64,000 nucleotides of DNA from the NCBI RefSeq assembly GCF_000834055.1, contig NZ_JXSQ01000008.1:1-64000 (forward strand), given 5' to 3'. A program made the position numbers and the translations under genes. This DNA comes from Leucobacter komagatae. Lineage in GTDB: Bacteria; Actinomycetota; Actinomycetes; Actinomycetales; Microbacteriaceae. Positions 1 to 64,000 of the stretch are shown here, piece after piece. The notes below the pieces were generated by a model. That model was not told where the DNA came from. It saw nothing but the letters and a program-made list of their open reading frames with translations, and searched no databases. How positions within the stretch are numbered: the stretch's first letter is position 1; the number at the start of each line of letters is the position of its first letter.

Positions 1-1
1 T

Positions 2-1063
2 TTCAGAATGATCGCACCGCACTCGCGAACCGAATGGTTTTTTAACCTCCTATCGGCACTGGTTCTTACTGACCTGGTAGACGGGCACAACCGTCGCGCA
101 GCAGAACTCATCGCCGAGTTCGATGCTGCCGTTACAGCGTCTGGTGCGCCACCCAACGCCGCCGCTCGTGGCCGCTTAGAGATCGCGCGGGCATTCCTCG
201 CGCAGGAACTCAACGAAGAGACGCAGCTCGACCGCGCGCGGAGAGAGCTTGAGGGAGTAAGCGAACGCTTGGAACCTTGGCCGCTCGTCTTTCTGTCGGA
301 GGCAGCTATTGTGCGGCAGAACGAGGGCGCCGAAGCCGCCCTCGTCCATCTCGAAGCAGCCATCGCCGACGCTCGGCGGACAGTGCCCCTGATGCAGCCC
401 TGGTCTGACTGCATCACGTCGTTTGCGGCTATGCTCAGCTGCGTTGTCGGCAACCTCCGGGGGGCTGAAGCGCTACTCATCCAGGGACAGCTGGCCGAAC
501 CATCGATGCGGCTCGAACGAGCAAGGATAGCGATCTTCGGGAGCAATGATGTAAACGCACTGATGCTTGCCCTGAGCATCGGCGACCCCGGGACTTCCAA
601 GCGCGCCAGAGTCGACCGAAGACTCATTTTGGCGACTGCGGCTTGGGAGTGCGGTCGCCGGGGCGAAGCCATCGCTTCGCTGTGCACCGCTACGGCACTC
701 ATAGAGAAGTACGCGCTCACGAGCACGCTATTGGGTGTGCCATATGAGCAGCTGAGGGAGGTGGCCCTCGCGGCACAGGAAGCAGGGGCGTGCGACGTGA
801 TTGGGGCCCTTGACAGCATCCCCCCTGCTGCGCGCCCGCATCGCTATCAGCGCCTAACAGACGCTGAGGTCCAAAGCCTGGAGGCAATCACGCTGCACCG
901 AAACGCCAGCCATGCTGCGCAGAGCCTGTTCGTCACCACCGGAACCGTGAAGAAGCATCTGGCCTCGGTATACCGAAAGCTCAAAGTCAGTGACCGCGAT
1001 GCCGCAATCGTGAGAGCGACCGCGATGGGAATCATTGCGGGGACGAACCGCAGCAAGAAGTGA
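2..1063 (+). CDS. LuxR-type transcriptional regulator, C-terminal part (5' truncated)
   Basis: The reading frame is open to the left edge, so the first ATG at position 8 is probably internal and the gene starts outside the window. The visible 350 or so residues are an alpha-helical region rich in Ala, Leu and Glu, resembling the TPR-like middle part of large MalT/LuxR-type regulators. They end in a LuxR-family helix-turn-helix over about the last 65 residues, including the segments LTDAEVQSLEAI and TGTVKKHLASVYRKL. By family it would bind DNA through this C-terminal domain. No target or ligand is evident. It is convergent with folD, and a perfect hairpin starts at its stop codon. Confidence 0.8.
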   Translation, partial: FRMIAPHSRTEWFFNLLSALVLTDLVDGHNRRAAELIAEFDAAVTASGAPPNAAARGRLEIARAFLAQELNEETQLDRARRELEGVSERLEPWPLVFLSEAAIVRQNEGAEAALVHLEAAIADARRTVPLMQPWSDCITSFAAMLSCVVGNLRGAEALLIQGQLAEPSMRLERARIAIFGSNDVNALMLALSIGDPGTSKRARVDRRLILATAAWECGRRGEAIASLCTATALIEKYALTSTLLGVPYEQLREVALAAQEAGACDVIGALDSIPPAARPHRYQRLTDAEVQSLEAITLHRNASHAAQSLFVTTGTVKKHLASVYRKLKVSDRDAAIVRATAMGIIAGTNRSKK

Positions 1064-1091
1064 GCGGCGCTGCGACAGGCAGCGCCGCTCA
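1061..1091. terminator. Hairpin terminator between luxR-type gene and folD
   Basis: Perfect 13-bp inverted repeat (arms 1061-1073 and 1079-1091) with a 5-nt loop. It overlaps the stop codon of the plus-strand gene and lies just past the folD stop, so it can serve both convergent genes. No T-run follows, which is common in GC-rich actinobacteria. Confidence 0.7.
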
Positions 1092-1106
1092 CGTCACGTC
1101 GCAAGG

Positions 1107-1988
1107 CTAGCCCAGCTGGCGCTCCGCCATCTCGACGACGTTCTTCAGGAGCAGTGCGCGGGTCATCGGCCCAACCCCGCCTGGGTTGGGTGAGATCCAC
1201 CCGGCGATGTCTGCGACTGCGGGATCCACGTCACCAACGACGCGGCTCTTGCCGGTCTCTGGGGCCACCTTGCGTGACACACCGACGTCGAGCACGATCG
1301 CGCCGGGCTTCACGTCTTCTGCGCGTACGATGCCCTCGACACCGGCTGCCGCGACGATCACGTCTGCCTGGCGCAGCTCGGCTGGCAGATCCGTCGTGCC
1401 CGTGTGCGTGAGCACGACGGTCGCGTTGTATTCGCGCCGCGTGAGCAGCGGGCCGATGGGGCGGCCGACGGTAACTCCGCGGCCAACGACGACGACGCGC
1501 TTGCCTGCCCACGACAGGCCATTGCGTTCGACAAGCTCGATCACACCGCGCGGTGTGCACGGCAGCGGCGACGAGATCTCGGTGTTCGCGTTGAGCACGA
1601 GACGGCCAAGGTTGGTTGGGTGCAGCCCATCGGCGTCCTTGTTCGGGTCGATGCGCTCGAGAATCCGGTCGGTGTCGATGTGTTTGGGAAGCGGCAGCTG
1701 CACGATGTACCCCGTGCAGCTTTCGTCAGCGTTGAGCTCGTCGAGGACGGCTTCAAGCTCATCTTGCGTCACGGTCTCAGGCAGCTCGCGCTTGATCGAC
1801 GCGATGCCCACCTCAGCGCAGTCGCGATGCTTACCCGCGACGTACCACTGCGATCCGGGGTCGGCGCCGACGAGCACGGTTGCGAGGCCGGGGACGACGC
1901 CGCGCTCCGCGAGCTTTGATACTCGATCGGTAAGTTCACGTTTGATGGCGGCCGCAGCTGCGGTGCCATCAAGTTTCTGTGCGGTCAT
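1107..1988 (-). CDS. folD: Bifunctional methylenetetrahydrofolate dehydrogenase/cyclohydrolase FolD
   Basis: FolD interconverts 5,10-methylene-THF and 10-formyl-THF in the cytosol, using NADP+ and then water. The protein shows the FolD family run: a [14 protein letters not shown] segment carrying the catalytic lysine, then the [13 protein letters not shown] motif, [10 protein letters not shown], the nucleotide-binding [18 protein letters not shown] and the C-terminal [14 protein letters not shown]. The start at 1988 (MTAQKLDG) is preferred over a longer frame because AAGGAG lies 8 nt upstream, giving 293 residues, normal for FolD. It follows glyA by 94 nt on the same strand with a hairpin in the gap, so it is probably the second gene of the ZTP-controlled transcript. 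Confidence 0.97.
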
Positions 1989-2027
1989 TCTTTGCTCCTT
2001 GAAATTCTTTGGGGGCCACAAAGCCCG

Positions 2028-2061
2028 CCGGGGCGCGGAGGCAAGGCCTCACACGCCCCGG
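2028..2061 (-). other. Intergenic stem-loop between glyA and folD
   Basis: Two nested stems: outer arms ccggggcg/cgccccgg (2028-2035, 2054-2061) and inner arms gaggc/gcctc around a 3-nt loop. It lies in the 94-nt gap of a same-strand gene pair. It may be a partial terminator or an RNA processing and stability element that sets the glyA:folD ratio. The role is inferred only. Confidence 0.45.
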
Positions 2062-2082
2062 ACGGACTCAGCACGGAACTGG

Positions 2083-3366
2083 TTACCAGTTCTCCAGGCC
2101 TGGGTAGAGCGGGAACGCTTCGGTGAGCTTTGCGACGCGTGCGCGCAGCTCCTCGACGTTTCCGGTCTCGGTGAGGGTCTGCGCGATGATGTCAGCGACC
2201 TCTGCAAATTCGGTGTCACCGAAGCCACGCGTTGCGAGCGCGGGGGTGCCGATGCGCAGGCCACTCGTCACCATCGGCGGGCGCGGATCGAACGGCACAG
2301 CGTTTCGGTTCACGGTGATATCGACCGCGTGCAGCGCGTCCTCAGCCTGCTGGCCGTCGAGCTTCGAGTTGCGCAGGTCTGCGAGCACGAGGTGCACGTC
2401 GGTTCCGCCGGTGAGCACGTCGACTCCGGCGGCCTTCGCGCTGTCGCTCGTGAGCGCCTGAGCCACAAGCTTTGCGCCCGAGAGCGTGCGCGCCTGGCGA
2501 TCCTTGAACTCGTCCGTTGCTGCGAGCTTAAACGCGGTCGCCTTTGCTGCGATCACGTGCATGAGCGGGCCGCCCTGCTGGCCGGGGAACACGTTCGAGT
2601 TGAGCTTCTTGTGCAGCTCAAGGTCGTTCGTGAGGATGAAGCCGGAGCGGGGGCCGCCAATGGTCTTGTGCACGGTCGAAGAGGTGACGTGCGCGTGCGG
2701 GACGGGGTTCGGGTGCAGACCGGCTGCAACGAGACCCGCGAAGTGCGCCATGTCGACCCAGAGCGTTGCTCCGACCTCGTCAGCGATCGCGCGGAACGCC
2801 GCGAAGTCGAGCGTGCGCGGGTAGGCGGACCAGCCGGCGATGATGACCTTCGGCTTGTGCTCGAGCGCCTTCTGGCGGACGACATCCATGTCAACGAGGA
2901 ACGTCTCCGGGTCGAGTCCGTACGAGACGACGTTGTAGAGCTTGCCCGAGAAGTTGAGCTTCATGCCGTGGGTGAGGTGCCCACCGTGCGCGAGTTCGAG
3001 GCCGAGGATCGTGTCGCCCGGCTCGGCGATCGCCGAAAGCACGGCGGCGTTTGCCTGCGCACCTGAGTGTGGCTGCACGTTCGCGTATGCGGCACCGAAG
3101 AGGCTCTTCGCGCGGTCACGTGCAAGGTCTTCAGCGATATCGACAAACTCGCAGCCACCGTAGTAGCGGCGACCCGGGTAGCCCTCGGCGTACTTGTTGG
3201 TGAGCACGGAACCCTGCGACTGCAGCACGGCGCGCGGCACGAAGTTCTCGCTCGCGATCATCTCGAGCGTTGCGCGCTGGCGACCGAGCTCGTTCTTGAG
3301 TACCTCGGCGATTTCGGGATCAACGAGCTCGAGCGGCTCGTTAAAGAATGCTGACTGGTTGGACAC
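2083..3366 (-). CDS. glyA: Serine hydroxymethyltransferase
   Basis: GlyA converts serine and THF to glycine and 5,10-methylene-THF using pyridoxal phosphate. The 427-residue protein contains the family landmarks: [13 protein letters not shown] near the N-terminus, [19 protein letters not shown], the [13 protein letters not shown] segment, the cofactor pocket [14 protein letters not shown] and the PLP-lysine region [19 protein letters not shown]. It starts with GTG at 3366, with AAGGGAG a few bases upstream. Its leader contains a strong ZTP riboswitch, so expression should respond to the purine intermediate ZMP/ZTP, which accumulates when 10-formyl-THF is short. folD follows downstream. Confidence 0.98.
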
Positions 3367-3401
3367 GATGAGTCTCCCTTGTGTGATGTTTCCAGGATGT
3401 A

Positions 3402-3472
3402 TGGCCCAGGCGAGCGGCCGTTCACAGGTGTCGCTCCCCGATGGTTTCCATCTGCACGCCAGTCACGACCAT
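3402..3472 (-). promoter_or_regulatory. ZTP (pfl motif) riboswitch upstream of glyA
   Basis: Reading the minus strand, the leader starts with GGUCGUGACUGGCG (3470 downward). It continues with a perfect P2 hairpin GAUGG-AAA-CCAUC, then GGGGAGCGAC closing P1, and ends with the second conserved block CCGCUCGCCUGGGC (to about 3404). These are the two hallmark blocks of the pfl/ZTP aptamer, and glyA and folD are classic genes under it. No U-tailed terminator follows before the AAGGGAG ribosome site, so translational control is as likely as transcriptional control. Confidence 0.92.
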
Positions 3473-3549
3473 GCAATCCTAGCAGCGCCAGCGGTGGCGA
3501 TCGCTCGGGATCAGCACTGCACGAATTCAACGCGCCATATGAAGCCAGC

Positions 3550-3555
3550 TAGAAT
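3550..3555 (+). promoter_or_regulatory. -10 box for leaderless purU
   Basis: TAGAAT lies 7 nt before the purU ATG at 3563, and no Shine-Dalgarno is present. Transcription would begin at or next to the start codon. Confidence 0.55.
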
Positions 3556-3562
3556 TGGCCGG

Positions 3563-4447
3563 ATGAACATGATCGTTGCCGATACGCCTGGCGCACAGTG
3601 GGTACTCACGCTTTCCTGCATTGACGGACCAGGAATCGTGCATGCGATCAGCGGTGCGATCGTCGCCGCTGGCGGAAACATTGCCGAGAGCCAGCAGTTC
3701 GCCTCGGCAGACACCGGTCGCTTCTTCATGCGACTCCAGGTCGAAGCGGTCGCGCAGGCTGACACGTTCGACGACCGCTTTCGGGTGTCGCTCGCGCCGG
3801 TGACCGAGCGCTACAACATGAGTTGGCGCCTCGACAGGGTCGGCCGCCCGGTGCGCACCCTCATCCTCGGCTCGACAGCGACGCACTGCGTCAACGACCT
3901 GCTCTACCGGACGCGCGCTGGGCAGCTTCCCATCGAGGTTCCGCTCGTGCTGTCCAACCACGAGACCATGCGTGACATTGCGGAGTTCTACGGGGTGGCG
4001 TTCGAGCACCGCGCCGTGACGAACGCGTCCGAGAAGGAAGCGTTCGAAGCCCGCGTGCTTGAGGCGGTCACCGAGCACGACATCGAACTCGTGGTCCTCG
4101 CCCGCTACATGCAGATCCTCTCCCCTGGCCTCTGCGAGGCGCTCGCCGGCCGTGCGATCAACATCCACCACTCCTTCCTCCCCGGTTTCAAGGGCGCGAA
4201 CCCTTACAAGCAGGCGCATCAGCGGGGCGTGAAGCTCATCGGCGCGACCGCCCACTTCGTGACCACCGATCTCGACGAGGGCCCGATCATCGAGCAGGAC
4301 ACGACCCGCGTCGACCACTCGTACTCGCCGCGGCAGCTCGTGCAGCTCGGCCAGGACGTCGAGTCTCGCGTGCTCAGGCACGCTGTTGGCTGGTTCGCGG
4401 AAAACCGCGTGCTGCAGGACGGCGATCGGACGATCATCTTCCGCTAA
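3563..4447 (+). CDS. purU: Formyltetrahydrofolate deformylase
   Basis: PurU hydrolyses 10-formyl-THF to formate and THF, balancing the one-carbon pool. Residues 10-90 form an ACT-type regulatory domain (begins VLTLSCIDGPGIVHAISGAI). A formyltransferase-like domain follows, with LVLARYMQILSP and the catalytic block INIHHSFLPGFKGANPY, then GVKLIGATAHFVTTDLDEGPII, which carries the catalytic Asp. Length is 294 residues, usual for the family. ATG at 3563 is chosen because a -10 box sits 7 nt upstream. It is divergent from the glyA-folD operon, so production and draining of one-carbon units are adjacent. It is convergent with the ArsA-like gene, with only 4 nt between stop codons. Confidence 0.96.
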   Translation: MNMIVADTPGAQWVLTLSCIDGPGIVHAISGAIVAAGGNIAESQQFASADTGRFFMRLQVEAVAQADTFDDRFRVSLAPVTERYNMSWRLDRVGRPVRTLILGSTATHCVNDLLYRTRAGQLPIEVPLVLSNHETMRDIAEFYGVAFEHRAVTNASEKEAFEARVLEAVTEHDIELVVLARYMQILSPGLCEALAGRAINIHHSFLPGFKGANPYKQAHQRGVKLIGATAHFVTTDLDEGPIIEQDTTRVDHSYSPRQLVQLGQDVESRVLRHAVGWFAENRVLQDGDRTIIFR

Positions 4448-4451
4448 CGGC

Positions 4452-5435
4452 TCACCCCGCCTCGAGTGCGGCCGCGACAACGCGAAGCCCCGCCTCCCCC
4501 ATGAGTTCCTCCGGGAAGAGCGGGAGCTGCACGGCAGGCACCCCCGCCAAGGCCGTGACGAGCGCGCGTGCGCTGACGCGCTCGCGTTCGCTGCGCTCGG
4601 CGAGTACCGTGCCGCTCTCGGCCGGGGTTCGCCGGTTGATCACGAGCGCCCCAACTGCGATGCCAATGGCGTCGAGCCCCCGCACGAGTTCGACGGTCTC
4701 CATTGCCGGGATTGACTCGGCGATGCTCACCACAACAAACCGCGTCACGCCGGAGTCGGTGAGCACCTCGCGCACACGCGTGAATCGTTGCTGCCGCAGG
4801 CGCAGCGTCTGCCTGAGTCGACGATCCGCCGCCTCCTTAGCGGTGTCCCCCTCAGCACCTCGCGCGCTCACGAGCCCCCGCATCGCGGCCCCGAAGCGCT
4901 CAGACCGGTCACGGTTTTCGAGCAGGCTCGTCGCCCACTCGCCGAGCTGAGCTGGGAGCGAGAGTAAGCGCAGTGTGTGCCCGGTCGGCGCCGTGTCAAA
5001 GACCGCGAGATCGTAGTCCTCGAGCCCCAGCTGCACCGCCTCAGCGACCCGTTCGAGCACCGCAGCTTCGTGGCTGCCAGGGGCCTCCCGCGCAAGCTCG
5101 AGGTGGGCAAGTGATTGCTTGCGCATGCGCTCGGGGAGCAGCCGCGACATGGTTTCTCCCACAGCGGCCAGGTGGCGGTCGACGGTGCGCTGCGGATCGA
5201 TCTCCACCCCGGTGACCCCGCCGGCTCCAGCCGTGAACAGCTGCGTTGGGGCGTCCCCGATCGTGCGCTCCCACAGCTGTCCGAGGTTGTGCGCAGGATC
5301 GGTGGAGACCAGGAGCACCCGGCGGCCGCGCTGCGCTGCGGCGAGCGCGATTCCCGAAGCGACCGTGCTCTTGCCGACACCGCCCTTCCCGCCAACGAAC
5401 AGGATTCGACTGGTTCCGAGGTCGTCTAGCAGCAC
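4452..5435 (-). CDS. ArsA/Get3-family P-loop ATPase
   Basis: A single-domain ATPase of the ArsA/Get3 group. The deviant Walker A GGKGGVGKST lies at residues 15-24, LLVSTDPAHNLGQ follows, and the switch II motif is FDTAPTGHTLRLL. Family members pump arsenite or handle membrane-protein targeting. No arsenic gene is near, so a role with the neighbouring CstA transporter is more likely (inference). The start is placed at GTG 5435, with GGAG 8 nt upstream, so the gene overlaps the last codons of the CC-ending protein. A longer start at ATG 5483 is possible and would overlap it by 58 nt. Third gene of the cstA operon. Confidence 0.85.
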   Translation of the reverse strand: MLLDDLGTSRILFVGGKGGVGKSTVASGIALAAAQRGRRVLLVSTDPAHNLGQLWERTIGDAPTQLFTAGAGGVTGVEIDPQRTVDRHLAAVGETMSRLLPERMRKQSLAHLELAREAPGSHEAAVLERVAEAVQLGLEDYDLAVFDTAPTGHTLRLLSLPAQLGEWATSLLENRDRSERFGAAMRGLVSARGAEGDTAKEAADRRLRQTLRLRQQRFTRVREVLTDSGVTRFVVVSIAESIPAMETVELVRGLDAIGIAVGALVINRRTPAESGTVLAERSERERVSARALVTALAGVPAVQLPLFPEELMGEAGLRVVAAALEAG

Positions 5436-5737
5436 GACACGTGCTCCAGCGGCGAGCGCCCCATCCCCATGCGCCTGTGCCACGCGTGGAAATCCTCGAG
5501 CAGCGCCGGCATCAGCTCTACCGTGTAGTACGCCGCCGGGTCTGGCACGCCAAGTGCCTCACCGAGAACGAGCATCGTGAAGTAGTCGTCCTCATCGCGT
5601 TGCTCACGCGCGAGTGTCTGCCGGTACGGCCCGACGTAGTACTCGAGCAGCCCCGCGCGGAGGCCGCTCAGGCGGTGGGGAATCTGCTGTCCCCACCGCC
5701 TGAGCGCGCCGCCTGATCCGGCCACAGCCCGAATCAC
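5426..5737 (-). CDS. Small Cys-Cys-terminated protein (cory-CC-star type), likely CstA partner
   Basis: A 103-residue protein whose final residues are HVSCC. The middle holds YYVGPYRQTLAREQRDEDDY and DFHAWHRRMGMG, and no membrane segment is evident. It matches my memory of actinobacterial cory-CC-star proteins, found with an ArsA-like ATPase and CstA. E. coli CstA-family transporters are partnered by YbdD and YjiX, small proteins that also end in Cys-Cys, so this is probably a functional counterpart, although overall sequence similarity is not obvious by eye. The GTG start at 5737 overlaps the cstA stop (GTGA), so translation is coupled. The C-terminal cysteines may bind metal, be modified or contact the ATPase. 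This is untested. Confidence 0.75.
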   Translation of the reverse strand: MIRAVAGSGGALRRWGQQIPHRLSGLRAGLLEYYVGPYRQTLAREQRDEDDYFTMLVLGEALGVPDPAAYYTVELMPALLEDFHAWHRRMGMGRSPLEHVSCC

Positions 5738-7461
5738 ACTTCTTCGCGCACGGCGGCCTGGTGTTCGTCTGCTCCCGCGGGTTCAGGCGGGTCTTTTGCT
5801 GCCTTGCGCATCGCGAGCAGCACCTCGACGGCAACCCAGACGCTCGCGATGATGATGATGATGTCGAGCGCGAACAACAGCCAGTCCGGGTTTGCGGGGT
5901 CGGCGAACCCGGAGACCTGCTCGATTGCCGCCCAGAACGCCATGACGAACACGATGGTGAGCGGGATGAGCGCTGGCCAGGGGTTGCGCCGCTTCCGGAT
6001 GAGGATCACCGCGATGATCGACAGGGTGAGCGATGCGAGCAGCTGGTTCGTCGTGCCGAAGAGCGGCCAGATTCGCAGGCCGCCGTCGCCGCCGAGGCCC
6101 TGCGAGAACGTGAGGCCAAGCCCGACAAGCACCACAATGAGCGTTGCGGGGAACTTGGCGACTTTGACCTTCACCGCCTCGCCGATCTCCTGGACAACGA
6201 ACCGGAGTAGCCGCATCCCCGTGTCCATCGTGGTTGCGGCAAACAGCACGGCCATGGTCGCCAGCACGGTGGCACTGAGCGAGGCGGGGAGCCCGATACC
6301 GTCTTGCATGAGGAGTCCGCCGCCTTCGACAAAGGCGTTCACCCCGCCTCCCCCGAATGAGCTGTACACAGCGTCCCAGTCGGTGACGGTGCGGTAGCCT
6401 GCGACGACCGCGAGGATCGTTCCGAGCGAGAGCAGTCCCTCGCCGACCGCACCAAAGTATCCGACGAAGCGCGCGTCAGGCTCCTTATCGAGTTGCTTCG
6501 AGCTGGTGCCGGATGAGACCAGGCCGTGGAACCCAGAGATCGCGCCGCAGGCGATTGTTACGAACAGCAGTGGCACCAGGTTGGGGGTGCCCGGCGGCGT
6601 GGCTTCGTTGAACATCGGTGCGACGATGTTGTGCGGGGTGCTCGAGAATATCGCCCCGATGAGCACTGCGCTGTAGAGCAGCGCCAGCCCGACGAAGAGC
6701 TGCACGCCGTTGATGTAGTCCCTGGGTTGGAGGAGTACCCACACGGGTAGCAGCGAGGCGATGCCGCCGTAAATGAAGAGCGCCAGGATCCAGACGGTTG
6801 ACGGGCTCATCCCGAGGAAGGACTCTGGCAGCACGACCGGGTAACTGTCGCCGACCACGATGAGTGAGTAGAGGATCACGACGGCGACAATCGTGACGGG
6901 GATGAGTGGCCACTTGAGCCGATACACGGCGAACCCGACGAGCAGCGCGACGAGGATCGCACCCCAGGTGGGGATCACCGCACTCGGGGTGCTGATGAGC
7001 AGGTTCTTGATGACCACTGCGAACGCGGTGATCACCATGAGCAGCACGAGGAAGATCACGACGAGGAAGAGGCTTGCGCCGCGCCCGCCGATGTATCGAC
7101 TCGAAAGCGCCCCGATCGATCTGCCCTTGTTGCGGTTTGATGCCCACAGGGCACCCAAGTCATGCATCCCCGCAAAAAACACGGTGCCGATGGTGACCCA
7201 GAGGAAGGCGGGTAGCCAGCCCCAGATCACTGCGATCGCTGGGCCGACGATCGGCGCGGCCCCGGCGACCGAGGTGAAGTGGTGCCCCCAGAGAATGAAC
7301 TTGTTGGTGGGGACATAGTCGACACCGTCTTCGAGCTCGTGAGCTGGTGTTTGGAAGCCCCCATCGAGCTGGTACACGCGCTTTGCAAGGTATCTCGAGT
7401 AGACAAAATACCCGAGGGCAAAGATCGTGATGCCGAGGAGCATTAAGAGCACTGGATTCAA
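5734..7461 (-). CDS. cstA: Carbon starvation protein CstA, peptide/pyruvate transporter family
   Basis: A 575-residue polytopic membrane protein with many hydrophobic segments and the CstA signature region near the N-terminus: DYVPTNKFILWGHHFTSVAG, then GPAIAVIWGWLPAFLWVTIG and FAGMHDLGALWASNRNKGRS. The family imports pyruvate or peptides under carbon limitation. At 575 residues it is the shorter form, against about 700 in E. coli CstA. It starts with TTG at 7461, with GGGAG 8 nt upstream. It is first in a three-gene operon with the CC-ending small protein (4-nt overlap) and the ArsA-like ATPase. A hairpin in its leader (7501-7521) could be regulatory. Confidence 0.95.
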   Translation of the reverse strand: MNPVLLMLLGITIFALGYFVYSRYLAKRVYQLDGGFQTPAHELEDGVDYVPTNKFILWGHHFTSVAGAAPIVGPAIAVIWGWLPAFLWVTIGTVFFAGMHDLGALWASNRNKGRSIGALSSRYIGGRGASLFLVVIFLVLLMVITAFAVVIKNLLISTPSAVIPTWGAILVALLVGFAVYRLKWPLIPVTIVAVVILYSLIVVGDSYPVVLPESFLGMSPSTVWILALFIYGGIASLLPVWVLLQPRDYINGVQLFVGLALLYSAVLIGAIFSSTPHNIVAPMFNEATPPGTPNLVPLLFVTIACGAISGFHGLVSSGTSSKQLDKEPDARFVGYFGAVGEGLLSLGTILAVVAGYRTVTDWDAVYSSFGGGGVNAFVEGGGLLMQDGIGLPASLSATVLATMAVLFAATTMDTGMRLLRFVVQEIGEAVKVKVAKFPATLIVVLVGLGLTFSQGLGGDGGLRIWPLFGTTNQLLASLTLSIIAVILIRKRRNPWPALIPLTIVFVMAFWAAIEQVSGFADPANPDWLLFALDIIIIIASVWVAVEVLLAMRKAAKDPPEPAGADEHQAAVREEV

Positions 7462-7500
7462 TGAACTACTCCCTTCATCAGGGCGGAGCGTCCTTGCGCC

Positions 7501-7521
7501 GCCTTCGCGCGAGTCGAAGGC
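7501..7521. promoter_or_regulatory. Palindrome in the cstA leader
   Basis: Inverted repeat gccttcg-N7-cgaaggc, 40 nt before the cstA start, in the 221-bp gap between cstA and the tetR 3' end. It could be a regulator site or an RNA hairpin. The rest of this gap holds no gene that I can see. Confidence 0.35.
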
Positions 7522-7682
7522 TCGGCCGGGACCCAGTCGTTGCGACCCGACCTCAAGAGCCTGGTGACTATTACACGCTGTCCCTCAAAGCTAACTGCGA
7601 GGGAACCGATCAGCGACAAACGTAGCCTATTTGTTATCCTGGATTCGTTCTGCCGTGATGATCGGGCGTTTTCTCCCGCCGG

Positions 7683-8360
7683 CTACGCCTCCACGCAGCG
7701 CGCGGCGTGCCGCGCCCGGAGCCCGGTGAGCATGGCGCTGAGCCCAATCTCGAAGGAGATATCGGTTGGCCGCTCAGCGCCGGCCGCGGATCGCGCAGCG
7801 TCGTACGCTGCGCTGAACGTTGGCGCGTCGGGATCGACCCCCGGGTTGAGCATGTCGTCGGGCGCAGTGTGGTCGAGGGCAGCACCCAAGATGAAGCACT
7901 CGACCGCGACGATGGTCGTGAGCACCTCGGACTCCGGCCAGCCAGCCGCGATCAGCCCCCCGCAGACGACCTCGTACATCTGGCTGGTGCGCGTCCCCGT
8001 TGCGATGGGCAGAACGCCAAGCAGGGCGATGGTCGGCGGGTGCGCTGCGAAGGCGTTCCTGTAGGAGCGCGCCCAGCGTTCGAGCGCGTCGTCCCAGCGC
8101 AGCTCGGCAAAGCCCGAGACGTCAATGCGGTCGCTCACGAGCTCGCGGATACCCGAAATGAGGTCGTCTTGCCCCCCGATGTGGTTATAGAGCGCCGAGG
8201 GGCGCACGCCGAGTTCTCTGGCGATGAGCCGCAGGCTTGCGCCGGATTCGCCCCGCTCATCGAGGAGCCGCAGCGCGGTCTCGAGGATGAGCCCCCGGGT
8301 GAGCACCGCCGTTGTTGGTCGACCAGACCTGCGTGTTGGTGCCTCGTCGTTCACCGCCAT
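7683..8360 (-). CDS. TetR/AcrR-family transcriptional regulator
   Basis: A 225-residue regulator with the N-terminal TetR helix-turn-helix at about residues 20-65 (LILETALRLLDERGESGASL, then LIARELGVRPSALYNHIGGQDDLI). The C-terminal part resembles the TetR_C ligand-binding domain (RWARSYRNAFAAHPPTIALL and the final LSAMLTGLRARHAA). It is divergent from the amidohydrolase-permease pair, and the 167-bp intergenic region contains a short palindrome that is a reasonable operator. It probably represses that pair and itself until a substrate binds (inference). The effector is unknown. Confidence 0.88.
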   Translation of the reverse strand: MAVNDEAPTRRSGRPTTAVLTRGLILETALRLLDERGESGASLRLIARELGVRPSALYNHIGGQDDLISGIRELVSDRIDVSGFAELRWDDALERWARSYRNAFAAHPPTIALLGVLPIATGTRTSQMYEVVCGGLIAAGWPESEVLTTIVAVECFILGAALDHTAPDDMLNPGVDPDAPTFSAAYDAARSAAGAERPTDISFEIGLSAMLTGLRARHAARCVEA

Positions 8361-8461
8361 GGTGCGCCACTTTCTCTCAGAGCTTGTTCACTGCTCGTCT
8401 GAGGCTATCGGAACAGATGACGCACCCCGGCTCGCATTCTCAGCCCGACTAGCCCTAGAAT

Positions 8462-8478
8462 AACGAACACTGTTCATT
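8462..8478. promoter_or_regulatory. Candidate TetR operator
   Basis: The near-perfect palindrome aacGAACActGTTCatt is centred at 8470, with a perfect core gaaca-c-tgttc. It sits about 55 nt before the amidohydrolase start and about 105 nt from the tetR start, next to AT-rich bases (ttcatttaatg) that could be a -10 region. Confidence 0.5.
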
Positions 8479-8527
8479 TAATGAGAAAATTCACCGAGCT
8501 GGCATAGGGGCCAGAGATGGGGCCGAC

Positions 8528-10144
8528 ATGACACTTACGGTTTTCACGGGCGGAACCATCATCATTGAGGCGGATCGAGCAGGCAACACCCGCACGAGCG
8601 ACGCCGTCGCATTCGCGGGAGACAGGGTAGCCGCGCTCGGCGCAGCTGCCACAGCGCTCGCCGCAGAGCCCGGAGCGGTAACGGTCGACCTTGCCGGGGG
8701 CACACTCGCGCCAGGAATCGGTGAGGGCCACGCCCACCCGGTGCTCGGCGGGCTCGAAGCAATCGGCCCAAACGTCCGCGAGGCGGCCGACCTCGCAGGC
8801 ATTCTTGCCGCCGTCGCCGAGTGGCGTGCGCGCCACCCAGACGCCGAGTGGATCGTCGGCGCCAGCTACGACGCAACGTTCGCTCCAGGCGGCGTGTTTG
8901 ACGCCACGTGGCTCGACGAGGTCACCGGCGACACCCCAACGATTCTCCGCTCATGGGACTACCACACGGCATGGGTGAACTCGGCGGCTCTCGCCGCGGG
9001 CTCCATCACCGCCGAAACCCCAGACCCACCTCTTGGCCGCTACGTGCGGCGCGCAGACGGCACCCCGACGGGGACCCTGCAGGAGGCCGCGGCGAACACG
9101 TTCATCGCGGAGGTCGTGCCCCCGTTCGCACTCGCCGACAGGGTCAGCGCCATTGAATCCGCGACACTGGACTACGCCAGGCAGGGCACAACATGGGTGC
9201 AGGACGCATGGGTGGAGACAAGCGACATTCCCACCTATCTGGCCGCAGCACGCGAGGATCGGCTGCACACCCGCGTCAACCTCGCGTTTCGCGCGGACCC
9301 ATCGCTCTGGCGCGAGCAACTCGACAGCTTTGTCGCGCACCGCGCCGAGATCCGCGCGCTCGGGCATGAGCGCCTGAGCGCCGAAACGATCAAGTTCTTC
9401 GTCGACGGTGTGATCGAGAACCATACGGCCCTCCTCGCGGAGCCCTACGCAGACCGCCCAGACGAGCGCGGTCTGCCGAACTGGGAGGAGAGCGAGCTCA
9501 CCGCGGCAGCGATCGCGTTCGACGACGCCGGCTTCCAGCTCCACATCCACGCAATCGGCGACAGCGCGAACCGCATCGCACTCGACACCATCGCTGCCGT
9601 CCGCGCAAGCAACGAGCCACGTCAGCGCGCGCACGTCATCGCGCACGTCGCAATGCTCGCCCCCGCAGACATCGAGCGCTTCGCGCAACTCGACGTAATC
9701 GCGAACTTCGAGCCGTACTGGGCACAGTGCGACGCCGTCATGCAGGACCTCACGATCCCGCACATCGGGCACGACCGCGAGGGATGGCAATACCTCATCG
9801 GCTCAGTGCTGCGCTCGGGCGCAACCGTCTCATTCGGGAGCGACTGGCCGGTCACCACGAAAGACTGGCGCCCCGCACTCGCGACCGCAGTGACGCGGCA
9901 CAGCCACCTAGAGCCTGCGGCGGAGCCGTGGCTGCCACACGAGCGCGTCAGCGCCGGCGCCGCGCTTTCCGCCTACACGATGGGTACCGCGAAGCAGGCG
10001 CTCGCCCCCGAACGCGGCACACTCAACGTCGGCATGATCGCCGACGCCGTCTGGCTCTCAAACGATCCGCTCACCGTCGACCCCAACTCCATCCCATCGA
10101 TCGAGGTACGCGGTACCTGGCTCGCCGGGGCCCGAACCCACTAA
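8528..10144 (+). CDS. YtcJ/NfdA-like metal-dependent amidohydrolase
   Basis: A 538-residue amidohydrolase-superfamily protein (Amidohydro_3 type). Metal-binding GEGHAHPVLGG lies near residue 65, the start of the TIM-barrel. Later come a probable lysine ligand in ETIKFFVDGVIENHTALL, FQLHIHAIGDSANRIALD, the histidine segment RAHVIAHVAML and the late Asp in VSFGSDWPV. YtcJ-like enzymes hydrolyse N-formylated or N-acylated amines, but the substrate cannot be read from sequence. It starts at ATG 8528 with GGGG upstream. The APC permease follows 27 nt later, suggesting one uptake-and-hydrolysis unit under the divergent TetR gene. Confidence 0.9.
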   Translation: MTLTVFTGGTIIIEADRAGNTRTSDAVAFAGDRVAALGAAATALAAEPGAVTVDLAGGTLAPGIGEGHAHPVLGGLEAIGPNVREAADLAGILAAVAEWRARHPDAEWIVGASYDATFAPGGVFDATWLDEVTGDTPTILRSWDYHTAWVNSAALAAGSITAETPDPPLGRYVRRADGTPTGTLQEAAANTFIAEVVPPFALADRVSAIESATLDYARQGTTWVQDAWVETSDIPTYLAAAREDRLHTRVNLAFRADPSLWREQLDSFVAHRAEIRALGHERLSAETIKFFVDGVIENHTALLAEPYADRPDERGLPNWEESELTAAAIAFDDAGFQLHIHAIGDSANRIALDTIAAVRASNEPRQRAHVIAHVAMLAPADIERFAQLDVIANFEPYWAQCDAVMQDLTIPHIGHDREGWQYLIGSVLRSGATVSFGSDWPVTTKDWRPALATAVTRHSHLEPAAEPWLPHERVSAGAALSAYTMGTAKQALAPERGTLNVGMIADAVWLSNDPLTVDPNSIPSIEVRGTWLAGARTH

Positions 10145-10171
10145 CCACACCCAATGATTCAAAGGAGAATC

Positions 10172-11611
10172 GTGTCGAATTCCAACACGCAGACGCCGAC
10201 CACCGCCCAGCCGCACATGCGACGGGCGCTCGGCCTCACCGGGCTCACGTTCTTTGGCGTGACCTACATGACCGTGATCACCGTGTTTACGACGTACGGC
10301 ATCGTGAACCAGGTCACCGACGGCAAGCTCCCCGCCGCGTACATCGTCGCCGTGGTGACGATGCTCTTCACCGCGGCGAGCTACGCCGCAATGGTGCGGA
10401 GGTACCCGGTCGCCGGATCCGCCTACACGTACGCGCAACAGTCGTTCGGCGGCGGGCCAGGCTTCCTCACCGGGTGGGTCATGCTGCTCGACTACCTGTT
10501 CATCCCCATGATCAACTTCATGCTCATCGGGATCTACCTGAACACGCAGTTCCCCGCCATCCCGGTGTGGGCGTTCACGCTCGTCGCGCTGCTTCTCGTG
10601 CTGCTGTTCAACGTGCTCGGCATCACGCTCGTCAGCAAGCTGAACATGGCAATCATCGCGCTCTCCGTCGTACTCGTCGTCGTCTTCATGGCGCTCGCCT
10701 TCAAGCAGTACCTCGGCGGCGACCAGGCTGTGGGGATCATCGAGCCGTTCACCTTCGGTGAGGGCGGCATCGGCGCGGTCGCATCGGGTGCTGCGATCCT
10801 CGCGCTCTCCTTCCTCGGCTTCGACGCGGTCTCGACCCTGTCGGAGGAGGCGAAGAACCCCCGCCGCGATATCCCCCGTGCCATCATGCTCTCGACGCTC
10901 GTCGGCGGCTTCTTCTTCATCCTCGTCGCGTGGGCGGGCGCACTCGCGTTCAACCCGGACTGGTCATCGCTCACCGACGCCCAGATCGAGGCCGCAGGCA
11001 CGACGGTGATGGACTCATTCGGGGCCGGCTGGTTTACGTCGTTCTTCGTCGCAGTGTACGTCGCAGGCGCGTTCGGGTCTGGCATGACGGGTCAGGTTTC
11101 CGTCTCGCGCATCCTCTACGCAATGGGCCGCGACGGCATGCTCCCGAAGCCGCTCTCGCGGCTGCACAAGCGGTTCGGCACCCCGAGCATCGCGGGTGTC
11201 GTCGTTTCCGTCTTCGCGCTCTCGGCGCTGTTCGTGCCGTTCGACACCGTCGCATTCATGATCAGCTTCGGCGCGCTTGCGGCATTCGCGATGGTGAACC
11301 TCTCCGTGATCCGCACCTACCTCTTCCCGAAGGGCGGCCGCACGCGGCCAGCGGCCTTCTGGGAGCTGGTGCGCTACGGCCTCTTCCCGCTCATCGGCTT
11401 CGGACTCACCATCTGGCTGTGGACGTCGCTTGAACCCGTAACGTGGCTCGTTGGGCTCGTCTGGATCGCGGTGGGCATCGGCGTCATCGCCCTCGTGACG
11501 AAGGGCTTCAGGAAGCCAGTGCCGAAGATGGACTTCTCTGAGGGCGACCCAACAACCACCCAGATCGACGCGCTCGGCGACGAGTACCCGCTCGAGGGCG
11601 ACCGCGGCTAG
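10172..11611 (+). CDS. APC-family amino acid/amine permease
   Basis: A 479-residue transporter of the amino acid-polyamine-organocation family with about 12 hydrophobic segments. TM1 begins LGLTGLTFFGVTYMTVIT. The conserved TM6 region ALSFLGFDAVSTLSEEAKNPRRDIPRAI is typical of APC permeases, and the soluble loop RDGMLPKPLSRLHKRFGTPS follows TM8. The GTG start at 10172 (MSNSN) has AAAGGAG 5 nt upstream, which decides it over the longer frame. It lies directly after the amidohydrolase and probably imports its substrate or exchanges its product. A 15-bp hairpin terminator follows. Confidence 0.92.
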   Translation: MSNSNTQTPTTAQPHMRRALGLTGLTFFGVTYMTVITVFTTYGIVNQVTDGKLPAAYIVAVVTMLFTAASYAAMVRRYPVAGSAYTYAQQSFGGGPGFLTGWVMLLDYLFIPMINFMLIGIYLNTQFPAIPVWAFTLVALLLVLLFNVLGITLVSKLNMAIIALSVVLVVVFMALAFKQYLGGDQAVGIIEPFTFGEGGIGAVASGAAILALSFLGFDAVSTLSEEAKNPRRDIPRAIMLSTLVGGFFFILVAWAGALAFNPDWSSLTDAQIEAAGTTVMDSFGAGWFTSFFVAVYVAGAFGSGMTGQVSVSRILYAMGRDGMLPKPLSRLHKRFGTPSIAGVVVSVFALSALFVPFDTVAFMISFGALAAFAMVNLSVIRTYLFPKGGRTRPAAFWELVRYGLFPLIGFGLTIWLWTSLEPVTWLVGLVWIAVGIGVIALVTKGFRKPVPKMDFSEGDPTTTQIDALGDEYPLEGDRG

Positions 11612-11620
11612 CCAACGCGA

Positions 11621-11661
11621 CGCCCTGCCCGCAGCACCACGAGTCAGCTGCGGGCAGGGCG
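11621..11661. terminator. Bidirectional hairpin terminator (APC permease / birA)
   Basis: Perfect 15-bp arms (11621-11635, 11647-11661) around an 11-nt loop, between the convergent permease and biotin ligase genes. Confidence 0.8.
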
Positions 11662-11695
11662 CGCGATGTCGCCACTGCGGTATCGCGCGGCGGGG

Positions 11696-12601
11696 CTAGC
11701 GCAGGTGCTGCACGTCGCCCGCGTTCACCGTGAGAGTTCCCCCGGTCGGCAGATCCACAATGAGCGCGCCGTCCTCCGCGAGCTGGCGCGCCCTACCGTC
11801 GACGATCTCGTCGCCGGGCAGGTGCACGCGCACCTCAGTTCCGAGGGTGAGGGAGTGCCGTGCTGAGCGGATGCGGATCGCTTCCGGCTCGCGCGCGGCA
11901 AGCTCGGTCAGCCTGAGCAGCTCAGCAGTCACCGCCGCGACGACACGATCGGCAAGCTCGGCGCCGAGCGGATCACCGAAGCTCTCAGCTCCGCCGACAT
12001 CCGCTCCCGCGGCGAGCAGCGACGTTGCGCGCTCCGTCGGCAACTCCCACTCGGGGATGAGCAGGTTCATGCCCATGCCGACGATGGCGGTCCCGTCTGG
12101 GAGGAGCTCGCACAGGATCCCGCACAGCTTCTTGCCAGTGCGCCCAGCGATCGCGTCTGCCTCATCACGCACATGAATGTCGTTCGGCCACTTCATCCCT
12201 ACGCGCAACGCCTCCGTCTCGTCGCGCGCGGCCGCTGCCGAAAACAGGGGCTGAAACGCGGCGTTCACCGCGGAACCCGTGATGAATGGGAGCCAGCCTG
12301 GGCCCAGTTCGCCCCACTGGGGCGCCGCGCCAGCCGACTCAGCTCCGGCGCTCGGGTCGACGCCGTAACCGCGCACCAGCATCGAGACGGCAAGCGCCCG
12401 GCCGGGCAACACCTCCCAGCCGCGCGACAGGCGCCCCCTCCCCGCGGTCTGGTTGTCGGTGAGCAGCACCGTGCCGTGCGGCAGGGGCTCGCGAGCGCGC
12501 ACCGCCTCGGCCGCGAGGTCACGCAGCTCGGCATTCGTAGACGGCGACTCGTCTCGCCATTCGACACGGGGCTGCTGGGCGCGGGTAAGCCTGAGTTCCA
12601 T
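11696..12601 (-). CDS. birA: Biotin--[acetyl-CoA-carboxylase] ligase BirA
   Basis: BirA activates biotin to biotinyl-AMP and attaches it to the carrier lysine of carboxylases. The 301-residue protein shows PSTNAELRDLA, the biotin-AMP pocket TVLLTDNQTAGRGRLSRGW and MKWPNDIHV followed by GKKLCGILCEL, then the small C-terminal beta domain (LGTEVRVHLPGDEIVDGRA). It lacks the N-terminal DNA-binding domain of the E. coli repressor form, so it is ligase only. The start at 12601 (MELRLTR) has TAAGCT 7 nt upstream and weak GGAG nearby. It is divergent from the carboxylase beta gene. Its likely substrate, the BCCP-bearing alpha subunit, is encoded at 47.3 kb. Confidence 0.95.
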   Translation of the reverse strand: MELRLTRAQQPRVEWRDESPSTNAELRDLAAEAVRAREPLPHGTVLLTDNQTAGRGRLSRGWEVLPGRALAVSMLVRGYGVDPSAGAESAGAAPQWGELGPGWLPFITGSAVNAAFQPLFSAAAARDETEALRVGMKWPNDIHVRDEADAIAGRTGKKLCGILCELLPDGTAIVGMGMNLLIPEWELPTERATSLLAAGADVGGAESFGDPLGAELADRVVAAVTAELLRLTELAAREPEAIRIRSARHSLTLGTEVRVHLPGDEIVDGRARQLAEDGALIVDLPTGGTLTVNAGDVQHLR

Positions 12602-12608
12602 AGCTCCG

Positions 12609-12614
12609 AGCTTA
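12609..12614 (-). promoter_or_regulatory. -10 box for leaderless birA
   Basis: TAAGCT on the minus strand, 7 nt before the birA ATG at 12601. Confidence 0.5.
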
Positions 12615-12727
12615 TGCCCGCCCGAACGCGCTGCGTCGCACCCCCAACCCCCGATCGCTGAGGAAATCAACGAAGGATCTGCAGTTCAGTTGGAGGAGTT
12701 CTTGAACTTTGCGGCATGTACCCGCGC

Positions 12728-12733
12728 TAGGCT
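12728..12733 (+). promoter_or_regulatory. -10 box for leaderless accD-type gene
   Basis: TAGGCT exactly 6 nt before the GTG start at 12740. The same hexamer precedes the Nudix gene and the biotin carboxylase gene at 47.3 kb. Confidence 0.6.
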
Positions 12734-12739
12734 AAACGG

Positions 12740-14344
12740 GTGACCTCAGAGAACGACACCGCCCCCGAGTACCTCGCAACGACGGCTGGCCGCATCGCGG
12801 ACCATCGCCTGAAGTACCAAGAGGCAGTCGGCGACCGCGACGCGGCAGCGGCAGCCAAGCAGCATCCACGCGGCAAGATGACCGCCCGCGAGCGCATCGC
12901 GTCGCTGCTCGATCCTGGATCCTTTGTCGAGTTCGACAAGTACGTGAAGCACCGCGCGACCGCCTTCGGCATGGACGCGAACAAGCCATTCGGCGACGCC
13001 GTCGTCACGGGCGCCGGCACAATCCACGGCCGCCAGGTCGTCGTCTACTCGCAGGACTTCACCACCTTCGGCGGCTCGCTCGGTGAGGCAGCTGGCGAAA
13101 AGATCGTCAAGGCGATGGACTTCGCGATGAAGACCGGCGCTCCCATCATCGGCATGCTCGACTCCGGCGGCGCCCGCATCCAGGAGGGCGTCTTCTCGCT
13201 CTCGCAGTACGCACGCATCTTCAAGCGCAACACGATGTCGTCTGGCGTGATCCCGCAGATCTCGATCGTCATGGGCCCGTCGGCCGGCGGCGCCGTGTAC
13301 TCCCCCGCGCTCACCGACTTCGTCATCATGGTCGACAAGACGAGCAACATGTTCGTCACCGGACCCGACGTCATCAAGACCGTCACTGGCGAAGAGGTTG
13401 GCTTCGAGGAGCTCGGCGGCGCGCTCACGCACAACAAGACGAGCGGCGTCTCGCACTACCTCGCAAGCGACGAGCTCGACGCGCTCGACTACGCGCGCAC
13501 CCTCATCAGCTTCCTCCCCGACAACAACCTCGCTGAGGCACCGATCTACGACAGCGACACCGCGTTCGAGATCACCGAGGCCGATCGTCGCCTGAACACG
13601 ATCATCCCCGACAGCCAGAACCAGCCATACGACATGAAGGTCGTCATCGAGGCGATCCTCGACGGCGGCGACTTCCTCGAGGTACAGCCGCTGTTCGCGC
13701 CGAACATCCTGATCGGCTTCGGCCGCGTCGAGGGCCGCACCGTCGGCATCGTCGCGAACCAGCCGAACCAGATGGCAGGCACCCTGAACATCGACGCGAG
13801 CGAGAAGGCCGCACGCTTCGTGCGGTTCTGCGACGCGTTCTCGATCCCGATCCTCACCCTCGTCGACGTGCCGGGCTACCTGCCAGGCACCGAGCAGGAG
13901 TACCAGGGCGTGATTCGCCGCGGCGCGAAGCTGCTGTTCGCATACGCCGAGGCGACCGTGCCGCTCGTCACCATCATCACCCGCAAGGCCTACGGCGGAG
14001 CGTACATCGTGATGGGTTCGAAGGAGATGGGCGCAGACTTCAACATCGCGTGGCCCACCGCCGAGATCGCCGTCATGGGCGGTGCTGGCGCCGTGAACAT
14101 CCTCTACCGCAAGGAGCTCGCAGCAGCTGAGGCCGCTGGCGAGGACGTCGAGGCGCTGCGCGCGAAGCTCACCGCGAAGTACACGGCAGACGTCACGAGC
14201 CCGTTCCTCGCTGCTGAGCGCGGCGAGATCGACAACGTGCTCGAGCCAGCTGGCACCCGCCTCGCTGTCATCAAGGCGCTCCGCGGCCTCCGCGGCAAGC
14301 GCGACGAGCTGCCGGCGAAGAAGCACGGAAACATCCCGCTATGA
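12740..14344 (+). CDS. Acyl-CoA (acetyl/propionyl-CoA) carboxylase beta subunit
   Basis: This carboxyltransferase subunit moves CO2 from carboxybiotin to acetyl- or propionyl-CoA, forming malonyl- or methylmalonyl-CoA. The 534 residues follow the AccD/PccB pattern: [18 protein letters not shown] at the start, the first oxyanion region [15 protein letters not shown] with [17 protein letters not shown], and in the second half [12 protein letters not shown] and [21 protein letters not shown]. The GTG start at 12740 is 6 nt after a TAGGCT box. The epsilon subunit gene overlaps its stop codon (ATGA). Chain-length preference cannot be decided by eye. Divergent from birA. Confidence 0.97.
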
Positions 14345-14676
14345 ACGGCAACACTCCGCTCCAGGCAACCGAGCTCGCCCGCGAACTCGGATTCGACGAC
14401 GCGGCGCTTGGCGAGCTTCCGCCAGACGCCGCGGCGCGCGACGCCGCGAAACGCGAGGACGTTGGCGAAACCGACGACGCGATCAACGGCGACGACATCA
14501 CGTTCGTCACCCGCGGCGTGAGCGAGGAGGAGCGGGCAGCGGTCATCGCAGTGCTCACCGAGGCACGCGCCGAGGAGACCCGTCGAGTGAAGCGCGTCGC
14601 CAGGCGCGACCGTGAGCCCTGGGCGCGGTCACAGCGCGTCCCTGACGGCATCGCAGACCTCCTGCTCGACGCATAA
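14341..14676 (+). CDS. Acyl-CoA carboxylase epsilon subunit
   Basis: A 111-residue acidic protein whose C-terminal half carries the actinobacterial AccE/PccE pattern: [20 protein letters not shown], then a basic stretch and a final [13 protein letters not shown]. Epsilon subunits bridge and stimulate the alpha-beta carboxylase complex in actinobacteria. The start codon overlaps the beta-subunit stop by 4 nt, so translation is coupled. The N-terminal 50 residues ([12 protein letters not shown] and an Ala/Asp-rich stretch) look disordered and show no recognised domain. Assignment rests on position and the C-terminal motif. Confidence 0.88.
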
Positions 14677-14681
14677 CGGCT

Positions 14682-14687
14682 TAGGCT
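14682..14687 (+). promoter_or_regulatory. -10 box for leaderless Nudix gene
   Basis: TAGGCT, 6 nt before the ATG at 14694. Confidence 0.55.
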
Positions 14688-14693
14688 GGGGGT

Positions 14694-15383
14694 ATGGCAC
14701 GTACTGCAGCGGAAGCCCGGCAACAACTCAAAGACGCGGTGGATCGCGGATTCGACATCGAATTCACCCCGCCGTTTCCCGCTCGGGAAGGCGAACTGCG
14801 CCGATCGGCGGTGCTGATTCTCTTCGGCGCGCTCGACAGCATCCCAGCCGATCCGACCGCAGGGCGACCGGTACCAACCGAGTTGGACATTCTCCTCACC
14901 CGTAGGGCCGACCGTATGCGCCACCACGCCGGCCAGATCGCGTTTCCCGGCGGCGGCGTCGAACCTGAAGACGCCGACATCACCGCCACCGCGCTCCGCG
15001 AGGCTGCGGAGGAGACGGGGTTGGACCCGGCAGGGGTCGAGGTGCTCGGCACGCTCCCCGAGATTCACGTGCCAGTGAGCCGCAACCTCGTGACGCCCGT
15101 CATCGGTTGGTGGCGTTTGCCGAGCGAGGTCGCAGCGGACCGCACGGAGTCCGTCGAGGTGTTTCGCGTTCCCGTTGCGGAAATGCTCGACCCGGCGGCC
15201 CGCGGCCACTCGGTGTTGCAGCGCGACGGCTTCACCCACCGCGGCGCAGCCTTCAAACTGCAGGAACGCTTCGGCGGGCACACCGTGTGGGGGTTCACCG
15301 GCATGCTGCTCTCCAGCGTCTACGACGGCGTCGGCTGGTCGACGCCGTGGCAGCCGGGAACAGACTTCGCGGTCACCGGCTGA
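14694..15383 (+). CDS. Nudix hydrolase, CoA pyrophosphatase type
   Basis: A 229-residue Nudix protein. The Nudix box runs from GGGVEPEDADITATALREAA into EETGL at about residues 84-108. It is preceded by LLTRRADRMRHHAGQIAFPGG, which fits the NudL-like CoA pyrophosphatase subfamily that splits CoA or acyl-CoA into 4'-phosphopantetheine and 3',5'-ADP. It has its own -10 box 18 nt after the epsilon subunit stop but shares a strand with the carboxylase genes, so it may help control CoA pools for lipid synthesis (inference). It is convergent with the dGTPase gene, with 3 nt between them. Confidence 0.9.
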   Translation: MARTAAEARQQLKDAVDRGFDIEFTPPFPAREGELRRSAVLILFGALDSIPADPTAGRPVPTELDILLTRRADRMRHHAGQIAFPGGGVEPEDADITATALREAAEETGLDPAGVEVLGTLPEIHVPVSRNLVTPVIGWWRLPSEVAADRTESVEVFRVPVAEMLDPAARGHSVLQRDGFTHRGAAFKLQERFGGHTVWGFTGMLLSSVYDGVGWSTPWQPGTDFAVTG

Positions 15384-15386
15384 GCG

Positions 15387-17018
15387 TCACCCCGCACGGG
15401 TGAGCAGGCCGAAGGCTGCGACCGCCTGCTGGTCCGTGAACGAGGAGACGTAGTCGAGGATCGCGCGGGCGCGGCCGCGGCGACGGATTCCCGTCCCAGT
15501 AATGTCGCCCTGCAGCAGTTCAGGGCGATCCCGGGACAGCTCAAAGAGGCTTTCCGTCGCCTCGTCGACCCACTCGAGCAGCCGCCTGGGCGCCCGCCCG
15601 GCGTCGACGGGGTCAGACAGCCAGGAGTCGAAGCCGAGCACGAGTTCCTCGACGACCCTGGCCTGGCCGCGCTGCGAGTGGGCGAGGTCCGGGGTCTCGA
15701 GCACGAAGCTTGAGTGCACAAACTTCAGCACGGCGACCTCGTGCCACGCTCGCTGGTTCAACCGAACGTGCCCGCCGCGCATGTGCGGCCTCGCCTCAAC
15801 GACGATCGCCGAGCGGAGCCGCTCGATCCACCGCCTGGTGAAGCCCGAAACGGCCCGCTCGCTCGCGATTCCACCGTCGTAGGGAGTCGAGAGCAGTCCG
15901 TCTGCGAGTTCGTCGCTCACTCGCTGCACGGCCTCACGGAAGGCACCGCGGTCGGCGATCCAGCCGTCCTTGCGGCTCATGCTCCGCCAGCGCAGCTCGA
16001 GCGAGCGACCAGGCCTGCGCCAATCTGCCTGGATCGCCGCAAGCGGCTCGGCGGCGAGCGCCGTGTCCTTCGCGAGCCAGGTCTGCAGCTCGGCCGAAAC
16101 GGCAGCGTGCTGCAGCACGCCTGCGCGCGTGAAGTCGTCCAGGTCGTGCACGGCGTAGGCGATGTCGTCTGCGACGTCCATGACCGCGCACTCGACGGTC
16201 TGAACACCCTCGCCGATTGCGGGGAACGCAGCGAGCGAGGATTCCAGCTCGCCAGCCTCGAGCACGTAGCTTGAGAACTTTTCGGCGCCGTTGACCGGGT
16301 CGTTGCCTACGCCGCGCGGCCGCTCGGCGACGGGGAGGTCATCGGCGGTGACGCCGATCCACCGCCCGCGCGTCCACGGGTACTTGAGCACCGAAGCGCG
16401 CACGGCCGCAGTGAGGTTGAGCCCGGGGAAATCGCGCCCGAGCGTGTCGAGTGAGGTGAGGATGCGGAATGTCTGCGCGTTGCCCTCGAAGCCCTCGGCG
16501 AGGCCAAGCCGCTCGCGGGCGACGCGGTCGAGCACCCGCTCGCCGAGGTGCCCGAACGGCGGGTGGCCGAGATCGTGCGCGTGTGCTGCGGCCTGCGCAA
16601 CGATCGTGTCGCAGCCGCCGAGCGCGACGATGGTCGCGCCGGTCTCGTCGTCGTGCGCTGCCTCGCCGCGCGCGAAGGCCTCGTGCTGGGCCGCGGCGCC
16701 CGCGAGGTTTGACGCGACGACACGCGCGACCGCGCTCACCTTCAACGAGTGCGTGAGGCGGTTGTGCATCACGGGCCCAACGCCCGACTGTGGTACCACC
16801 TGGGTGACGTCGGAGAGGCGGGCGAAGTACGACGAGAAGCGGATGCGCTCAAGATCGATGCGGAACTGTTCGAGCTCTGAGCTGTCGCCGATCTCACCAC
16901 TCTCACCCTGCACGTCAGGGGTGTCGGCTGTGAGAGACGCGTGCTGCGAGGACTCCTGTTCGGCGTATCTTCTGCTCGCTCGGGTCACCGGAATCGCGTG
17001 CTCAGTCATGCCCCTCAT
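15387..17018 (-). CDS. dgt: Deoxyguanosinetriphosphate triphosphohydrolase-like HD protein
   Basis: This protein would cleave dNTPs to deoxynucleosides and triphosphate, controlling the dNTP pool. The HD-domain metal site is visible as HNRLTHSLKVSAVARVV followed by HAHDLGHPPFGHLGE, with the third ligand in VMDVADDIAYAVHDLDDF. The 543-residue length is at the long end for the family. The C-terminal half contains the usual dGTPase extension (GHVRLNQRAWHEVAVLKFV). The start is 17018 or the ATG at 17009 (MTEHAIPV), and spacing to purine-rich sequence does not clearly choose. It is divergent from an acetyltransferase gene with only about 36 nt between starts, so the promoters overlap. Confidence 0.92.
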   Translation of the reverse strand: MRGMTEHAIPVTRASRRYAEQESSQHASLTADTPDVQGESGEIGDSSELEQFRIDLERIRFSSYFARLSDVTQVVPQSGVGPVMHNRLTHSLKVSAVARVVASNLAGAAAQHEAFARGEAAHDDETGATIVALGGCDTIVAQAAAHAHDLGHPPFGHLGERVLDRVARERLGLAEGFEGNAQTFRILTSLDTLGRDFPGLNLTAAVRASVLKYPWTRGRWIGVTADDLPVAERPRGVGNDPVNGAEKFSSYVLEAGELESSLAAFPAIGEGVQTVECAVMDVADDIAYAVHDLDDFTRAGVLQHAAVSAELQTWLAKDTALAAEPLAAIQADWRRPGRSLELRWRSMSRKDGWIADRGAFREAVQRVSDELADGLLSTPYDGGIASERAVSGFTRRWIERLRSAIVVEARPHMRGGHVRLNQRAWHEVAVLKFVHSSFVLETPDLAHSQRGQARVVEELVLGFDSWLSDPVDAGRAPRRLLEWVDEATESLFELSRDRPELLQGDITGTGIRRRGRARAILDYVSSFTDQQAVAAFGLLTRAG

Positions 17019-17042
17019 TCAACCACTCAGGCGGCCCCGTTC

Positions 17043-17048
17043 TAGCAT
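17043..17048 (+). promoter_or_regulatory. -10 box for leaderless GNAT gene
   Basis: TAGCAT, 6 nt before the ATG at 17055. Confidence 0.5.
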
Positions 17049-17054
17049 TGAGTT

Positions 17055-17597
17055 ATGACTGACATGCTCTTGCACACCGAACGCCTCGAACTGCGCCTCC
17101 TCACCGAGGCCGATGTTGACTGGCTCGTGAGTGTGCACGCCCGGCCTGACGTCGGCCGCTTCATCCCGGCTGGCCCGTGGACCGAAGACATCGCGGACGG
17201 CGAAGTGGCGAAGCGGCTGTCGCGCCGCGGTTTCGATACGGATGCTGGGGCTGTTTCCGTCGTTGCGACGTGCGATGGGGAGCCCGTCGTGGATCTCGTG
17301 AGCTGGTACACGGATCGCGAGCACGGCATCGCGGACATCGGGTGGGCGGCCGACCCGGAGCACGCGGGGAAGGGCTATGTCACGGAGGCGGCAGCTGGGC
17401 TGCTCGACTTTCTGTTCGGGCAGGTTCAGATGCACCGCGTCGCGGCAAAAATCGACCCGCGGAACACGCCGTCAATGCGCGTAGCCGAGCGTCTCGGGAT
17501 GCAGCTCGAGGGTCACCTGCGCGAGAACGATTGGATGCACGGTGAGTGGTGCGACACACTCGTGTACGGGATGCTCGCTGGCGACAGGGACGCGTAG
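17055..17597 (+). CDS. RimJ/RimL-type GNAT N-acetyltransferase
   Basis: A 180-residue acetyltransferase of the GNAT superfamily. It opens with LHTERLELRLLTEADVDWLV. The acetyl-CoA region is DIGWAADPEHAGKGYVTEAA, and the RimJ/L-type DPRNTPSMRVAERLGMQLEG follows, then REND and WCDTLVYGML near the end. Such enzymes acetylate protein N-termini or small molecules, and the substrate here is unknown. ATG at 17055 is 6 nt after a -10 box. It is divergent from dgt. A 24-nt tandem repeat follows the gene. Confidence 0.9.
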   Translation: MTDMLLHTERLELRLLTEADVDWLVSVHARPDVGRFIPAGPWTEDIADGEVAKRLSRRGFDTDAGAVSVVATCDGEPVVDLVSWYTDREHGIADIGWAADPEHAGKGYVTEAAAGLLDFLFGQVQMHRVAAKIDPRNTPSMRVAERLGMQLEGHLRENDWMHGEWCDTLVYGMLAGDRDA

Positions 17598-17599
17598 CT

Positions 17600-17647
17600 G
17601 TCCGCGCCGCCGTGCGTGGGGCCGTCCGCGCCGCCGCGCGCGGGGCT
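17600..17647. repeat. 24-bp tandem duplication
   Basis: Two adjacent 24-nt copies (17600-17623 and 17624-17647) with about 3 differences, both very GC-rich. They lie between the acetyltransferase stop and the promoter of the next gene. No function is apparent. Confidence 0.75.
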
Positions 17648-17668
17648 GACAGTGCCGGGGGCCGCGCT

Positions 17669-17674
17669 TACACT
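17669..17674 (+). promoter_or_regulatory. -10 box for leaderless DUF4287-like gene
   Basis: TACACT, 6 nt before the ATG at 17681. This supports that start over the longer frame beginning at 17546. Confidence 0.5.
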
Positions 17675-17680
17675 GATTCC

Positions 17681-18253
17681 ATGAACAGCATGACGGGGCC
17701 GACTGGCAATGACACCAGGGGCGAGCGCGTTCCAGCTGTCGAGCGGGCAACGGGTCGCTCGTGGAGCGACTGGCTTGCGGTGTTCGATGCGCACGGTGCG
17801 CGCTCGCTCAGCCACGCGGAAATCGCGAAGCTTGCGCTGGCGACGATGCCACCGGGCGTCGACAACGAGGGGTGGTGGGCGCAGGGCACCGCGATTGCTT
17901 TCGAGCAGCACGTCGGGCTCCGCGTCCCAGGGCAGTCGTCGACAGGAGACTTTCGTGTGAGCGCGAGTCGTACGCTCCCGGTTGACCGCGACGCGGCGAT
18001 TGCTGCCTGGGTTGCCGCCAACGGCGCGGCGGCCGAGCATCTTGGTCATTCGGTGTCCGGATTGCGGACGTCTGAGACCGCGAAGCGATCGTTCGTGCGT
18101 TTCTCGCTCGGTGGCGCGGGGAAGGTCGAAGTGTCTGCGGCGCCGAAGGACGCAGGGAAGACCGTCCTCGCGGTCAGCCATGAAGGACTTGCCGACGGCT
18201 CGGTCATTGAGCGGTGGCGCGCGCACTGGAAGGCGCAGCTCGGCGCGCTCTAG
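17681..18253 (+). CDS. DUF4287-like protein with SRPBCC-like C-terminus
   Basis: A 190-residue cytosolic protein. Residues about 20-95 (ATGRSWSDWLAVFDAHGARS, then LSHAEIAKLAL, WWAQGTAIAFEQHVGLR) resemble the DUF4287 domain as I recall it. The C-terminal part (KRSFVRFSLGGAGKVEVSAA ... VIERWRAHWKAQLGAL) looks like the end of an AHSA1/SRPBCC ligand-binding fold. No biochemical function is known to me. The start is set at 17681 because it follows a -10 box by 6 nt and the longer frame runs through a low-complexity repeat. The gap of about 140 nt to the next gene shows no further gene. Confidence 0.7.
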   Translation: MNSMTGPTGNDTRGERVPAVERATGRSWSDWLAVFDAHGARSLSHAEIAKLALATMPPGVDNEGWWAQGTAIAFEQHVGLRVPGQSSTGDFRVSASRTLPVDRDAAIAAWVAANGAAAEHLGHSVSGLRTSETAKRSFVRFSLGGAGKVEVSAAPKDAGKTVLAVSHEGLADGSVIERWRAHWKAQLGAL

Positions 18254-18392
18254 TGCGCTCTCCTGCCGCTTGGTTGGCGCGGGGCGGGGGTGGATCCCCT
18301 CCGTGTTCAGCTGCCAACCAGCGTGCATCGACATCATAGACTCACGAATGTTTTGGGAAAGCTCAAGACATAACACTTTCGGGGGGAACACC

Positions 18393-19388
18393 TTGGATCA
18401 GAAAATCGGACTCGTGTGGAACCCATCGAAGGTCAGCGAGGAAGACCTCCGCAGCGCGATCGACACCGCCCTCACAAATGTCGGGAGCACCGGCGGTGAC
18501 CCGGATGGAGACGCGGCACAGGGCACCCCAGCCGCACCCGAGGTGCAGTGGTTCGAAACGACCCCGGAGGATCCGGGCCAGGGCGCAGCCGCGAAGGCTC
18601 TCGCCGCCGGTTGCAATATCGTCGTTGCGGCGGGCGGTGACGGGACGGTTCGGGCAGTCGCCGAGGGGATCGGGGGAACGGGCTCACCCGAGGCAGAACT
18701 CGGGATCATCCCCCTCGGCACGGGCAACCTGCTCGCCCGCAATCTCGGTGTGCCACTGGGAAACATCACCGCGGCATTCTCCCGAGTACTCACCGGCACC
18801 GCCTCGCCGCTCGACCTCGGCGAGGTGCGGATCAGTTTCGCGAACGGGTCGGTCGAGCAGCACGGGTTCGTCGTCATGATCGGCTTCGGGATCGACGCAC
18901 ACATGATCGTGGAGACCGACGACGAGCTCAAGGCCAAAGCGGGCTGGCTCGCCTACGTCGAGTCGCTCGGCCGCGCCGCGACAGCGACTGAGGTCGTTGA
19001 GTTCTCCCTTTCCCTCGATGACGAACGCCCCGCGCCAGAACACGCGCACACGCTCCTCATCGCGAACTGCGGAATGATCCAGGGCGGGATGACGCTCGTA
19101 CCAGACGCGCAACCGGACGATGGGCAACTCGACCTGCTCGTCCTCCGCGCAGACGGCGCGGCAGCATGGCTCGACACGATGCGCAACATGGTGTGGGACA
19201 ACGGCCTCAAGCGGATCCTCACCCGCGCAGACCGCGCAGAAAGCTCCGACAGCACACAGCACCTGCGGGCGACGACCGTGCGAGCCCAGCTCCCCCACCC
19301 GCATGCGTTTGAGGTCGACGGGGACAACTTTGAGGACGTCACAGGGTTCGAGGTGCGGATCCTCCCATCCGCCCTCGCAGTCCGGTAG
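18393..19388 (+). CDS. Diacylglycerol/lipid kinase family protein (DAGK_cat)
   Basis: A 331-residue lipid kinase-like protein. The nucleotide-binding signature VAAGGDGTVRAVAEG lies near residue 75, followed by LGIIPLGTGNLLARNLGVP. The YegS-like C-terminal domain includes HAHTLLIANCGMIQGGMTLV and PDDGQLDLLVLRA, and it ends with HAFEVDGDNFEDVTGFEV. It would phosphorylate diacylglycerol, sphingosine or a related lipid at the membrane surface. The start is TTG at 18393 (MDQKIGLVWNPSKV), 6 nt after a run of six G. An ATG at 18348 is an alternative. It is convergent with the response regulator gene. Confidence 0.88.
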   Translation: MDQKIGLVWNPSKVSEEDLRSAIDTALTNVGSTGGDPDGDAAQGTPAAPEVQWFETTPEDPGQGAAAKALAAGCNIVVAAGGDGTVRAVAEGIGGTGSPEAELGIIPLGTGNLLARNLGVPLGNITAAFSRVLTGTASPLDLGEVRISFANGSVEQHGFVVMIGFGIDAHMIVETDDELKAKAGWLAYVESLGRAATATEVVEFSLSLDDERPAPEHAHTLLIANCGMIQGGMTLVPDAQPDDGQLDLLVLRADGAAAWLDTMRNMVWDNGLKRILTRADRAESSDSTQHLRATTVRAQLPHPHAFEVDGDNFEDVTGFEVRILPSALAVR

Positions 19389-19401
19389 CACGCCACCCGA
19401 G

Positions 19402-20094
19402 TTACAAGTCGGCCCCGAGCGCAGCGAGCTGCACGCGCGACGTTGCCCCGCTCTTCGCGTACAGCGCGCCAACGTGCGTTTTCGCTGTGGTGAGGCCAAC
19501 GTGCAGCTCGTCAGCGATCTGCTGATTCGTGAGCCCGAGCACCAAGAGTGCGAGCACCTCGCGCTCGCGGGGCGTCAGCTCGCTCAGCCAGGCCACCGCC
19601 GGCGCGTCGGCGCCGCGTTGGGCTGCGCTGCCTGTTCCGCTTTCCGCTGATGCGCCGGCGCCGCGTTGGGCTGCGGCAAAGCCCGCGATGACGGAACCTG
19701 TGACCACCGGGTCAAGGACGTGCCGTTCAGCCGCGACGTGCCGCACCGCCTCGATGAGGTCGCCCCCGCTCGTGCTCTTCAGCAGGTAGCCGTGTGCTCC
19801 GGCAGCGAGCGCGCTCGCGAGGAGCTCGCCCGAGTCGTATGTGGTGAGCACCAACACGCGCGTAGCCGTCTCAGCGGTGATGCGCTCGGTCGCCCATACC
19901 CCGTCGGTTCCCGGCATGCGAAGGTCGAGAATCGCGACGTCTGGCCGCTCCCGGTGACATGCGGCGAGCGCGTCGAAGCCGTTTCCTGCCTCGGCTACGA
20001 CCTCGATGTCGTCACCGGTGTGCAGGATCGCAACGACCCCACTTCGCACCGCCTCATGGTCATCTGCGACGACGACTCGAATCGGGGTATTCAT
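19402..20094 (-). CDS. NarL/LuxR-family response regulator
   Basis: A 230-residue response regulator. The receiver domain occupies residues 5-120, with the acidic pair in VVADDHEAVRSGV, phospho-acceptor Asp in VAILDLRMPGTDGV, the conserved Thr in VLVLTTYDSG and Lys in GYLLKSTSGGDL. A LuxR-type helix-turn-helix is at the C-terminus (LTPREREVLALLVLGLTNQQ, then IADELHVGLTTAKTHVGALY). The linker contains Ala/Gly/Ser-rich low-complexity sequence. The start overlaps the histidine kinase stop by 4 nt, so they form one two-component system. Targets are unknown. Confidence 0.94.
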   Translation of the reverse strand: MNTPIRVVVADDHEAVRSGVVAILHTGDDIEVVAEAGNGFDALAACHRERPDVAILDLRMPGTDGVWATERITAETATRVLVLTTYDSGELLASALAAGAHGYLLKSTSGGDLIEAVRHVAAERHVLDPVVTGSVIAGFAAAQRGAGASAESGTGSAAQRGADAPAVAWLSELTPREREVLALLVLGLTNQQIADELHVGLTTAKTHVGALYAKSGATSRVQLAALGADL

Positions 20095-21314
20095 TGCGGC
20101 CTCCCGGCTTCGGTGTGGTGTAACGGAACGGTGAGTGTTGCTCGCCAGCCGCCAGGCGCCTGCGCCGATTCGAGTTCGCCGCCGACGCTCGCGAGCAGCA
20201 CCCTGGTGCCCCCGATCCCCAGCCCCGTGCCCGGCGGGCGCACCGGCGGGTGAGGCGGGACAGCGTTCTCGAGCGAGACACGCATGGTGCTGCCGTCCGG
20301 GGTGACTTCGGTGCGAAAGCTGACGTTGCCTTCGCCGTGTTTCGCGCTGTTTGCGACGAGCTCTTGGAGGGCGCGCAGCACGAGCTTCGCCCGAGTTGGC
20401 TCGGCGCTTTGGAGGGCCTCACTCAGGCGCTCTTTCGCTCCGGTCTCCCAGTCGAATGCTCGCCCGGCTGGAAGCATCTGCCCGAGCTGGGCGAACGCCT
20501 CAGCGAGCCGCACCGGGTCGCTGGGGTCACCGTCACCGGCAACCTCATCCACCACGGTGAGGACAGAGATGAGATCGCGCAGTTCGCGGTGGGCACGCTC
20601 CGTTCCGCTCGTTGCGCGATCAAGGCTCAGCGTGAGTTGCGCGAGTCCCCCAGCTGATTGCAGCTTCGCGGCTTGGAGTTTGGCCGCTTCGATGTGCAGG
20701 CCAGCAACGGCGATCTGGTTCGCGACGAGGTCATGGAGATCGTGGGCGATACGAGTGCGGAGCTCCCGGTTCTCGGCAGCGTGCCTTCCGGCGAGCTCCG
20801 TCCGCGTGAGCACTCGCTCGGCGCGGACGTTCCCTCCCCAGAGCCCCGATACGAGCACGATGAGTGCCCACTGAAACAGCATCACCGCGAGGTCGGGGCG
20901 ACTCTGCGCGACGAGAGGGATACCGATCGCGAGCCCAATACCAGCGGCCACGGCGATCCGCAGCAGGATCCGCACACCGCGTACGCTGCCGTACTTCACG
21001 GCAGCGTAGATGAGGTCGGTGAGTATGGCCACCACCGCAAGACTCGCTCCCATGAGCACATCGAGCGTCGCAACAACAACGCCTACCCCGAGCGCGAGCA
21101 TGGGCATACGCGTGCGCAGCAGGAGCAGTGCGCTCATGGCACCGAGCGTGAGCAGGAACGCCGACCGTGGGGCGTGCAGCACAGCGAGGTGCTGCCACAG
21201 GCCGAATACGCCGAACGACCAGAGCACGACGCCGACGACGAGCCAGAACACTGCGATCGCGATCGCACGGCTTGCCGGCTGCGACCGCAGTCTTTCAATC
21301 CAAGCAACGCCCAT
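20091..21314 (-). CDS. NarL-type sensor histidine kinase
   Basis: A 407-residue kinase with several N-terminal hydrophobic segments (about residues 15-150: AIAIAVFWLVVGVVLWSFGV, AFLLTLGAMSALLLLRTRM and others). A HisKA_3 box follows with the phosphorylated His in RTRIAHDLHDLVANQIAVAG, then a HATPase domain (LVLRALQELVANSAKHGEG, later PPGTGLGIGGTRVLLASVGG). There is no obvious extracellular sensor domain, so it probably senses membrane or intramembrane signals, as DesK-like kinases do. The start at 21314 (MGVAWIERL) is preferred because GAGG lies 8 nt upstream. A frame from 21353 is possible. Partner of the response regulator next to it. Confidence 0.9.
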   Translation of the reverse strand: MGVAWIERLRSQPASRAIAIAVFWLVVGVVLWSFGVFGLWQHLAVLHAPRSAFLLTLGAMSALLLLRTRMPMLALGVGVVVATLDVLMGASLAVVAILTDLIYAAVKYGSVRGVRILLRIAVAAGIGLAIGIPLVAQSRPDLAVMLFQWALIVLVSGLWGGNVRAERVLTRTELAGRHAAENRELRTRIAHDLHDLVANQIAVAGLHIEAAKLQAAKLQSAGGLAQLTLSLDRATSGTERAHRELRDLISVLTVVDEVAGDGDPSDPVRLAEAFAQLGQMLPAGRAFDWETGAKERLSEALQSAEPTRAKLVLRALQELVANSAKHGEGNVSFRTEVTPDGSTMRVSLENAVPPHPPVRPPGTGLGIGGTRVLLASVGGELESAQAPGGWRATLTVPLHHTEAGRPQ

Positions 21315-21421
21315 GGTTCCATCCTCGCGCACACGGGCCAAACCGGGGCTCATTCGAACGGAGGAGAAGGACCGACCGGCCGCATGACGCGCGCACGCTT
21401 CACGCCAGCGATGCTTGCTGG

Positions 21422-22003
21422 ATGAACATCATTGTGATCGGCATCATCGCCTGCGAGATCGGGTTTTGGGCTGTGCTCGCGGCGGGCCTTGGCGCACGCT
21501 ACCTGTTGCGCATGCGGCGGCTCTCGAGCGTGCTGCTGCTGTGCGTGCCGCTGCTCGACCTGCTGCTGCTCGGGCTTATCACGTGGGATCTCGCGGTCAA
21601 CGGCGCGACCGCCGACTTCGCGCACGGCCTCGGTGCGGTCTACCTCGGCTTCACGGTCGCGTTCGGCCATCAGATCATCGGACGCGCAGATGGCTGGTTC
21701 GCGCACCGCTTCGCCGGCGGCCCGCCACCGTTCAAGGCGCCGAAGTCTGGCCCTGCGCAGCTGCGGTACGAATGGCAGCAGTGGGGCAGGATGCTGCTCT
21801 GCGCGGTGATCGCGACCGCGGTGATCGGCCTCATCGTGTGGCTCGTCGGCGACACGTCGCGCACGGAACAGCTCGTCGGGTGGATCGGCCGCGTGTGGAT
21901 CGTCACCGGCATTTGGTTCGTCGGCTGGCCCCTGTGGCTGACGGTGTCGGGCGGCGGCAACGCGCGGAGTCAACCCGAGCGCGCCTCCTCCGAAGGGCAG
22001 TAA
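21422..22003 (+). CDS. Integral membrane protein of unknown function
   Basis: A 193-residue protein with about five hydrophobic segments: IIVIGIIACEIGFWAVLAAG at the N-terminus, SSVLLLCVPLLDLLLLGLIT, a segment around AHGLGAVYLGFTVAFGHQII, LLCAVIATAVIGLIVWLV, and a last one ending WFVGWPLWLTVSG. A hydrophilic loop with Phe, Pro and Lys (PPPFKAPKSGPAQLRYEW) separates TM3 from TM4. I cannot name the family with confidence. It is a single gene divergent from the histidine kinase, with about 107 nt between starts, and ends at a strong hairpin. ATG 21422 is chosen as the first Met of the hydrophobic N-terminus. Confidence 0.75.
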   Translation: MNIIVIGIIACEIGFWAVLAAGLGARYLLRMRRLSSVLLLCVPLLDLLLLGLITWDLAVNGATADFAHGLGAVYLGFTVAFGHQIIGRADGWFAHRFAGGPPPFKAPKSGPAQLRYEWQQWGRMLLCAVIATAVIGLIVWLVGDTSRTEQLVGWIGRVWIVTGIWFVGWPLWLTVSGGGNARSQPERASSEGQ

Positions 22004-22008
22004 CGGCA

Positions 22009-22047
22009 GAAGCCTGCCGGGAGAGGAGACCTCTCCCGGCAGGCTTC
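22009..22047. terminator. Bidirectional hairpin terminator (membrane protein / tctA)
   Basis: Perfect 17-bp arms (22009-22025, 22031-22047) with loop gagac, between convergent genes. It ends the putative mevalonate operon on the minus strand. Confidence 0.85.
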
Positions 22048-22058
22048 ACGCTGCATCA

Positions 22059-23441
22059 CTAACCGAATAGCGCTCCAATTGCCGGAACAGTCAACGCGGC
22101 TACGTAGTAGCCCATGAACTGAACACCGGTGTGCACCTGGAACATCCGGTTGAGGAGGCCACCGACGAGGCCGATGCTCACTGCGACAAGGAGAGCGACC
22201 GGGCCGCCCTCGTAGAGGCAGATAACCGCGATGAGGCCGGCAAACGCCCCGATGATCGCTTCGTGCGACACCTTGCGCATAATCCATGATGCGGCACGGT
22301 GGGCCTGGGTCATGGCAAACGGGTAGGTGATGAGCAACGCGATGATCACCGCGATGAGCCCGAATACCAAGAACTGCCACGGCTCGAGCATGTTGTGGAG
22401 GTTGTTCGTCGTGCCCGTCTCCGCGTCAATGGTGTACACCGGAGGTGCATTGAACAGCGGGTTGGCGGGGCCAGCCGCCATTGGCGACAGCGGCAGACCG
22501 ATCGCGATCAACGGAATAAGCGTCTCAGCGATATACGTCGACTCCGTCGTGCCGTTCTTGATCGCCATCATCGAGGTCAGACGCCGGTAACCGTTCTTGA
22601 TGCGGCCTCCGAATGTCTCGCCCATGAGCACCGTCATCGCTACTGGCGAGAATACGAAGGTGGCGCTCGATACAACGGCCGCAGCGGCGGTGCCGGAGAG
22701 CTGGCCACGGTCGAGCACGCGCAGCGGGTTCGGGGCACGACCCTTCCAGGTGCGCACGTCAGCGGCAAGCTCGAACGTGCGGGGGGCGTCGCGCTTGAGC
22801 AGTTTTCGCCCGACCGGGCTGGAAGCGAGCACAAGGTCAGCGATGAGCGGTCCGATCGCGATACCAAGGAAGAAGCTGATCGAGAGACCCTTGCCGAGCA
22901 CGCCTGTGGCCCACCCTTGCAGGCCGACAATGATGAGCACGAACGGTACGAGGGCGATCAGGGCGCCCCACCGGCCCTTCGAGAGCACGGCGATGAGCAC
23001 TGCCGCGGCAAGGAACAGCCACGGTGCTACCGAGCTGATCGCGTCAGAGAACGGAGTGAGGATCATCGCAAACAGCACGGCGAGTGGCACAGCAATGAGC
23101 GCGGCGACGACGCCACCAGAAATCGCTTTACGCAGCGCAATGTGGGGCACGCCAAGCTCGCGCAACATTTGCGCGTCTCGCAGCAGAGGCGCTGCGAGAG
23201 TATCTCCGGGGATACCCAAGAGCGTCGTCGGGATTGCGTGCGTGATGTGTTTAGCGGCGATCGCCGCCATGAAGAAGGCGAATACGCCGACCGGCGGCAC
23301 TCCCAATAGGATCACGAGGAGCGTAAGGGGCGCGATGGTCGCCGTTTCATCAGTGCCTGAGACGAGGCCGAGCAGACCAAACACTACGGCCCCAGCGAGG
23401 GCCATACTGATGGCCCAGAGAGCGAGTTCGAGGAGTTCCAT
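22059..23441 (-). CDS. TctA-family transporter permease, candidate mevalonate carrier
   Basis: A 460-residue membrane protein with about 10-12 hydrophobic segments. TctA-like features include TTLLGIPGDTLAAPLLRDAQ near residue 70 and, in the second half, ATFVFSPVAMTVLMGETFGG, TTESTYIAETLIPLIAIGLP and FNAPPVYTID. TctA proteins are the large subunits of tripartite tricarboxylate transporters. This one is shorter and more divergent than typical 500-residue members, and no TctC binding protein is nearby. It is last in the HMG-CoA reductase/lyase operon. Its ATG overlaps the stop of the small membrane protein (TAATG). Transport of mevalonate or another HMG-related acid is inferred from context only. 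Confidence 0.85.
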   Translation of the reverse strand: MELLELALWAISMALAGAVVFGLLGLVSGTDETATIAPLTLLVILLGVPPVGVFAFFMAAIAAKHITHAIPTTLLGIPGDTLAAPLLRDAQMLRELGVPHIALRKAISGGVVAALIAVPLAVLFAMILTPFSDAISSVAPWLFLAAAVLIAVLSKGRWGALIALVPFVLIIVGLQGWATGVLGKGLSISFFLGIAIGPLIADLVLASSPVGRKLLKRDAPRTFELAADVRTWKGRAPNPLRVLDRGQLSGTAAAAVVSSATFVFSPVAMTVLMGETFGGRIKNGYRRLTSMMAIKNGTTESTYIAETLIPLIAIGLPLSPMAAGPANPLFNAPPVYTIDAETGTTNNLHNMLEPWQFLVFGLIAVIIALLITYPFAMTQAHRAASWIMRKVSHEAIIGAFAGLIAVICLYEGGPVALLVAVSIGLVGGLLNRMFQVHTGVQFMGYYVAALTVPAIGALFG

Positions 23442-23878
23442 TAGTTCGTTGTCTCCTCTGTAGAGCGACGCTGCTCGTTCTTCAAGTGCTGCGCACGGAG
23501 GTCGTCGTAGAGGCCGAGTTCGCGCACCTCTGCAAGGGTCGCAGCCGGCAGCTCGTCAGGATCGCCGAGCGGGCCGAGCTCAGCCTCAATGGCGTCCATC
23601 GCCTCTGCTCGCGACCCAGTGCTGGCTTCGCCAATGCGAACAACGCGCTTGGGCTTGAAGATCCTGGCGGCGATCACTGCGGCAAGCACGCACGCGGCGA
23701 GTCCGCTCACGAGTGAGTAGGAGTGGGCGAGCGCGTCGCCTCCGGTGAGGATGCCAAAGCCCCACTCCGCGGCAAAATAGGCAGGCACGGCGATGCCGAC
23801 GCCGAGTCCGATCGAGGCGATGAGGTGCCGGCTGTCAACCGTGTCACCCCACACCTCCAGAAGGTGGTCGTTATTCAT
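23441..23878 (-). CDS. Small two-helix membrane protein partner of TctA
   Basis: A 145-residue protein with two hydrophobic helices (about residues 19-40, LIASIGLGVGIAVPAYFAAE, and 53-73, YSLVSGLAACVLAAVIAARI) and a charged cytosolic C-terminal tail of about 70 residues (AEAMDAIEAELGPLGD, LAEVRELGLYDDLRAQHLKN). It occupies the TctB position, but TctB normally has four membrane helices, and I see no TctB signature. It probably forms part of the permease complex. AGAGGAC precedes the ATG at 23878. Its stop overlaps the permease start, and the lyase gene lies 15 nt upstream, so all belong to one transcript. Confidence 0.75.
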   Translation of the reverse strand: MNNDHLLEVWGDTVDSRHLIASIGLGVGIAVPAYFAAEWGFGILTGGDALAHSYSLVSGLAACVLAAVIAARIFKPKRVVRIGEASTGSRAEAMDAIEAELGPLGDPDELPAATLAEVRELGLYDDLRAQHLKNEQRRSTEETTN

Positions 23879-23893
23879 TCAAGGTCCTCTTTT

Positions 23894-24835
23894 CTAGCGG
23901 GCCAGCGCCATTGCGACTCGTGATGTTGGGGGCTTCCGGAGCGCGGCGCTTAGCCACGCACTGGTCTCAGTCAGTGCATCGAGATCGATGCCAGTGCGAA
24001 TGCCCAGCCCAGCGAGCATCCAGAGAAGATCATCGGTTGCAAGGTTTCCCGTCGCCGATTTCGCAAAGGGACAGCCTCCGGTTCCGGCCGCCGAAGCATC
24101 GAAGACACGCACACCAGCGGCGAGACCTGCTGCGACGTTCGCGAGCGCTTGGCCATAGGTGTCGTGCATATGCAGGGCGAGATCGGTGATGGGGATCCCT
24201 TCGCCTGTCAGCGTGCGGATAACTTCGGTGACCTGGCCAGGGGTCGCGACGCCGATCGTGTCTCCGAGCGAGAGTTCGCTCACACCAAATGCGCGCATTC
24301 GCTGCGCGAGTCCGAGGACGTCGCGCACGTTGACGGCACCCTCCCACGGGTCACCGAACACCATCGACAGATAACCCCGAACTCGCACCCCGTCGGCCGC
24401 TGCCCGCGCCACTACCGCCGCCGCGGCAGCTTCCATTGCTTCGCGCGACGCGCCAAGATTGGACTGCGAGAACGACTCGGTGACGCTGAGAAAGACAGCG
24501 ATCTCCTCTGCACCTGCCGCCCTCGCGAGCTCATATCCGCGGAGGTTCGGTACGAGAACGGGCGTGCGAGCCTGCAGGTGGGAGACGCGACGAAGCACCT
24601 CGTCAGAACCCGCCATTGCTGGGACCCGGTCGGGCCGTACAAAGCTCCCCACCTCGATCACGGGGCACCCAGCGGCGGCAAGGCGCTCGATGAGCTCAAC
24701 CCGGTCGTCGATGCCGAGAATGCTGGCTTCCGCCTGCAACCCATCTCGCGGCGCCATCTCCCAAATCTCGACCGTGTCTGGCAGCCCAGCGAGCGGCGAC
24801 GCCGTGGGGAGACCGAGCGCCCGGATGTCGCTCAC
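23894..24835 (-). CDS. mvaB: Hydroxymethylglutaryl-CoA lyase
   Basis: HMG-CoA lyase splits HMG-CoA into acetyl-CoA and acetoacetate. The 313-residue TIM-barrel protein has the N-terminal metal motif EMAPRDGLQAE (Arg30, Asp31), EVGSFVRPDRVPAMAG, the metal histidines in LHMHDTYGQALAN and the flexible-loop signature GTGGCPFAKSATGNLATDDL with the catalytic cysteine at residue 255. The canonical loop is usually GGCPYAxGASGN, so Ser and Thr replace Gly and Ser here, a modest variation. The GTG start overlaps the HMG-CoA reductase stop (GTGA), so the two enzymes are translationally coupled. Isopropylmalate synthase-like relatives are excluded by the Cys loop. Confidence 0.95.
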   Translation of the reverse strand: MSDIRALGLPTASPLAGLPDTVEIWEMAPRDGLQAEASILGIDDRVELIERLAAAGCPVIEVGSFVRPDRVPAMAGSDEVLRRVSHLQARTPVLVPNLRGYELARAAGAEEIAVFLSVTESFSQSNLGASREAMEAAAAAVVARAAADGVRVRGYLSMVFGDPWEGAVNVRDVLGLAQRMRAFGVSELSLGDTIGVATPGQVTEVIRTLTGEGIPITDLALHMHDTYGQALANVAAGLAAGVRVFDASAAGTGGCPFAKSATGNLATDDLLWMLAGLGIRTGIDLDALTETSAWLSAALRKPPTSRVAMALAR

Positions 24836-26103
24836 TGCTGCTCCCGAAGCTGCGTGAGCAACTGCTCCGCAACATCCTGGCGCACCCGCCCGTCAGCGAC
24901 GAGAGCTGTGGCGAGCGCATCGACTTCCTCGGCGGCCGCGCCAGCTGCCACGGCGACGTTGCGTGCGTGCAGCCCCATGTGTCCGCGCTGAATTCCTTCC
25001 GCGGCAAGCGCCCGAACCGCTGCAACGTTCTGGGCGAGGCCGACTGCACAGACGATCTCACCAAGCTCTGCGGCAGAACGAACCTCGGTGATCCCGACAG
25101 CGGCGCGTGCCGCGGGATGGCTCTTCGTCGCCCCGCCGACAAGGCCGACAGCCATCGGGAGCTCGAGCGTTGCGACGAGCGCGCCCGAAGCATCCCGCTC
25201 AAAGCGCGAGAGAGCACGGTATCTTCCATCGCGTGCCGCGTAGGAATGCGCGCCAGCCTCTACGGCACGCGTGTCGTTTCCGGTTGCGAGGACCACCGCA
25301 GAGATGCCGTTCATGATGCCCTTGTTGTGGGTCGACGCACGGTAGGGATCGTCCACCGCGAGGAGGGCCCCAGTGAGCATGTCCGCGACGACCTGCTCTC
25401 CGCCGAGCGCCTCGGGTTCGATGCTGAGCTTGGCGCGTACCAGGCGCATGTCGGCAAGGTTGGTGAGGATCCGCAGCAGCGGCCTACCCCCGGCGATTTC
25501 TGCGAGCCGACCGGCGACCGCCTCAGCCATGGTATTCACGGCGTTTGCGCCCATAGCATCCGCGACATCGACGACGAGATGAACGACCACGTGCACGCCA
25601 CCCGCAGAGCTGGGCACCAGGCGAACCCGGACCTCGCGTGCTCCCCCGCCGATCTCAACGAGCTTTGGGTCCTGCTCGTTCGCGAGCGTGATGATTTCGA
25701 CCGCTGACTCGAGGATACGTGCACGCGCGCCGTGCGGGTCCGTGACGTCAAGCAGCTGGATCTGGGCTTGCATGAGCGGAGCGCTCGTGGTGGTGGTGAT
25801 GCCGCCGAGCGGCCGCGCCATGCGAGCAATGTTCGACGCTGCGGCGACGACGGAAGGCTCTTCCGTTGCCATGGGCACGAGGACTTCGCGCCCGTTGACG
25901 ATGAAGTTTGTTGCAATGCCGACGGGGACACCAATCTGGCCGATAACGTTTTCGATCATCCGCTCGGCCTGCTCTTCGGAGAGGCCATCGCCCGTGAGCG
26001 GTTGAAGCGCGACCTCATCGATGTCCAGCGCTTCGGCGAGCGCGGTGCGCCGCTCTGAAACGCTGAGATTACGGAGTCCGCTCAGGCGGGAAGTCTTGGC
26101 CAC
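24832..26103 (-). CDS. mvaA: Hydroxymethylglutaryl-CoA reductase, class II (degradative type)
   Basis: A 423-residue HMG-CoA reductase of the Pseudomonas mevalonii class. The run matches that class: the ENVIG segment, IATNFIVNGREVLVPMATEE with an acidic pair at 81-82, DAMGANAVNTMAE at 182-194, THNKGIMNGI with Lys261, Asp277 in ATGNDTRA, GLAQNVAAVRALAAEGIQRG and His375 in RGHMGLHARN. No membrane anchor is present. In P. mevalonii this enzyme oxidises mevalonate plus CoA to HMG-CoA with NAD+. It is coupled to HMG-CoA lyase here, and no mevalonate kinase is nearby, so degradation is the likely direction. GTG start with GAGAGGA upstream. Confidence 0.93.
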   Translation of the reverse strand: MAKTSRLSGLRNLSVSERRTALAEALDIDEVALQPLTGDGLSEEQAERMIENVIGQIGVPVGIATNFIVNGREVLVPMATEEPSVVAAASNIARMARPLGGITTTTSAPLMQAQIQLLDVTDPHGARARILESAVEIITLANEQDPKLVEIGGGAREVRVRLVPSSAGGVHVVVHLVVDVADAMGANAVNTMAEAVAGRLAEIAGGRPLLRILTNLADMRLVRAKLSIEPEALGGEQVVADMLTGALLAVDDPYRASTHNKGIMNGISAVVLATGNDTRAVEAGAHSYAARDGRYRALSRFERDASGALVATLELPMAVGLVGGATKSHPAARAAVGITEVRSAAELGEIVCAVGLAQNVAAVRALAAEGIQRGHMGLHARNVAVAAGAAAEEVDALATALVADGRVRQDVAEQLLTQLREQQ

Positions 26104-26185
26104 GTCTTTGTCCTCTCATGCGGACCGCGCACGCCGCGGTCACCCCATCCGAGCTATCAAAGCAGGCCGAGCACCGCGAGATCAG

Positions 26186-26208
26186 GTCCAAATTGGACGT
26201 AATTGGAC
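26186..26208. promoter_or_regulatory. Candidate operator for the mevalonate operon
   Basis: The perfect palindrome gtccaa-a-ttggac (26186-26198) is followed by a second aattggac copy (26201-26208), exactly 10 bp from the first. It lies about 83-105 nt upstream of the HMG-CoA reductase start, in the 111-bp gap after the regulator gene. Position and helical phasing suit an activator site. Confidence 0.55.
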
Positions 26209-26214
26209 GGTCGA

Positions 26215-28032
26215 CTATGTCTCTTTGAGAGCCCGGCGCGCTACCTCGACCCGCACAGCTATCTCGAGCCGGAACCGCGCCTCTGGGTTGTCGGCCGCAT
26301 CCCCGATGAGGGGACGCAGGCGCTGCACGCGCTGTTTGAGCGTGTTGAGGTGAATGTGTAGCTCGCGCGAAGCGGCGGTGAGTGACCATCTCGTATCAAA
26401 CAGCGCCGCGAGCGTCTCGACCAGCTGTGAGCCGTTGGCACTGTCCCAGGCGATCACCGGCGCGAGCGTGTCCGCAACAAATTCCCTGAGCCGACCCCCA
26501 TCTCCGCCGAATAGGAGCGCGTATGGCGCAAGCGTCGACACCGGAGCAATGCCGCTGCCGAGGCCGAGGCCGAGCGCAAGCTTTGAACTCTGAACAGCCT
26601 CTTCCACGCCTTTGGCCGCACCCTCAAGACTCGGAGCGTGGAGATAGACACCACCGACGCGCGGCTGCCCTGTCGCCGCGACAATGCGCTCGCCTCGCTC
26701 CCCAGCGCAACGCAGCGGCGCGAGCACCCCGATCCCCGTTGGAACAGGGGCAGCGAGGTATTCGTGACGCCGCCGAACACCGGCAAGGGCCGCAGCGCGC
26801 TGCTCGGGCGGGAGTACCGCAACGAACAAGACCCACGGCTCGGCAACGGCATACCCTCTGGCCGCGGCCCTGCTGATACCTGACTCACGGCGCTCTGGTT
26901 CGAACAGTTCAACTGCGAGCTCGCCGCGTACACGATCCTCTGCTTGCTCCACAGCGTCATGTCTCAGCGTCACGAGTGCCGCGATCACTGCGGAGCGTTC
27001 GACCGCCCGCTGCTCTACGGAGGTCAGCGGGGAGCGGCCACGCTCGACAACGATCGCGCCGAGGTGGCCCGTCGCGGCAAGCACTGGCGCAACCAGCTCG
27101 ACGGCACCGCTGCTCAGCCGGATACTCTTGCCCCCGGCCACAGCTCGCTCGATGTGCGCGCGCATACTGCGCCGCTGTTCGCCACCTGCGAGCTGCCCAG
27201 TGACGGGCTTCCCCGCGACGTCGAGGAGCCCAACTTTGCGCTGCAGCGCATCACCCAGGGCGCCGATCACGGCGTCCGTTCCGTACCCGAACACGACAAG
27301 GTCGGTGAGTTCACCGTGCAGCGACGCCGCCCACTCTGCAGCGTGCTGCCGCTCGGCCGCCTGCGCGGTCGCGGTGGTTGCCTCTTGCAGCAGTCGCGCC
27401 GTTTGCAACACCAGCGCCGCATGTCCGGCGAACGTGGTCAGCAGCGAAATTTCTTCCGGCCTGAAACTGTGCGGCTGTCGGCTCGCACCAAACAACACTC
27501 CAAGTACGTCGTCACCGACGACGAGCGGGACGCCAACGAGCGAACGGAGCTGCTCTTCCCGCAGGATGTCGTCGATGACGGGGTCGTGCGGAACGCTTGT
27601 GAGCGCGTCGTAGTCCTCCACCCACTGCGGGTGTCTGGTGCGCGCAACGAGGCTCGCGAGACCGATGCCTGCCGGAACAACCATCGTGAGGAACCGTGGC
27701 GACGTCGTGCCCGTCGCGGCACGCACATACAGCTCCTCGTTGCTTGCGTCGTAAACAGAGAGATACGCGATGTCGAGTTCGATGAGTTCGTGTGCGCGAT
27801 CGACGATGCGGTGCAGCAGGAGCTCAGCGTCCGTCGTCGACAGCAGGTCGCGTGTTGACGACATGACCGCGCGCAGCTCGGTGCTGCGCTGGCGAAGGCC
27901 AGCTGTGCGTCGCGATAGGTCGAGGAGAGCCTCGGCTACGTCAGCTTCCGCTGTGACAGCACGAATGTCTTGCTCGGGCACATGCGCACCCTCACCCATG
28001 CGACGGATGAGGCCAGCAAGGTCTTCCGCCAC
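26215..28032 (-). CDS. GAF-domain PucR/CdaR-type transcriptional regulator
   Basis: A 605-residue regulator. Residues about 70-220 form a GAF domain (LLLHRIVDRAHELIELDIAY, VGVPLVVGDDVLGVLFGASR, then SFRPEEISLLTTFAGHAALV). A middle region with PucR/CdaR-like character follows, and the PucR-type C-terminal helix-turn-helix is at about 540-595 (LVETLAALFDTRWSLTAASR, then ELHIHLNTLKQRVQRL). Such proteins usually activate catabolic operons when a small molecule binds. It lies directly upstream of the HMG-CoA reductase operon on the same strand. Its GTG start is only 7 nt after the rimK stop with no clear Shine-Dalgarno, suggesting reinitiation or an internal promoter. Confidence 0.88.
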   Translation of the reverse strand: MAEDLAGLIRRMGEGAHVPEQDIRAVTAEADVAEALLDLSRRTAGLRQRSTELRAVMSSTRDLLSTTDAELLLHRIVDRAHELIELDIAYLSVYDASNEELYVRAATGTTSPRFLTMVVPAGIGLASLVARTRHPQWVEDYDALTSVPHDPVIDDILREEQLRSLVGVPLVVGDDVLGVLFGASRQPHSFRPEEISLLTTFAGHAALVLQTARLLQEATTATAQAAERQHAAEWAASLHGELTDLVVFGYGTDAVIGALGDALQRKVGLLDVAGKPVTGQLAGGEQRRSMRAHIERAVAGGKSIRLSSGAVELVAPVLAATGHLGAIVVERGRSPLTSVEQRAVERSAVIAALVTLRHDAVEQAEDRVRGELAVELFEPERRESGISRAAARGYAVAEPWVLFVAVLPPEQRAAALAGVRRRHEYLAAPVPTGIGVLAPLRCAGERGERIVAATGQPRVGGVYLHAPSLEGAAKGVEEAVQSSKLALGLGLGSGIAPVSTLAPYALLFGGDGGRLREFVADTLAPVIAWDSANGSQLVETLAALFDTRWSLTAASRELHIHLNTLKQRVQRLRPLIGDAADNPEARFRLEIAVRVEVARRALKET

Positions 28033-28039
28033 GGTGCCG

Positions 28040-29236
28040 CTACCCGTCTACGAAGTTCTGCGCCTCGGGCGGGAGTTTCCGCACGCGGGCGCGGCGACGC
28101 GGACGCTCGGGGATCATGGATCGCATCTCTTCGAGCTTGCCAAAGCAGAGCAGTCGGTCTTCTGGCTCAAGCACGACGTGCTTGCGCGGGTTCGGGATCA
28201 CCTGAACGCCGCGGTGCAGCGTGAGCACGGTGATATCACGCTCCCACAGCCCGAGGTCGCCGAGCTGCTTGCCCACGTGTTCCGCGCCGGCGTGCATTGC
28301 GAGCTCCGCAACGCCGTAGCCGGTGGAGACGGAGAGGCGTTGGCGTACGTCGATCTCGGGGAAGTTCACCTGGTTCGCGATGTAGTCGATGATCGCGCCG
28401 GCGATATCGAGGTCGGTCGCGGTCTCGATGCCCTGCAGGCCCGGGGAGGAGTTGACCTCCATGACGAGTGGGCCGTCGTCGCCCTCGAGCATATCGACGC
28501 CCGCGACGCGGAGGCCCATGATCTGGGCTGCGCGCACCGCGGTCTGTTCGTATGCGGGATCGAGTTGCACGGGCTCGACGGTGCCGCCGCGGTGCACGTT
28601 CGAACGGAATTCGTCTCCGGATGCGACGCGGCGCATCGCTGCGACGACGCGGTCCCCAACGACGAGGGCGCGGATGTCGCGGCCCCGGCTCTCGGAGATG
28701 AACTTCTGGATGAGCACGTTCTGCCTCGTCGAGTGCAACGTCTCGATAATGGCCTCGGCGACCTTCACCTGGGGGGCGAGGATCACGCCAATCCCCTGCG
28801 TGCCCTCGAGCAGCTTGATGACGACGGGTGCGCCGCCGACGGATTCGATCGCTGGGCGCACGTCGGCTCGGTTGCGCACGAATGCGGTCGGCGGCATGTC
28901 GATCGAGTGCCGTGAGAGGATCTGGATGGCTCGCAGCTTGTCGCGCGCGTTCGAGATGCCGTTCGCGGTGTTCGGCGTGTAGACGTCCATCTGCTCGAAC
29001 TGGCGAACGACGGCGGTGCCGAAGTAGGTGATGGAGTTGCCGATGCGGGGCAGGATCGCGTCGTAGTCGCTCAGCTGTTTGCCGCGATAACGCAGGTCCG
29101 GTTCATCGGTCGCAAGGTCGATCGCAAAGCGAAGGGTGTTCAGCACCTTCACGTTATGACCGCGCTGTTCAGCGGCCGCGCGGAGGCGCTGCGTCGAGTA
29201 CGCCTGTGGGGCGCGCGAAAGAATCGCCAGTTTCAA
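28040..29236 (-). CDS. rimK: RimK-family ATP-grasp ligase with C-terminal RCK_C-like domain
   Basis: RimK adds glutamates to ribosomal protein S6 or related targets using ATP. Residues 1-290 match RimK: LKLAILSRAPQAYSTQRL, the ATP-grasp core PVVIKLLEGTQGIGVILAP, IQKFISESRGRDIRALVVGD and the metal site MEVNSSPGLQGIE. About 100 residues follow that the 300-residue E. coli protein lacks. They resemble a TrkA/RCK_C ligand-binding domain (WERDITVLTLHRGVQVIPNP, then EPEDRLLCFGKLEEM). The start is TTG 29236 with CAGGAA upstream. It is divergent from a RimB-like protease with only 26 nt between start codons. Confidence 0.92.
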   Translation of the reverse strand: MKLAILSRAPQAYSTQRLRAAAEQRGHNVKVLNTLRFAIDLATDEPDLRYRGKQLSDYDAILPRIGNSITYFGTAVVRQFEQMDVYTPNTANGISNARDKLRAIQILSRHSIDMPPTAFVRNRADVRPAIESVGGAPVVIKLLEGTQGIGVILAPQVKVAEAIIETLHSTRQNVLIQKFISESRGRDIRALVVGDRVVAAMRRVASGDEFRSNVHRGGTVEPVQLDPAYEQTAVRAAQIMGLRVAGVDMLEGDDGPLVMEVNSSPGLQGIETATDLDIAGAIIDYIANQVNFPEIDVRQRLSVSTGYGVAELAMHAGAEHVGKQLGDLGLWERDITVLTLHRGVQVIPNPRKHVVLEPEDRLLCFGKLEEMRSMIPERPRRRARVRKLPPEAQNFVDG

Positions 29237-29262
29237 GCTGATTTCCTGCCAAGATAGGTGCC

Positions 29263-29739
29263 GTGGACAAAGACTATTCAAGCACCCTTACGGGCTGGCG
29301 CGAATGGGTGAGCCTGCCCGGTGTTGGAGTGCAGTGGATCAAGGCCAAGATCGACACCGGGGCGCAAACCTCGGCCTTGCACGCGGGCAACATTACCCCC
29401 TTCGATCGTGACGGGGCCGAGTGGGTCAGGTTCACAGTGCAACCGTGGCAGGAGGGGGCGCTCGACCTCGTCGAGGTTGAGCTGCCGATTCACGATAGGC
29501 GCACGGTTCGGAGCTCGTCTGGGCACACGCAGGACCGGCTCGTTGTGGTGATGGAGCTCGGCCTCGTCGGCCGGGTCGTGCCCGTCGAGGTGACCCTCAC
29601 GGATCGCGAGGAGATGGTCTTTCGCATGCTCATCGGGCGCGAAGCACTCAAGCAGGGCTACGTGGTCGACTCGGGCGCGTCGTACCTGGGGGGCCGCCCG
29701 CCGGCGGCAATCCGGAAACGCAACCGCGGCCGCGCATAG
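29263..29739 (+). CDS. RimB-like retropepsin-type aspartic peptidase
   Basis: A 158-residue protein of the family once called putative ATP-dependent zinc protease and later RimB, a retropepsin-like aspartic endopeptidase linked to RimK. The catalytic motif IKAKIDTGAQTSALHA is near residue 30, with the Asp-Thr-Gly triad intact. The later MLIGREALKQGYVVDSGASY completes the fold. RimB trims glutamate tails made by RimK. The GTG start at 29263 is 7 nt after CAAGAT, a weak -10-like sequence. It faces rimK head to head, so their promoters must overlap the opposite coding region or yield leaderless RNAs. Confidence 0.88.
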   Translation: MDKDYSSTLTGWREWVSLPGVGVQWIKAKIDTGAQTSALHAGNITPFDRDGAEWVRFTVQPWQEGALDLVEVELPIHDRRTVRSSSGHTQDRLVVVMELGLVGRVVPVEVTLTDREEMVFRMLIGREALKQGYVVDSGASYLGGRPPAAIRKRNRGRA

Positions 29740-29789
29740 GCTTTTCAATCCGCACTCACAAACCCCTGGTCAGGTCGCTGCGGCGTGGG

Positions 29790-29795
29790 TAGTCT
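29790..29795 (+). promoter_or_regulatory. -10 box for leaderless N-formylglutamate amidohydrolase-like gene
   Basis: TAGTCT, 6 nt before the ATG at 29802. Confidence 0.55.
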
Positions 29796-29801
29796 GAGCA
29801 C

Positions 29802-30899
29802 ATGAGCACGAACTCACTCGACCTAATCCCGGCCGGCACGATCTTCACCGCTGAACAGATCACGCACTACGCGAACCCGGAGACCCGTACGCTCGAAGAA
29901 GCGATCGCCGACGCCGATGTGTTGGTTGCCACACCACACTCTGGCGCAGCAATCCCCGAGGAGCTCGCCGAGTTCCTCTCACCCGCGCTCACCCGCAGGC
30001 TGCAATACGACTTTTCGGACGTTGCAACCGCGGCGATCGTGCGTCGTTGGGCCGAGATTGACCCCCGCATCGTCGCGGTGATCAACCCGCACCCGCGCCT
30101 CATCCGCGACCCGAACCGGAAGAAGCCAGCCGACGTGCGCGCCGATCTCGCCGCAGCGATTGAGCGGGTGCGAGAGGCCGGAGCGTGGCAGAAGGTCGAC
30201 CTCACCGGCGTTGACGCGATCCGCCCCGTCACGTTCTCGTTTTTCCCGATCCTCGAGATCCCTGACACAGACGAGGGGCTGCAGCGCCTCGTTGACGCCT
30301 TCGCGGACACCGCCGAGCAGGGGCTTGGCGTGTACGAGCGCACACGGGAGGAACTCACCGACAGGTTTGTCGCCAAGGGCCTCGAACAGGGCGGCTCGTT
30401 CACCAGGTTGTCATTCCACGACACGATGAACACGACGACGACCCGCGAGGGTGCGGTGAACGTCGAGCGCGCCGAGGCAGATCGGCTCCCAGCAGTCGTC
30501 GCGCTCTCGAACCGCGGCGACCACGACGGCGAGGAGCGAGACCCGTCGGATCTCCCCACCATGGACCCTGCGGACCTGCGGGCGCTCGCTGCCGCCCACC
30601 GCTCCGGCTTCGAGGTCACGGATCCCGCCGCCGTGCTGCTCAACCAGCCCTACCTTGGCAGCGAGGAAATCCGCGCGGCCGGCGAACGCTTCGGCAAGCT
30701 ACGCGCCGACGCCGACGCAGCCGGGCTCAAGCTGGGCGCGGTGCAGGCCGAGTTCCTTCGCGAATTCCTGCTCGGTGCCCCGGCCGCGACAGAGCTCCAA
30801 CAACCAGGGACCGACTGGGTCGCCGAGGACCCGGCGCACGTCGACATGATCGCACGCGCCTGCAAGCGAGCTTGGGACGCGTTCCGCGACGCGCAGTAA
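29802..30899 (+). CDS. N-formylglutamate amidohydrolase family protein
   Basis: A 365-residue protein of the FGase family, members of which release formate from N-formylglutamate or act on related amides. Visible family elements are VLVATPHSGAAIPEELAEFL, an aspartate-rich DFSDVATAAIV, INPHPRLIRDPNRKKPADVR and the metal-ligand-like FTRLSFHDTMN. Family members are usually about 270 residues, and this one is longer mainly through the C-terminal 80 residues (LKLGAVQAEFLREFLLGAP and on). The gene next to it encodes an acetyltransferase. No histidine-utilisation genes are nearby, so a histidine-degradation role is unsupported and the true substrate is open. Confidence 0.8.
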   Translation: MSTNSLDLIPAGTIFTAEQITHYANPETRTLEEAIADADVLVATPHSGAAIPEELAEFLSPALTRRLQYDFSDVATAAIVRRWAEIDPRIVAVINPHPRLIRDPNRKKPADVRADLAAAIERVREAGAWQKVDLTGVDAIRPVTFSFFPILEIPDTDEGLQRLVDAFADTAEQGLGVYERTREELTDRFVAKGLEQGGSFTRLSFHDTMNTTTTREGAVNVERAEADRLPAVVALSNRGDHDGEERDPSDLPTMDPADLRALAAAHRSGFEVTDPAAVLLNQPYLGSEEIRAAGERFGKLRADADAAGLKLGAVQAEFLREFLLGAPAATELQQPGTDWVAEDPAHVDMIARACKRAWDAFRDAQ

Positions 30900-30911
30900 T
30901 ATCGGAACACT

Positions 30912-31541
30912 ATGGCTCACAGCACAGACGCTCCCGCACAGTTCACGGTTCGCCCGCTCGGCGCGGATGATCTCGAGGAGGCCGCCCGTATCCTCTGCGA
31001 GGGCTTTCTGAACGATCCGGTCTGGGGGCCAGCGTTCCCTGAGCACCCTGCGCGACGCGAGCATGCGCTGGCGCACTGGCGGTTCATGGTAGACCAGGCG
31101 ATCCGCCACGGCGAACCGCTCGTAGCGGTGCTGCCCGACGGCAGCATCGGTGCCGTGTCGACGTGGTTCCCGCCCGGCGCGGACGAGGTGCACGAAGATG
31201 ACGCGCCAGCATACGAGTCGCTGCTGCGGTCGACCATCGGCGGCGCTGCCGCGGATGCGCTGCTGAGCGAGGGTGAACTGTTTGCGGAGGCGCGGCCGAC
31301 CGCACCCCACGCGTACCTGTCAATGCTCGCGGTGGCTCCCGAGGCGCGCGGGCTTGGTATCGGGATGGGCCTCGTCGCCGCGGCGCTCGAACGCTACGAC
31401 GAGGCTGGCCTGCAGACGTATCTCGAATCGTCGAACCCCGCGAACGACGCACGCTACGAGCGCATCGGCTACGTTCCGGCCAAACAGGTCGCCATACCCG
31501 GGTCGCCGACGGTGCAGACCTACCTCCGCGTCGCCGGCTAG
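30912..31541 (+). CDS. GNAT-family N-acetyltransferase
   Basis: A 209-residue GNAT protein. It starts TVRPLGADDLEEAARILCEG and carries the acetyl-CoA binding motif MLAVAPEARGLGIGMGLVAA at about residues 138-157, followed by TYLESSNPANDARYERIGYV, typical of this superfamily. The substrate is unknown. It lies 12 nt after the FGase-like gene on the same strand, so the two are probably cotranscribed. A 13-bp hairpin terminator follows, shared with the convergent dicarboxylate transporter gene. Confidence 0.88.
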   Translation: MAHSTDAPAQFTVRPLGADDLEEAARILCEGFLNDPVWGPAFPEHPARREHALAHWRFMVDQAIRHGEPLVAVLPDGSIGAVSTWFPPGADEVHEDDAPAYESLLRSTIGGAAADALLSEGELFAEARPTAPHAYLSMLAVAPEARGLGIGMGLVAAALERYDEAGLQTYLESSNPANDARYERIGYVPAKQVAIPGSPTVQTYLRVAG

Positions 31542-31571
31542 CCGCGGCGCGGGTGCGACGGGCCCCACACG

Positions 31572-31611
31572 CACGAGGAGCGGCCCGCCATCAGGCGAGC
31601 CGCTCCTCGTG
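31572..31611. terminator. Bidirectional hairpin terminator (GNAT / Dcu transporter)
   Basis: Perfect 13-bp arms (31572-31584 and 31599-31611) with a 14-nt loop, between convergent genes. Confidence 0.75.
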
Positions 31612-31621
31612 ACGTGCGAAC

Positions 31622-32971
31622 CTATCCGCCCCAGAGCACTCCGAAGAGCGAGCCGACCGCGATCGTGGCGGCCGCGAGGATGAGCGTCGGCAGGAAGAAC
31701 GAGTGGTCGACAAGCTTCGTACCGAGCTTGGTCGAGCCCGACTCATCGAAGTTCGCCGCCGCAATCTGCGAGCCGTTGGTCGGCAGCAGATAGATACCGG
31801 CGAAGGCGCCCGCCCACATACCGCTCATGAGACCGAGCGGAATCCCAGCTGCAAGCCCGATCGGCACGATCGAGTTCGTCGCGGTCGACTGGCTGGTCGT
31901 GAGCACGCAGACGAGGAAGACACCGAGCGCGAAGATCCAGGGCGCGGTATCAACGAGGCCGCCGATGCCCTCTGCGACAAGCTTCGAGTGCTCGCCGAGG
32001 AACGTATTCGTGAGCCAGGCAAGACCGAACAGTGCGATCGCCGAAACCATACCGGCACGGAACACGGTCATCGTCGGGATCTCAGCGACCTTGGGCTTCG
32101 AGACGAGCATGATGAGCGTACCGGCGACGAACATGATGATCTCAATGATCGGGGTCATGCCGATCGGCTGGGGCACCTCGCCGGCGCCGAGCGGGCGAAG
32201 CCCGGAGAAGAGGCCGAAGATGACGATGACGAGCACCCCGAGGAGGAAGATGATTGCCGCCCAGCGGCCCTCCTTGGTTACGGTGACCTCTGCCTTGACC
32301 TCGGTCGCGGTTGCGCCGGGTGCGACGAGCTTGCCCGAGGCGATCTTCGCCTGGATCTCGGGGTCGTCTGCGATGTCCTTACCGAGCCGGCGCACGAACA
32401 GGCTCGCGAGGAAGATGCCGACGATCGCGGCTGGGAGCGTCACCTTGATGATGTCCATGAGCTCGAAGTTCCACGGTGCCGTGTCGGTGAGCGCGATCAT
32501 CGCCGCCATCGCGGCCGAGACGGGGCTACACGCAAGCGCGATGCCGGTCGCGACAACGGAAAGCGACAGCGGCCGCGATGGGCGAATCCCGTTGCGGTAC
32601 GACAGGTCGTAGATCACGGGGAGGAGCGGGTAGAGAATATTCGACGTGCCGGCGCCGACCGAGAACAGAAACGCGGTGAGCGGCGCGATGAGCGTGATCT
32701 GCTTCGGGTTCTTCGAGATCACCTTCGCCGCTATCGAGACCATCCAGTCGATCCCGCCTGCTGCCTGCATCATCGATGACGCGAGCACGACCGACAGGAC
32801 GATGAGCAGGGCGTCGACGGGAGGAGCTCCCGGTGCGAGCCCAAAGACGAAGACGAGGATGGCGACACCAGTGCCACCCCAGAGTCCGAGCCCGACGCCG
32901 CTTGACCGTGTGCCCATGACGATGCATCCGAGCACAACGAGCAACTGCGTAATGAACAAGAAGATATCCAT
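31622..32971 (-). CDS. DcuA/DcuB-type C4-dicarboxylate transporter
   Basis: A 449-residue membrane protein with about 10-12 hydrophobic segments. Dcu-family motifs are visible near the N-terminus (FITQLLVVLGCIVMGTRSSG, VGLGLWGGTGVAILVF) and in FSVGAGTSNILYPLLPVIYD, SVVATGIALACSPVSAAMAA and TSQSTATNSIVPIGLAAGIP. E. coli Dcu proteins exchange fumarate, malate, aspartate and succinate during anaerobic growth. AAAGGGG lies upstream of the ATG. It is divergent from a SulP transporter. In an organism expected to be aerobic the role may be aspartate or succinate exchange, but the sequence does not decide. Confidence 0.93.
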   Translation of the reverse strand: MDIFLFITQLLVVLGCIVMGTRSSGVGLGLWGGTGVAILVFVFGLAPGAPPVDALLIVLSVVLASSMMQAAGGIDWMVSIAAKVISKNPKQITLIAPLTAFLFSVGAGTSNILYPLLPVIYDLSYRNGIRPSRPLSLSVVATGIALACSPVSAAMAAMIALTDTAPWNFELMDIIKVTLPAAIVGIFLASLFVRRLGKDIADDPEIQAKIASGKLVAPGATATEVKAEVTVTKEGRWAAIIFLLGVLVIVIFGLFSGLRPLGAGEVPQPIGMTPIIEIIMFVAGTLIMLVSKPKVAEIPTMTVFRAGMVSAIALFGLAWLTNTFLGEHSKLVAEGIGGLVDTAPWIFALGVFLVCVLTTSQSTATNSIVPIGLAAGIPLGLMSGMWAGAFAGIYLLPTNGSQIAAANFDESGSTKLGTKLVDHSFFLPTLILAAATIAVGSLFGVLWGG

Positions 32972-33093
32972 CAGTTCCCCTTTGACTAATTCTGGATCAG
33001 ACTATCCTTGCAGCGCGTTCGTACCCAGCTTTTTCTGTGAAACATCTATCAAGCAAGATGGGGCATTATGGAGAGAGAAGAGAAAGGCGACAC

Positions 33094-34731
33094 GTGTCCA
33101 CAATCCTGGCGGGGCTCAGGTCCCTGCTCCCTGTTCGCGATGATTACCGTGGCCTCCGCACAGGCTGGCGGGGTGACCTCGTCGCCGGGCTCACCGTCGG
33201 CATCGTCGCGCTCCCACTCGCGCTCGCGTTCGGCGTGAGCTCTGGCGTCGGCGCCGAGGCTGGCCTCATCACCGCAATCGTTGCCGGGCTCGTCGCCGCA
33301 ATCTTCGGCGGATCCAACGTGCAGGTCTCCGGCCCGACCGGCGCCATGGTCGTCGTGCTCGCCCCCATCGTGGTGCTCCACGGCGCCGGGGCGGTCGCCG
33401 TCGTGAGTCTCATGGCTGGGATCATGGTCGTACTCGCCGGCATCTTCCGGCTCGGGCGTGCGGTGAGCTACATCCCCTGGCCCGTGATTGAGGGTTTCAC
33501 CGCCGGTATCGGCATCATCATCTTCCTGCAGCAGGTGCCAGCTGCGCTCGGCGTCACGAACACCGGTCACTCATCCAATGCCGTCGTCGCGGCTTGGCAG
33601 ACCGTTACCGAGGCGAGCTGGCCTGGCGCGCTGCTGCCGCTCGGAGCGGTCGCCGCGGTCGCCGTCATCATGCTGCTGCTCGAGCGCTTCGCACCCGGCT
33701 TCCCCTCCTCGTTCGCCGCGATTCTCATCGTGTCCGTCGCCGCAGCACTCGCTGGGTCGCTGCTGCCGACCATTGGCGAACTGCCGAGCTCGCTTCCGGC
33801 ACCCACGTTGCCGACGTTCGACGCGGCAATGCTCGCCTCGCTCGCTGGCCCAGCCGCCGCGGTCGCCGCCCTTGCCGCGATCGAGTCGCTGCTCTCCGCC
33901 CGGGTCGCCGCGAGCATCGCAGACACCGGCCCGGTAAACGCGGACCGCGAACTGTTCGGCCAGGGCCTCGCATCGATCGCCTCGGGCCTGTTCGGCGGAA
34001 TGCCGGCGACGGGAGCCATCGCGCGCACCGCAGTGAACGTGCGCTCCGGCGCACGCACCCGCATGGCCGCTATCGTGCACGCGCTCGCGCTGCTCCTCGT
34101 CGTGCTCGTCGCGGCGCCCGTCGTCGGAGCGATCCCCCTCGCTGCCCTCGCAGGCGTGCTCATGATGACCGCGGCCAGAATGGTCTCGCTTGAAACGGCG
34201 AAGCGCGTCTTCCGCTCTGGCAAGTCGAGTGCGGCGACCTTCGCTATCACGCTACTCATCACGGTCAGCGTCGACCTCGTCGTCGCCGTGGGAATTGGCG
34301 TCGCTGTCGCGGCGTTCTTCGCGCTGCGCACGCTCGGCAACATGAGCGTCGCGACAAGGGAGCCCCTCCCGGGCGAAGCGCACACCGGTGACGAGCGGAT
34401 CGCACTGTTCAGGGTGGAGGGGTCACTGTTCTTCGGCGCGGCGGACCGACTCGTCGAAGCCATCTCCGACGAGGAGGGCGTCGAGGTCGCGATCCTCCGC
34501 CTCTCCGACCTGCAGATCATCGACGCGACGGGAGCGAACGCCCTCGCTGGCCTCGTCGCGAGCCTCGAACGCCGCGGCGTCACCGTGCTCATCAAGGGCG
34601 TGCAGGCGCACCACCGCAGGCTACTCGACAGGCTCGGAGTCATCTCCTCGCTGCGCGATCCGCACCACCTGTTCGACGAGCTCGACCCGGCACTCGAGCA
34701 CGCGCGTGACCACATCAGGCGAGCATCGTAA
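33094..34731 (+). CDS. SulP-family anion transporter with STAS domain
   Basis: A 545-residue SLC26/SulP carrier. TM1 to TM3 contain WRGDLVAGLTVGIVALPLAL, AFGVSSGVGAEAGLITAIVA and GGSNVQVSGPTGAMVVVLAP, and the conserved VAALAAIESLLSARVA is in the second repeat. A STAS domain occupies about residues 425-540 (IALFRVEGSLFFGAADRLVE, then ILRLSDLQIIDATGANAL). Substrates in the family include sulfate, bicarbonate and C4-dicarboxylates (DauA). The GTG start at 33094 follows AGAAAGGCGAC, and an ATG at 33058 is less favoured. Divergent pairing with a Dcu-type carrier makes a dicarboxylate substrate worth considering. Confidence 0.92.
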   Translation: MSTILAGLRSLLPVRDDYRGLRTGWRGDLVAGLTVGIVALPLALAFGVSSGVGAEAGLITAIVAGLVAAIFGGSNVQVSGPTGAMVVVLAPIVVLHGAGAVAVVSLMAGIMVVLAGIFRLGRAVSYIPWPVIEGFTAGIGIIIFLQQVPAALGVTNTGHSSNAVVAAWQTVTEASWPGALLPLGAVAAVAVIMLLLERFAPGFPSSFAAILIVSVAAALAGSLLPTIGELPSSLPAPTLPTFDAAMLASLAGPAAAVAALAAIESLLSARVAASIADTGPVNADRELFGQGLASIASGLFGGMPATGAIARTAVNVRSGARTRMAAIVHALALLLVVLVAAPVVGAIPLAALAGVLMMTAARMVSLETAKRVFRSGKSSAATFAITLLITVSVDLVVAVGIGVAVAAFFALRTLGNMSVATREPLPGEAHTGDERIALFRVEGSLFFGAADRLVEAISDEEGVEVAILRLSDLQIIDATGANALAGLVASLERRGVTVLIKGVQAHHRRLLDRLGVISSLRDPHHLFDELDPALEHARDHIRRAS

Positions 34732-34807
34732 CGACGGTACCCAGGTGCCACGCCGGTGGTCCTCCCGGCTGATTGCGATTCCCGCTCCTTCAGACAGACT
34801 GGACACC

Positions 34808-36073
34808 ATGGAACGCAGCACACTCTCACCCGACCGCGCCGCACCGAAGGCGCGGGGCGCGAGCGCACGCTACATCGGAATCGACCTTGCCCGGTTCCTC
34901 GCCGTCATCGGGATGATGGCGAACCACCTCGTCGCGATCGTCGGCGAGAACCCGGAAGCCTCGCTGCTCGACCAGCGCGCGGCCGAAATCGCGACCACCC
35001 TGACGAGCGGGATAGCCGCAGCACTCTTCGCGGTGCTTGGCGGGGTGAGCGCGGTGTTCGCCAGCCGTCGAGCGCTTGCCGACGGCCGCACGGGTGCCGC
35101 GATCGTGTCGATCATGCTGCGCGGCGTGATCCTCATCGTGATCGGTCTCGCGCTCGGCGCGCTCCTCAGCCCAATCATCGTCGTGCTCGCGTACTACGGT
35201 GCTTCCCTCATCCTCGTTTCCGTGTTCATCGCTGCCCGCTCGTGGGTCATCGCGGTTGCAGCTGGGGTGCTCTGGCTCGCTGGCGGACCGGTCAACGCAT
35301 TCGTGCGTGACGCTCTCGAGATCGTCAGCGAGGCGGGATCCCCATCGTTCGAAACGATCGCAGCCGAGCCACTCGAGACGGTCCGCGGGCTGCTGCTCAC
35401 CGGCACCTACCCCGCGATCACCTGGGTTGCCTACCTGCTCGTCGGCATGCTCATCGCCCGCGCACTCATCGCGGCGAACGACCGGGGCCGCCTCTCACGC
35501 ACCGCGCTGAGTTTGGCCGTCGTCGGCACTGGGCTCGCGGTGGCGGCAACTCTCGTCTCGAACTGGACGCTCGCAAACCTCGCACGCTTCGGTGTCGCAG
35601 CCCCCGAGGGTCTCGACATGGCGACGTTCACGAAGTTCCTCGGGATGCAGCAGTTCGGCGCACCAACGTCGCCCGAGCTGTGGGCGCAGCTTGTCGCAGC
35701 CCCGCACTCTGGCGCCCCGATGGAGATGCTCCGCACTGTCGGTATCTCGCTCGCCGTGATCGGCCTGCTCGTGACACTCTTCGACTCCCGCCGCACGCCC
35801 CCGGGCCGCATCACCGACATCTTCCGCGCAGCCGGTGCCGCTCCGCTCACGATCTACACGCTGCACCTCATCGCGACAGCCGCAGCGTACGGGCCGATCT
35901 ACGCTGGAACCGATTTCGGCGCGACGTTCCCCTGGTGGGTTGCAGGCCTTGGAGCGTACGGCATCCAGCTCGCTGGCGTGCTCGTCATCGGCGCGATCCT
36001 CTCCGCGCTGGGGCGGCGCGGGCCACTCGAAGCACTCACCTCAGGCATTGTGCGCGGGGTCACCCGCACATAA
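34808..36073 (+). CDS. Membrane acyltransferase, HGSNAT/DUF1624-like
   Basis: A 421-residue polytopic membrane protein with about 10 hydrophobic helices. The N-terminal segment ARYIGIDLARFLAVIGMMANH resembles the start of the heparan-alpha-glucosaminide acetyltransferase catalytic family, and later helices (LRTVGISLAVIGLLVTLFDS, FRAAGAAPLTIYTLHLIATA) resemble DUF418/DUF1624 membrane acyltransferases. These enzymes acetylate sugars or cell-envelope components across the membrane. The target here is unknown. ATG 34808 is chosen as the first Met of a sensible N-terminus, and CAGACT 7 nt upstream is a weak -10. It lies between the SulP and PatB genes on the same strand. Confidence 0.75.
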   Translation: MERSTLSPDRAAPKARGASARYIGIDLARFLAVIGMMANHLVAIVGENPEASLLDQRAAEIATTLTSGIAAALFAVLGGVSAVFASRRALADGRTGAAIVSIMLRGVILIVIGLALGALLSPIIVVLAYYGASLILVSVFIAARSWVIAVAAGVLWLAGGPVNAFVRDALEIVSEAGSPSFETIAAEPLETVRGLLLTGTYPAITWVAYLLVGMLIARALIAANDRGRLSRTALSLAVVGTGLAVAATLVSNWTLANLARFGVAAPEGLDMATFTKFLGMQQFGAPTSPELWAQLVAAPHSGAPMEMLRTVGISLAVIGLLVTLFDSRRTPPGRITDIFRAAGAAPLTIYTLHLIATAAAYGPIYAGTDFGATFPWWVAGLGAYGIQLAGVLVIGAILSALGRRGPLEALTSGIVRGVTRT

Positions 36074-36142
36074 CTTCGCCAGGATGACGCCGCGTTACCT
36101 CCGGGATCGCGCCTCGGGGACGCCCGGGGGCAAGATGGCTAC

Positions 36143-37354
36143 ATGGTTGACTGTCAGCACCCCACCGGCGCAGATCCGAGCGGTACCCCGTTCGGCGAAC
36201 TCGACCCCGCGCTCCTACGCGGCACCCGCACGAGCCTGAAGTGGACGCGCTTCCCAGCGGACACGCTCCCGCTGTTCGTCGCAGAGATGGACTTTGCCGT
36301 CGCCCCCGTGATCCGGGAAGCCCTCATCGAGCGCGTCACCGCCTCAGACCTCGGGTACCTCGATGGACCGGGCCCGCTCGCCCCGGCATTCGCGGGATTC
36401 GCGCAGCAGCGCTGGGGCTGGGAGGTGCCGCACGAGCACATTCACCTCGCGACCGATGTCGCGACGGGCGTGGTCGAGGCGCTGCGCGTGCTTGCTCCGG
36501 CTGCCACCCGCATCGCGGTGACGACCCCCGTCTACCCTGGATTCTTCGAGATGCTCGAGGAGGTACCCGGCGACGTCGTCGAGATCCCCCTCACCTCCGA
36601 GGGCGCAGGGGGGCGGCTCGACCTTGACGCTATCGAGCGCGAGTTCGCAGCCGGCGTTGGCGCCTTCCTGCTCTGTAACCCGCACAACCCGCACGGCACG
36701 GTGCACACGCGTGCGGAGCTCGCTGGGTTGGCGGCGCTCGCGGCGAGGCACGACGTGGCCGTCATCTCAGACGAGATCCACGCACCGCTCACGCACGCAG
36801 GGGAAACGTTCATCCCGTTCGCGCCGGTCGCAGCGGCCGCCGGTGCCCTCGCCGTGACGACCACCTCGGCGAGCAAGGGGTGGAACATCGCGGGGACAAA
36901 GTGCTCGGTGATCGTCGCGGCGGACGAGCGAGCTAATGCGCTGCTGCTGCGGCTGCCGCCGGAGACCACGACCAGGGCGAGTATCCTCGGCCTCCACGCC
37001 TCTGTCGCCGCGTTCGCGCGCGGCGGTGACTGGCTCGACCGGGCCATCACACAGATCGAAGCGAACAGCGCCCTGCTCGCCGAGCTCGTCGCAGCGCACC
37101 TCCCCGGCGTGACGCTCACCCGGCCGCGCGCCGGCTACCTCGCTTGGCTCGACCTCCGCGGCGCGGGGCTCGGCGACGACCCGTACCTTTCCGTGCTCAC
37201 CGAGGCGCGCGTCGCGTTCAACGACGGCGCCCACTTCGGGCGAGGTGGGGCCGGGCACGTGCGAGTCAACCTCGCCTGCGCACCAGACACACTCCGGGAG
37301 GCGGTGCGGCGCATCGCCGCGATCCTCCCCGCAACGACGACCAGGGAGAACTGA
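36143..37354 (+). CDS. PatB/MalY-type cystathionine beta-lyase (C-S lyase)
   Basis: A 403-residue fold-type I PLP enzyme. It contains LKWTRFPADTLPLFVAEMDF near the start, VTTPVYPGFFEMLEEV, LLCNPHNPHGTVHTRAEL, the Asp-containing VAVISDEIHAPLTH and the PLP lysine in TTSASKGWNIAGTKCSVI. PatB/MalY members cleave C-S bonds of cystathionine or cysteine conjugates, releasing a thiol, pyruvate and ammonia. The metY stop-to-start gap is 2 nt, so the two form a sulfur amino acid operon. The ATG at 36143 follows CAAGAT by 6 nt, a weak leaderless signal. Confidence 0.92.
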   Translation: MVDCQHPTGADPSGTPFGELDPALLRGTRTSLKWTRFPADTLPLFVAEMDFAVAPVIREALIERVTASDLGYLDGPGPLAPAFAGFAQQRWGWEVPHEHIHLATDVATGVVEALRVLAPAATRIAVTTPVYPGFFEMLEEVPGDVVEIPLTSEGAGGRLDLDAIEREFAAGVGAFLLCNPHNPHGTVHTRAELAGLAALAARHDVAVISDEIHAPLTHAGETFIPFAPVAAAAGALAVTTTSASKGWNIAGTKCSVIVAADERANALLLRLPPETTTRASILGLHASVAAFARGGDWLDRAITQIEANSALLAELVAAHLPGVTLTRPRAGYLAWLDLRGAGLGDDPYLSVLTEARVAFNDGAHFGRGGAGHVRVNLACAPDTLREAVRRIAAILPATTTREN

Positions 37355-37356
37355 CC

Positions 37357-38766
37357 ATGGCGACCACCGAGCACGCCGGCACCGAGCACGCCGGCACCGA
37401 GCACGCCGGCACCGAGCACGCACCGGCCACTCCCCCGAACCTCAACTGGGAGGGCTTCGACTTCGAGACGAGGCAGGTGCACGCTGGCGAATACCCAGAC
37501 CTGAACACGGGGCTTCGCGTGCCACCGATCGCGCTCTCGGCCGGGTACGTGTTCGAGGACTTTGACGACCAGGTCGACCGCTTCGCTGGCCGCAGCATCG
37601 ACCCGATCTACTCGCGCCAGGGCAACCCAACGAACTCGGTCGCCGAGGCGCGGCTCGCATCGCTCGAGGGCGGATCGGTGTCTGTCGCGGTCTCGAGCGG
37701 GCAGGCCGCAATCTCCTCCGCGCTGTTCACCCTCGCGCAGGGGGGCGACCACATCGTGTCGACCGCATCGATTTACGGCGGAACGCGGATCCTCTTCGGC
37801 CGCAGCCTCAAGCGCTTCGGCATCGAGGTTGACTACGTGTGGGATGCGGAGGACGACGCAGAGTGGGATCGCGCGATCCGCCCGACCACGAAGGCGATCT
37901 ACACAGAAACCATCCCCAACCCGCGCAACGACGTCACCGACCTGCGCCGCATCGCGGCCGTAGCCGCGAGGCACAACCTTCCGCTCATCGTCGACAACAC
38001 GGTTGGCAGCCCAGCACTCATCCGCCCGTTCGAGCACGGCGCCAACATCGTCGTGCACTCAACGACGAAGTTCCTCACGGGGCATGGCGCTGCGGTTGGC
38101 GGCGCCATCGTCGACGGCGGAAACTTCGACTGGGAGGCCGCGGAGCGCGCTGGACGTTCGTTCCCGCTCATCACCGCTGTGAAGCCAGGGCTCGGGTCGA
38201 TGGTGGATCGCTTCGGTACTGGCGCGTACGCCAGGGCCGCGCGCGAGGCCGTCGTCAACGACATCGGGCCGACGCTTTCGCCGTTCAACGGATTCCTCCT
38301 CCACCAGGGCATGGAGACGCTTTCCCTGCGGATGGAGCGACACGTCGAGTCATCACTCGAGATCGCGACGTGGCTTGAGCAGCAGCCAAGCGTCGCGGCA
38401 GTCGACTACGCGGGGCTCCCGAGCTCGCCACTGTACGAGCTCGCCGCCCGCGACTACGGCATCGCAGCCAGCGGGGCCGGAGCGCGCACCGGCTCGGTGT
38501 TCGGCGTCACCGTGCGCGGCGGCATCGACGGCGCACGCGCATTCGTGGACGGGCTCAGCGTGTTCTCGCGCATGACCGGCATCGGCGACACTCGCTCGAT
38601 GGTGATCCACCCGCTCAGCTCAACACACGCCACGTTCGAACCCGAGATCAACGACCGACTGGGCATCACGCCCGGTCTGCTGCGCCTCTCGATCGGCCTC
38701 GAGTCGCCACGCGACCTCATCGCTGACCTCGCCCAAGCACTCGCCGGGGTGCCCACCGCCGGGTAA
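37357..38766 (+). CDS. metY: O-acetylhomoserine aminocarboxypropyltransferase (sulfhydrylase)
   Basis: MetY joins sulfide to O-acetylhomoserine to give homocysteine. The 469-residue PLP enzyme has FETRQVHAGEYPDLNTGLRV, YSRQGNPTNSVAEARLASLE, VAVSSGQAAISSALFTLAQG, the cofactor aspartate in LPLIVDNTVGSPALIRPFEH and the PLP lysine in VVHSTTKFLTGHGAAVGGAI. The C-terminal FSRMTGIGDTRSMVIHPLSS is typical. The N-terminus carries three exact copies of Glu-His-Ala-Gly-Thr plus a partial fourth before the conserved domain, encoded by a 15-nt tandem repeat. It directly follows the PatB-type lyase gene and ends at a hairpin. Confidence 0.96.
   Translation: MATTEHAGTEHAGTEHAGTEHAPATPPNLNWEGFDFETRQVHAGEYPDLNTGLRVPPIALSAGYVFEDFDDQVDRFAGRSIDPIYSRQGNPTNSVAEARLASLEGGSVSVAVSSGQAAISSALFTLAQGGDHIVSTASIYGGTRILFGRSLKRFGIEVDYVWDAEDDAEWDRAIRPTTKAIYTETIPNPRNDVTDLRRIAAVAARHNLPLIVDNTVGSPALIRPFEHGANIVVHSTTKFLTGHGAAVGGAIVDGGNFDWEAAERAGRSFPLITAVKPGLGSMVDRFGTGAYARAAREAVVNDIGPTLSPFNGFLLHQGMETLSLRMERHVESSLEIATWLEQQPSVAAVDYAGLPSSPLYELAARDYGIAASGAGARTGSVFGVTVRGGIDGARAFVDGLSVFSRMTGIGDTRSMVIHPLSSTHATFEPEINDRLGITPGLLRLSIGLESPRDLIADLAQALAGVPTAG
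37369..37421 (+). repeat. 15-nt in-frame tandem repeat at the metY N-terminus
   Basis: Three identical copies of gagcacgccggcacc (37369-37383, 37384-37398, 37399-37413) and 8 nt of a fourth, encoding Glu-His-Ala-Gly-Thr units. Copy number could change by slippage without shifting the frame. Confidence 0.95.
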
Positions 38767-38785
38767 CTGCGACGCCCCAGCGCAG

Positions 38786-38823
38786 CCGGCTTCCCAACCG
38801 TGGACGATCGGTCGGGAAGCCGG
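38786..38823 (+). terminator. Hairpin terminator after metY
   Basis: 10-bp arms ccggcttccc/gggaagccgg (38786-38795, 38814-38823) with a short inner stem accg/cggt, 20 nt past the metY stop. Confidence 0.7.
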
Positions 38824-38869
38824 TTCGCACGGTCGGGCGCGCAAGCCCGCCCACTGGGAACCTGTGTAT

Positions 38870-40084
38870 ATGACCACTACTGCCCCCATTCCCGTCGCCT
38901 CACAGGCCGCTGCCGCGAACGCCTCGCGCATGCCCTACGGGGCACTGATCACGCTCATGATGATGAGCTTCCTCCTCGTCACAAGCGAGTTCCTCCCCAA
39001 CGGTGTGCTCACCGAAATGGCCGAGGGCCTCGGCATCACCACCGGACAGGCCGGCCAGACCGTGAGCATCACGGCGCTCGCTGGCCTCATCGTCGCGCTC
39101 GTGGTCGGAAGCCTTTTCCCACGCCTCGATCGCCGCACGCTGCTCGTCTGGATGGCGCTGCTCGGTGCGCTCTCGAACTTCATCGTCGCCCTCGCCCCGG
39201 CGTTCTGGATCATTCTCGTCGCGCGCTTCCTGCTCGGAGCGGCACTGAGCACGTTCTGGTCGATGTCGATTAGCGCTGCATCGAGCATCGTCGGGCCGGC
39301 GCGGCTTGGCAGGGCACTCATGTTCACCTCAGGCGGGGTGTCGCTCGCGACCGTCGCCGGTGTTCCCGTCGGCGTGATGCTCTCAAACGCGTTCGACTGG
39401 CGCGTTGGGTTCGCCATCATTGGAGCCGCACTCCTCCTGCTCGCTGTAGCGCTGCGTTTCGTACTCCCGGTGATCCCCGCGGCAACCGCGAGCAGCTTCG
39501 GCGCACTTGGCAGGGCACTGCGCCATCCCGGCATGGCGCTCGGGCTCTCCGGCCACGTGCTGGTCGTGCTCGGCCACTTTGCCGCGTACACGTACATTCG
39601 CCTCGCGCTTGAGCGGGTGAGTGACGCGCAGGGCGCACCCATCTCGGCCGGCACCGTGGTGACGCTCCTCGTGCTCTTCGGCGCTGGCGGCCTCGTCGGC
39701 AACTTCATCATCGGCCTCGTCGTCGACCGCACGTACAGGTTGCTCTCTGTCGTCGCGCCGCTCATCATCGCGGTGTCGGTGCTCACCGTGCTTGCCGCAC
39801 CCGGAGCGCTCTGGGCGGTCGGCGTCGCTGTCACCGTCTGGGGCGCCTGCTTCGCCTCGTGGCTGCTCATCGTGAACACCTGGACCGGAAACAAGCTGCC
39901 TGATCAGCTCGAGGCTGGCGGCAGCCTCGTCGTCGTCGGGTTCCAGGCGGCGATCTTCCTCGCGGCTGCCGGTGGCGGCGCGCTCAGCGACCTGCTCGGC
40001 GTACCGATGCTGTACTCCAGCGCGATCGTTGTGCTCGCGGTCGGTTCGCTGCTGTTCGGGCTGTCGCACCGCAGCCGCGCATAG
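38870..40084 (+). CDS. MFS transporter, AraJ/YdhP-like drug or sugar exporter
   Basis: A 404-residue major facilitator with 12 predicted helices. The start region YGALITLMMMSFLLVTSEFL, LPNGVLTEMAEGLGITTGQA and QTVSITALAGLIVALVVGSL resembles AraJ/SotB-type exporters, as does LLGAALSTFWSMSISAASSI in TM4. Substrates in this group include sugars and antibiotics. The ATG at 38870 is 9 nt after GGGAA, and a GTG at 38864 is the alternative. The convergent AraC-type regulator and the nearby FMN reductase give no substrate clue. Confidence 0.9.
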   Translation: MTTTAPIPVASQAAAANASRMPYGALITLMMMSFLLVTSEFLPNGVLTEMAEGLGITTGQAGQTVSITALAGLIVALVVGSLFPRLDRRTLLVWMALLGALSNFIVALAPAFWIILVARFLLGAALSTFWSMSISAASSIVGPARLGRALMFTSGGVSLATVAGVPVGVMLSNAFDWRVGFAIIGAALLLLAVALRFVLPVIPAATASSFGALGRALRHPGMALGLSGHVLVVLGHFAAYTYIRLALERVSDAQGAPISAGTVVTLLVLFGAGGLVGNFIIGLVVDRTYRLLSVVAPLIIAVSVLTVLAAPGALWAVGVAVTVWGACFASWLLIVNTWTGNKLPDQLEAGGSLVVVGFQAAIFLAAAGGGALSDLLGVPMLYSSAIVVLAVGSLLFGLSHRSRA

Positions 40085-40096
40085 CGGCAGGATCGA

Positions 40097-40135
40097 GCTG
40101 CTCGGGGTTACGCCGCAGGCGCAGCCTCGAGCAGC
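40097..40135. terminator. Possible hairpin at the MFS / araC-type convergence
   Basis: 8-bp arms gctgctcg/cgagcagc (40097-40104, 40128-40135) separated by 23 nt that can form a short inner stem. It overlaps the last codons of the AraC-type gene. Confidence 0.4.
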
Positions 40136-41064
40136 AGTTCCGCGTTCCCCGCAGCGGTGGCGCCGTCGCTTCGGCCACGACGCCACTGCGACGGGGCTAC
40201 GCCGGTGTGGCGCCGAAACGCCCGGCTGAAGCCCTCGTCCGAGGCGTAACCGAGCTCGCGCGACGTTTGCGTCACGGAAGCGCCGAGCGAAAGTCGCCGC
40301 TTCGCATCCTCCATTCGCACCCCGGTGAGGTACTGCCCTGGCGAAGCGCCAAGCAATTCGCGGAAGCGGCGCGAGAACGCGGACCGCGACATCGTTCCAA
40401 GGCTTGCGAGTGAGTCGATCGACCAGTCGCGGCCAGGATCGCTGTGGATCGCGCTGATGATCGGGTCGAGATGGGGATCCACAACCCGCTCGGCCCAGCC
40501 ACGCGGCGCGCAGCCAGCCGTCACCCACGCGCGGAGCACACCGACAAGCGCCGTGCGGGCCATCAGCCTGCAGATGAAATCCTGGCCGTCGGTTGCGCGC
40601 GCAGCCTCATCAGCGTCGCGAGGGGTCCCCATGCCGCTCACGAGTGCGGAGACCGCTGGGTCGAGCCTCGCAAAATCGGTGATGAGCAGCGGATCGGGTA
40701 CAAGCTGTCGCAGCCGATGCGCGGCCTCGTTGAGTTCGAGCGCGACAACGACGAGCATCGCGTCGCTCGTCGCCTCAAGCGTGAGCGTTGAGCGCCCGAT
40801 GGTGAGCAGGGCAGCGCCGGCGGGAAAATCGCCGGTGTGCTGCAGTGGGCTCACCACGAGACTGCCTGCGCGGCCGGGGTCTGGCGCGCAGGCCGCCGCG
40901 GAGGTTCCACGCAGTTCGCCTTCGGCTACGTACACGAGGGTGATTTCGTCTCGCGGCGCGACATACCGCCGGTGCTGCTGCACGCTGACACGCGTCGTCT
41001 CGGTGACAGTGACGTCAATGCGCTCGAGCAGGCTGCTGAGGGATGGGGATACGGTGCCTGGCAT
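40108..41064 (-). CDS. AraC-family transcriptional regulator (AraC_binding_2/AraC-like)
   Basis: A 318-residue AraC-type regulator. The N-terminal part (about residues 1-180) is a cupin-like sensor region of the type often named AraC_N/DUF6597 or cupin_6 (SLVVSPLQHTGDFPAGAALL, TLEATSDAMLVVVALELNEA). The C-terminal two helix-turn-helix motifs span about 215-310 (WSIDSLASLGTMSRSAFSRR, FRELLGASPGQYLTGVRMED, then SRELGYASDEGFSRAFRRHT). The first Met giving a normal length is at 41064, and a long upstream frame is low-complexity. It is convergent with the MFS exporter gene and shares its strand with the upstream FMN reductase, so it may control either. Confidence 0.88.
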   Translation of the reverse strand: MPGTVSPSLSSLLERIDVTVTETTRVSVQQHRRYVAPRDEITLVYVAEGELRGTSAAACAPDPGRAGSLVVSPLQHTGDFPAGAALLTIGRSTLTLEATSDAMLVVVALELNEAAHRLRQLVPDPLLITDFARLDPAVSALVSGMGTPRDADEAARATDGQDFICRLMARTALVGVLRAWVTAGCAPRGWAERVVDPHLDPIISAIHSDPGRDWSIDSLASLGTMSRSAFSRRFRELLGASPGQYLTGVRMEDAKRRLSLGASVTQTSRELGYASDEGFSRAFRRHTGVAPSQWRRGRSDGATAAGNAELLLEAAPAA

Positions 41065-41213
41065 ACGGGGTGCAACCGCAACACCCTCCTCGCTATTCCG
41101 CGGCGCGCGCGAAACGGCGAGGCGCAGCAGACGCTGCGCCTCGCCGAACCGCTGGCACGCGGCGACGGATGCCGACCTGGGCTGTCCGCCTCGCTGTGCC
41201 TGAGCGGGTGCCG

Positions 41214-41780
41214 CTAGCCGTTGGAGCGTGCGTGCAGCTCGAAGTGCGCGTGTGCCGCGCGGAGCCACCCGAGGAGGAACTCGGCTGTTGAATCGTTGGT
41301 GATCTCACCGTCTTCAGTGATGAGGCCCTCGCTCAGCTGGAGGTACACCTCCGGCTGCTGCAGGTCAGGCGAGTCGAGGAAGGCAAGAATTGAACGCAGG
41401 TGCGCCTGCGCGAGCGCTGTCCCGATCTGTCCGATCGAAGCGCCGAGCACCGCGGAGGGAACGCCGGTGAAGCTGTTCTGCCCCCAGGGGCGGCTCGCGG
41501 TATCGAGCGCGTTCTTGAGGACGCCGGGAACGGAGCGGTTGTACTCGGGGGTCACGATGATGACACCGTCAGCGGCCTCCACGGCGCGCTTGAACTCAGC
41601 TGCTGCCTCGGGAATCTCGGCGTCGTGATCGGCCGAGTAGAACGGCAGGTTCGCGATCGGGATTTCAGTGAGGTTGAGGTTCGCCTGCGGGGCGAGTTTG
41701 ACCAGCGCATTGGCGAGTCGGCGGTTGATCGAGGTGGATGACACACTGCCTACGAGGAAGCCAATGTTGTATGTAGTCAT
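41214..41780 (-). CDS. NADPH-dependent FMN reductase (NAD(P)H:FMN/quinone oxidoreductase)
   Basis: A 188-residue flavodoxin-like oxidoreductase. The FMN phosphate loop is NIGFLVGSVSSTSINRRLAN at the N-terminus, and the family motif is VIIVTPEYNRSVPGVLKNAL, with FTGVPSAVLGASIGQIGTAL following. Such enzymes reduce flavins, quinones or azo compounds using NADPH. The start at 41780 (MTTYNIGF) has AGAAAGGAA 8 nt upstream, which overrides the longer frame. It is divergent from a phosphoesterase gene. A gap of about 150 nt separates it from the AraC-type gene on the same strand. Confidence 0.93.
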   Translation of the reverse strand: MTTYNIGFLVGSVSSTSINRRLANALVKLAPQANLNLTEIPIANLPFYSADHDAEIPEAAAEFKRAVEAADGVIIVTPEYNRSVPGVLKNALDTASRPWGQNSFTGVPSAVLGASIGQIGTALAQAHLRSILAFLDSPDLQQPEVYLQLSEGLITEDGEITNDSTAEFLLGWLRAAHAHFELHARSNG

Positions 41781-41899
41781 GAAGCAGTTCCTTTCTGAAA
41801 ACCCTGGGTGTACATAAGTGGGAACCAAGAATCCCCCGAGTCCATTCCCTCGGCGTTCCCCACTCGGCACATTGTTACCCGAAGTTCACCCCCGAGAAC

Positions 41900-41905
41900 T
41901 AGTCT
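41900..41905 (+). promoter_or_regulatory. -10 box for leaderless phosphoesterase gene
   Basis: TAGTCT, 6 nt before the ATG at 41912. Confidence 0.55.
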
Positions 41906-41911
41906 GCTCAC

Positions 41912-42808
41912 ATGTCCACACTCCGGATCCTGCACCTGTCCGACACCCACCTGTACGGCGACGACACCCGACACTACGGTGTCGTCGACACCAGGGAACA
42001 CCTCCGGTCAGCACTCGCTCGGGTCGCCGATCGACCCCTCGATCTTGTCGTGTGCTCCGGGGACGTCAGCGAGGACGAAAGCGTGGAATCCTACGAACGC
42101 GTGCGCGACATTCTCGACCCGTGGGCGGCCGAGCGCGGCGCGCGCACCATCTACGCGATGGGCAACCACGACAACCGCGAAAGCTTCCGCGCGGTGCTCG
42201 GCGAGGGCCAGCCGGGTGTCGCCGTCGACACCCCAGCAGCCTCTCCCGCCGGCAACCAGCATGGCGAACCGGGGTCCCCGGTCGTCTCCGTCGCGGAAAT
42301 CGACGGCTGGCGCACCATCGTTCTCGACACAACGGTCCCCGGCGCAGGCTACGGCGAACTCGCCGAATCACAGCTCGAATTCCTCTCCGACATCATCCGA
42401 TCGCCGGCTGGGCGCGGCACCGTGATCGTGATGCACCACCCGCCCGTTCACGCAGAAACCGACCTACTCCAGGCCCTCGCCCTCGGCGAAGAGTCGACGA
42501 ACGGTCTGTGGGAGCGCGTACGCGGCACCGATGTGCGCGCGATCCTGAGCGGCCACTACCACCATCCCATCGTCGAAACCGTCTACGGCATTCCCGTTGT
42601 CGTAGCTCCGGGGGTGACGAACCTTGCAGCGGCGTTTGACGGCCACACCGAGGAGTCGGCGAGCGACTGGTTCGGCGCGGCAGTCATCGACATCGACACG
42701 CACCGCGTGCGCGTCCTGCCACTGTCTGAGCCGGCAACCGGTGGCGAGGTCTTCCGCCTCGACTCCGAGCAGGTGCAGCAGGTGATCGCTCAGGCCGGGC
42801 GGCCCTAG
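41912..42808 (+). CDS. Calcineurin-like metallophosphoesterase, CpdA type
   Basis: A 298-residue metallophosphoesterase with all dimetal motifs: ILHLSDTHLYGDD, VVCSGDVSEDESV, YAMGNHDNRE, VIVMHHPPVH and ILSGHYHHPI. The order and spacing resemble cAMP phosphodiesterase CpdA and related class III phosphodiesterases, which hydrolyse cyclic nucleotides or other phosphodiesters. The substrate cannot be assigned from motifs alone. It is a single gene with its own -10 box, divergent from the FMN reductase and convergent with murB (9 nt apart). Confidence 0.9.
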   Translation: MSTLRILHLSDTHLYGDDTRHYGVVDTREHLRSALARVADRPLDLVVCSGDVSEDESVESYERVRDILDPWAAERGARTIYAMGNHDNRESFRAVLGEGQPGVAVDTPAASPAGNQHGEPGSPVVSVAEIDGWRTIVLDTTVPGAGYGELAESQLEFLSDIIRSPAGRGTVIVMHHPPVHAETDLLQALALGEESTNGLWERVRGTDVRAILSGHYHHPIVETVYGIPVVVAPGVTNLAAAFDGHTEESASDWFGAAVIDIDTHRVRVLPLSEPATGGEVFRLDSEQVQQVIAQAGRP

Positions 42809-42817
42809 CGGCCGCTG

Positions 42818-43969
42818 CTAGACCTCGATGCCGTACAGGTTTGGCTCGGGCACGAGCACGAGGCCGAACTCCTGCTGCACGCGCTGCACGATAAACCGCG
42901 CGAGCTCGCCGACGTCGGCAGCTGATGCCGCACCCCTGTTCGTAATCGCGAGCGTGTGCTTCGAAGAAAGAGCGGCGCCAGAGCCTGGCAGCCTGTAGCC
43001 CTTCGGAACCCCTGCATGCTCGATCAGCCAGGCCGCAGAGAGCTTCACTCGACGCTCACGCGCCGGCGTAGGCACACGAAGCGGCTGCCCCTCGGCAAGC
43101 TCCTCAAATGTCGTCACAGCGGGAGCCTCGCCCGGGTCCACAATCGGGAATCGCGGGGCGTCTGACGGGAGGCCGCGCGCGAAACGCTCGGTCACGATCG
43201 GGTTCGTGAAGAACGACCCTGAGCTCCACGTGTCGTGGTCTGCCTCGTCAAGCACCATGCCCTTCGCGGCCCTGAGCCGAAGCACTGCGTCGCGCACCGT
43301 GTGCAGCGGAACGCGGGACCCCACCTCAACGCCGAGCGCCGTTGCGAGCTGCGCGAACCGGATCGGCTCGGAAATGGCCTCGGGCCCGGTCTCCGCTGCA
43401 ACGACCGCCGCGTCCGCGAGCACAAGATCGATGGAGAGCACGACGCCCTCAAGTCCCTGCTTGATGACGGAGTCGCGGTAGCCGAGCTCGAGTTCGGCCG
43501 CGAGCATGCGCCGCGGCTCGAACGTTGCCGCGTCGAGAAACTCGATCGAGTGCAGCACCTCCGACAGCTCCTGCCCGTACGCGCCAATGTTCTGCACGGG
43601 GGCGGCACCGGCGAGCCCTGGGATGCCCGAGAGCGCCTCAATGCCTGCCCATCCTCGGTTCACGCACTCGGCGACGAGCGCGTCCCAGTCGTGTCCCGCT
43701 TCGGCGCGGATGCGCACGCTGCCAGGGGCAAGGTCAGGATCCTCGACCTGCGAGATCCCAGACGTGCGCACGAGCAGCACGGGGCCCGGATACCCCTCGT
43801 CGGAGACAACTGTGTTCGATCCGCCGCCGAGGAGCAGCCAATCGTGGCTGCGCTGCCACAGCGAGATCGCAGCCTCAACCAGCTCATCGCGGGTGTGCGC
43901 GGTGACGAATTCCTCTGCGGGGCCGCCGACGCGCATCGTGGTCAGTGCGGATAGGGGCTGTGCGCTCAC
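42818..43969 (-). CDS. murB: UDP-N-acetylenolpyruvoylglucosamine reductase
   Basis: MurB makes UDP-N-acetylmuramate with NADPH and FAD, the second committed step of peptidoglycan precursor synthesis. The 383-residue protein shows the N-terminal LTTMRVGGPAEEFVTAH, the FAD loop LLGGGSNTVVSDEGYPG, GIEALSGIPGLAGAAPVQNI, ELGYRDSVIKQ, the catalytic serine segment WSSGSFFTNPIV and the C-terminal AAWLIEHAGVPKGYRLPG. It is longer than the B. subtilis type and close to the E. coli type. The GTG start overlaps the hadB-like stop by 4 nt (GTGA), placing cell-wall synthesis downstream of two dehydratase genes. Confidence 0.97.
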   Translation of the reverse strand: MSAQPLSALTTMRVGGPAEEFVTAHTRDELVEAAISLWQRSHDWLLLGGGSNTVVSDEGYPGPVLLVRTSGISQVEDPDLAPGSVRIRAEAGHDWDALVAECVNRGWAGIEALSGIPGLAGAAPVQNIGAYGQELSEVLHSIEFLDAATFEPRRMLAAELELGYRDSVIKQGLEGVVLSIDLVLADAAVVAAETGPEAISEPIRFAQLATALGVEVGSRVPLHTVRDAVLRLRAAKGMVLDEADHDTWSSGSFFTNPIVTERFARGLPSDAPRFPIVDPGEAPAVTTFEELAEGQPLRVPTPARERRVKLSAAWLIEHAGVPKGYRLPGSGAALSSKHTLAITNRGAASAADVGELARFIVQRVQQEFGLVLVPEPNLYGIEV

Positions 43970-44406
43970 GCGAACGCCACAAGCATCTGCGACTTGCCGA
44001 GCACGGTCGCGCCGTCGAAGGTCACCTTCAGGTCGAGCCGCGCGGTGCGGGCGTCAGCGTCGAGCGCGCCGACGGTGACGGTCACAGTCACGGCAGCGCC
44101 AGCCTCAGCGTCGACCGGAACCGGGCGAGTGAAGCGCGACTGGAAATCCTTCACCCAGCCACCAGCTCCAAGCCAGCCGGTCGCGACGGAGCCGGCAGCG
44201 CCCATCGTGAGCATGCCGTGCGCCAGGACGCCCGGAAGCCCGACCGACTGCGCGAAATCATCGCGGTAGTGGATTGGGTTGAAGTCTCCCGACGCACCCG
44301 CGTAGCGCACGAGACTGTCGCGCGTGAGGGTGAGCTCGCGCTCGGCGACGACGTCACCGACGGTGAGCTGCTCGAATGCGGGGGACGCTGGTGTCGCGGC
44401 GCTCAT
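43966..44406 (-). CDS. MaoC-family (3R)-hydroxyacyl dehydratase subunit, HadB-like
   Basis: A 146-residue hot-dog fold protein with the hydratase-2 catalytic pattern YAGASGDFNPIHYRDDFAQS (Asp and His) followed by LPGVLAHGMLTMG. In mycobacteria HadB is the catalytic partner of HadA in fatty-acid elongation. The organism is not expected to make mycolates, so the pair more likely serves another fatty acyl or CoA pathway. ATG overlaps the HadA-like stop by 4 nt and its own stop overlaps murB. This arrangement fits a coupled heterodimer. Confidence 0.92.
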   Translation of the reverse strand: MSAATPASPAFEQLTVGDVVAERELTLTRDSLVRYAGASGDFNPIHYRDDFAQSVGLPGVLAHGMLTMGAAGSVATGWLGAGGWVKDFQSRFTRPVPVDAEAGAAVTVTVTVGALDADARTARLDLKVTFDGATVLGKSQMLVAFA

Positions 44407-44849
44407 GCTTCTTCTCCTCTGACCACGAGTGTCGACAGGGCGGTGACGACGTGCTCGCCGGCGGCGTCAACGATGGCGCTCGAGGCGGTGACCATCGAGT
44501 GGCCGCCAAGCTGCTTCACCGCCGCGATCGTGAGCGTCGCTGTGAGTTCGTCGCCAGCGACGATCGGCCGCGTGTAGCTGAAGCGCTGATCGCCGTGCAC
44601 GACGCGGGAGAAATCAACCCCGGCTTCTTCGTCTGCGAGCAGCTGAGCCAGCGTCGCTTCCTGCACCGTCACCGCGAAGGTTGGCGGCGCGACAACGTCG
44701 GCGAACCCGGCCGCCTTTGCGGCCTCGGGGTCGTGGTGGATTGGCGAGTCGCTGAGCACAGCGCGAGCGAACTCGCGCACCTTCTCGCGACCGACAAGAT
44801 ACGGCTGGGTGGGCGGGTAGACCCGGCCCTGAACGTCTGGATTAACCAC
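44403..44849 (-). CDS. FAS1-like MaoC dehydratase N-terminal-type subunit, HadA-like
   Basis: A 148-residue hot-dog protein of the MaoC_dehydrat_N type (VGREKVREFARAVLSDSPIH, AAGFADVVAPPTFAVTVQEA, then RPIVAGDELTATLTIAAVKQ). HadA-like subunits usually lack the catalytic pair and dimerise with the HadB-like subunit, whose gene is directly downstream with a 4-nt overlap. The GTG start at 44849 is 6 nt after a TAGACT box, so the hadA-hadB-murB transcript is probably leaderless. Confidence 0.9.
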   Translation of the reverse strand: MVNPDVQGRVYPPTQPYLVGREKVREFARAVLSDSPIHHDPEAAKAAGFADVVAPPTFAVTVQEATLAQLLADEEAGVDFSRVVHGDQRFSYTRPIVAGDELTATLTIAAVKQLGGHSMVTASSAIVDAAGEHVVTALSTLVVRGEEA

Positions 44850-44855
44850 GCCACC

Positions 44856-44861
44856 AGTCTA
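44856..44861 (-). promoter_or_regulatory. -10 box for leaderless hadA-hadB-murB operon
   Basis: TAGACT on the minus strand, 6 nt before the GTG start at 44849. Confidence 0.6.
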
Positions 44862-45070
44862 GCCGGGCGGGGTGCGCCGGCGCGCTGCGGCCCTTCACCC
44901 CCGGAACCGCGCACCCACGCGAGACAGGAATCCACACAATCCGAACGCTTGTGGTTCATGTGATTGGCACAAGATACAACCATTCTGACGGGTGCAAATA
45001 TCTCAGCTAGGTAACGGGCAGTTTGTGTGTGTGACCGCGAGCTAGGTTCTTGAGGCAATCGACGGGCCTC

Positions 45071-45100
45071 CCAGTCGGTCCTTCCTCCAGTCGGTCCTTC
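45071..45100. repeat. 14-bp direct repeat before the MHS transporter
   Basis: ccagtcggtccttc occurs at 45071-45084 and again at 45087-45100, period 16 bp, just upstream of the AAAGGAG ribosome site. It may be a duplicated regulator site or mRNA leader element. The rest of the 268-bp gap to the hadA promoter shows no gene. Confidence 0.8.
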
Positions 45101-45117
45101 ATGTCAAAGGAGATATC

Positions 45118-46461
45118 ATGTCCAAACCAGGAAAGCCACACTCCGAAGTGCCCATGCGTCGCGTCGCAGCAGCGAGCGCGATCGGCAGCGTGATTGAGTT
45201 CTACGACTTCATTATTTTCGGTACAGCGGCAGCCCTCGTGTTCCCCGCGGTTTTCTTTCCCGCGCTGGGAGACGCAGCGGGCACGGTCGCATCGTTCGCA
45301 ACATTCGCTGTCGCGTTCATCGCGCGTCCGTTCGGCGCACTGTTTTTCGGGCACTTCGGCGACCGCATCGGCCGCAAACGAGTGCTGGTCATCACCCTGC
45401 TCGTCATGGGTGTTGCGACGTTCATCGTAGGAATCCTCCCTGGCGCGGCGACCATCGGCATCGTCGCACCCATCGCGCTGTTCACCCTGCGTTTCTTCCA
45501 GGGCATCGCCGTCGGGGGTGAGTGGGCGGGCGCTGCGCTGCTTGCCGCGGAGTATTCGCCGCCCGCGCGACGTGGATTGTGGTCTTCAATGCCCCAGCTT
45601 GGCCCGTCGCTCGGGTTTGCGCTGGCCAGCGCGACGTTCCTCGTAACGAACCTGACCCTTGGCGACCAGTCGGGAAGCTTCATCGGCTGGGCGTGGCGGA
45701 TACCGTTCATTTTCAGTGCCGTGCTCGTTCTTATCGGGCTGTGGATCCGCGTGCGCATTGCAGAAACCCCCGTGTTCTCCGCCGAGCAGGAGCGCACAGC
45801 GCAGGCGAGCTCTCCGGCCAAGGGCCGGCTCCCCGTGCTCGACGTGCTCGTGCAGCAGCCGCGAGAGGTTCTCCTCGCGAGCGGGCCGATGATCCTCATC
45901 TTTGCGTTCTTCTACATCGGCACGGCGTTCCTCACCAGCTACGGCGCGGGCGAGCTCGGCCTGTCACGGCCAGCCGTGCTGCTCTGCGGGATCATCGGGG
46001 CGCTCTTCTTCGCAGCGTTCACCATCGTCGGCGGCGCAGCCTCAGACCGGTTCGGCCGCCGGAAGGTCATGATAGGCGCGATCATTGCGTCGGCGATCTG
46101 GTCGCTTGCGCTGTTCCCGGTGCTCGACATCGGCAACGTCTTCGCCTTCGGAGCCGGCCTGTCGGTAACGATGCTTCTTCTGGGCATCCAGTACGGCCCC
46201 ATGGGTTCGTTCCTGCCAGAGCTGTTCGAGACCCGATACCGCTATACCGGCGCAGGAATGGCCTACAACCTTGGGGGCGTGCTCGGCGGAGCCGTCGCGC
46301 CGATTGTTGCTGCCGCGCTCGTTGCAACCGAGGTCGGCAGCGCTGCCATCGGCTACATGCTCGCGGGCATCGCCGTGATCGGCCTCGTGTGTGTGCTCAC
46401 CCTCAGAGAGACACAGGGCATATCGCTGCACACGGAAGAGGTCGCAGTGGCGAGCGCGTAG
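45118..46461 (+). CDS. MHS-family MFS transporter (metabolite:H+ symporter)
   Basis: A 447-residue major facilitator of the metabolite-H+ symporter group. It has ASAIGSVIEFYDFIIFGTAA in TM1, FFGHFGDRIGRKRVLVITLL as the MFS A-motif, RFFQGIAVGGEWAGAALLAA in TM4 and the second A-motif GGAASDRFGRRKVMIGA, all close to ShiA/ProP/KgtP-type carriers of organic acids, proline or betaine. Substrate is unknown. AAAGGAG lies 5 nt before the ATG at 45118. A 14-bp direct repeat lies in the leader, and a 17-bp hairpin terminates the gene. Confidence 0.94.
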   Translation: MSKPGKPHSEVPMRRVAAASAIGSVIEFYDFIIFGTAAALVFPAVFFPALGDAAGTVASFATFAVAFIARPFGALFFGHFGDRIGRKRVLVITLLVMGVATFIVGILPGAATIGIVAPIALFTLRFFQGIAVGGEWAGAALLAAEYSPPARRGLWSSMPQLGPSLGFALASATFLVTNLTLGDQSGSFIGWAWRIPFIFSAVLVLIGLWIRVRIAETPVFSAEQERTAQASSPAKGRLPVLDVLVQQPREVLLASGPMILIFAFFYIGTAFLTSYGAGELGLSRPAVLLCGIIGALFFAAFTIVGGAASDRFGRRKVMIGAIIASAIWSLALFPVLDIGNVFAFGAGLSVTMLLLGIQYGPMGSFLPELFETRYRYTGAGMAYNLGGVLGGAVAPIVAAALVATEVGSAAIGYMLAGIAVIGLVCVLTLRETQGISLHTEEVAVASA

Positions 46462-46497
46462 CGGTCGCGTCGGCCGTGCCCCGTTGCACGCCGACGC

Positions 46498-46537
46498 GCG
46501 TGAGCGTGCCGCTGAGACTCCAGCGGCACGCTCACGC
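46498..46537. terminator. Bidirectional hairpin terminator (MHS transporter / DUF937)
   Basis: Perfect 17-bp arms (46498-46514, 46521-46537) with loop agactc, between convergent genes. Confidence 0.85.
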
Positions 46538-46553
46538 GTGTACTGACCCGAAA

Positions 46554-47153
46554 TTACTTTCCGAGGAGGCCACCAAGGAGGCCGCCGATGCCGCCCTGGC
46601 TCTTCGCCTGGCCGCCACCGAGCAGACCGCCGAGGAGATCGCCGATGCCGCCCTGGTTCTTCGTCTGGCCGCCACCCGTGAGGCCGCCGAGCAGGCCACC
46701 GAGCACATCACCAATGCCGCCGCCGTTTTCTTCAGCCTGCGCCGGTGCCTGCTGCTTCTTGCCAGCGAGGAACTGCATCACGATCGGGGCGAGGAGCGGG
46801 AGGAGCAGCGGGATGAGCTTTGCAACGCCGGCGTTGCCTGCCTGCTGGCCAAGCGCGTTCGCCACCGCGTCCTGCTTATCGCCGAGCACGTGGTTGACGA
46901 TCTTCTCGCCTTCCTTCTCGTCGATCGCGTCGAGCGAGATCTTCCCGTCGGCTGGGGTGTGCTTGCTCAGTGCACCCTCGAGCTTCTGCTTCCCCTCATC
47001 CGTCGCAGCGTTCACGGCAAGGCCGCCGAGCAGCCCTGGCAGGGCCTGCTTCACTGCTGCGAGCGCGGTATCTTCGTCGACGCCAAGCTTCGCGGCGAGC
47101 TCGCCGACCGGCACCTGCGAGAGCAGGGCATCAAGTGCGTTGTTGTTTGCCAT
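46554..47153 (-). CDS. DUF937-family protein with Gly/Leu repeat tail
   Basis: A 199-residue protein. Residues 1-130 form a helical DUF937-like region (VPVGELAAKLGVDEDTALAA, VKQALPGLLGGLAVNAATDE, IVNHVLGDKQDAVANALGQQ, LIPLLLPLLAPIVMQFLAGK). The C-terminal 55 residues consist of three repeats built around GGIGDLLGGLLGG (starting near 145, 168 and 187), separated by short polar Gln/Lys segments. The function of DUF937 is unknown to me. The start at 47153 (MANNNALD) has GGGGA upstream. It is divergent from the biotin carboxylase gene. Confidence 0.85.
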   Translation of the reverse strand: MANNNALDALLSQVPVGELAAKLGVDEDTALAAVKQALPGLLGGLAVNAATDEGKQKLEGALSKHTPADGKISLDAIDEKEGEKIVNHVLGDKQDAVANALGQQAGNAGVAKLIPLLLPLLAPIVMQFLAGKKQQAPAQAEENGGGIGDVLGGLLGGLTGGGQTKNQGGIGDLLGGLLGGGQAKSQGGIGGLLGGLLGK

Positions 47154-47296
47154 TTCGGTGTCCCCAATCGAGTGTCGCCCGGTGCGACCCACACTCCCAT
47201 ACACTACCTCCCCCGATTCGAGCGCGATGTAGTCTTCGGCAACGATCCGGCAAAAGGTTTGTGACGAATATCCAACTTGGGGAAGCATTCCTCGAA

Positions 47297-47302
47297 TAGG
47301 CT
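47297..47302 (+). promoter_or_regulatory. -10 box for leaderless biotin carboxylase gene
   Basis: TAGGCT, 7 nt before the ATG at 47310. It is identical to the box before the beta-subunit gene at 12740. Confidence 0.6.
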
Positions 47303-47309
47303 GTAATTT

Positions 47310-49076
47310 ATGTCTCGCATTCGTAAAGTGCTCATCGCCAACCGAGGCGAGATCGCCGTTCGCATCATTCGTGCCGCTAGTGACAGCGGTATCGCCTCCG
47401 TCGCCGTCTACGCCGATCAGGACCGCGACGCCATGCACTCGCAGCTCGCCGACGAAGCGTACGCCCTCGGCGGCTCGACGAGCGCCGACAGCTATCTCGC
47501 AATCGACAAGATCCTCAGTGTCGCTCGTCGCTCCGGCGCCGACGCTGTCCACCCCGGCTACGGCTTCCTCGCAGAGAACGCCGACTTCGCTCGCGCGGTC
47601 ATCGGCGCTGGCCTGACCTGGATCGGCCCGAGCCCCGAAGCCATCGAGCGGCTCGGCGACAAGGTCTCAGCACGCCACGTGGCCGAGAAGGTCAACGCCC
47701 CACTCGCACCAGGAACGAGCGACCCCGTTGCGGGCGCCGAAGAGGTCCTCGCGTTCGCCGACGAGGTCGGTCTGCCCGTCGCGATCAAGGCGGCGTTCGG
47801 TGGCGGCGGCCGCGGCCTGAAGGTCGCATACAAGCGCGAGGAGGTCGCCGACCTCTTCGAGTCGGCAACCCGTGAGGCCGTCGCAGCGTTCGGCCGCGGG
47901 GAGTGCTTCGTGGAGAAGTTCCTCGAGAAGCCACGCCACGTCGAGACCCAGTGCCTCGCCGACAGCCACGGCAACGTCGTCGTCATCTCGACGCGCGACT
48001 GCTCGCTGCAGCGCCGCCACCAGAAGCTCGTCGAGGAGGCGCCAGCGCCCTTCCTCAGCGATGAGCAGAACGCCGAACTCTACGCAGCTTCGAAGGCGAT
48101 CCTCCGCGAGGTCGGCTACGTTGGCGCCGGAACCTGCGAGTTCCTCGTCGCGAAGGACGGCACGATCTCCTTCCTCGAGGTGAACACCCGCCTGCAGGTC
48201 GAGCACCCGGTCTCCGAGGAGGTCACGGGCATCGACCTCGTTCGCGAGCAGTTCCGCATCGCAGAGGGCGGCGTACTTGACTACGAGGATCCCGTCGCGC
48301 ACGGCCACTCCTTCGAGTTCCGCCTCAACGGCGAAGACGCGGGTAACGGCTTCCTCCCCGCGCCAGGTCCCGTGACGCTCTTCAAGCCCGCGCTCGGCCC
48401 CGGCGTCCGCGTCGACACTGGCGTGCAGTCGGGTGACGTCATCTCCGGCGCGTTCGATTCGATGCTCGGCAAACTCATCGTCACCGGTGCAACTCGCGAG
48501 GAAGCGCTTGAGCGCTCGCGCCGCGCCCTCGACGAGCTTGAGGTGCGCGGCCTTCCGACCGTGCTCCCGTTCCACAGGAAGATCGTGCGCGATCCCGCGT
48601 TCACCGCGGAGAACGGTAAGTTCGGCGTCTACACGCTGTGGATCGAGAGCGAGTTCGTGAACGACATCGAGCCGTGGGAAGGCGAGAACACCTCGCCAGT
48701 CACGACCTCGTCGCGCCAGTCGGTCGTCGTTGAGGTCGCCGGTCGCCGCGTCGAAGTTACGATGCCGACGACGCTGCTCCCGCTCTCAGACCAGGACGTT
48801 ACACGCGGCCCAGCCCCCAAGCGCGCGAAGGGCGCAGGCGTGGCGACCGCGACCGGAAACTCCGTCGCTGCACCCATGCAGGCCACCGTCGTGAAGCTCG
48901 CTGTTGCCGACGGCCAGGAGGTAACCGAGGGTGAACTCGTCGTCGTCCTCGAGGCGATGAAGATGGAACAGTCCATCTACGCGCACCGTGCAGGCATCGT
49001 CTGCAACATCGACGCGCCGCTTGGCCAGACCGTCGCGAGCGGTCACCCGTTGCTGTCGATCGTCGACGCAGTCTAA
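47310..49076 (+). CDS. Acyl-CoA carboxylase alpha subunit (biotin carboxylase + BCCP)
   Basis: This subunit carboxylates its own biotin with ATP and bicarbonate. The 588 residues include a biotin carboxylase N-terminal domain ([18 protein letters not shown]), ATP-grasp core ([38 protein letters not shown]), the [15 protein letters not shown] catalytic segment and, after a linker, a biotinyl domain ending with the attachment motif [10 protein letters not shown] near residue 556. This matches the AccA3-type alpha subunit shared by several actinobacterial carboxylases. It is encoded 33 kb from the beta and epsilon subunits at 12.7-14.7 kb but has the same -10 hexamer. BirA at 11.7 kb would biotinylate it. 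Confidence 0.97.
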
Positions 49077-49126
49077 CGCTCACCGTGGCGGCGCGTGAAG
49101 CCGCCAGCAGCATCGCATGCAGTCCA

Positions 49127-49172
49127 CAACAGGGGCGCGTGTCGGGGAATACCCCGACACGCGCCCCTGTTG
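49127..49172 (+). terminator. Long hairpin terminator after the biotin carboxylase gene
   Basis: Perfect 21-bp arms (49127-49147, 49152-49172) with loop aata. It ends only 8 nt before the next gene's ATG at 49181. Confidence 0.85.
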
Positions 49173-49180
49173 CATTCGGT

Positions 49181-50164
49181 ATGGCAGATGTAAAGCTCTC
49201 GTTCCTTGACCTCGCAACTATCGAGTCGGGCAGCAGCGTCGCCTCGGCCCTCCACCACTCAGTGCGACTCGCGCAGGTGGCAGAGGCGGCCGGGTACGAA
49301 CGCATCTGGTACGCGGAGCACCACAACATGGCGACAATCGCGTCGAGCTCCCCGGCCGTGCTCATCGCGCACATCGCGTCGCAGACGGAGCGGATCGGGC
49401 TTGGTTCCGGCGGCATCATGCTGCCGAACCACTCCCCGCTGGTCGTCGCCGAACAGTTCGGCATGCTCGCAGAGCTGCACCCTGGCAGAATTCACCTCGG
49501 CCTCGGCCGGGCTCCGGGAACGGACGGCCTGACGTTTCGGGCCCTCCGGCGGACCGTGCAGGCGGCAGACGCGTTCCCGAACGATGTGCTCGAACTGCAG
49601 GCCTACCTCGGCGATGACCTGCCGCTCACCGGCGTGAATGCATACCCTGGCAGGGGAACAAAGGTGCCGATCACGATCCTCGGTTCGAGCCTGTTCGGCG
49701 CGAACCTCGCCGCGCAGCTCGGCCTGCCGTATTCATTTGCGTCGCACTTCGCCCCGCAGGCGCTGAACGCCGCTGTGCAGCACTACCGGACGAACTACCA
49801 GCCGAGTGAAGCCCACCCCGAGCCCTACGTGAGCGCCGGGGTCAACGTTATCGCCGCCGCAGACGACGAGTCCGCACGGCAACTGTTCGCGCGGGCCGAG
49901 CTCGAGCGCATCAGGAGCTTCCTGTCGCGCGGGCGCGAAGTACCCCTCACCCACGAACAAGCCGAGGCGATCCGCGATACCCCCGCAGCGACAGAGATCC
50001 GCTCGATGATGCGATACACCGCTGTTGGCGGGCCAGAGCGGGTGCGCGAGCAGCTCGCGGACTTCGCGAAGCTCGCTGACGCGGACGAACTGGTGACAGT
50101 GCACCCCGCCCCGACGCGTGAGGAGCAGCTCGAGTCGCTTCGCCTCGGCGCAGCATCGGTCTAG
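49181..50164 (+). CDS. LLM-class flavin-dependent oxidoreductase
   Basis: A 327-residue luciferase-like monooxygenase-family protein. It begins with VKLSFLDLATIESGSSVASA, carries AAGYERIWYAEHHNMATIAS, the IGLGSGGIMLPNHSPLVVAE motif, ELHPGRIHLGLGRAPGTDGL and, later, TILGSSLFGANLAAQLGLPY. This matches the MsnO8/YhbW-like subgroup of F420- or FMN-dependent enzymes with unknown substrates. The ATG at 49181 follows the previous gene's terminator by 8 nt, so its transcript must start inside or right after the hairpin. It is followed by two 33-bp repeats. Confidence 0.92.
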   Translation: MADVKLSFLDLATIESGSSVASALHHSVRLAQVAEAAGYERIWYAEHHNMATIASSSPAVLIAHIASQTERIGLGSGGIMLPNHSPLVVAEQFGMLAELHPGRIHLGLGRAPGTDGLTFRALRRTVQAADAFPNDVLELQAYLGDDLPLTGVNAYPGRGTKVPITILGSSLFGANLAAQLGLPYSFASHFAPQALNAAVQHYRTNYQPSEAHPEPYVSAGVNVIAAADDESARQLFARAELERIRSFLSRGREVPLTHEQAEAIRDTPAATEIRSMMRYTAVGGPERVREQLADFAKLADADELVTVHPAPTREEQLESLRLGAASV

Positions 50165-50229
50165 CACGGGTCGCTCCCCAACACGGGGCGCACCCCAGCA
50201 CGGGTCGCTCCCCAACACGGGGCGCACCC
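50163..50229. repeat. Two perfect 33-bp direct repeats, each an imperfect hairpin
   Basis: Copies at 50163-50195 and 50197-50229 (period 34), starting within the stop codon of the LLM gene. Each contains a cccc-aacac-gggg core with partly paired flanks, so they could act as tandem terminators. The remaining 166 bp up to the cupredoxin gene shows no other gene. Confidence 0.9.
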
Positions 50230-50395
50230 GCCTCCGATTACATAGGTGATCTGCAGAAGATAGGTCAAAAACGCAGCAGACCGGCTGAGATATCGCAGAT
50301 CTCCGACTTACGGTCGCCGATCCGCCGCAGCAAGCAGCATCCACGGCGAGCGCACGCACGCGCACGCGGATCGGCACTGCGCGCGCTGACCCGCG

Positions 50396-50839
50396 CTACT
50401 CGACGGTGACGTTCCCGCGCATCTCCGGGTGGGTTGAGCAGAGGTAGTCGAACGAGCCAGCGTCCGTGAACACGTGCGTATAGCTCCCCGACCGCATGAG
50501 TTCGCTGACGAAGCTTCCGTCGTCCGCGACGACGTCATGCTCCGACGACGGGCCCTCAAACACCCAGTTCACTGCCTGACCGGCGTCGATCGTGATCTCG
50601 CTCGGCTCGAAGCTGTTGTCGACCACGCGAACCGTCACCGCGACCTTCGCGTCATCGTCAGAGGGGACGACCGGCGGCTTGCCCGCAGCGCACCCTGCCA
50701 GCCCGACGCTGAGCAGGATCGCGAGCACCGCGACCCCGACGCTCGTCGCGACCCGTACGGCGAAGTGGCTGTGGTCGCGCAGCCTGGTGGCGACCGCTAC
50801 GCCATCGCCACTGCCGGCGCCGTTGCTCCAGGCAGCCAT
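50396..50839 (-). CDS. Cupredoxin-like (plastocyanin/azurin) lipoprotein
   Basis: A 147-residue exported protein. A hydrophobic segment ends in the lipobox LAGC with Cys50, so it is probably a membrane-anchored lipoprotein. The signal region is long, so the true start may be downstream. The mature part is cupredoxin-like, with apparent type I copper ligands His101 (SSEHDVV), Cys134, His137 and Met140 in DYLCSTHPEMRGN. It would transfer electrons at the outer membrane face. The ATG overlaps the lpdA stop (TAATG), so it is translationally coupled to a quinone reductase. Confidence 0.88.
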   Translation of the reverse strand: MAAWSNGAGSGDGVAVATRLRDHSHFAVRVATSVGVAVLAILLSVGLAGCAAGKPPVVPSDDDAKVAVTVRVVDNSFEPSEITIDAGQAVNWVFEGPSSEHDVVADDGSFVSELMRSGSYTHVFTDAGSFDYLCSTHPEMRGNVTVE

Positions 50840-52269
50840 TAGTGCACGTGCATCGCACGGGCGGCGTCGGTGATCGCGCCGGTGAGCGATGGGTAGACGG
50901 TGAACGCCGACGCGACCTGGTCGACGGTGAGGCGGTGCTCGACGGCGAGCGCGAGCGGGAAGATGAGCTCGCTGGCGCGGTGGGCGACGATCACGCCGCC
51001 AACGACGGTGCCAGAGGCCTTCCAGGCAAACAGCTTCACGAAACCGTCCGTGAAGCCGATCATCTTTGCTCGGGGGTTTGCGTTGAGCGGGATCGTGTGG
51101 CTGATCGCCGTCGCGACGCTCGTCGCATCAGCGAGGGTGCGCTCGTTCCAGCCGACCGTCGCGATCTCGGGGTAGGTGAAGACGTTCGACGCGACGTTGC
51201 GGAGGTCGATTGGCCGCACGAAGTCGCCGAGCGCGTGCATGATCGCGGTGCGTCCCTGCATGGAGGCGACGGAGGCGAGGGGGAAGAAGTCGGTGCAGTC
51301 CCCGGCGGCGTACACCGATGGGATCGACGTGCGCGCGACCTTGTTCACCTTGATGTGGCCGCTCTCGTTGAGCTCGACGCCTGCTTCCTCAAGGCCGAGC
51401 CCGTCGGTGTTGGGCACGGAGCCGACGGCCATGAGGCAGTGTGAGCCCTCAACAACGCTGCCGTCGGAGAGGGTGACGCGCACACCGTTCTCGGTGCGTT
51501 CGACGGCGTCTGCTCGCGACTTCGACATCACGTTCATGCCGATGCGCTTGAATTCGTGCTCGATCACTGCGGCGGCGTCCGGGTCCTCGCCCGGGAGCAC
51601 CTGCTCACGGCTGGAGACGAGGGTCACCTCGGAGCCCAGCGTGGCGTAGGCGTTCGCGAACTCAGCGCCCGTGACTCCCGAACCGACAACGATCAGGTGT
51701 TCGGGCACATCCTGCAGGTTGTAGACCTGCTGCCAGGTGAGGATGCGCTCACCGTCGGGCTTCGCCGAATCAAGCTCGCGCGGGCTGGCGCCCACCGAGA
51801 CGACAATCGTGTCGGCCTCGACGCGGTCGAAGTCGGTTCCGCCAGCTTGTGAGGTGGAAACGAGAACGGCGTTTGGGCCGTCGAGGCGACCGGAGCCGTG
51901 CACGAGACGCACACCAGCTTCCTCAAGGCTCTGCCGCATATCCGTCGACTGGGCCCCTGCCATCGCGAGCAGCCGCTTGTTCACCGCAGCAAGGTTCACC
52001 GCAATTTCGGGCCGCACCGGCTTGCCATCGCTGCCTGGCAGGAAAGCCTGGACGCCGAGCTTGCCAGCATCACGAACCGACTGCACTGCACCTGCGGTCG
52101 CGATGAGGCTCTTCGACGGTACGACGTCGGTGAGCACCGCGGATCCGCCGACGCCTGCGCGTTCGACGAGCGTGACCTCTGCCCCCAACTGCGCGCCCGC
52201 AAGCGCGGCTTCGTACCCTCCAGGTCCGCCGCCAAGTACAACGATCCTGTGTTTACGTTCTTTCGCCAT
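50839..52269 (-). CDS. lpdA: LpdA-type NAD(P)H-quinone reductase (flavoprotein disulfide reductase family)
   Basis: A 476-residue FAD enzyme. The N-terminal Rossmann loop is IVVLGGGPGGYEAAL, and a second NAD(P) loop VGSGVTGAEFANAYA follows near residue 190, with the FAD motif VYAAGDCTD and the C-terminal dimer domain. The redox-active disulfide of lipoamide dehydrogenases (GGTCLNVGC) is replaced by VGGSAVLTDVVPSK without cysteines. This is characteristic of actinobacterial LpdA (Rv3303c type), which reduces quinones rather than lipoamide. The ATG is 6 nt after TAGACT. It is cotranscribed with the cupredoxin lipoprotein and divergent from a PLP decarboxylase. Confidence 0.95.
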   Translation of the reverse strand: MAKERKHRIVVLGGGPGGYEAALAGAQLGAEVTLVERAGVGGSAVLTDVVPSKSLIATAGAVQSVRDAGKLGVQAFLPGSDGKPVRPEIAVNLAAVNKRLLAMAGAQSTDMRQSLEEAGVRLVHGSGRLDGPNAVLVSTSQAGGTDFDRVEADTIVVSVGASPRELDSAKPDGERILTWQQVYNLQDVPEHLIVVGSGVTGAEFANAYATLGSEVTLVSSREQVLPGEDPDAAAVIEHEFKRIGMNVMSKSRADAVERTENGVRVTLSDGSVVEGSHCLMAVGSVPNTDGLGLEEAGVELNESGHIKVNKVARTSIPSVYAAGDCTDFFPLASVASMQGRTAIMHALGDFVRPIDLRNVASNVFTYPEIATVGWNERTLADATSVATAISHTIPLNANPRAKMIGFTDGFVKLFAWKASGTVVGGVIVAHRASELIFPLALAVEHRLTVDQVASAFTVYPSLTGAITDAARAMHVH

Positions 52270-52275
52270 GTGACA

Positions 52276-52281
52276 AGTCTA
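52276..52281 (-). promoter_or_regulatory. -10 box for leaderless lpdA
   Basis: TAGACT on the minus strand, 6 nt before the lpdA ATG at 52269, with GTGACG 18 nt upstream as a possible -35. Confidence 0.6.
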
Positions 52282-52387
52282 GGCGTGCTACGGCATACTC
52301 GTCACCGTAAGATCAGGGACTCAGGGTACTGCGCAGGCTCGCTGGCCGCGCAGACCGTCTAGACGACAGGGACGTTGGAGGCAATTG

Positions 52388-55093
52388 GTGTCAGACGCTA
52401 AGGCAGAACCGGTACTTGAACGAGACCCTGGCATGCCTTCGAGCACGTGGCGGATGCGCAGCGATGCGTGGGAATACCTCCGATTTGCGGTGAAACGACT
52501 CGCGCTTGGCGATCGCACCGAGGCCGACGAGGCGCTCGCTGCCGATAGCGAAATTCACCGCTCGCTCCGAGCGCTTGAAACGTTGGAGATGTACTGGGCG
52601 GGCTTCGGCCAGCGGTACGTCACCACGATCGGGGAGCTTCTCGCCTCCGGTGAATACCAGACTGCGCTTGATCGGATTGGGCGCGTCGTCAACCGGCTGC
52701 GCGCAGTCGGCACCTCCGAGGAGGTTGCGTCAGACGTCGATCCAGAGGCGGAGGAAGAGTTCCCTGGCGATAGCGACCCGCGCCCACGGTTCGAGGTGCT
52801 CGTTGTCGACGAGACCACCACCGCTGACCGTGACACGATCCGCGCCGAAAGTCTCCGGATGCGCAGTGCAGCTGACGCGTTCATTTACGACTACGTCATC
52901 GTGCCGTCCGCCGACGACGCTGTCGCAGCGGTGCTCACAAACCCCAACATCCTTGCCTGTGTCGTTCGCCCCGGGTTCAGTGAGCGAACCAAGCAGACCC
53001 TCAGCCGCGACCTGCGCGAGACCATTGAGCTCGCCCACGCCGCGACGGCCACCCCGCATACCTCGGCGCGCAACCAGCTCGCCTCGGTGCAGCGCGTGCT
53101 CGGGCTTGCCGACACACTCTCTGCGCTGCGCCCCGAACTCGATTTGTACCTCATGGCTGGCGCACACATTGAAGAGCTCGCAGGGGCGCTCACCAAGCGG
53201 TTCCGCCGCGTCTTCAGGCGAGAGGACAACCTCGAACTGCACCTCTCGCTCCTGCGGCGCGTGTCTCACCTGTACGACACCCCGTTCTTCTCGGCAATCC
53301 AGGATCACGCGCGCCGCCCCGTCGGTGTCTTCCACGCGCTCCCAGTGGCGCGCGGCGGGTCGGTCATGTCGTCGAAGTGGATCCGCGACCTCGCCGACTT
53401 CTACGGCCTGAACCTGCTGCTCGCCGAGACCAGTGCGACCTCGGGCGGGCTCGACTCCTTGCTGGCGCCCGTGCGCACGCTGAAGAAAGCACAGGAGCTC
53501 GCAGCGCGAGCGTACGGGGCGAAGCACACGTTCTTCGTCACCAACGGCACGTCGACCGCGAACAAGGTGGTCCACCAGGCCCTCGTCGCACCAAACGACG
53601 TCGTGCTCGTCGACCGGAACTGCCACAAGTCGCACCACCACTCGATGATGCTCACCGGAGCGCGGCCAGCGTATCTCGACGCATACCCGCTGAACGAGTT
53701 CGCCTTCTACGGGGCGGTCCCGATTGAGCGCGTGAAGCAACTGCTGCTCGACTACCGCGCGGCCGGACGCCTCGACGAGGTCCGCATGGTGACGCTCACC
53801 AACACCACCTTCGATGGCATCGTCTACGACCCGTTCCGCGTGATGAGCGAGTGCCTTGCGATCAAGCCAGACCTCGTGTTCCTGTGGGATGAGGCTTGGT
53901 TTGCCTTTGGCGCGTTCCACCCTGTGACGCGGCGCCGCACAGCAATGGCCTCCGCGAAGCTCCTCGAACAGCAGCTGCAGACCGCTGGGCACGCCCGCGC
54001 CTACAAGGAGCAGCAGTCGGTGCTGTACGCCGAAGACGGCACCCCCGCGCCTGACGAGGTGTGGCTGAGCGAGCGGCTCGTGCCCTCGCCAGACGCGCGG
54101 ATCCGGGTCTACGCGACACAGTCGACGCACAAGACGCTGACGGCCCTCAGGCAGGGCTCCATGATCCACGTGTGGGATCAGGACTGGGTTCGCGACGCGC
54201 AGGACCCATTCCACGAGGCGTACATGACGCACACCTCGACGTCACCGAACTACCAGATCCTCTCCTCGCTCGACATCGGCAGGCGCCAGGTTGAGCTTGA
54301 GGGTTTCGAGCTCGTGCAGCGGCAGCTCGACCTCGCGACGAGCCTCTCCCAGGCCATCGCGCGGCACCCGCTGCTGCGCCGCACGTTCCGGGTACTTACT
54401 GCGCACGAACTCATTCCGGAGCAGTACCGCGAGACCGGCCGGGCCATGCCCCTGCGCGACGGTCTCTCAAGCATGTGGGAGGCGTGGGCAACCGACGAAT
54501 TCGTCGTCGACCCCTCACGCATCACCATCGAAATCTCACGCACAGGCGTTGACGGCGACACGTTCAAACACGAATACCTCATGGATCGATACGGCATCCA
54601 GGTGAACAAGACGAGCCGCAACACGGTGCTGTTTATGACGAACATCGGCACCTCGCGGAGCTCCGTGGCGTACCTCATCGAGGTGCTCGTGAAGCTCGCT
54701 GAACGCTTTGAGGAGGAGCAGGCGCAACGCGATCCCGAGCAGCCGCTCCCCCCTGAGATCGTCATGCCGACGCTGCCTGACTTCAGCGCGTTCGCGCCAA
54801 CGTACGCAACCGACGGCGTGCTCCCCGACGGCGATCTCCGGAAGGCGTTCTTCCGGGGGCAGCGCCGCGGCAACGTCGAGTACGTGCTCGGTGACGACCT
54901 GCGCGCGCGGGTCGACGCCGGCGAGCAGCCCGTCTCGGCTGGCTTCGTGACCCCGTACCCGCCAGGGTTCCCAGTGCTCGTCCCCGGCCAGGTCGTTTCT
55001 CCGGAGGTGCTCGCGTTCATGCAGGTGCTCGACACTCGCGAGATCCACGGTTACGACCCGCTGCGCGGGTACCGAATCATCAAGGACTCGTAA
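52388..55093 (+). CDS. Orn/Lys/Arg decarboxylase family, large actinobacterial type
   Basis: A 901-residue fold-type I PLP decarboxylase resembling M. tuberculosis Rv2531c. About 350 N-terminal residues precede the catalytic domain and contain DPRPRFEVLVVDETTTADRD, a receiver-like wing region. The PLP domain has AKHTFFVTNGTSTANKVVHQ, VDRNCHKSHHHSMMLTG, the PLP-binding Asp in LVFLWDEAWFAFGAFHP and the Schiff-base lysine near residue 581 in STHKTLTALRQGSMIHV. It decarboxylates a basic amino acid, probably lysine, ornithine or arginine, which is not decided. The GTG start at 52388 is 6 nt after GGAGG. A hairpin terminates it before the PNP gene. Confidence 0.92.
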   Translation: MSDAKAEPVLERDPGMPSSTWRMRSDAWEYLRFAVKRLALGDRTEADEALAADSEIHRSLRALETLEMYWAGFGQRYVTTIGELLASGEYQTALDRIGRVVNRLRAVGTSEEVASDVDPEAEEEFPGDSDPRPRFEVLVVDETTTADRDTIRAESLRMRSAADAFIYDYVIVPSADDAVAAVLTNPNILACVVRPGFSERTKQTLSRDLRETIELAHAATATPHTSARNQLASVQRVLGLADTLSALRPELDLYLMAGAHIEELAGALTKRFRRVFRREDNLELHLSLLRRVSHLYDTPFFSAIQDHARRPVGVFHALPVARGGSVMSSKWIRDLADFYGLNLLLAETSATSGGLDSLLAPVRTLKKAQELAARAYGAKHTFFVTNGTSTANKVVHQALVAPNDVVLVDRNCHKSHHHSMMLTGARPAYLDAYPLNEFAFYGAVPIERVKQLLLDYRAAGRLDEVRMVTLTNTTFDGIVYDPFRVMSECLAIKPDLVFLWDEAWFAFGAFHPVTRRRTAMASAKLLEQQLQTAGHARAYKEQQSVLYAEDGTPAPDEVWLSERLVPSPDARIRVYATQSTHKTLTALRQGSMIHVWDQDWVRDAQDPFHEAYMTHTSTSPNYQILSSLDIGRRQVELEGFELVQRQLDLATSLSQAIARHPLLRRTFRVLTAHELIPEQYRETGRAMPLRDGLSSMWEAWATDEFVVDPSRITIEISRTGVDGDTFKHEYLMDRYGIQVNKTSRNTVLFMTNIGTSRSSVAYLIEVLVKLAERFEEEQAQRDPEQPLPPEIVMPTLPDFSAFAPTYATDGVLPDGDLRKAFFRGQRRGNVEYVLGDDLRARVDAGEQPVSAGFVTPYPPGFPVLVPGQVVSPEVLAFMQVLDTREIHGYDPLRGYRIIKDS

Positions 55094-55107
55094 ATATCTG
55101 CGGGATA

Positions 55108-55143
55108 ACGCGGGGTGCTCACGGGTTCGTGCGCACCCCGCGT
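55108..55143 (+). terminator. Hairpin terminator after the decarboxylase gene
   Basis: 11-bp outer arms (55108-55118, 55133-55143) with an inner stem cacg-ggtt-cgtg. Its 3' arm touches the -10 box of the following PNP gene. Confidence 0.8.
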
Positions 55144-55148
55144 ATTCT
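55143..55148 (+). promoter_or_regulatory. -10 box for leaderless PNP gene
   Basis: TATTCT, 6 nt before the ATG at 55155. It overlaps the end of the terminator hairpin by 1 nt. Confidence 0.6.
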
Positions 55149-55154
55149 GTACCC

Positions 55155-55961
55155 ATGAGCACTTCTTCAGACCCGAAGGCCCTTGCGGCCGAGGCAGCAG
55201 CCACCATCGCCGACCTCACCGGCGTTGCACATCACGACATCGCGCTCACCCTCGGAAGCGGCTGGGGCAAAGCCGCAGACGCCCTCGGTGAGACGGTCGC
55301 CGTGATCGAAGCCGACAGGGTGCCTGGCTTCCACGCTTCGGCAGTTCCCGGCCACCCTGGAACGCTCCGGTCGGTGCGCATGGCAAACGGCAAGCACGCC
55401 CTGATCATCGGCGCACGCACGCACTTCTACGAGGGGCGCGGTGTGCGGGCGGTCGTGCACGGGGTCCGCACCGCCGCGGCCACGGGCGCCACCGTCATGG
55501 TGCTCACGAACGGTGCAGGTGGCGTGAACCCGGCGTACAAGCCCGGTCAGCCCGTCCTCATCAGCGACCACATCAACCTGACGGCGACGTCGCCACTCGA
55601 GGGCGCAACCTTCGTCGACCTCACCGATCTCTACTCGTCTCGGCTGCGTGACATCGCTCGCGACGTAGACCCCTCGCTGCACGACGGCGTGTACGTGCAG
55701 TTCACCGGCCCACACTACGAGACCCCAGCCGAGGTGCGCTACGCGGGCATCATTGGCGGCGATATCGTCGGAATGTCAACCGCACTCGAAGCGATCGCGG
55801 CACGGGAAGCCGGTATGGAGATCATTGGGCTCTCGCTCATCACGAACCTTGCCGCCGGAATCCAGGAGACTCCGCTGAGCCACGCGGAGGTCATCGAGGC
55901 TGGCAAGGAGGCGGAGCCGCGTCTCGCAGCGCTCCTCAGCGAGGTTGTTGCGCGCTTCTAG
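55155..55961 (+). CDS. Purine-nucleoside phosphorylase (trimeric type)
   Basis: A 268-residue phosphorylase of the trimeric PNP/MTAP group. It shows ALTLGSGWGKAADALG, the phosphate-binding histidine segment VPGHPGTLRSVRMANGKHAL, RTHFYEGRGVRAVVHGVRTA, VLTNGAGGVNPAYKPGQPVL and the substrate pocket FTGPHYETPAEVRYAGIIGG with IVGMSTALEAIAAREAGMEI. It splits inosine, guanosine or their deoxy forms with phosphate in purine salvage. The ATG at 55155 is the first base after its own -10 box spacing, so it is probably leaderless. It shares a strand with the phosphosugar mutase downstream, about 200 nt away. Confidence 0.94.
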   Translation: MSTSSDPKALAAEAAATIADLTGVAHHDIALTLGSGWGKAADALGETVAVIEADRVPGFHASAVPGHPGTLRSVRMANGKHALIIGARTHFYEGRGVRAVVHGVRTAAATGATVMVLTNGAGGVNPAYKPGQPVLISDHINLTATSPLEGATFVDLTDLYSSRLRDIARDVDPSLHDGVYVQFTGPHYETPAEVRYAGIIGGDIVGMSTALEAIAAREAGMEIIGLSLITNLAAGIQETPLSHAEVIEAGKEAEPRLAALLSEVVARF

Positions 55962-56159
55962 GCGGGATGGCGCCTTCCAGCGGCGAGCCGGCGCACAGCG
56001 GGCGGCAGAGCGGCGGCGCGGCGGACAGCGGGCACCCAACCGGGCAGCAACCGTGCTGCAGCTGTGTCTTCCTTCAGCTTCTCGTTGACGCTACCGAGGA
56101 AACGGTCGACTCGATGATAGTTTGAACTGTCTACCGAAGAAACGACCGTGGGGGGCGCG

Positions 56160-57923
56160 ATGCCATCGAATCAGCTCGAAGCTCTGCTCGAGCGCGCGCG
56201 CAATTGGGCGGCGCACGATATTGACCCAGTCACGAAGGCCGAGGCCGAGCGCCTGGTCGCACAGGCTGAGGCCGGAGACGAATCAGCGAGACTCGAACTC
56301 GAGGAGTCCTTCGCTGGCCGTCTCGCGTTTGGAACCGCGGGCCTTCGCGGCAGGCTTGGCGCTGGCCCTGCACGGATGAACCGCGTCGTCGTCTCGCAGA
56401 CGAGCGCCGGCTTTGCTGCGTTCTTGCTTGAGCGTGCGGCCCGGGGTGAGGCCAGCAGCCCGCCTTCCGTCGTCATCGGCTATGACGCGCGGGTGAACTC
56501 CGACGTGTTTGCGCGCGATGCGGCCGAGATCATGTCGGCTGCCGGCGTGCAGGTGACGCTGCTGCCGAGCGCAGGGCCGACGCCGCTCGTCGCCTTCGCG
56601 GTGCGCTACCTCGAGTCCTCAGCCGGCATCATGGTCACTGCTAGCCACAATCCCCCGCGGGACAACGGCTACAAGGTGTATCTCGGCGACGCCGATGCGG
56701 GCTCGCAAATCGTTGCCCCTGCTGACGCGCGGATCGCGGAGCTCATCGACAGCGCAGCGGCGCAGCCCGTCACCGAGCTCGCACGTAGCTCGGCGTATAC
56801 GATCGCCGGCCCAGAGCTCGCAGACACCTACGTCACGCGCACAGCGTCTTCGTTGCTCGCCGGGTTCCCGGTGACGCACGACGGCAGCACGCTGAACACG
56901 GAGATCCCACTCAAGGTTGTGTATACGGCGATGCACGGCGTCGGCGCGGAGATCGCGAATCGCGTCTTCCTCGCGAGTGGCCTGCCGCTACCGATTCCGG
57001 TTCCTGAGCAGAACGACCCCGACGGCAACTTCCCGACCGTTGACTTCCCGAACCCTGAGGAACCGGGTGCGCTCGATCTTGCGTACCGCACGGCCCGTGA
57101 GGTCGGCGCCGAACTCATCATCGCCCACGATCCGGATGCTGACCGGCTTGCGATCGCACTGCCCCACCTTGAGGAGGAAGCCGGTTTCAGGCGCCTCACC
57201 GGCAACGAGCTCGGCTTGCTGCTTGGCTGGCGTGCGGCCGAACGTGCGCTGCAGGACGCTGAGGAGCGCAAGGTACCCCTGACGGGGACGCTTGCGTGCA
57301 CGATCGTGTCGTCGCCGGCGCTTCGTGCCGTTGCCGCCGACTACGGCCTCGATTACGCGGAGACGCTGTCTGGGTTCAAGTGGGTTTCGCGCGTCCCCAA
57401 CCTGCTGTTTGGGTTTGAGGAGGCGCTCGGCTATCTCACCCAGCCGCACGTGGTGCGCGACAAGGACGGCATCTCAGCGAGTGCCGACGCCATAGCGATG
57501 GCTCGCTGGGCCAAGGGTCGCGGCACCGATGTGTGGGGGCTGCTAGAAGAGGCGACCGAGCGTTTCGGTCACTTCGCCAGCAGCCAGATCACGCTTCGGC
57601 TCGACTCCATGGCGGCAGCGGCCGATCTGTCCGCACAGATTCGCACGTCGCCTCCGACAGCGTTCGGAGTGCGCGCGGTGAACGAAACGAAGGACCTGCT
57701 CCAGCCGGGGCTCGCGGAAGTGCCTGCGAACGTGCTGCGGTATGACCTCGCAGACGGATCGCGCGTGATGATTCGGCCGAGCGGCACCGAGCCGAAGCTG
57801 AAGGTCTATATCGACACCTTCAGTGAGAAGGGCAAGCCTTCGAAGCGCCGCGCAGCTGCAGAGCGCTCGCTCGCGGAGCTTGAGGTCGACGTGCGCGCGT
57901 TCCTCACGGCGCTTCAGGCGTAG
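56160..57923 (+). CDS. Phospho-sugar mutase (phosphoglucomutase/phosphomannomutase family)
   Basis: A 587-residue alpha-D-phosphohexomutase. It has LAFGTAGLRGRLGAGPARMN, the catalytic serine in GIMVTASHNPPRDNGYKVY, metal-binding DPDADRLAIALP, the sugar-specificity loop GFEEALGYLTQPHVVRDKDG and the phosphate-binding RPSGTEPKLKVYID near the end. It interconverts hexose 1- and 6-phosphates (glucose or mannose) or, with the ribose version, phosphopentoses next to purine salvage. ATG 56160 is chosen, 4 nt after a G-run. GTG 56148 is an alternative. It follows the PNP gene, which favours a role as phosphopentomutase or a general hexose mutase. Confidence 0.93.
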   Translation: MPSNQLEALLERARNWAAHDIDPVTKAEAERLVAQAEAGDESARLELEESFAGRLAFGTAGLRGRLGAGPARMNRVVVSQTSAGFAAFLLERAARGEASSPPSVVIGYDARVNSDVFARDAAEIMSAAGVQVTLLPSAGPTPLVAFAVRYLESSAGIMVTASHNPPRDNGYKVYLGDADAGSQIVAPADARIAELIDSAAAQPVTELARSSAYTIAGPELADTYVTRTASSLLAGFPVTHDGSTLNTEIPLKVVYTAMHGVGAEIANRVFLASGLPLPIPVPEQNDPDGNFPTVDFPNPEEPGALDLAYRTAREVGAELIIAHDPDADRLAIALPHLEEEAGFRRLTGNELGLLLGWRAAERALQDAEERKVPLTGTLACTIVSSPALRAVAADYGLDYAETLSGFKWVSRVPNLLFGFEEALGYLTQPHVVRDKDGISASADAIAMARWAKGRGTDVWGLLEEATERFGHFASSQITLRLDSMAAAADLSAQIRTSPPTAFGVRAVNETKDLLQPGLAEVPANVLRYDLADGSRVMIRPSGTEPKLKVYIDTFSEKGKPSKRRAAAERSLAELEVDVRAFLTALQA

Positions 57924-57972
57924 TCCCAGCACCGCGCCCGCGCCCCGGTTGCGGCGGGCAAGCACGCAGTCG

Positions 57973-58572
57973 CTAGGCGTTTCGCACGAGCCAGTTGTGC
58001 AGCGCTTCGTTCAGGGGACGGTCGGCGTAGATCCGCCTGAGCGGGTCGTCTGGAGCTCCAGCCGATCCCTCGCCAGCCCGAACGCCCTCCCAGTGCAGCG
58101 ACAAGCCTACTTTCTCGAGCACAGCGGCCGAGGCGGGGTTGCTGGTGAGTACCCGCGCGGTGATCGCGAGCTGCGGGGCGACCTCGCCCCCGGCACGCAG
58201 CGCCTCGCGGGAGATCTCGCTCGCGAACCCTCTCCCCCACGCCGTTGGGGCCAAACGGTAGCCAAGGTTGAAGGCGCCCGCTGGGAGGTATTGCAGCCCG
58301 CCAGAGCCGATAAAGGTGCCAGCCGGCAGGGCCGCGGTTGCGCCCTCGGCTCCCACCCGGACCGCCCACATGCCCAGGCCGCATTCGCGGAAGCTCGCCT
58401 GTGACTTCTCGATCTGCTGTTCCGCTTGCGAGAACTCGGCGAAGCGCCCGCTCGGAAGATGTTGCCAGGTGCCTGCGTCGCCGTAGATCCTGAAGATGTC
58501 GGCCGCGTCACCAGGCTGCAGCGGGGTGAGGAGGAGCCGCGCCGTGGCGATCTCGTCGGGGAGAACGTTCAT
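57973..58572 (-). CDS. GNAT-family acetyltransferase (RimJ/RimL-like)
   Basis: A 199-residue acetyltransferase. It opens with IATARLLLTPLQPGDAADIF, carries AFNLGYRLAPTAWGRGFASE as the acetyl-CoA region and TARVLTSNPASAAVLEKVGL near the C-terminus, a RimJ/RimL-type pattern. The start ATG 58572 is preferred over the preceding TTG. It is convergent with the phosphosugar mutase and lies downstream of the ResB gene on the same strand, but a hairpin separates them. Substrate unknown. Confidence 0.88.
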   Translation of the reverse strand: MNVLPDEIATARLLLTPLQPGDAADIFRIYGDAGTWQHLPSGRFAEFSQAEQQIEKSQASFRECGLGMWAVRVGAEGATAALPAGTFIGSGGLQYLPAGAFNLGYRLAPTAWGRGFASEISREALRAGGEVAPQLAITARVLTSNPASAAVLEKVGLSLHWEGVRAGEGSAGAPDDPLRRIYADRPLNEALHNWLVRNA

Positions 58573-58617
58573 CAATCCATCTTCCCATGCGCACAGACCG
58601 ACAGCGCGGCGCGCTGC

Positions 58618-58655
58618 GCCCCCGCCCGGTGCGAAGAATCGCGCCGAGCGGGGGC
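58618..58655 (-). terminator. Terminator of the cytochrome c maturation operon
   Basis: 8-bp arms gcccccgc/gcgggggc (58618-58625, 58648-58655) with a second inner stem of seven pairs including one wobble. Located 14 nt after the ResB stop. Confidence 0.7.
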
Positions 58656-58668
58656 GGGGGCAACGTGC

Positions 58669-60336
58669 TTACAGCGCGTCGCGGTGCGCCTCTCGCATCT
58701 CTTCGACAGCACGATCCAGCGAGGGATCGTCGCCGCGCGCGAGGCCAGCGTACTGCAGGACAACACCGTCGTCCGTTGGGATCGCCTTCGCCCACAGCCG
58801 CCGCCGCGGCACGAACAGCGACCACAGCAGCCCGCCGAGCGAGAGCAGCGCGAAGGTGAGGATGCCTACCTGGAAGGGGTTCTGCATCACGTCGAACGAC
58901 GCGTAGCGCGGCACTGCCTCGAGTGTGATCGTCCCCAGGCCGTTCGGTAGGTCGGCTGAGTCCCCCGGCCGCAGCTCGATCGACGGCTTGTCGACCGCTC
59001 GACCGGTGAGCTGCTCCATTTTGCCCGTCTCGAGTGAGTACACGGACTGCGCGATGCCGTCGTCAATTCCGAGGTCGCCAACGTAGGCGTCGAGGGTGAG
59101 AACGGGGTTTTCGAGATCTGGGTAGTTTGAGGTGTACGCACCAGACTGCAGCTTCGTCTGGGTGGGGTAGAAGAACCCTCGCAGCCCCAGCTGCTCCGGC
59201 TCCCCCGCTGTGTCGGTGAGGCCGTTGAGCACCTTCACGACGCCGAGCGACGTGAGGTTCGGGTCGGCTCCCTGCGGGATGAACGGAACCGATTCGTCGA
59301 AGACGATCTCACCCTCAGCGTTGCGCACCACAATGGTCGGAGCGTAGCCGTTGGCCAGCAGATAGATGGGCGAGCCGTGCACGCGCAGCGGGTGGTTGAC
59401 CCGGATTTCCTCGGCGCTTTCGGTGCCGTCAGGATCGGTGAGCGTCATGCTCGCGATGAACTCACGCACCTGTCCGATGGAGTTCGGGCTGGCGTCTGGG
59501 TCCTCTGGGGTGATGTAGTTCACGTCGAGATCGTCAAGCCGCAAGCTGAACGGCACGAGGGTGTCCGCGCGGAACGCACGGCCGGAGTTCGCTGAGTCGT
59601 AGTCCATCAGCTGGTTCACGAAGCTCTCGCCTTCGTACAGCACGCGCTGTCCGTTGAAGGTGAACGCGCTCCCGAGCCCCACGCACACGAGCACGCCGAC
59701 GAGTGCTGTGTGGAACAGGAGGTTGCCTGTCTCGCGCAGGTAGCCGCGCTCAGACGATACGGATACCTCCGATACACCGCGGTGCGTCGCTTCCTGCACC
59801 TCGACCCGGTAGCGCTGCTTGCCAAGGATTTCAGCTGCGGAGGCGATAGCGGCGTTCGCGAAGGCGACGCGCTCCTCCGGAGTCGCTTCCTCGTTGGTGA
59901 CGCGAATCTCGGAGAAGCCCGCCATACGGTTCAGGCGCGCTGGGGTCTTCGGCGGAGTGCCTCGCCACGCACGCCAGTGGTGGGTGATGCGCGGAAGCAC
60001 ACACCCAATGAGCGAGATAAACAGCAGCAGGTAGATCGCAGAGAACCACACGGACCCGTAGACATCGAATGCCTGGATCGGGAACGTGTCGAGGATCTTG
60101 AAGAGCGTCGGGTTGTCTTTCTCGTACTGAATGACACCGTTGGGGTCTGCGCCGCGCTGCGGCACGAGCGACCCAGGGATCGCCGCGACCGCGAGCAGCA
60201 GCAGCAGGATAAGCGCGACGCGCATGCTCGTGAGCTGGCGCCAGAACCAGCGCAGCCAGCCTGTGAAGCCGAGCTCGGGGCTCACAACCGCCGCTGGGGC
60301 GCCTGAACCGTCATCGTAATCAGAGGGGCGTGACAT
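58669..60336 (-). CDS. resB: ResB/Ccs1-type cytochrome c biogenesis protein
   Basis: A 555-residue membrane protein of the System II cytochrome c maturation machinery. Membrane helices include MRVALILLLLLAVAAIPGSL, AIYLLLFISLIGCVLPRITH, a third after SSERGYLRETGNLLFHTALV and a last one near FQVGILTFALLSLGGLLWSL. The large periplasmic domain lies between, as usual for ResB. ResB works with a CcsA/ResC haem-handling partner that is not downstream. The ATG at 60336 overlaps the ccdA 3' end by 17 nt. A frame from TTG 60345 is possible. The gene is fourth in the phosphatase-tlpA-ccdA-resB order. Confidence 0.95.
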   Translation of the reverse strand: MSRPSDYDDGSGAPAAVVSPELGFTGWLRWFWRQLTSMRVALILLLLLAVAAIPGSLVPQRGADPNGVIQYEKDNPTLFKILDTFPIQAFDVYGSVWFSAIYLLLFISLIGCVLPRITHHWRAWRGTPPKTPARLNRMAGFSEIRVTNEEATPEERVAFANAAIASAAEILGKQRYRVEVQEATHRGVSEVSVSSERGYLRETGNLLFHTALVGVLVCVGLGSAFTFNGQRVLYEGESFVNQLMDYDSANSGRAFRADTLVPFSLRLDDLDVNYITPEDPDASPNSIGQVREFIASMTLTDPDGTESAEEIRVNHPLRVHGSPIYLLANGYAPTIVVRNAEGEIVFDESVPFIPQGADPNLTSLGVVKVLNGLTDTAGEPEQLGLRGFFYPTQTKLQSGAYTSNYPDLENPVLTLDAYVGDLGIDDGIAQSVYSLETGKMEQLTGRAVDKPSIELRPGDSADLPNGLGTITLEAVPRYASFDVMQNPFQVGILTFALLSLGGLLWSLFVPRRRLWAKAIPTDDGVVLQYAGLARGDDPSLDRAVEEMREAHRDAL

Positions 60337-61093
60337 AGCCACCAATCCATATCTGCATTTCGCTCATGATGAGACCCCACAATCCGGTGACCATGAGCAG
60401 TCCAAGAACAATGAGAATCACGCCACCGACGATGTTGACCGTGCGGATGTGGCGCTTGAAGAAGGTCATCGTCTGCGTCATCCAGCCGAAGCCGAATGCT
60501 GCGAGCACGAAGGGGATGCCGAGGCCGAGTGAGTACAGCAGCGCTAGCAGCGCTGCCCGCCCAACGGACCCCTGCTGCATCGCGAGCAAGCTCACTGTGC
60601 CGATCGTTGGCCCGAGGCAGGGCGCCCACCCAATCGCGAACACGATGCCGAGGAACGGGGCACCAGCGAGCCCAACCTTCGGGCTCACCTTCAGTCTGGT
60701 GGTGCGCTGGAATCGCGCGAATGCCCCCATGAACACGAGCCCCATCACGATGACAATGACACCCATCACCCTGAGGATCACGTCTTGCCAGTCGAGGTAC
60801 CACTGGCTTCCGCCGACTGCGCCTGAGAGCGTGAGCAGCACAACGAACACAATCGCGAAGCCGAGCACGAACAGTATCGAGCCGAGCACCATCCGGTTGC
60901 GCTCGCGCCTGCCAGCCTGCTGCGGGTTCGCCGCGTTCGAGCTCGGGGTGCCGGCGACGCCTGAAACGTACGCGAGATAGCCGGGAATCAGTGGCAGCAC
61001 GCACGGCGAAAGGAACGACACGAGTCCAGCAGCAATCGCGATTGCCGAGGCTACGAGGAGTTGCCCGTCGGCAATGATTTCCTGGACACCCAT
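60320..61093 (-). CDS. ccdA: Cytochrome c biogenesis protein CcdA
   Basis: CcdA passes reducing equivalents across the membrane to the thioredoxin-like partner. The 257-residue protein has six hydrophobic segments with the two active cysteines in SFLSPCVLPLIPGYLAYVSG and GIVFAIGWAPCLGPTIGTVS. It also has RIQRTTRL-like basic loops between helices (ARFQRTTRLKVSPKVG). The ATG overlaps the tlpA stop (TAATG), so translation is coupled. It lies between the TlpA-like lipoprotein gene and resB. Confidence 0.96.
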   Translation of the reverse strand: MGVQEIIADGQLLVASAIAIAAGLVSFLSPCVLPLIPGYLAYVSGVAGTPSSNAANPQQAGRRERNRMVLGSILFVLGFAIVFVVLLTLSGAVGGSQWYLDWQDVILRVMGVIVIVMGLVFMGAFARFQRTTRLKVSPKVGLAGAPFLGIVFAIGWAPCLGPTIGTVSLLAMQQGSVGRAALLALLYSLGLGIPFVLAAFGFGWMTQTMTFFKRHIRTVNIVGGVILIVLGLLMVTGLWGLIMSEMQIWIGGYVTPL

Positions 61094-61719
61094 TAGTTTT
61101 TGCCCGCGGCGGGCTGCTCTTCGAGCGTCTCCGTGATGAGCGTCCGCAGCTGCGAGGCACCGGCGAGCTGACCGACGACGGTGTGGGCGACGCGCCCCTC
61201 ACTATCGAGAATCAGTGTTGTCGGAACAGCATTGAGCGGAATCTGTCCGGCAAATGCGCGCTGCACCGTCCGGCCGCCCGGGTTGTCGAGGATCGAGGGG
61301 TACTCCACACCGAACTCGATGCCGAACTGCTTGGCTTGGGCTGCCTGATCGCGGGTGTTCACGCCAACGAACTGCACTCCCTGCGGCTCGAACTCGGTGT
61401 ACGCCTCAACGAGATCGGGCGCCTCCGCCCGGCACGGCGCGCATCCGGCGTACCAGAAGTTCACAACGGTCACGCTTCCGGCGGTGTCGTCCGAGCCGAA
61501 CTGCTCACCGAACTCGGTTTCCCCACCAAACTCAACGGGTTCCCCGCGGTCACCGATGGGGAACGAAGCTGATGAGCCGTCCCCGGCAACATAGCCCTTG
61601 TCTCCGCCGTCCTGCCACTGGGAGGAGAGGTTGTCGGCCTCGCTCGTGCTGCAGCTTGCGAGTCCAACGGTGAGTGCGGCTGCCGCGGCTGCAATCGCGA
61701 TCGTGCGGCGCGCGCTCAT
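61093..61719 (-). CDS. TlpA/ResA-like thioredoxin lipoprotein
   Basis: A 208-residue exported thioredoxin-fold protein. The signal sequence RRTIAIAAAAAALTVGLASC ends in a lipobox cysteine, so it is probably lipidated. The redox motif is WYAGCAPCRAEAPDL (Cys-Ala-Pro-Cys), typical of ResA/TlpA, and the cis-Pro region is NAVPTTLILDSEGRVAH. It reduces apocytochrome c haem-binding cysteines for ResB/CcsA. It overlaps the phosphatase stop by 4 nt (ATGA) and is followed directly by ccdA. Confidence 0.95.
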   Translation of the reverse strand: MSARRTIAIAAAAAALTVGLASCSTSEADNLSSQWQDGGDKGYVAGDGSSASFPIGDRGEPVEFGGETEFGEQFGSDDTAGSVTVVNFWYAGCAPCRAEAPDLVEAYTEFEPQGVQFVGVNTRDQAAQAKQFGIEFGVEYPSILDNPGGRTVQRAFAGQIPLNAVPTTLILDSEGRVAHTVVGQLAGASQLRTLITETLEEQPAAGKN

Positions 61720-62360
61720 ACGGCCCCTACGTCGAGAGCATCGTCTGTGAGCGACTTCGCCGGCGTGCGGTAGTCGACCTCAAACCAGCGCTCACCGCGA
61801 CGCTCGAAGGTGGTGATGCTTGAGAGATCGCAGCGGCGCGTCGCCGGGTTGTGGAAGAGCCGTTTGCCTGCGACATCGAGGTGGGCCATCCAGATCGGTG
61901 ACTGGTGGGCGACCATGACGATGTCGCCACCCTGTGTCCGGTTCCAAGCATCATCCATGGCCTCGCGCACGCGAGCTGCGACGTGCCGGTAGGGCTCTCC
62001 CCAGCTCGGGCGGAAAGGATTCCAGAATTTGAACCAGTACCGCGGCTTCTTGAAGGCGGCCTCGGGGCCAGAGTTCACTTTGCCCTCGAAGAAGTTCGTC
62101 GGCTCGATGATGCGGTCCTCGGTCTGGATCTCCAGGCCGAGGGCGCTCGCGATCGGCCGTGCGGACTGCTGCGCACGCTCGAGCGGGGATGCGTACAGTG
62201 CCGCTACCTTCCGATCGCTGCCTGCGAGCTCCAGCGCGGCGGCCTCCGCCATCGCATGGCCGCGTTCCGAGAGGCGGAACCCGGGGATCCGACCGTACAA
62301 CACGAGGTCGGGGTTATGGACCTCGCCATGGCGCACCAAGTGCAAGAGTTTATCGCTCAC
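61716..62360 (-). CDS. Histidine phosphatase superfamily protein
   Basis: A 214-residue phosphoglycerate mutase-like phosphatase. The catalytic LLHLVRHGEVHNPDLVLYGR contains the RHG motif near residue 10. It is followed by PGFRLSERGHAMAEAAALEL, LYASPLERAQQSARPIASAL and the second histidine in VMVAHQSPIW. The substrate is unknown. In actinobacteria such a gene often leads the tlpA-ccdA-resB operon, as here. The GTG start at 62360 is 6 nt after a TAGAAT box, so the whole operon probably has a leaderless start. Confidence 0.9.
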   Translation of the reverse strand: MSDKLLHLVRHGEVHNPDLVLYGRIPGFRLSERGHAMAEAAALELAGSDRKVAALYASPLERAQQSARPIASALGLEIQTEDRIIEPTNFFEGKVNSGPEAAFKKPRYWFKFWNPFRPSWGEPYRHVAARVREAMDDAWNRTQGGDIVMVAHQSPIWMAHLDVAGKRLFHNPATRRCDLSSITTFERRGERWFEVDYRTPAKSLTDDALDVGAV

Positions 62361-62366
62361 ACTCTT

Positions 62367-62372
62367 ATTCTA
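62367..62372 (-). promoter_or_regulatory. -10 box for the cytochrome c maturation operon
   Basis: TAGAAT on the minus strand, 6 nt before the GTG at 62360. Confidence 0.6.
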
Positions 62373-62407
62373 GGCTTCGGGTGCCTGGGAGTTCGGTGGC
62401 TTCTGCG

Positions 62408-63625
62408 CTATCGCCTCGTCGCGGCGAGCACGGTGAACGTCGCGTCGCGTGCGAGCTGCCGCACCGGGCCGATGACATGTTCGAGCAGCGGCCGGTACCC
62501 GAGGTGGGAGTTGAAGACCATTCGCAGCTCACCGCCCGGGCGGAGGATGCGCGCGCAATCGCGGATAAGTCTGTGTCCCACGCCGGCGTGGACGGTCGCG
62601 CCCGTGTGAAACGGCGGGTTCAGGAGGACAAGGTCGGCCCAGGCGTCTGACACCGCTTCAGCGCCGTCAGCGCGGTGGATCACGAGCCGGCTGGCGACCC
62701 CCGCCGCCTCGGCGGTGAGCGCGGTTGATCGCACTGCCGCGTCGGACTGGTCGCTCGCGACGACTGTCGCGGTTGGGAGTGCGAGCGCGGCCGATACGGC
62801 GAGGACTCCGCTGCCGCACCCCAGGTCGAGCACGTGCTCGGGTGCGGCGGCTGCGCGGGCTGCGTGCCCGGTCTGCGTTCCGCCGACCTTCGCGGGGTGC
62901 GTGTGATCGCCCGCCCAGTCTGCGTCGAGCGTGCGCAGCAGCAGTCTGCTGCCATGGTCGAGTTTCGTTCCGCCGAATGTCGCCCCGAAGGCTGCGACCC
63001 CGAAGCTCAGCTCGCGGTCGTTTCCCCACTTAGGAAAGGGGGGCTCCGAGCTGGCGAGCGTCGGCCGCGGATCGCCGGCTTGAATGACCCGCGACTTGCG
63101 CCAGCCGAGTCCGGCGCTGACGTCGCCGAAGTACCGGGAGAGGATCTCGTTCTGTGCCAGCGTCATGTGCTTCACACGGCCGCCGGCGAAGATGCGCACA
63201 CCGGGATCGGCGAAGCGCGCGATTTTCCACGCAATCTCTTCGAGGGCTTCGAGGCCGCGTGGGAGCTGCAGGATCACCGTTTCGGCGCCGGAAAGGAGCT
63301 CAGGTCCGAGCGTTGTGTTGGCGTAGCTGTCGCTCAGCCCGAGGCTGTCCGCGTTGCGCGCGAGTGCCCGCTCAGCGAGCACGGGGTCCTGGTAGGTGCG
63401 GAGACCGCTCGCGCCGAGCACGCCAGCCGCTCCAAGCGTCAGAGCGCCGTGCCTGTCCCCGATGATGGCAACGGAGCCGGGAGCCGAACTCCGAATGCGT
63501 GCCGCTGCTGTCGTCAGAATGAGGAGATCTGCGGTGTCGAACGCCTGCAGCTCGGGCGCATCAAAGTCTGGCTCGCGGCTGAGGGATGAACACAGCTCTT
63601 CGAGCGACGCGGCTACGGCTTCCAC
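62408..63625 (-). CDS. RsmC/RlmG-like class I SAM-dependent methyltransferase
   Basis: A 405-residue methyltransferase with an N-terminal non-catalytic half and a C-terminal catalytic half, the architecture of the rRNA guanine-N2 methyltransferases RsmC and RlmG. The SAM motif I is VLDLGCGSGVLAVSAALALP (about residue 268), and the catalytic motif NPPFHTG, typical of base-N methyltransferases, follows at about 335. Methylation of 16S or 23S rRNA is inferred from architecture. The GTG start at 63625 overlaps the end of the hspR gene by 13 nt, so the two are linked. No terminator is visible between it and the operon below. Confidence 0.85.
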   Translation of the reverse strand: MEAVAASLEELCSSLSREPDFDAPELQAFDTADLLILTTAAARIRSSAPGSVAIIGDRHGALTLGAAGVLGASGLRTYQDPVLAERALARNADSLGLSDSYANTTLGPELLSGAETVILQLPRGLEALEEIAWKIARFADPGVRIFAGGRVKHMTLAQNEILSRYFGDVSAGLGWRKSRVIQAGDPRPTLASSEPPFPKWGNDRELSFGVAAFGATFGGTKLDHGSRLLLRTLDADWAGDHTHPAKVGGTQTGHAARAAAAPEHVLDLGCGSGVLAVSAALALPTATVVASDQSDAAVRSTALTAEAAGVASRLVIHRADGAEAVSDAWADLVLLNPPFHTGATVHAGVGHRLIRDCARILRPGGELRMVFNSHLGYRPLLEHVIGPVRQLARDATFTVLAATRR

Positions 63626-64000
63626 ACGACGACCTCGGCATTGCGGCGCACCCGCGTGCCTCGTCGAAGGGTGACGACCTCGCCACCGGCTCCGGCGGCG
63701 AACACGCGCCGTTCGGGCCGCTTGAGCATCTCGTCAGACAGCGCCCGCTCGAGCTCGTGCACCTGCTCCTCGAGCTCACGCACGCGGTCCTCAAGTGTGA
63801 GCACGCGGCGAATCCCTTCGAGGCTGAGGCCCTCGGCCGAGAGCCGGGAGACCTCCCGAAGCCGGTGCACATCGTGCAGAGAGTATCGCCGAGTGTTGCC
63901 ACTGGTGCGCTGCGGCACTACGAGCCCGATTCGGTCGTACTGCCGCAGCGTCTGCGGGTGCATTTCAGCGAGTTCGGATGCGGCAGCGATCGCAAATACC
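63613..64000 (-). CDS. hspR: MerR-family heat-shock repressor HspR-like (5' end outside window)
   Basis: The minus-strand frame is open to the right edge, so the N-terminus is missing. The visible part begins with VFAIAAASELAEMHPQTLRQ and continues YDRIGLVVPQRTSGNTRRYS, close to the HspR pattern in which the MerR helix-turn-helix reads HPQTLRxYDRxGLV. A coiled-coil segment follows (LTLEDRVRELEEQVHELERA). HspR represses dnaK, clpB and other heat-shock genes by binding HAIR operators, and it is usually last in the dnaK operon, which would lie just outside to the right. The ATG at 63963 is internal to this frame. Confidence 0.85.
   Translation of the reverse strand, partial: VFAIAAASELAEMHPQTLRQYDRIGLVVPQRTSGNTRRYSLHDVHRLREVSRLSAEGLSLEGIRRVLTLEDRVRELEEQVHELERALSDEMLKRPERRVFAAGAGGEVVTLRRGTRVRRNAEVVVWKP

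What the first reader, a model, noticed from the sequence alone, without database searches (positions are those of the whole stretch)
22059..28032. Probable mevalonate uptake and catabolism operon in an actinobacterium
Seen: a class II HMG-CoA reductase (Lys261, Asp277, His375 in place), an HMG-CoA lyase with Cys255, a small two-helix membrane protein and a TctA permease run head to tail with GTGA and TAATG overlaps, ending in a 17-bp hairpin. Known: class II reductases such as P. mevalonii MvaA degrade mevalonate, and the lyase completes its conversion to acetyl-CoA and acetoacetate. Inference: the permease complex imports mevalonate. No mevalonate kinase, phosphomevalonate kinase or HMG-CoA synthase is in the window, which argues against isoprenoid synthesis.
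Basis: partly seen in the sequence, partly recalled or inferred. Interest (0 to 1): 0.82.

Follow-up and report, generated by a model that had tools for sequence, protein, structure and literature searches.

The report
Mevalonate-eating operon with dedicated importer
A bacterium related to Leucobacter carries a compact gene set that most likely imports mevalonate and burns it as food, using a membrane transporter of a known family that seems to work without its usual binding protein and with a small, undescribed partner.

Summary
On the minus strand lie a GAF/PucR regulator, a class II HMG-CoA reductase (HMGR), an HMG-CoA lyase (HMGL), a two-helix membrane protein ("SMALL") and a divergent TctA permease, ending in an 18-bp hairpin. 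The near-complete genome has this HMGR only, no HMG-CoA synthase match, no mevalonate kinase over cut-off, an MEP-pathway Dxr and one CoA-transferase pair. A scan with TctA alone returned 80 loci: HMGR is close by in 78, SMALL directly upstream in 79. In 394 genomes of the class, 8 of the 9 with this TctA, the window's own included, have the HMGR beside it. The ninth, and one genome of its family, keep SMALL-TctA with a CoA-transferase, an alcohol and an aldehyde dehydrogenase instead, a set that could also turn mevalonate into HMG-CoA. TctC is missing from 7 of 47 genomes searched; the window genome's one copy lies elsewhere. New are the transporter assignment, the apparent lack of a binding protein, and the HMGR-free variant. 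Transport and growth were not tested.

The parts
26215..28032 (-). Regulator, GAF domain plus PucR-type C-terminal helix-turn-helix (605 aa); probably senses a pathway compound
   Evidence: Pfam GAF_2, GAF, HTH_30 over cut-off; tblastn hit in 51 of 80 TctA-selected loci; 25 of the 80 have a MocR-like regulator instead
26185..26199 (.). Candidate operator, imperfect palindrome of the type TGTCC-N5-GGACA, between regulator and HMGR
   Evidence: 23 of 33 regulator-HMGR stretches that I picked have it with at most 2 mismatches, 2.9 expected from shuffles; pattern chosen after seeing the sequences; the window's copy has 2 mismatches (shuffle p 0.07); the Rhodococcus, Nocardia and Tomitella stretches lack it
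24832..26103 (-). Class II HMG-CoA reductase, proposed to run as mevalonate + CoA + 2 NAD+ to HMG-CoA
   Evidence: PF00368, TIGR00532; PDB hits 6dio 452 bits and 1qax 419 bits, next group 280 bits or less; residues in place; only PF00368 match in the genome
23894..24835 (-). HMG-CoA lyase, HMG-CoA to acetyl-CoA + acetoacetate
   Evidence: NF004283 332 bits, cut-off 246; PDB 2ftp 256 bits; Cys255 and the 4-base overlap with HMGR
23441..23878 (-). SMALL: 145-aa protein with two membrane helices; conserved ExWGDTVDxRH, FxPKR and ExxxLGLY motifs; proposed TctA partner
   Evidence: No Pfam or NCBIfam match at E<=0.001; scattered weak hits only, best E 0.019, when 20 members were scanned up to E 1; 119 proteins found; alignment; AlphaFold pLDDT 86.8, pTM 0.52; hydropathy; less than 200 bases upstream of TctA in 79 of 80 loci
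22059..23441 (-). Divergent TctA-family permease, proposed mevalonate importer
   Evidence: PF01970 65 bits, cut-off 28.9; no significant similarity to the genome's other TctA (E 0.19); HMGR close by in 78 of 80 loci
22009..22047 (.). 18-bp perfect hairpin with AGA loop between tctA and the convergent gene 21422-22003(+); probably the operon's end
   Evidence: not listed by the terminator scan

Best explanation
This is a mevalonate-use operon. SMALL and TctA form an importer that takes up mevalonate, driven by an ion gradient and without a TctC binding protein. HMGR oxidises it to HMG-CoA with CoA and NAD+, and HMGL splits HMG-CoA into acetyl-CoA and acetoacetate. A CoA-transferase encoded elsewhere probably activates acetoacetate. 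The GAF/PucR regulator upstream probably senses a pathway compound and acts at a GTCC-N5-GGAC palindrome before HMGR. Shown here: the genes, their order, conservation and co-occurrence, the lack of a recognisable biosynthetic mevalonate pathway, and the lack of TctC in the operon. Inferred: substrate, direction, coupling ion, independence from a binding protein, fate of acetoacetate, and regulation.
For: One HMGR, no HMG-CoA synthase match, no mevalonate kinase over cut-off, Dxr present. A CoA-transferase pair passes the scoA/pcaI and scoB/pcaJ family cut-offs. HMGR is closest to a PDB group that includes 1qax (P. mevalonii; organism recalled), 419-452 bits against at most 280 for the next group. 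With TctA alone as the query, 78 of 80 loci have HMGR close by and 79 of 80 have SMALL. In the class sample of 394 genomes, TctA is in 9 and HMGR over cut-off in 16, 8 shared and all side by side; Fisher p 8e-12, or 2e-10 without the window's own genome. HMGL-like genes at E<=1e-30 are in 30 of 30 genomes searched: 26 of the 28 TctA-selected loci without an in-line HMGL, one locus that has it (L025), and three class-sample loci. G483 and G832 keep SMALL-TctA and HMGL (truncated in G832) with CoA-transferase, alcohol and aldehyde dehydrogenase in place of HMGR; G483 has no TIGR00532 match anywhere. In 3 of 3 Pseudomonas loci an OprD-like porin gene follows TctA, which fits uptake.
Against: No transport, growth or expression data. 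TIGR00532 cannot by itself tell degradation from synthesis: one of 14 control genomes passed its cut-off, and none of the five that rang is a known mevalonate degrader to my knowledge. L037 and L195 have SMALL-TctA with no HMGR in the stretch read; their genomes were not searched for HMGR. A TctC elsewhere could serve this permease: 40 of 47 genomes have at least one, and the 2018 review says that the TTT systems characterised so far speak against working without a binding protein. Several HMGL-like hits are only about 40% identical and could be other lyases. The CoA-transferase models also cover 3-oxoadipate enzymes. The mirror-tree correlations (0.87-0.93, 75 loci) are partly shared ancestry.
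Confidence: 0.85

Rival explanations
1. The permease carries a different branched C5-C6 acid that also feeds HMG-CoA, such as 3-hydroxy-3-methylglutarate or 3-methylglutaconate, and HMGR serves a side route.
For: A second operon type joins HMGR, and usually HMGL, to a family III CoA-transferase and a dehydratase-like protein, as expected for activating such acids. One Azorhizobium locus (L073) and one Pseudomonas locus (L079) combine the CoA-transferase with SMALL-TctA. L037 and L195 have the pair with no HMGR beside it.
Against: The window operon has no CoA-activating enzyme, so a free HMG-type acid could not enter the pathway by the operon alone (family III transferases elsewhere in the genome were not searched). 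HMGR takes mevalonate without prior activation (established knowledge). In G483 and G832 the alcohol and aldehyde dehydrogenases would be needless for HMG itself.
Confidence: 0.1
2. HMGR runs in the reductive direction and TctA exports mevalonate, for example from leucine breakdown.
For: Leucine breakdown yields HMG-CoA (established knowledge), and the reaction is reversible.
Against: HMGL is in the operon and would drain HMG-CoA. An OprD-like porin gene follows TctA in 3 of 3 Pseudomonas loci. No leucine-pathway gene other than HMGL is in the operon.
Confidence: 0.03
3. The HMGR serves isoprenoid synthesis.
For: Biosynthetic class II HMGRs exist, and the TIGR00532 cut-off admits one control genome.
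Against: No HMG-CoA synthase match and no mevalonate kinase over cut-off in a genome estimated 99.97% complete, and Dxr is present.
Confidence: 0.01

Closest known systems
Pseudomonas mevalonii mvaAB mevalonate-degradation operon (recalled; no paper on it was read here)
   Same: HMGR followed by HMGL, proposed net conversion of mevalonate to acetyl-CoA and acetoacetate
   Different: Actinobacterial; GAF/PucR regulator; SMALL-TctA in the operon. The gene for mevalonate transport in P. mevalonii is not known to me
Tripartite tricarboxylate transporters (TctABC), reviewed in PMC5812351 (passages and section 12 read)
   Same: TctA-family permease with a small membrane protein encoded directly before it
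   Different: No TctC in the operon; partner has two helices, not the 4-5 the review reports for TctB; no significant similarity to the other TctA of the same genome. The review notes archaeal TctA homologues without TctB or TctC, so a lone permease is not without parallel
Second HMGR operon type seen here: HMGR, usually HMGL, CoA-transferase III, usually a dehydratase-like gene
   Same: HMGR in 8 of 8 loci, HMGL in 6 of 8, a regulator of the same type in 7 of 8
   Different: No SMALL or TctA found in the stretches read; an MFS transporter of one family near 3 of the 8; the CoA-transferase suggests additional acid substrates

Membership tests
Mevalonate degradation operon (mvaAB type) | Class II HMGR of the degradative group with complete catalytic residues | tested here: met
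   the assignment to the degradative group rests on PDB similarity, as TIGR00532 alone does not decide it
Mevalonate degradation operon (mvaAB type) | HMGL linked to HMGR, catalytic Cys present | tested here: met
Mevalonate degradation operon (mvaAB type) | No biosynthetic mevalonate pathway in the genome | tested here: met
   no HMGS match, no mevalonate kinase over cut-off, Dxr present
Mevalonate degradation operon (mvaAB type) | Growth on mevalonate and NAD+-dependent mevalonate oxidation | not testable with these tools
   needs an experiment
Tripartite tricarboxylate transporter (TTT) | TctA-family permease | tested here: met
   PF01970 65 bits over 28.9, but divergent
Tripartite tricarboxylate transporter (TTT) | TctB with 4-5 helices | tested here: not met
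   SMALL has two helices by model and hydropathy, and no TctB family match was listed for any of 20 members up to E 1
Tripartite tricarboxylate transporter (TTT) | TctC binding protein encoded with the permease | tested here: not met
   none in the operon; the genome's only PF03401 match lies on another contig, next to genes that I read by eye as tctB and tctA; 7 of 47 related genomes have no match
PucR/CdaR-like regulators | PucR-type C-terminal HTH | tested here: met
   PF13556 59 bits over 27

The most novel reading that the evidence does not exclude
SMALL-TctA is a dedicated mevalonate importer that works without any solute-binding protein, with a new two-helix subunit family. Some actinobacteria pair it with an HMGR-free route, mevalonate to mevaldate to HMG to HMG-CoA by alcohol dehydrogenase, aldehyde dehydrogenase and a family III CoA-transferase.
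Probability: 0.5. Interest if true: 0.68.

Novelty: new variant of a known kind. Interest (0 to 1): 0.55.

Why it matters
No natural bacterial mevalonate transporter turned up in the listings of my paper searches; the larger searches listed only their top 20, and most subscription journals are not held. A gene pair that can be tested directly would fill that gap and could help feed mevalonate to engineered isoprenoid producers. It also bears on an open question in the TTT field: the 2018 review PMC5812351 was left with one bacterial genome, Mageeibacillus indolicus, with a tctA and no sign of a binding protein nearby, and asked whether such permeases work alone (passage read). Here is a conserved clade in which that can be tested.

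Tried and rejected
Fold searches of the TctA and SMALL models against the PDB gave no match at E<=0.001, so no mechanism is drawn from structure. The TctA model is moderate (pLDDT 74.4). A profile search of PDB sequences with the TctA alignment gave nothing up to E 1. The sigma-70 scan gave no promoter. Export and biosynthesis were considered and set aside, see rivals. A tblastn search for TctC in the 80 loci with one sequence (2 of 80, distant from TctA) is weak evidence; the profile search of 47 genomes carries the argument.

My own gene caller is crude: it missed HMGR in L124, L126 and L130 and merged genes in L072 and L023, so positions there come from tblastn. In one search one neighbour (21422-22003) was translated in a wrong frame; one search repeats it correctly. 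For one search I sent L025 by mistake although it has an in-line HMGL, and left out L026 and L087. The 33 stretches were my pick: 30 of the 51 loci with the regulator, two Leucobacter loci and the window, leaving out many near-identical Brevibacterium and some Rhodococcus loci; I had read 26 of the stretches before choosing the pattern, so its enrichment is not an independent test. Four of the six plasmid hits were opened.
Full report
WHAT IS THERE. The minus strand carries, in order of transcription, a regulator (26215-28032), HMGR (24832-26103), HMGL (23894-24835), SMALL (23441-23878) and TctA (22059-23441), then an 18-bp hairpin (22009-22047). The gaps are 111 bases from regulator to HMGR, a 4-base overlap to HMGL, 15 bases to SMALL, and a TAATG junction to TctA. 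HMGR passes PF00368 and TIGR00532, HMGL passes NF004283, TctA passes PF01970, and SMALL matches no family at E<=0.001. HMGR scores 419-452 bits against 6dio, 6p7k, 9v7y and 1qax in the PDB but 280 bits or less against the next group.

THE GENOME. The window's genome (3.67 Mb, 99.97% complete) has one PF00368 match, this one. It has no HMG-CoA synthase match, no mevalonate kinase over cut-off (one partial 20.9-bit hit, cut-off 163) and a Dxr of the MEP pathway. It has one CoA-transferase pair, which passes the pcaI/scoA and pcaJ/scoB family cut-offs; these models do not separate acetoacetate from 3-oxoadipate enzymes. The nearest named relative by HMGR is Leucobacter aridicollis, 87%. HMGR occurs in 4 of 54 genomes of the genus, so it is patchy.

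THE TRANSPORTER LINK. A genome scan with the TctA alignment alone found 388 relatives and returned the best 80. HMGR lies close by in 78 of 80, in 77 upstream on the same strand within 3.6 kb; SMALL lies less than 200 bases upstream of TctA in 79 of 80. The exceptions are L087, where TctA starts 75 bases from the contig end, and L037, which has SMALL but no HMGR in the stretch held. The loci span Microbacterium, Agrococcus, Brevibacterium, Nocardiopsis, Rhodococcus and others, and Burkholderia, Achromobacter, Pseudomonas, Paracoccus and others. The regulator type changes with lineage: a GAF/PucR-type hit in 51 of 80, a MocR-like hit in 25 of 80, all of the latter in proteobacteria (three checked by Pfam). 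In 394 genomes of the class, drawn evenly and including the window's own, TctA (E<=1e-15) is in 9 and HMGR over cut-off in 16; 8 have both, in each case side by side; p 8e-12, or 2e-10 without the window's genome. Three annotated plasmid copies (Roseomonas, Lichenicola, Rhizobium) have HMGR, a hypothetical protein in SMALL's place, TctA and an HMGL gene; a Burkholderia replicon has HMGR-SMALL-TctA without HMGL in the stretch.

HMGL ELSEWHERE. Of the 80 loci, 28 lack an in-line HMGL (25 with no hit, 3 with a hit on the other strand). I searched the genomes of 26 of these, of L025 (which has one) and of three HMGR loci of the class sample: 30 of 30 have an HMGL-like gene at E<=1e-30. Several are only about 40% identical and may be other lyases.

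A NATURAL SUBSTITUTION. The ninth TctA genome of the class sample, G483, has no TIGR00532 match at all. Its order is CoA-transferase III, zinc alcohol dehydrogenase, aldehyde dehydrogenase, SMALL, TctA, HMGL, with a divergent LysR regulator. A search of 401 genomes of its family found TctA in 27: 23 with HMGR beside it (some of them genomes already among the 80), G483 and G832 with the dehydrogenase set, one (L195) with neither, and one (L196) a partial TctA without HMGR. In G832, another genus, the order is the same, but only a truncated HMGL remains, beside an IS3 transposase gene; G832 was not searched for HMGR outside the stretch. The best-scoring CoA-transferase model is succinate-glutarate CoA-transferase, far below its cut-off of 750 bits (310 and 295 bits), so it does not assign the substrate. 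The parsimonious reading is mevalonate to mevaldate to HMG to HMG-CoA. Mevalonate is the simplest compound that fits both gene sets. This is inference.

A SECOND OPERON TYPE. Of the other 8 HMGR genomes in the class sample, 7 have a family III CoA-transferase next to HMGR and no TctA in the stretch read; 6 of the 7 also have the dehydratase-like gene, 5 of 7 an HMGL, 6 of 7 the regulator; the eighth (G268) is cut by its contig end. In one of the 7 (G309) HMGR is found in two pieces. A Leucobacter genome (G018) has this type at the same chromosomal place where the window and two other Leucobacter genomes (G003, G004) have the TctA type: next to a rimK-rimB-FGase group (88-97% identical) and, in the window, G004 and G018, on the other side a membrane-protein and kinase group; in G003 that group lies about 6.5 kb further on. 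The two types may therefore replace each other. An MFS transporter of one family lies near 3 of the 8 loci of this type (L123, L126, L129).

NO BINDING PROTEIN. The genome's one TctC lies on another contig, beside genes that I read by eye from the ORF list as tctB, tctA and a two-component system (no family search was made of these). Of 47 genomes searched (47 of the 54 loci that are not proteobacterial), 40 have a TctC and 7 have none; five of the 7 are isolates by their titles, two carry uncultured or MAG titles. Their completeness was not told. The review PMC5812351 gives TctB 4-5 helices and says that the systems characterised so far speak against working without TctC, while archaeal TctA homologues occur without TctB or TctC (passages and section 12). 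SMALL has two helices by hydropathy and model. A conserved ExWGDTVDxRH motif precedes the first helix. So the pair resembles a TTT permease in outline but fails two defining features of the family.

REGULATION. A palindrome TGTCC-N5-GGACA or a near form occurs between regulator and HMGR in 23 of 33 stretches with at most 2 mismatches, against 2.9 expected; the Rhodococcus, Nocardia and Tomitella stretches do not have it, and the window's copy alone is not significant (p 0.07). It is a candidate operator only.

LITERATURE. Ten paper searches were made; six of them held more papers than were listed. None of the listings showed a natural bacterial mevalonate transporter or an HMGR-free mevalonate breakdown; a yeast JEN1 evolved into a mevalonate transporter was listed (PMC12405511, listing only). 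Mevaldate reductase is described as a known activity in PMC4020792 (passage read).

VERDICT. An ordinary pathway at its core, mevalonate breakdown, with a strong and testable assignment of its importer and two unusual features: no binding protein, and a route without HMGR in two genomes.

Noticed in passing
window 3397-3476 (-): ZMP/ZTP riboswitch match, 51.7 bits over a gathering score of 39.
   Followed up: no
window 28040-30899: RimK-type ligase with a TrkA_C domain, a Zn_protease-family (RimB-like) protein and an N-formylglutamate amidohydrolase-family protein; the group is 88-97% conserved beside the operon site in three other Leucobacter genomes.
   Followed up: partly
L123 (G018) against window 20091-30899: Same chromosomal site carries the CoA-transferase-type HMGR operon in one Leucobacter and the TctA type in three (window's included); an IS481-type transposase gene lies beside it in G018.
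   Followed up: partly
L123-L126, L128-L131: HMGR operon type with family III CoA-transferase and, in 7 of 8, a dehydratase-like gene; possibly for 3-methylglutaconate or HMG as well as mevalonate.
   Followed up: partly
L067 9375-10652 and 7 other Burkholderia loci: An alpha/beta hydrolase gene follows TctA in 8 loci; could be a mevalonolactonase.
   Followed up: no
L079, L080, L082: OprD-like porin gene after TctA in the three Pseudomonas loci (Pfam for L080; similarity for the others).
   Followed up: partly
L195 7753-9632: SMALL-TctA pair with no HMGR or HMGL in the 18 kb read, near an MFS transporter gene; substrate unexplained.
   Followed up: no
L198, Rhizobium etli plasmid pRsp8C3a: The gene set lies on a plasmid typed as conjugative, so it may move between strains.
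   Followed up: no
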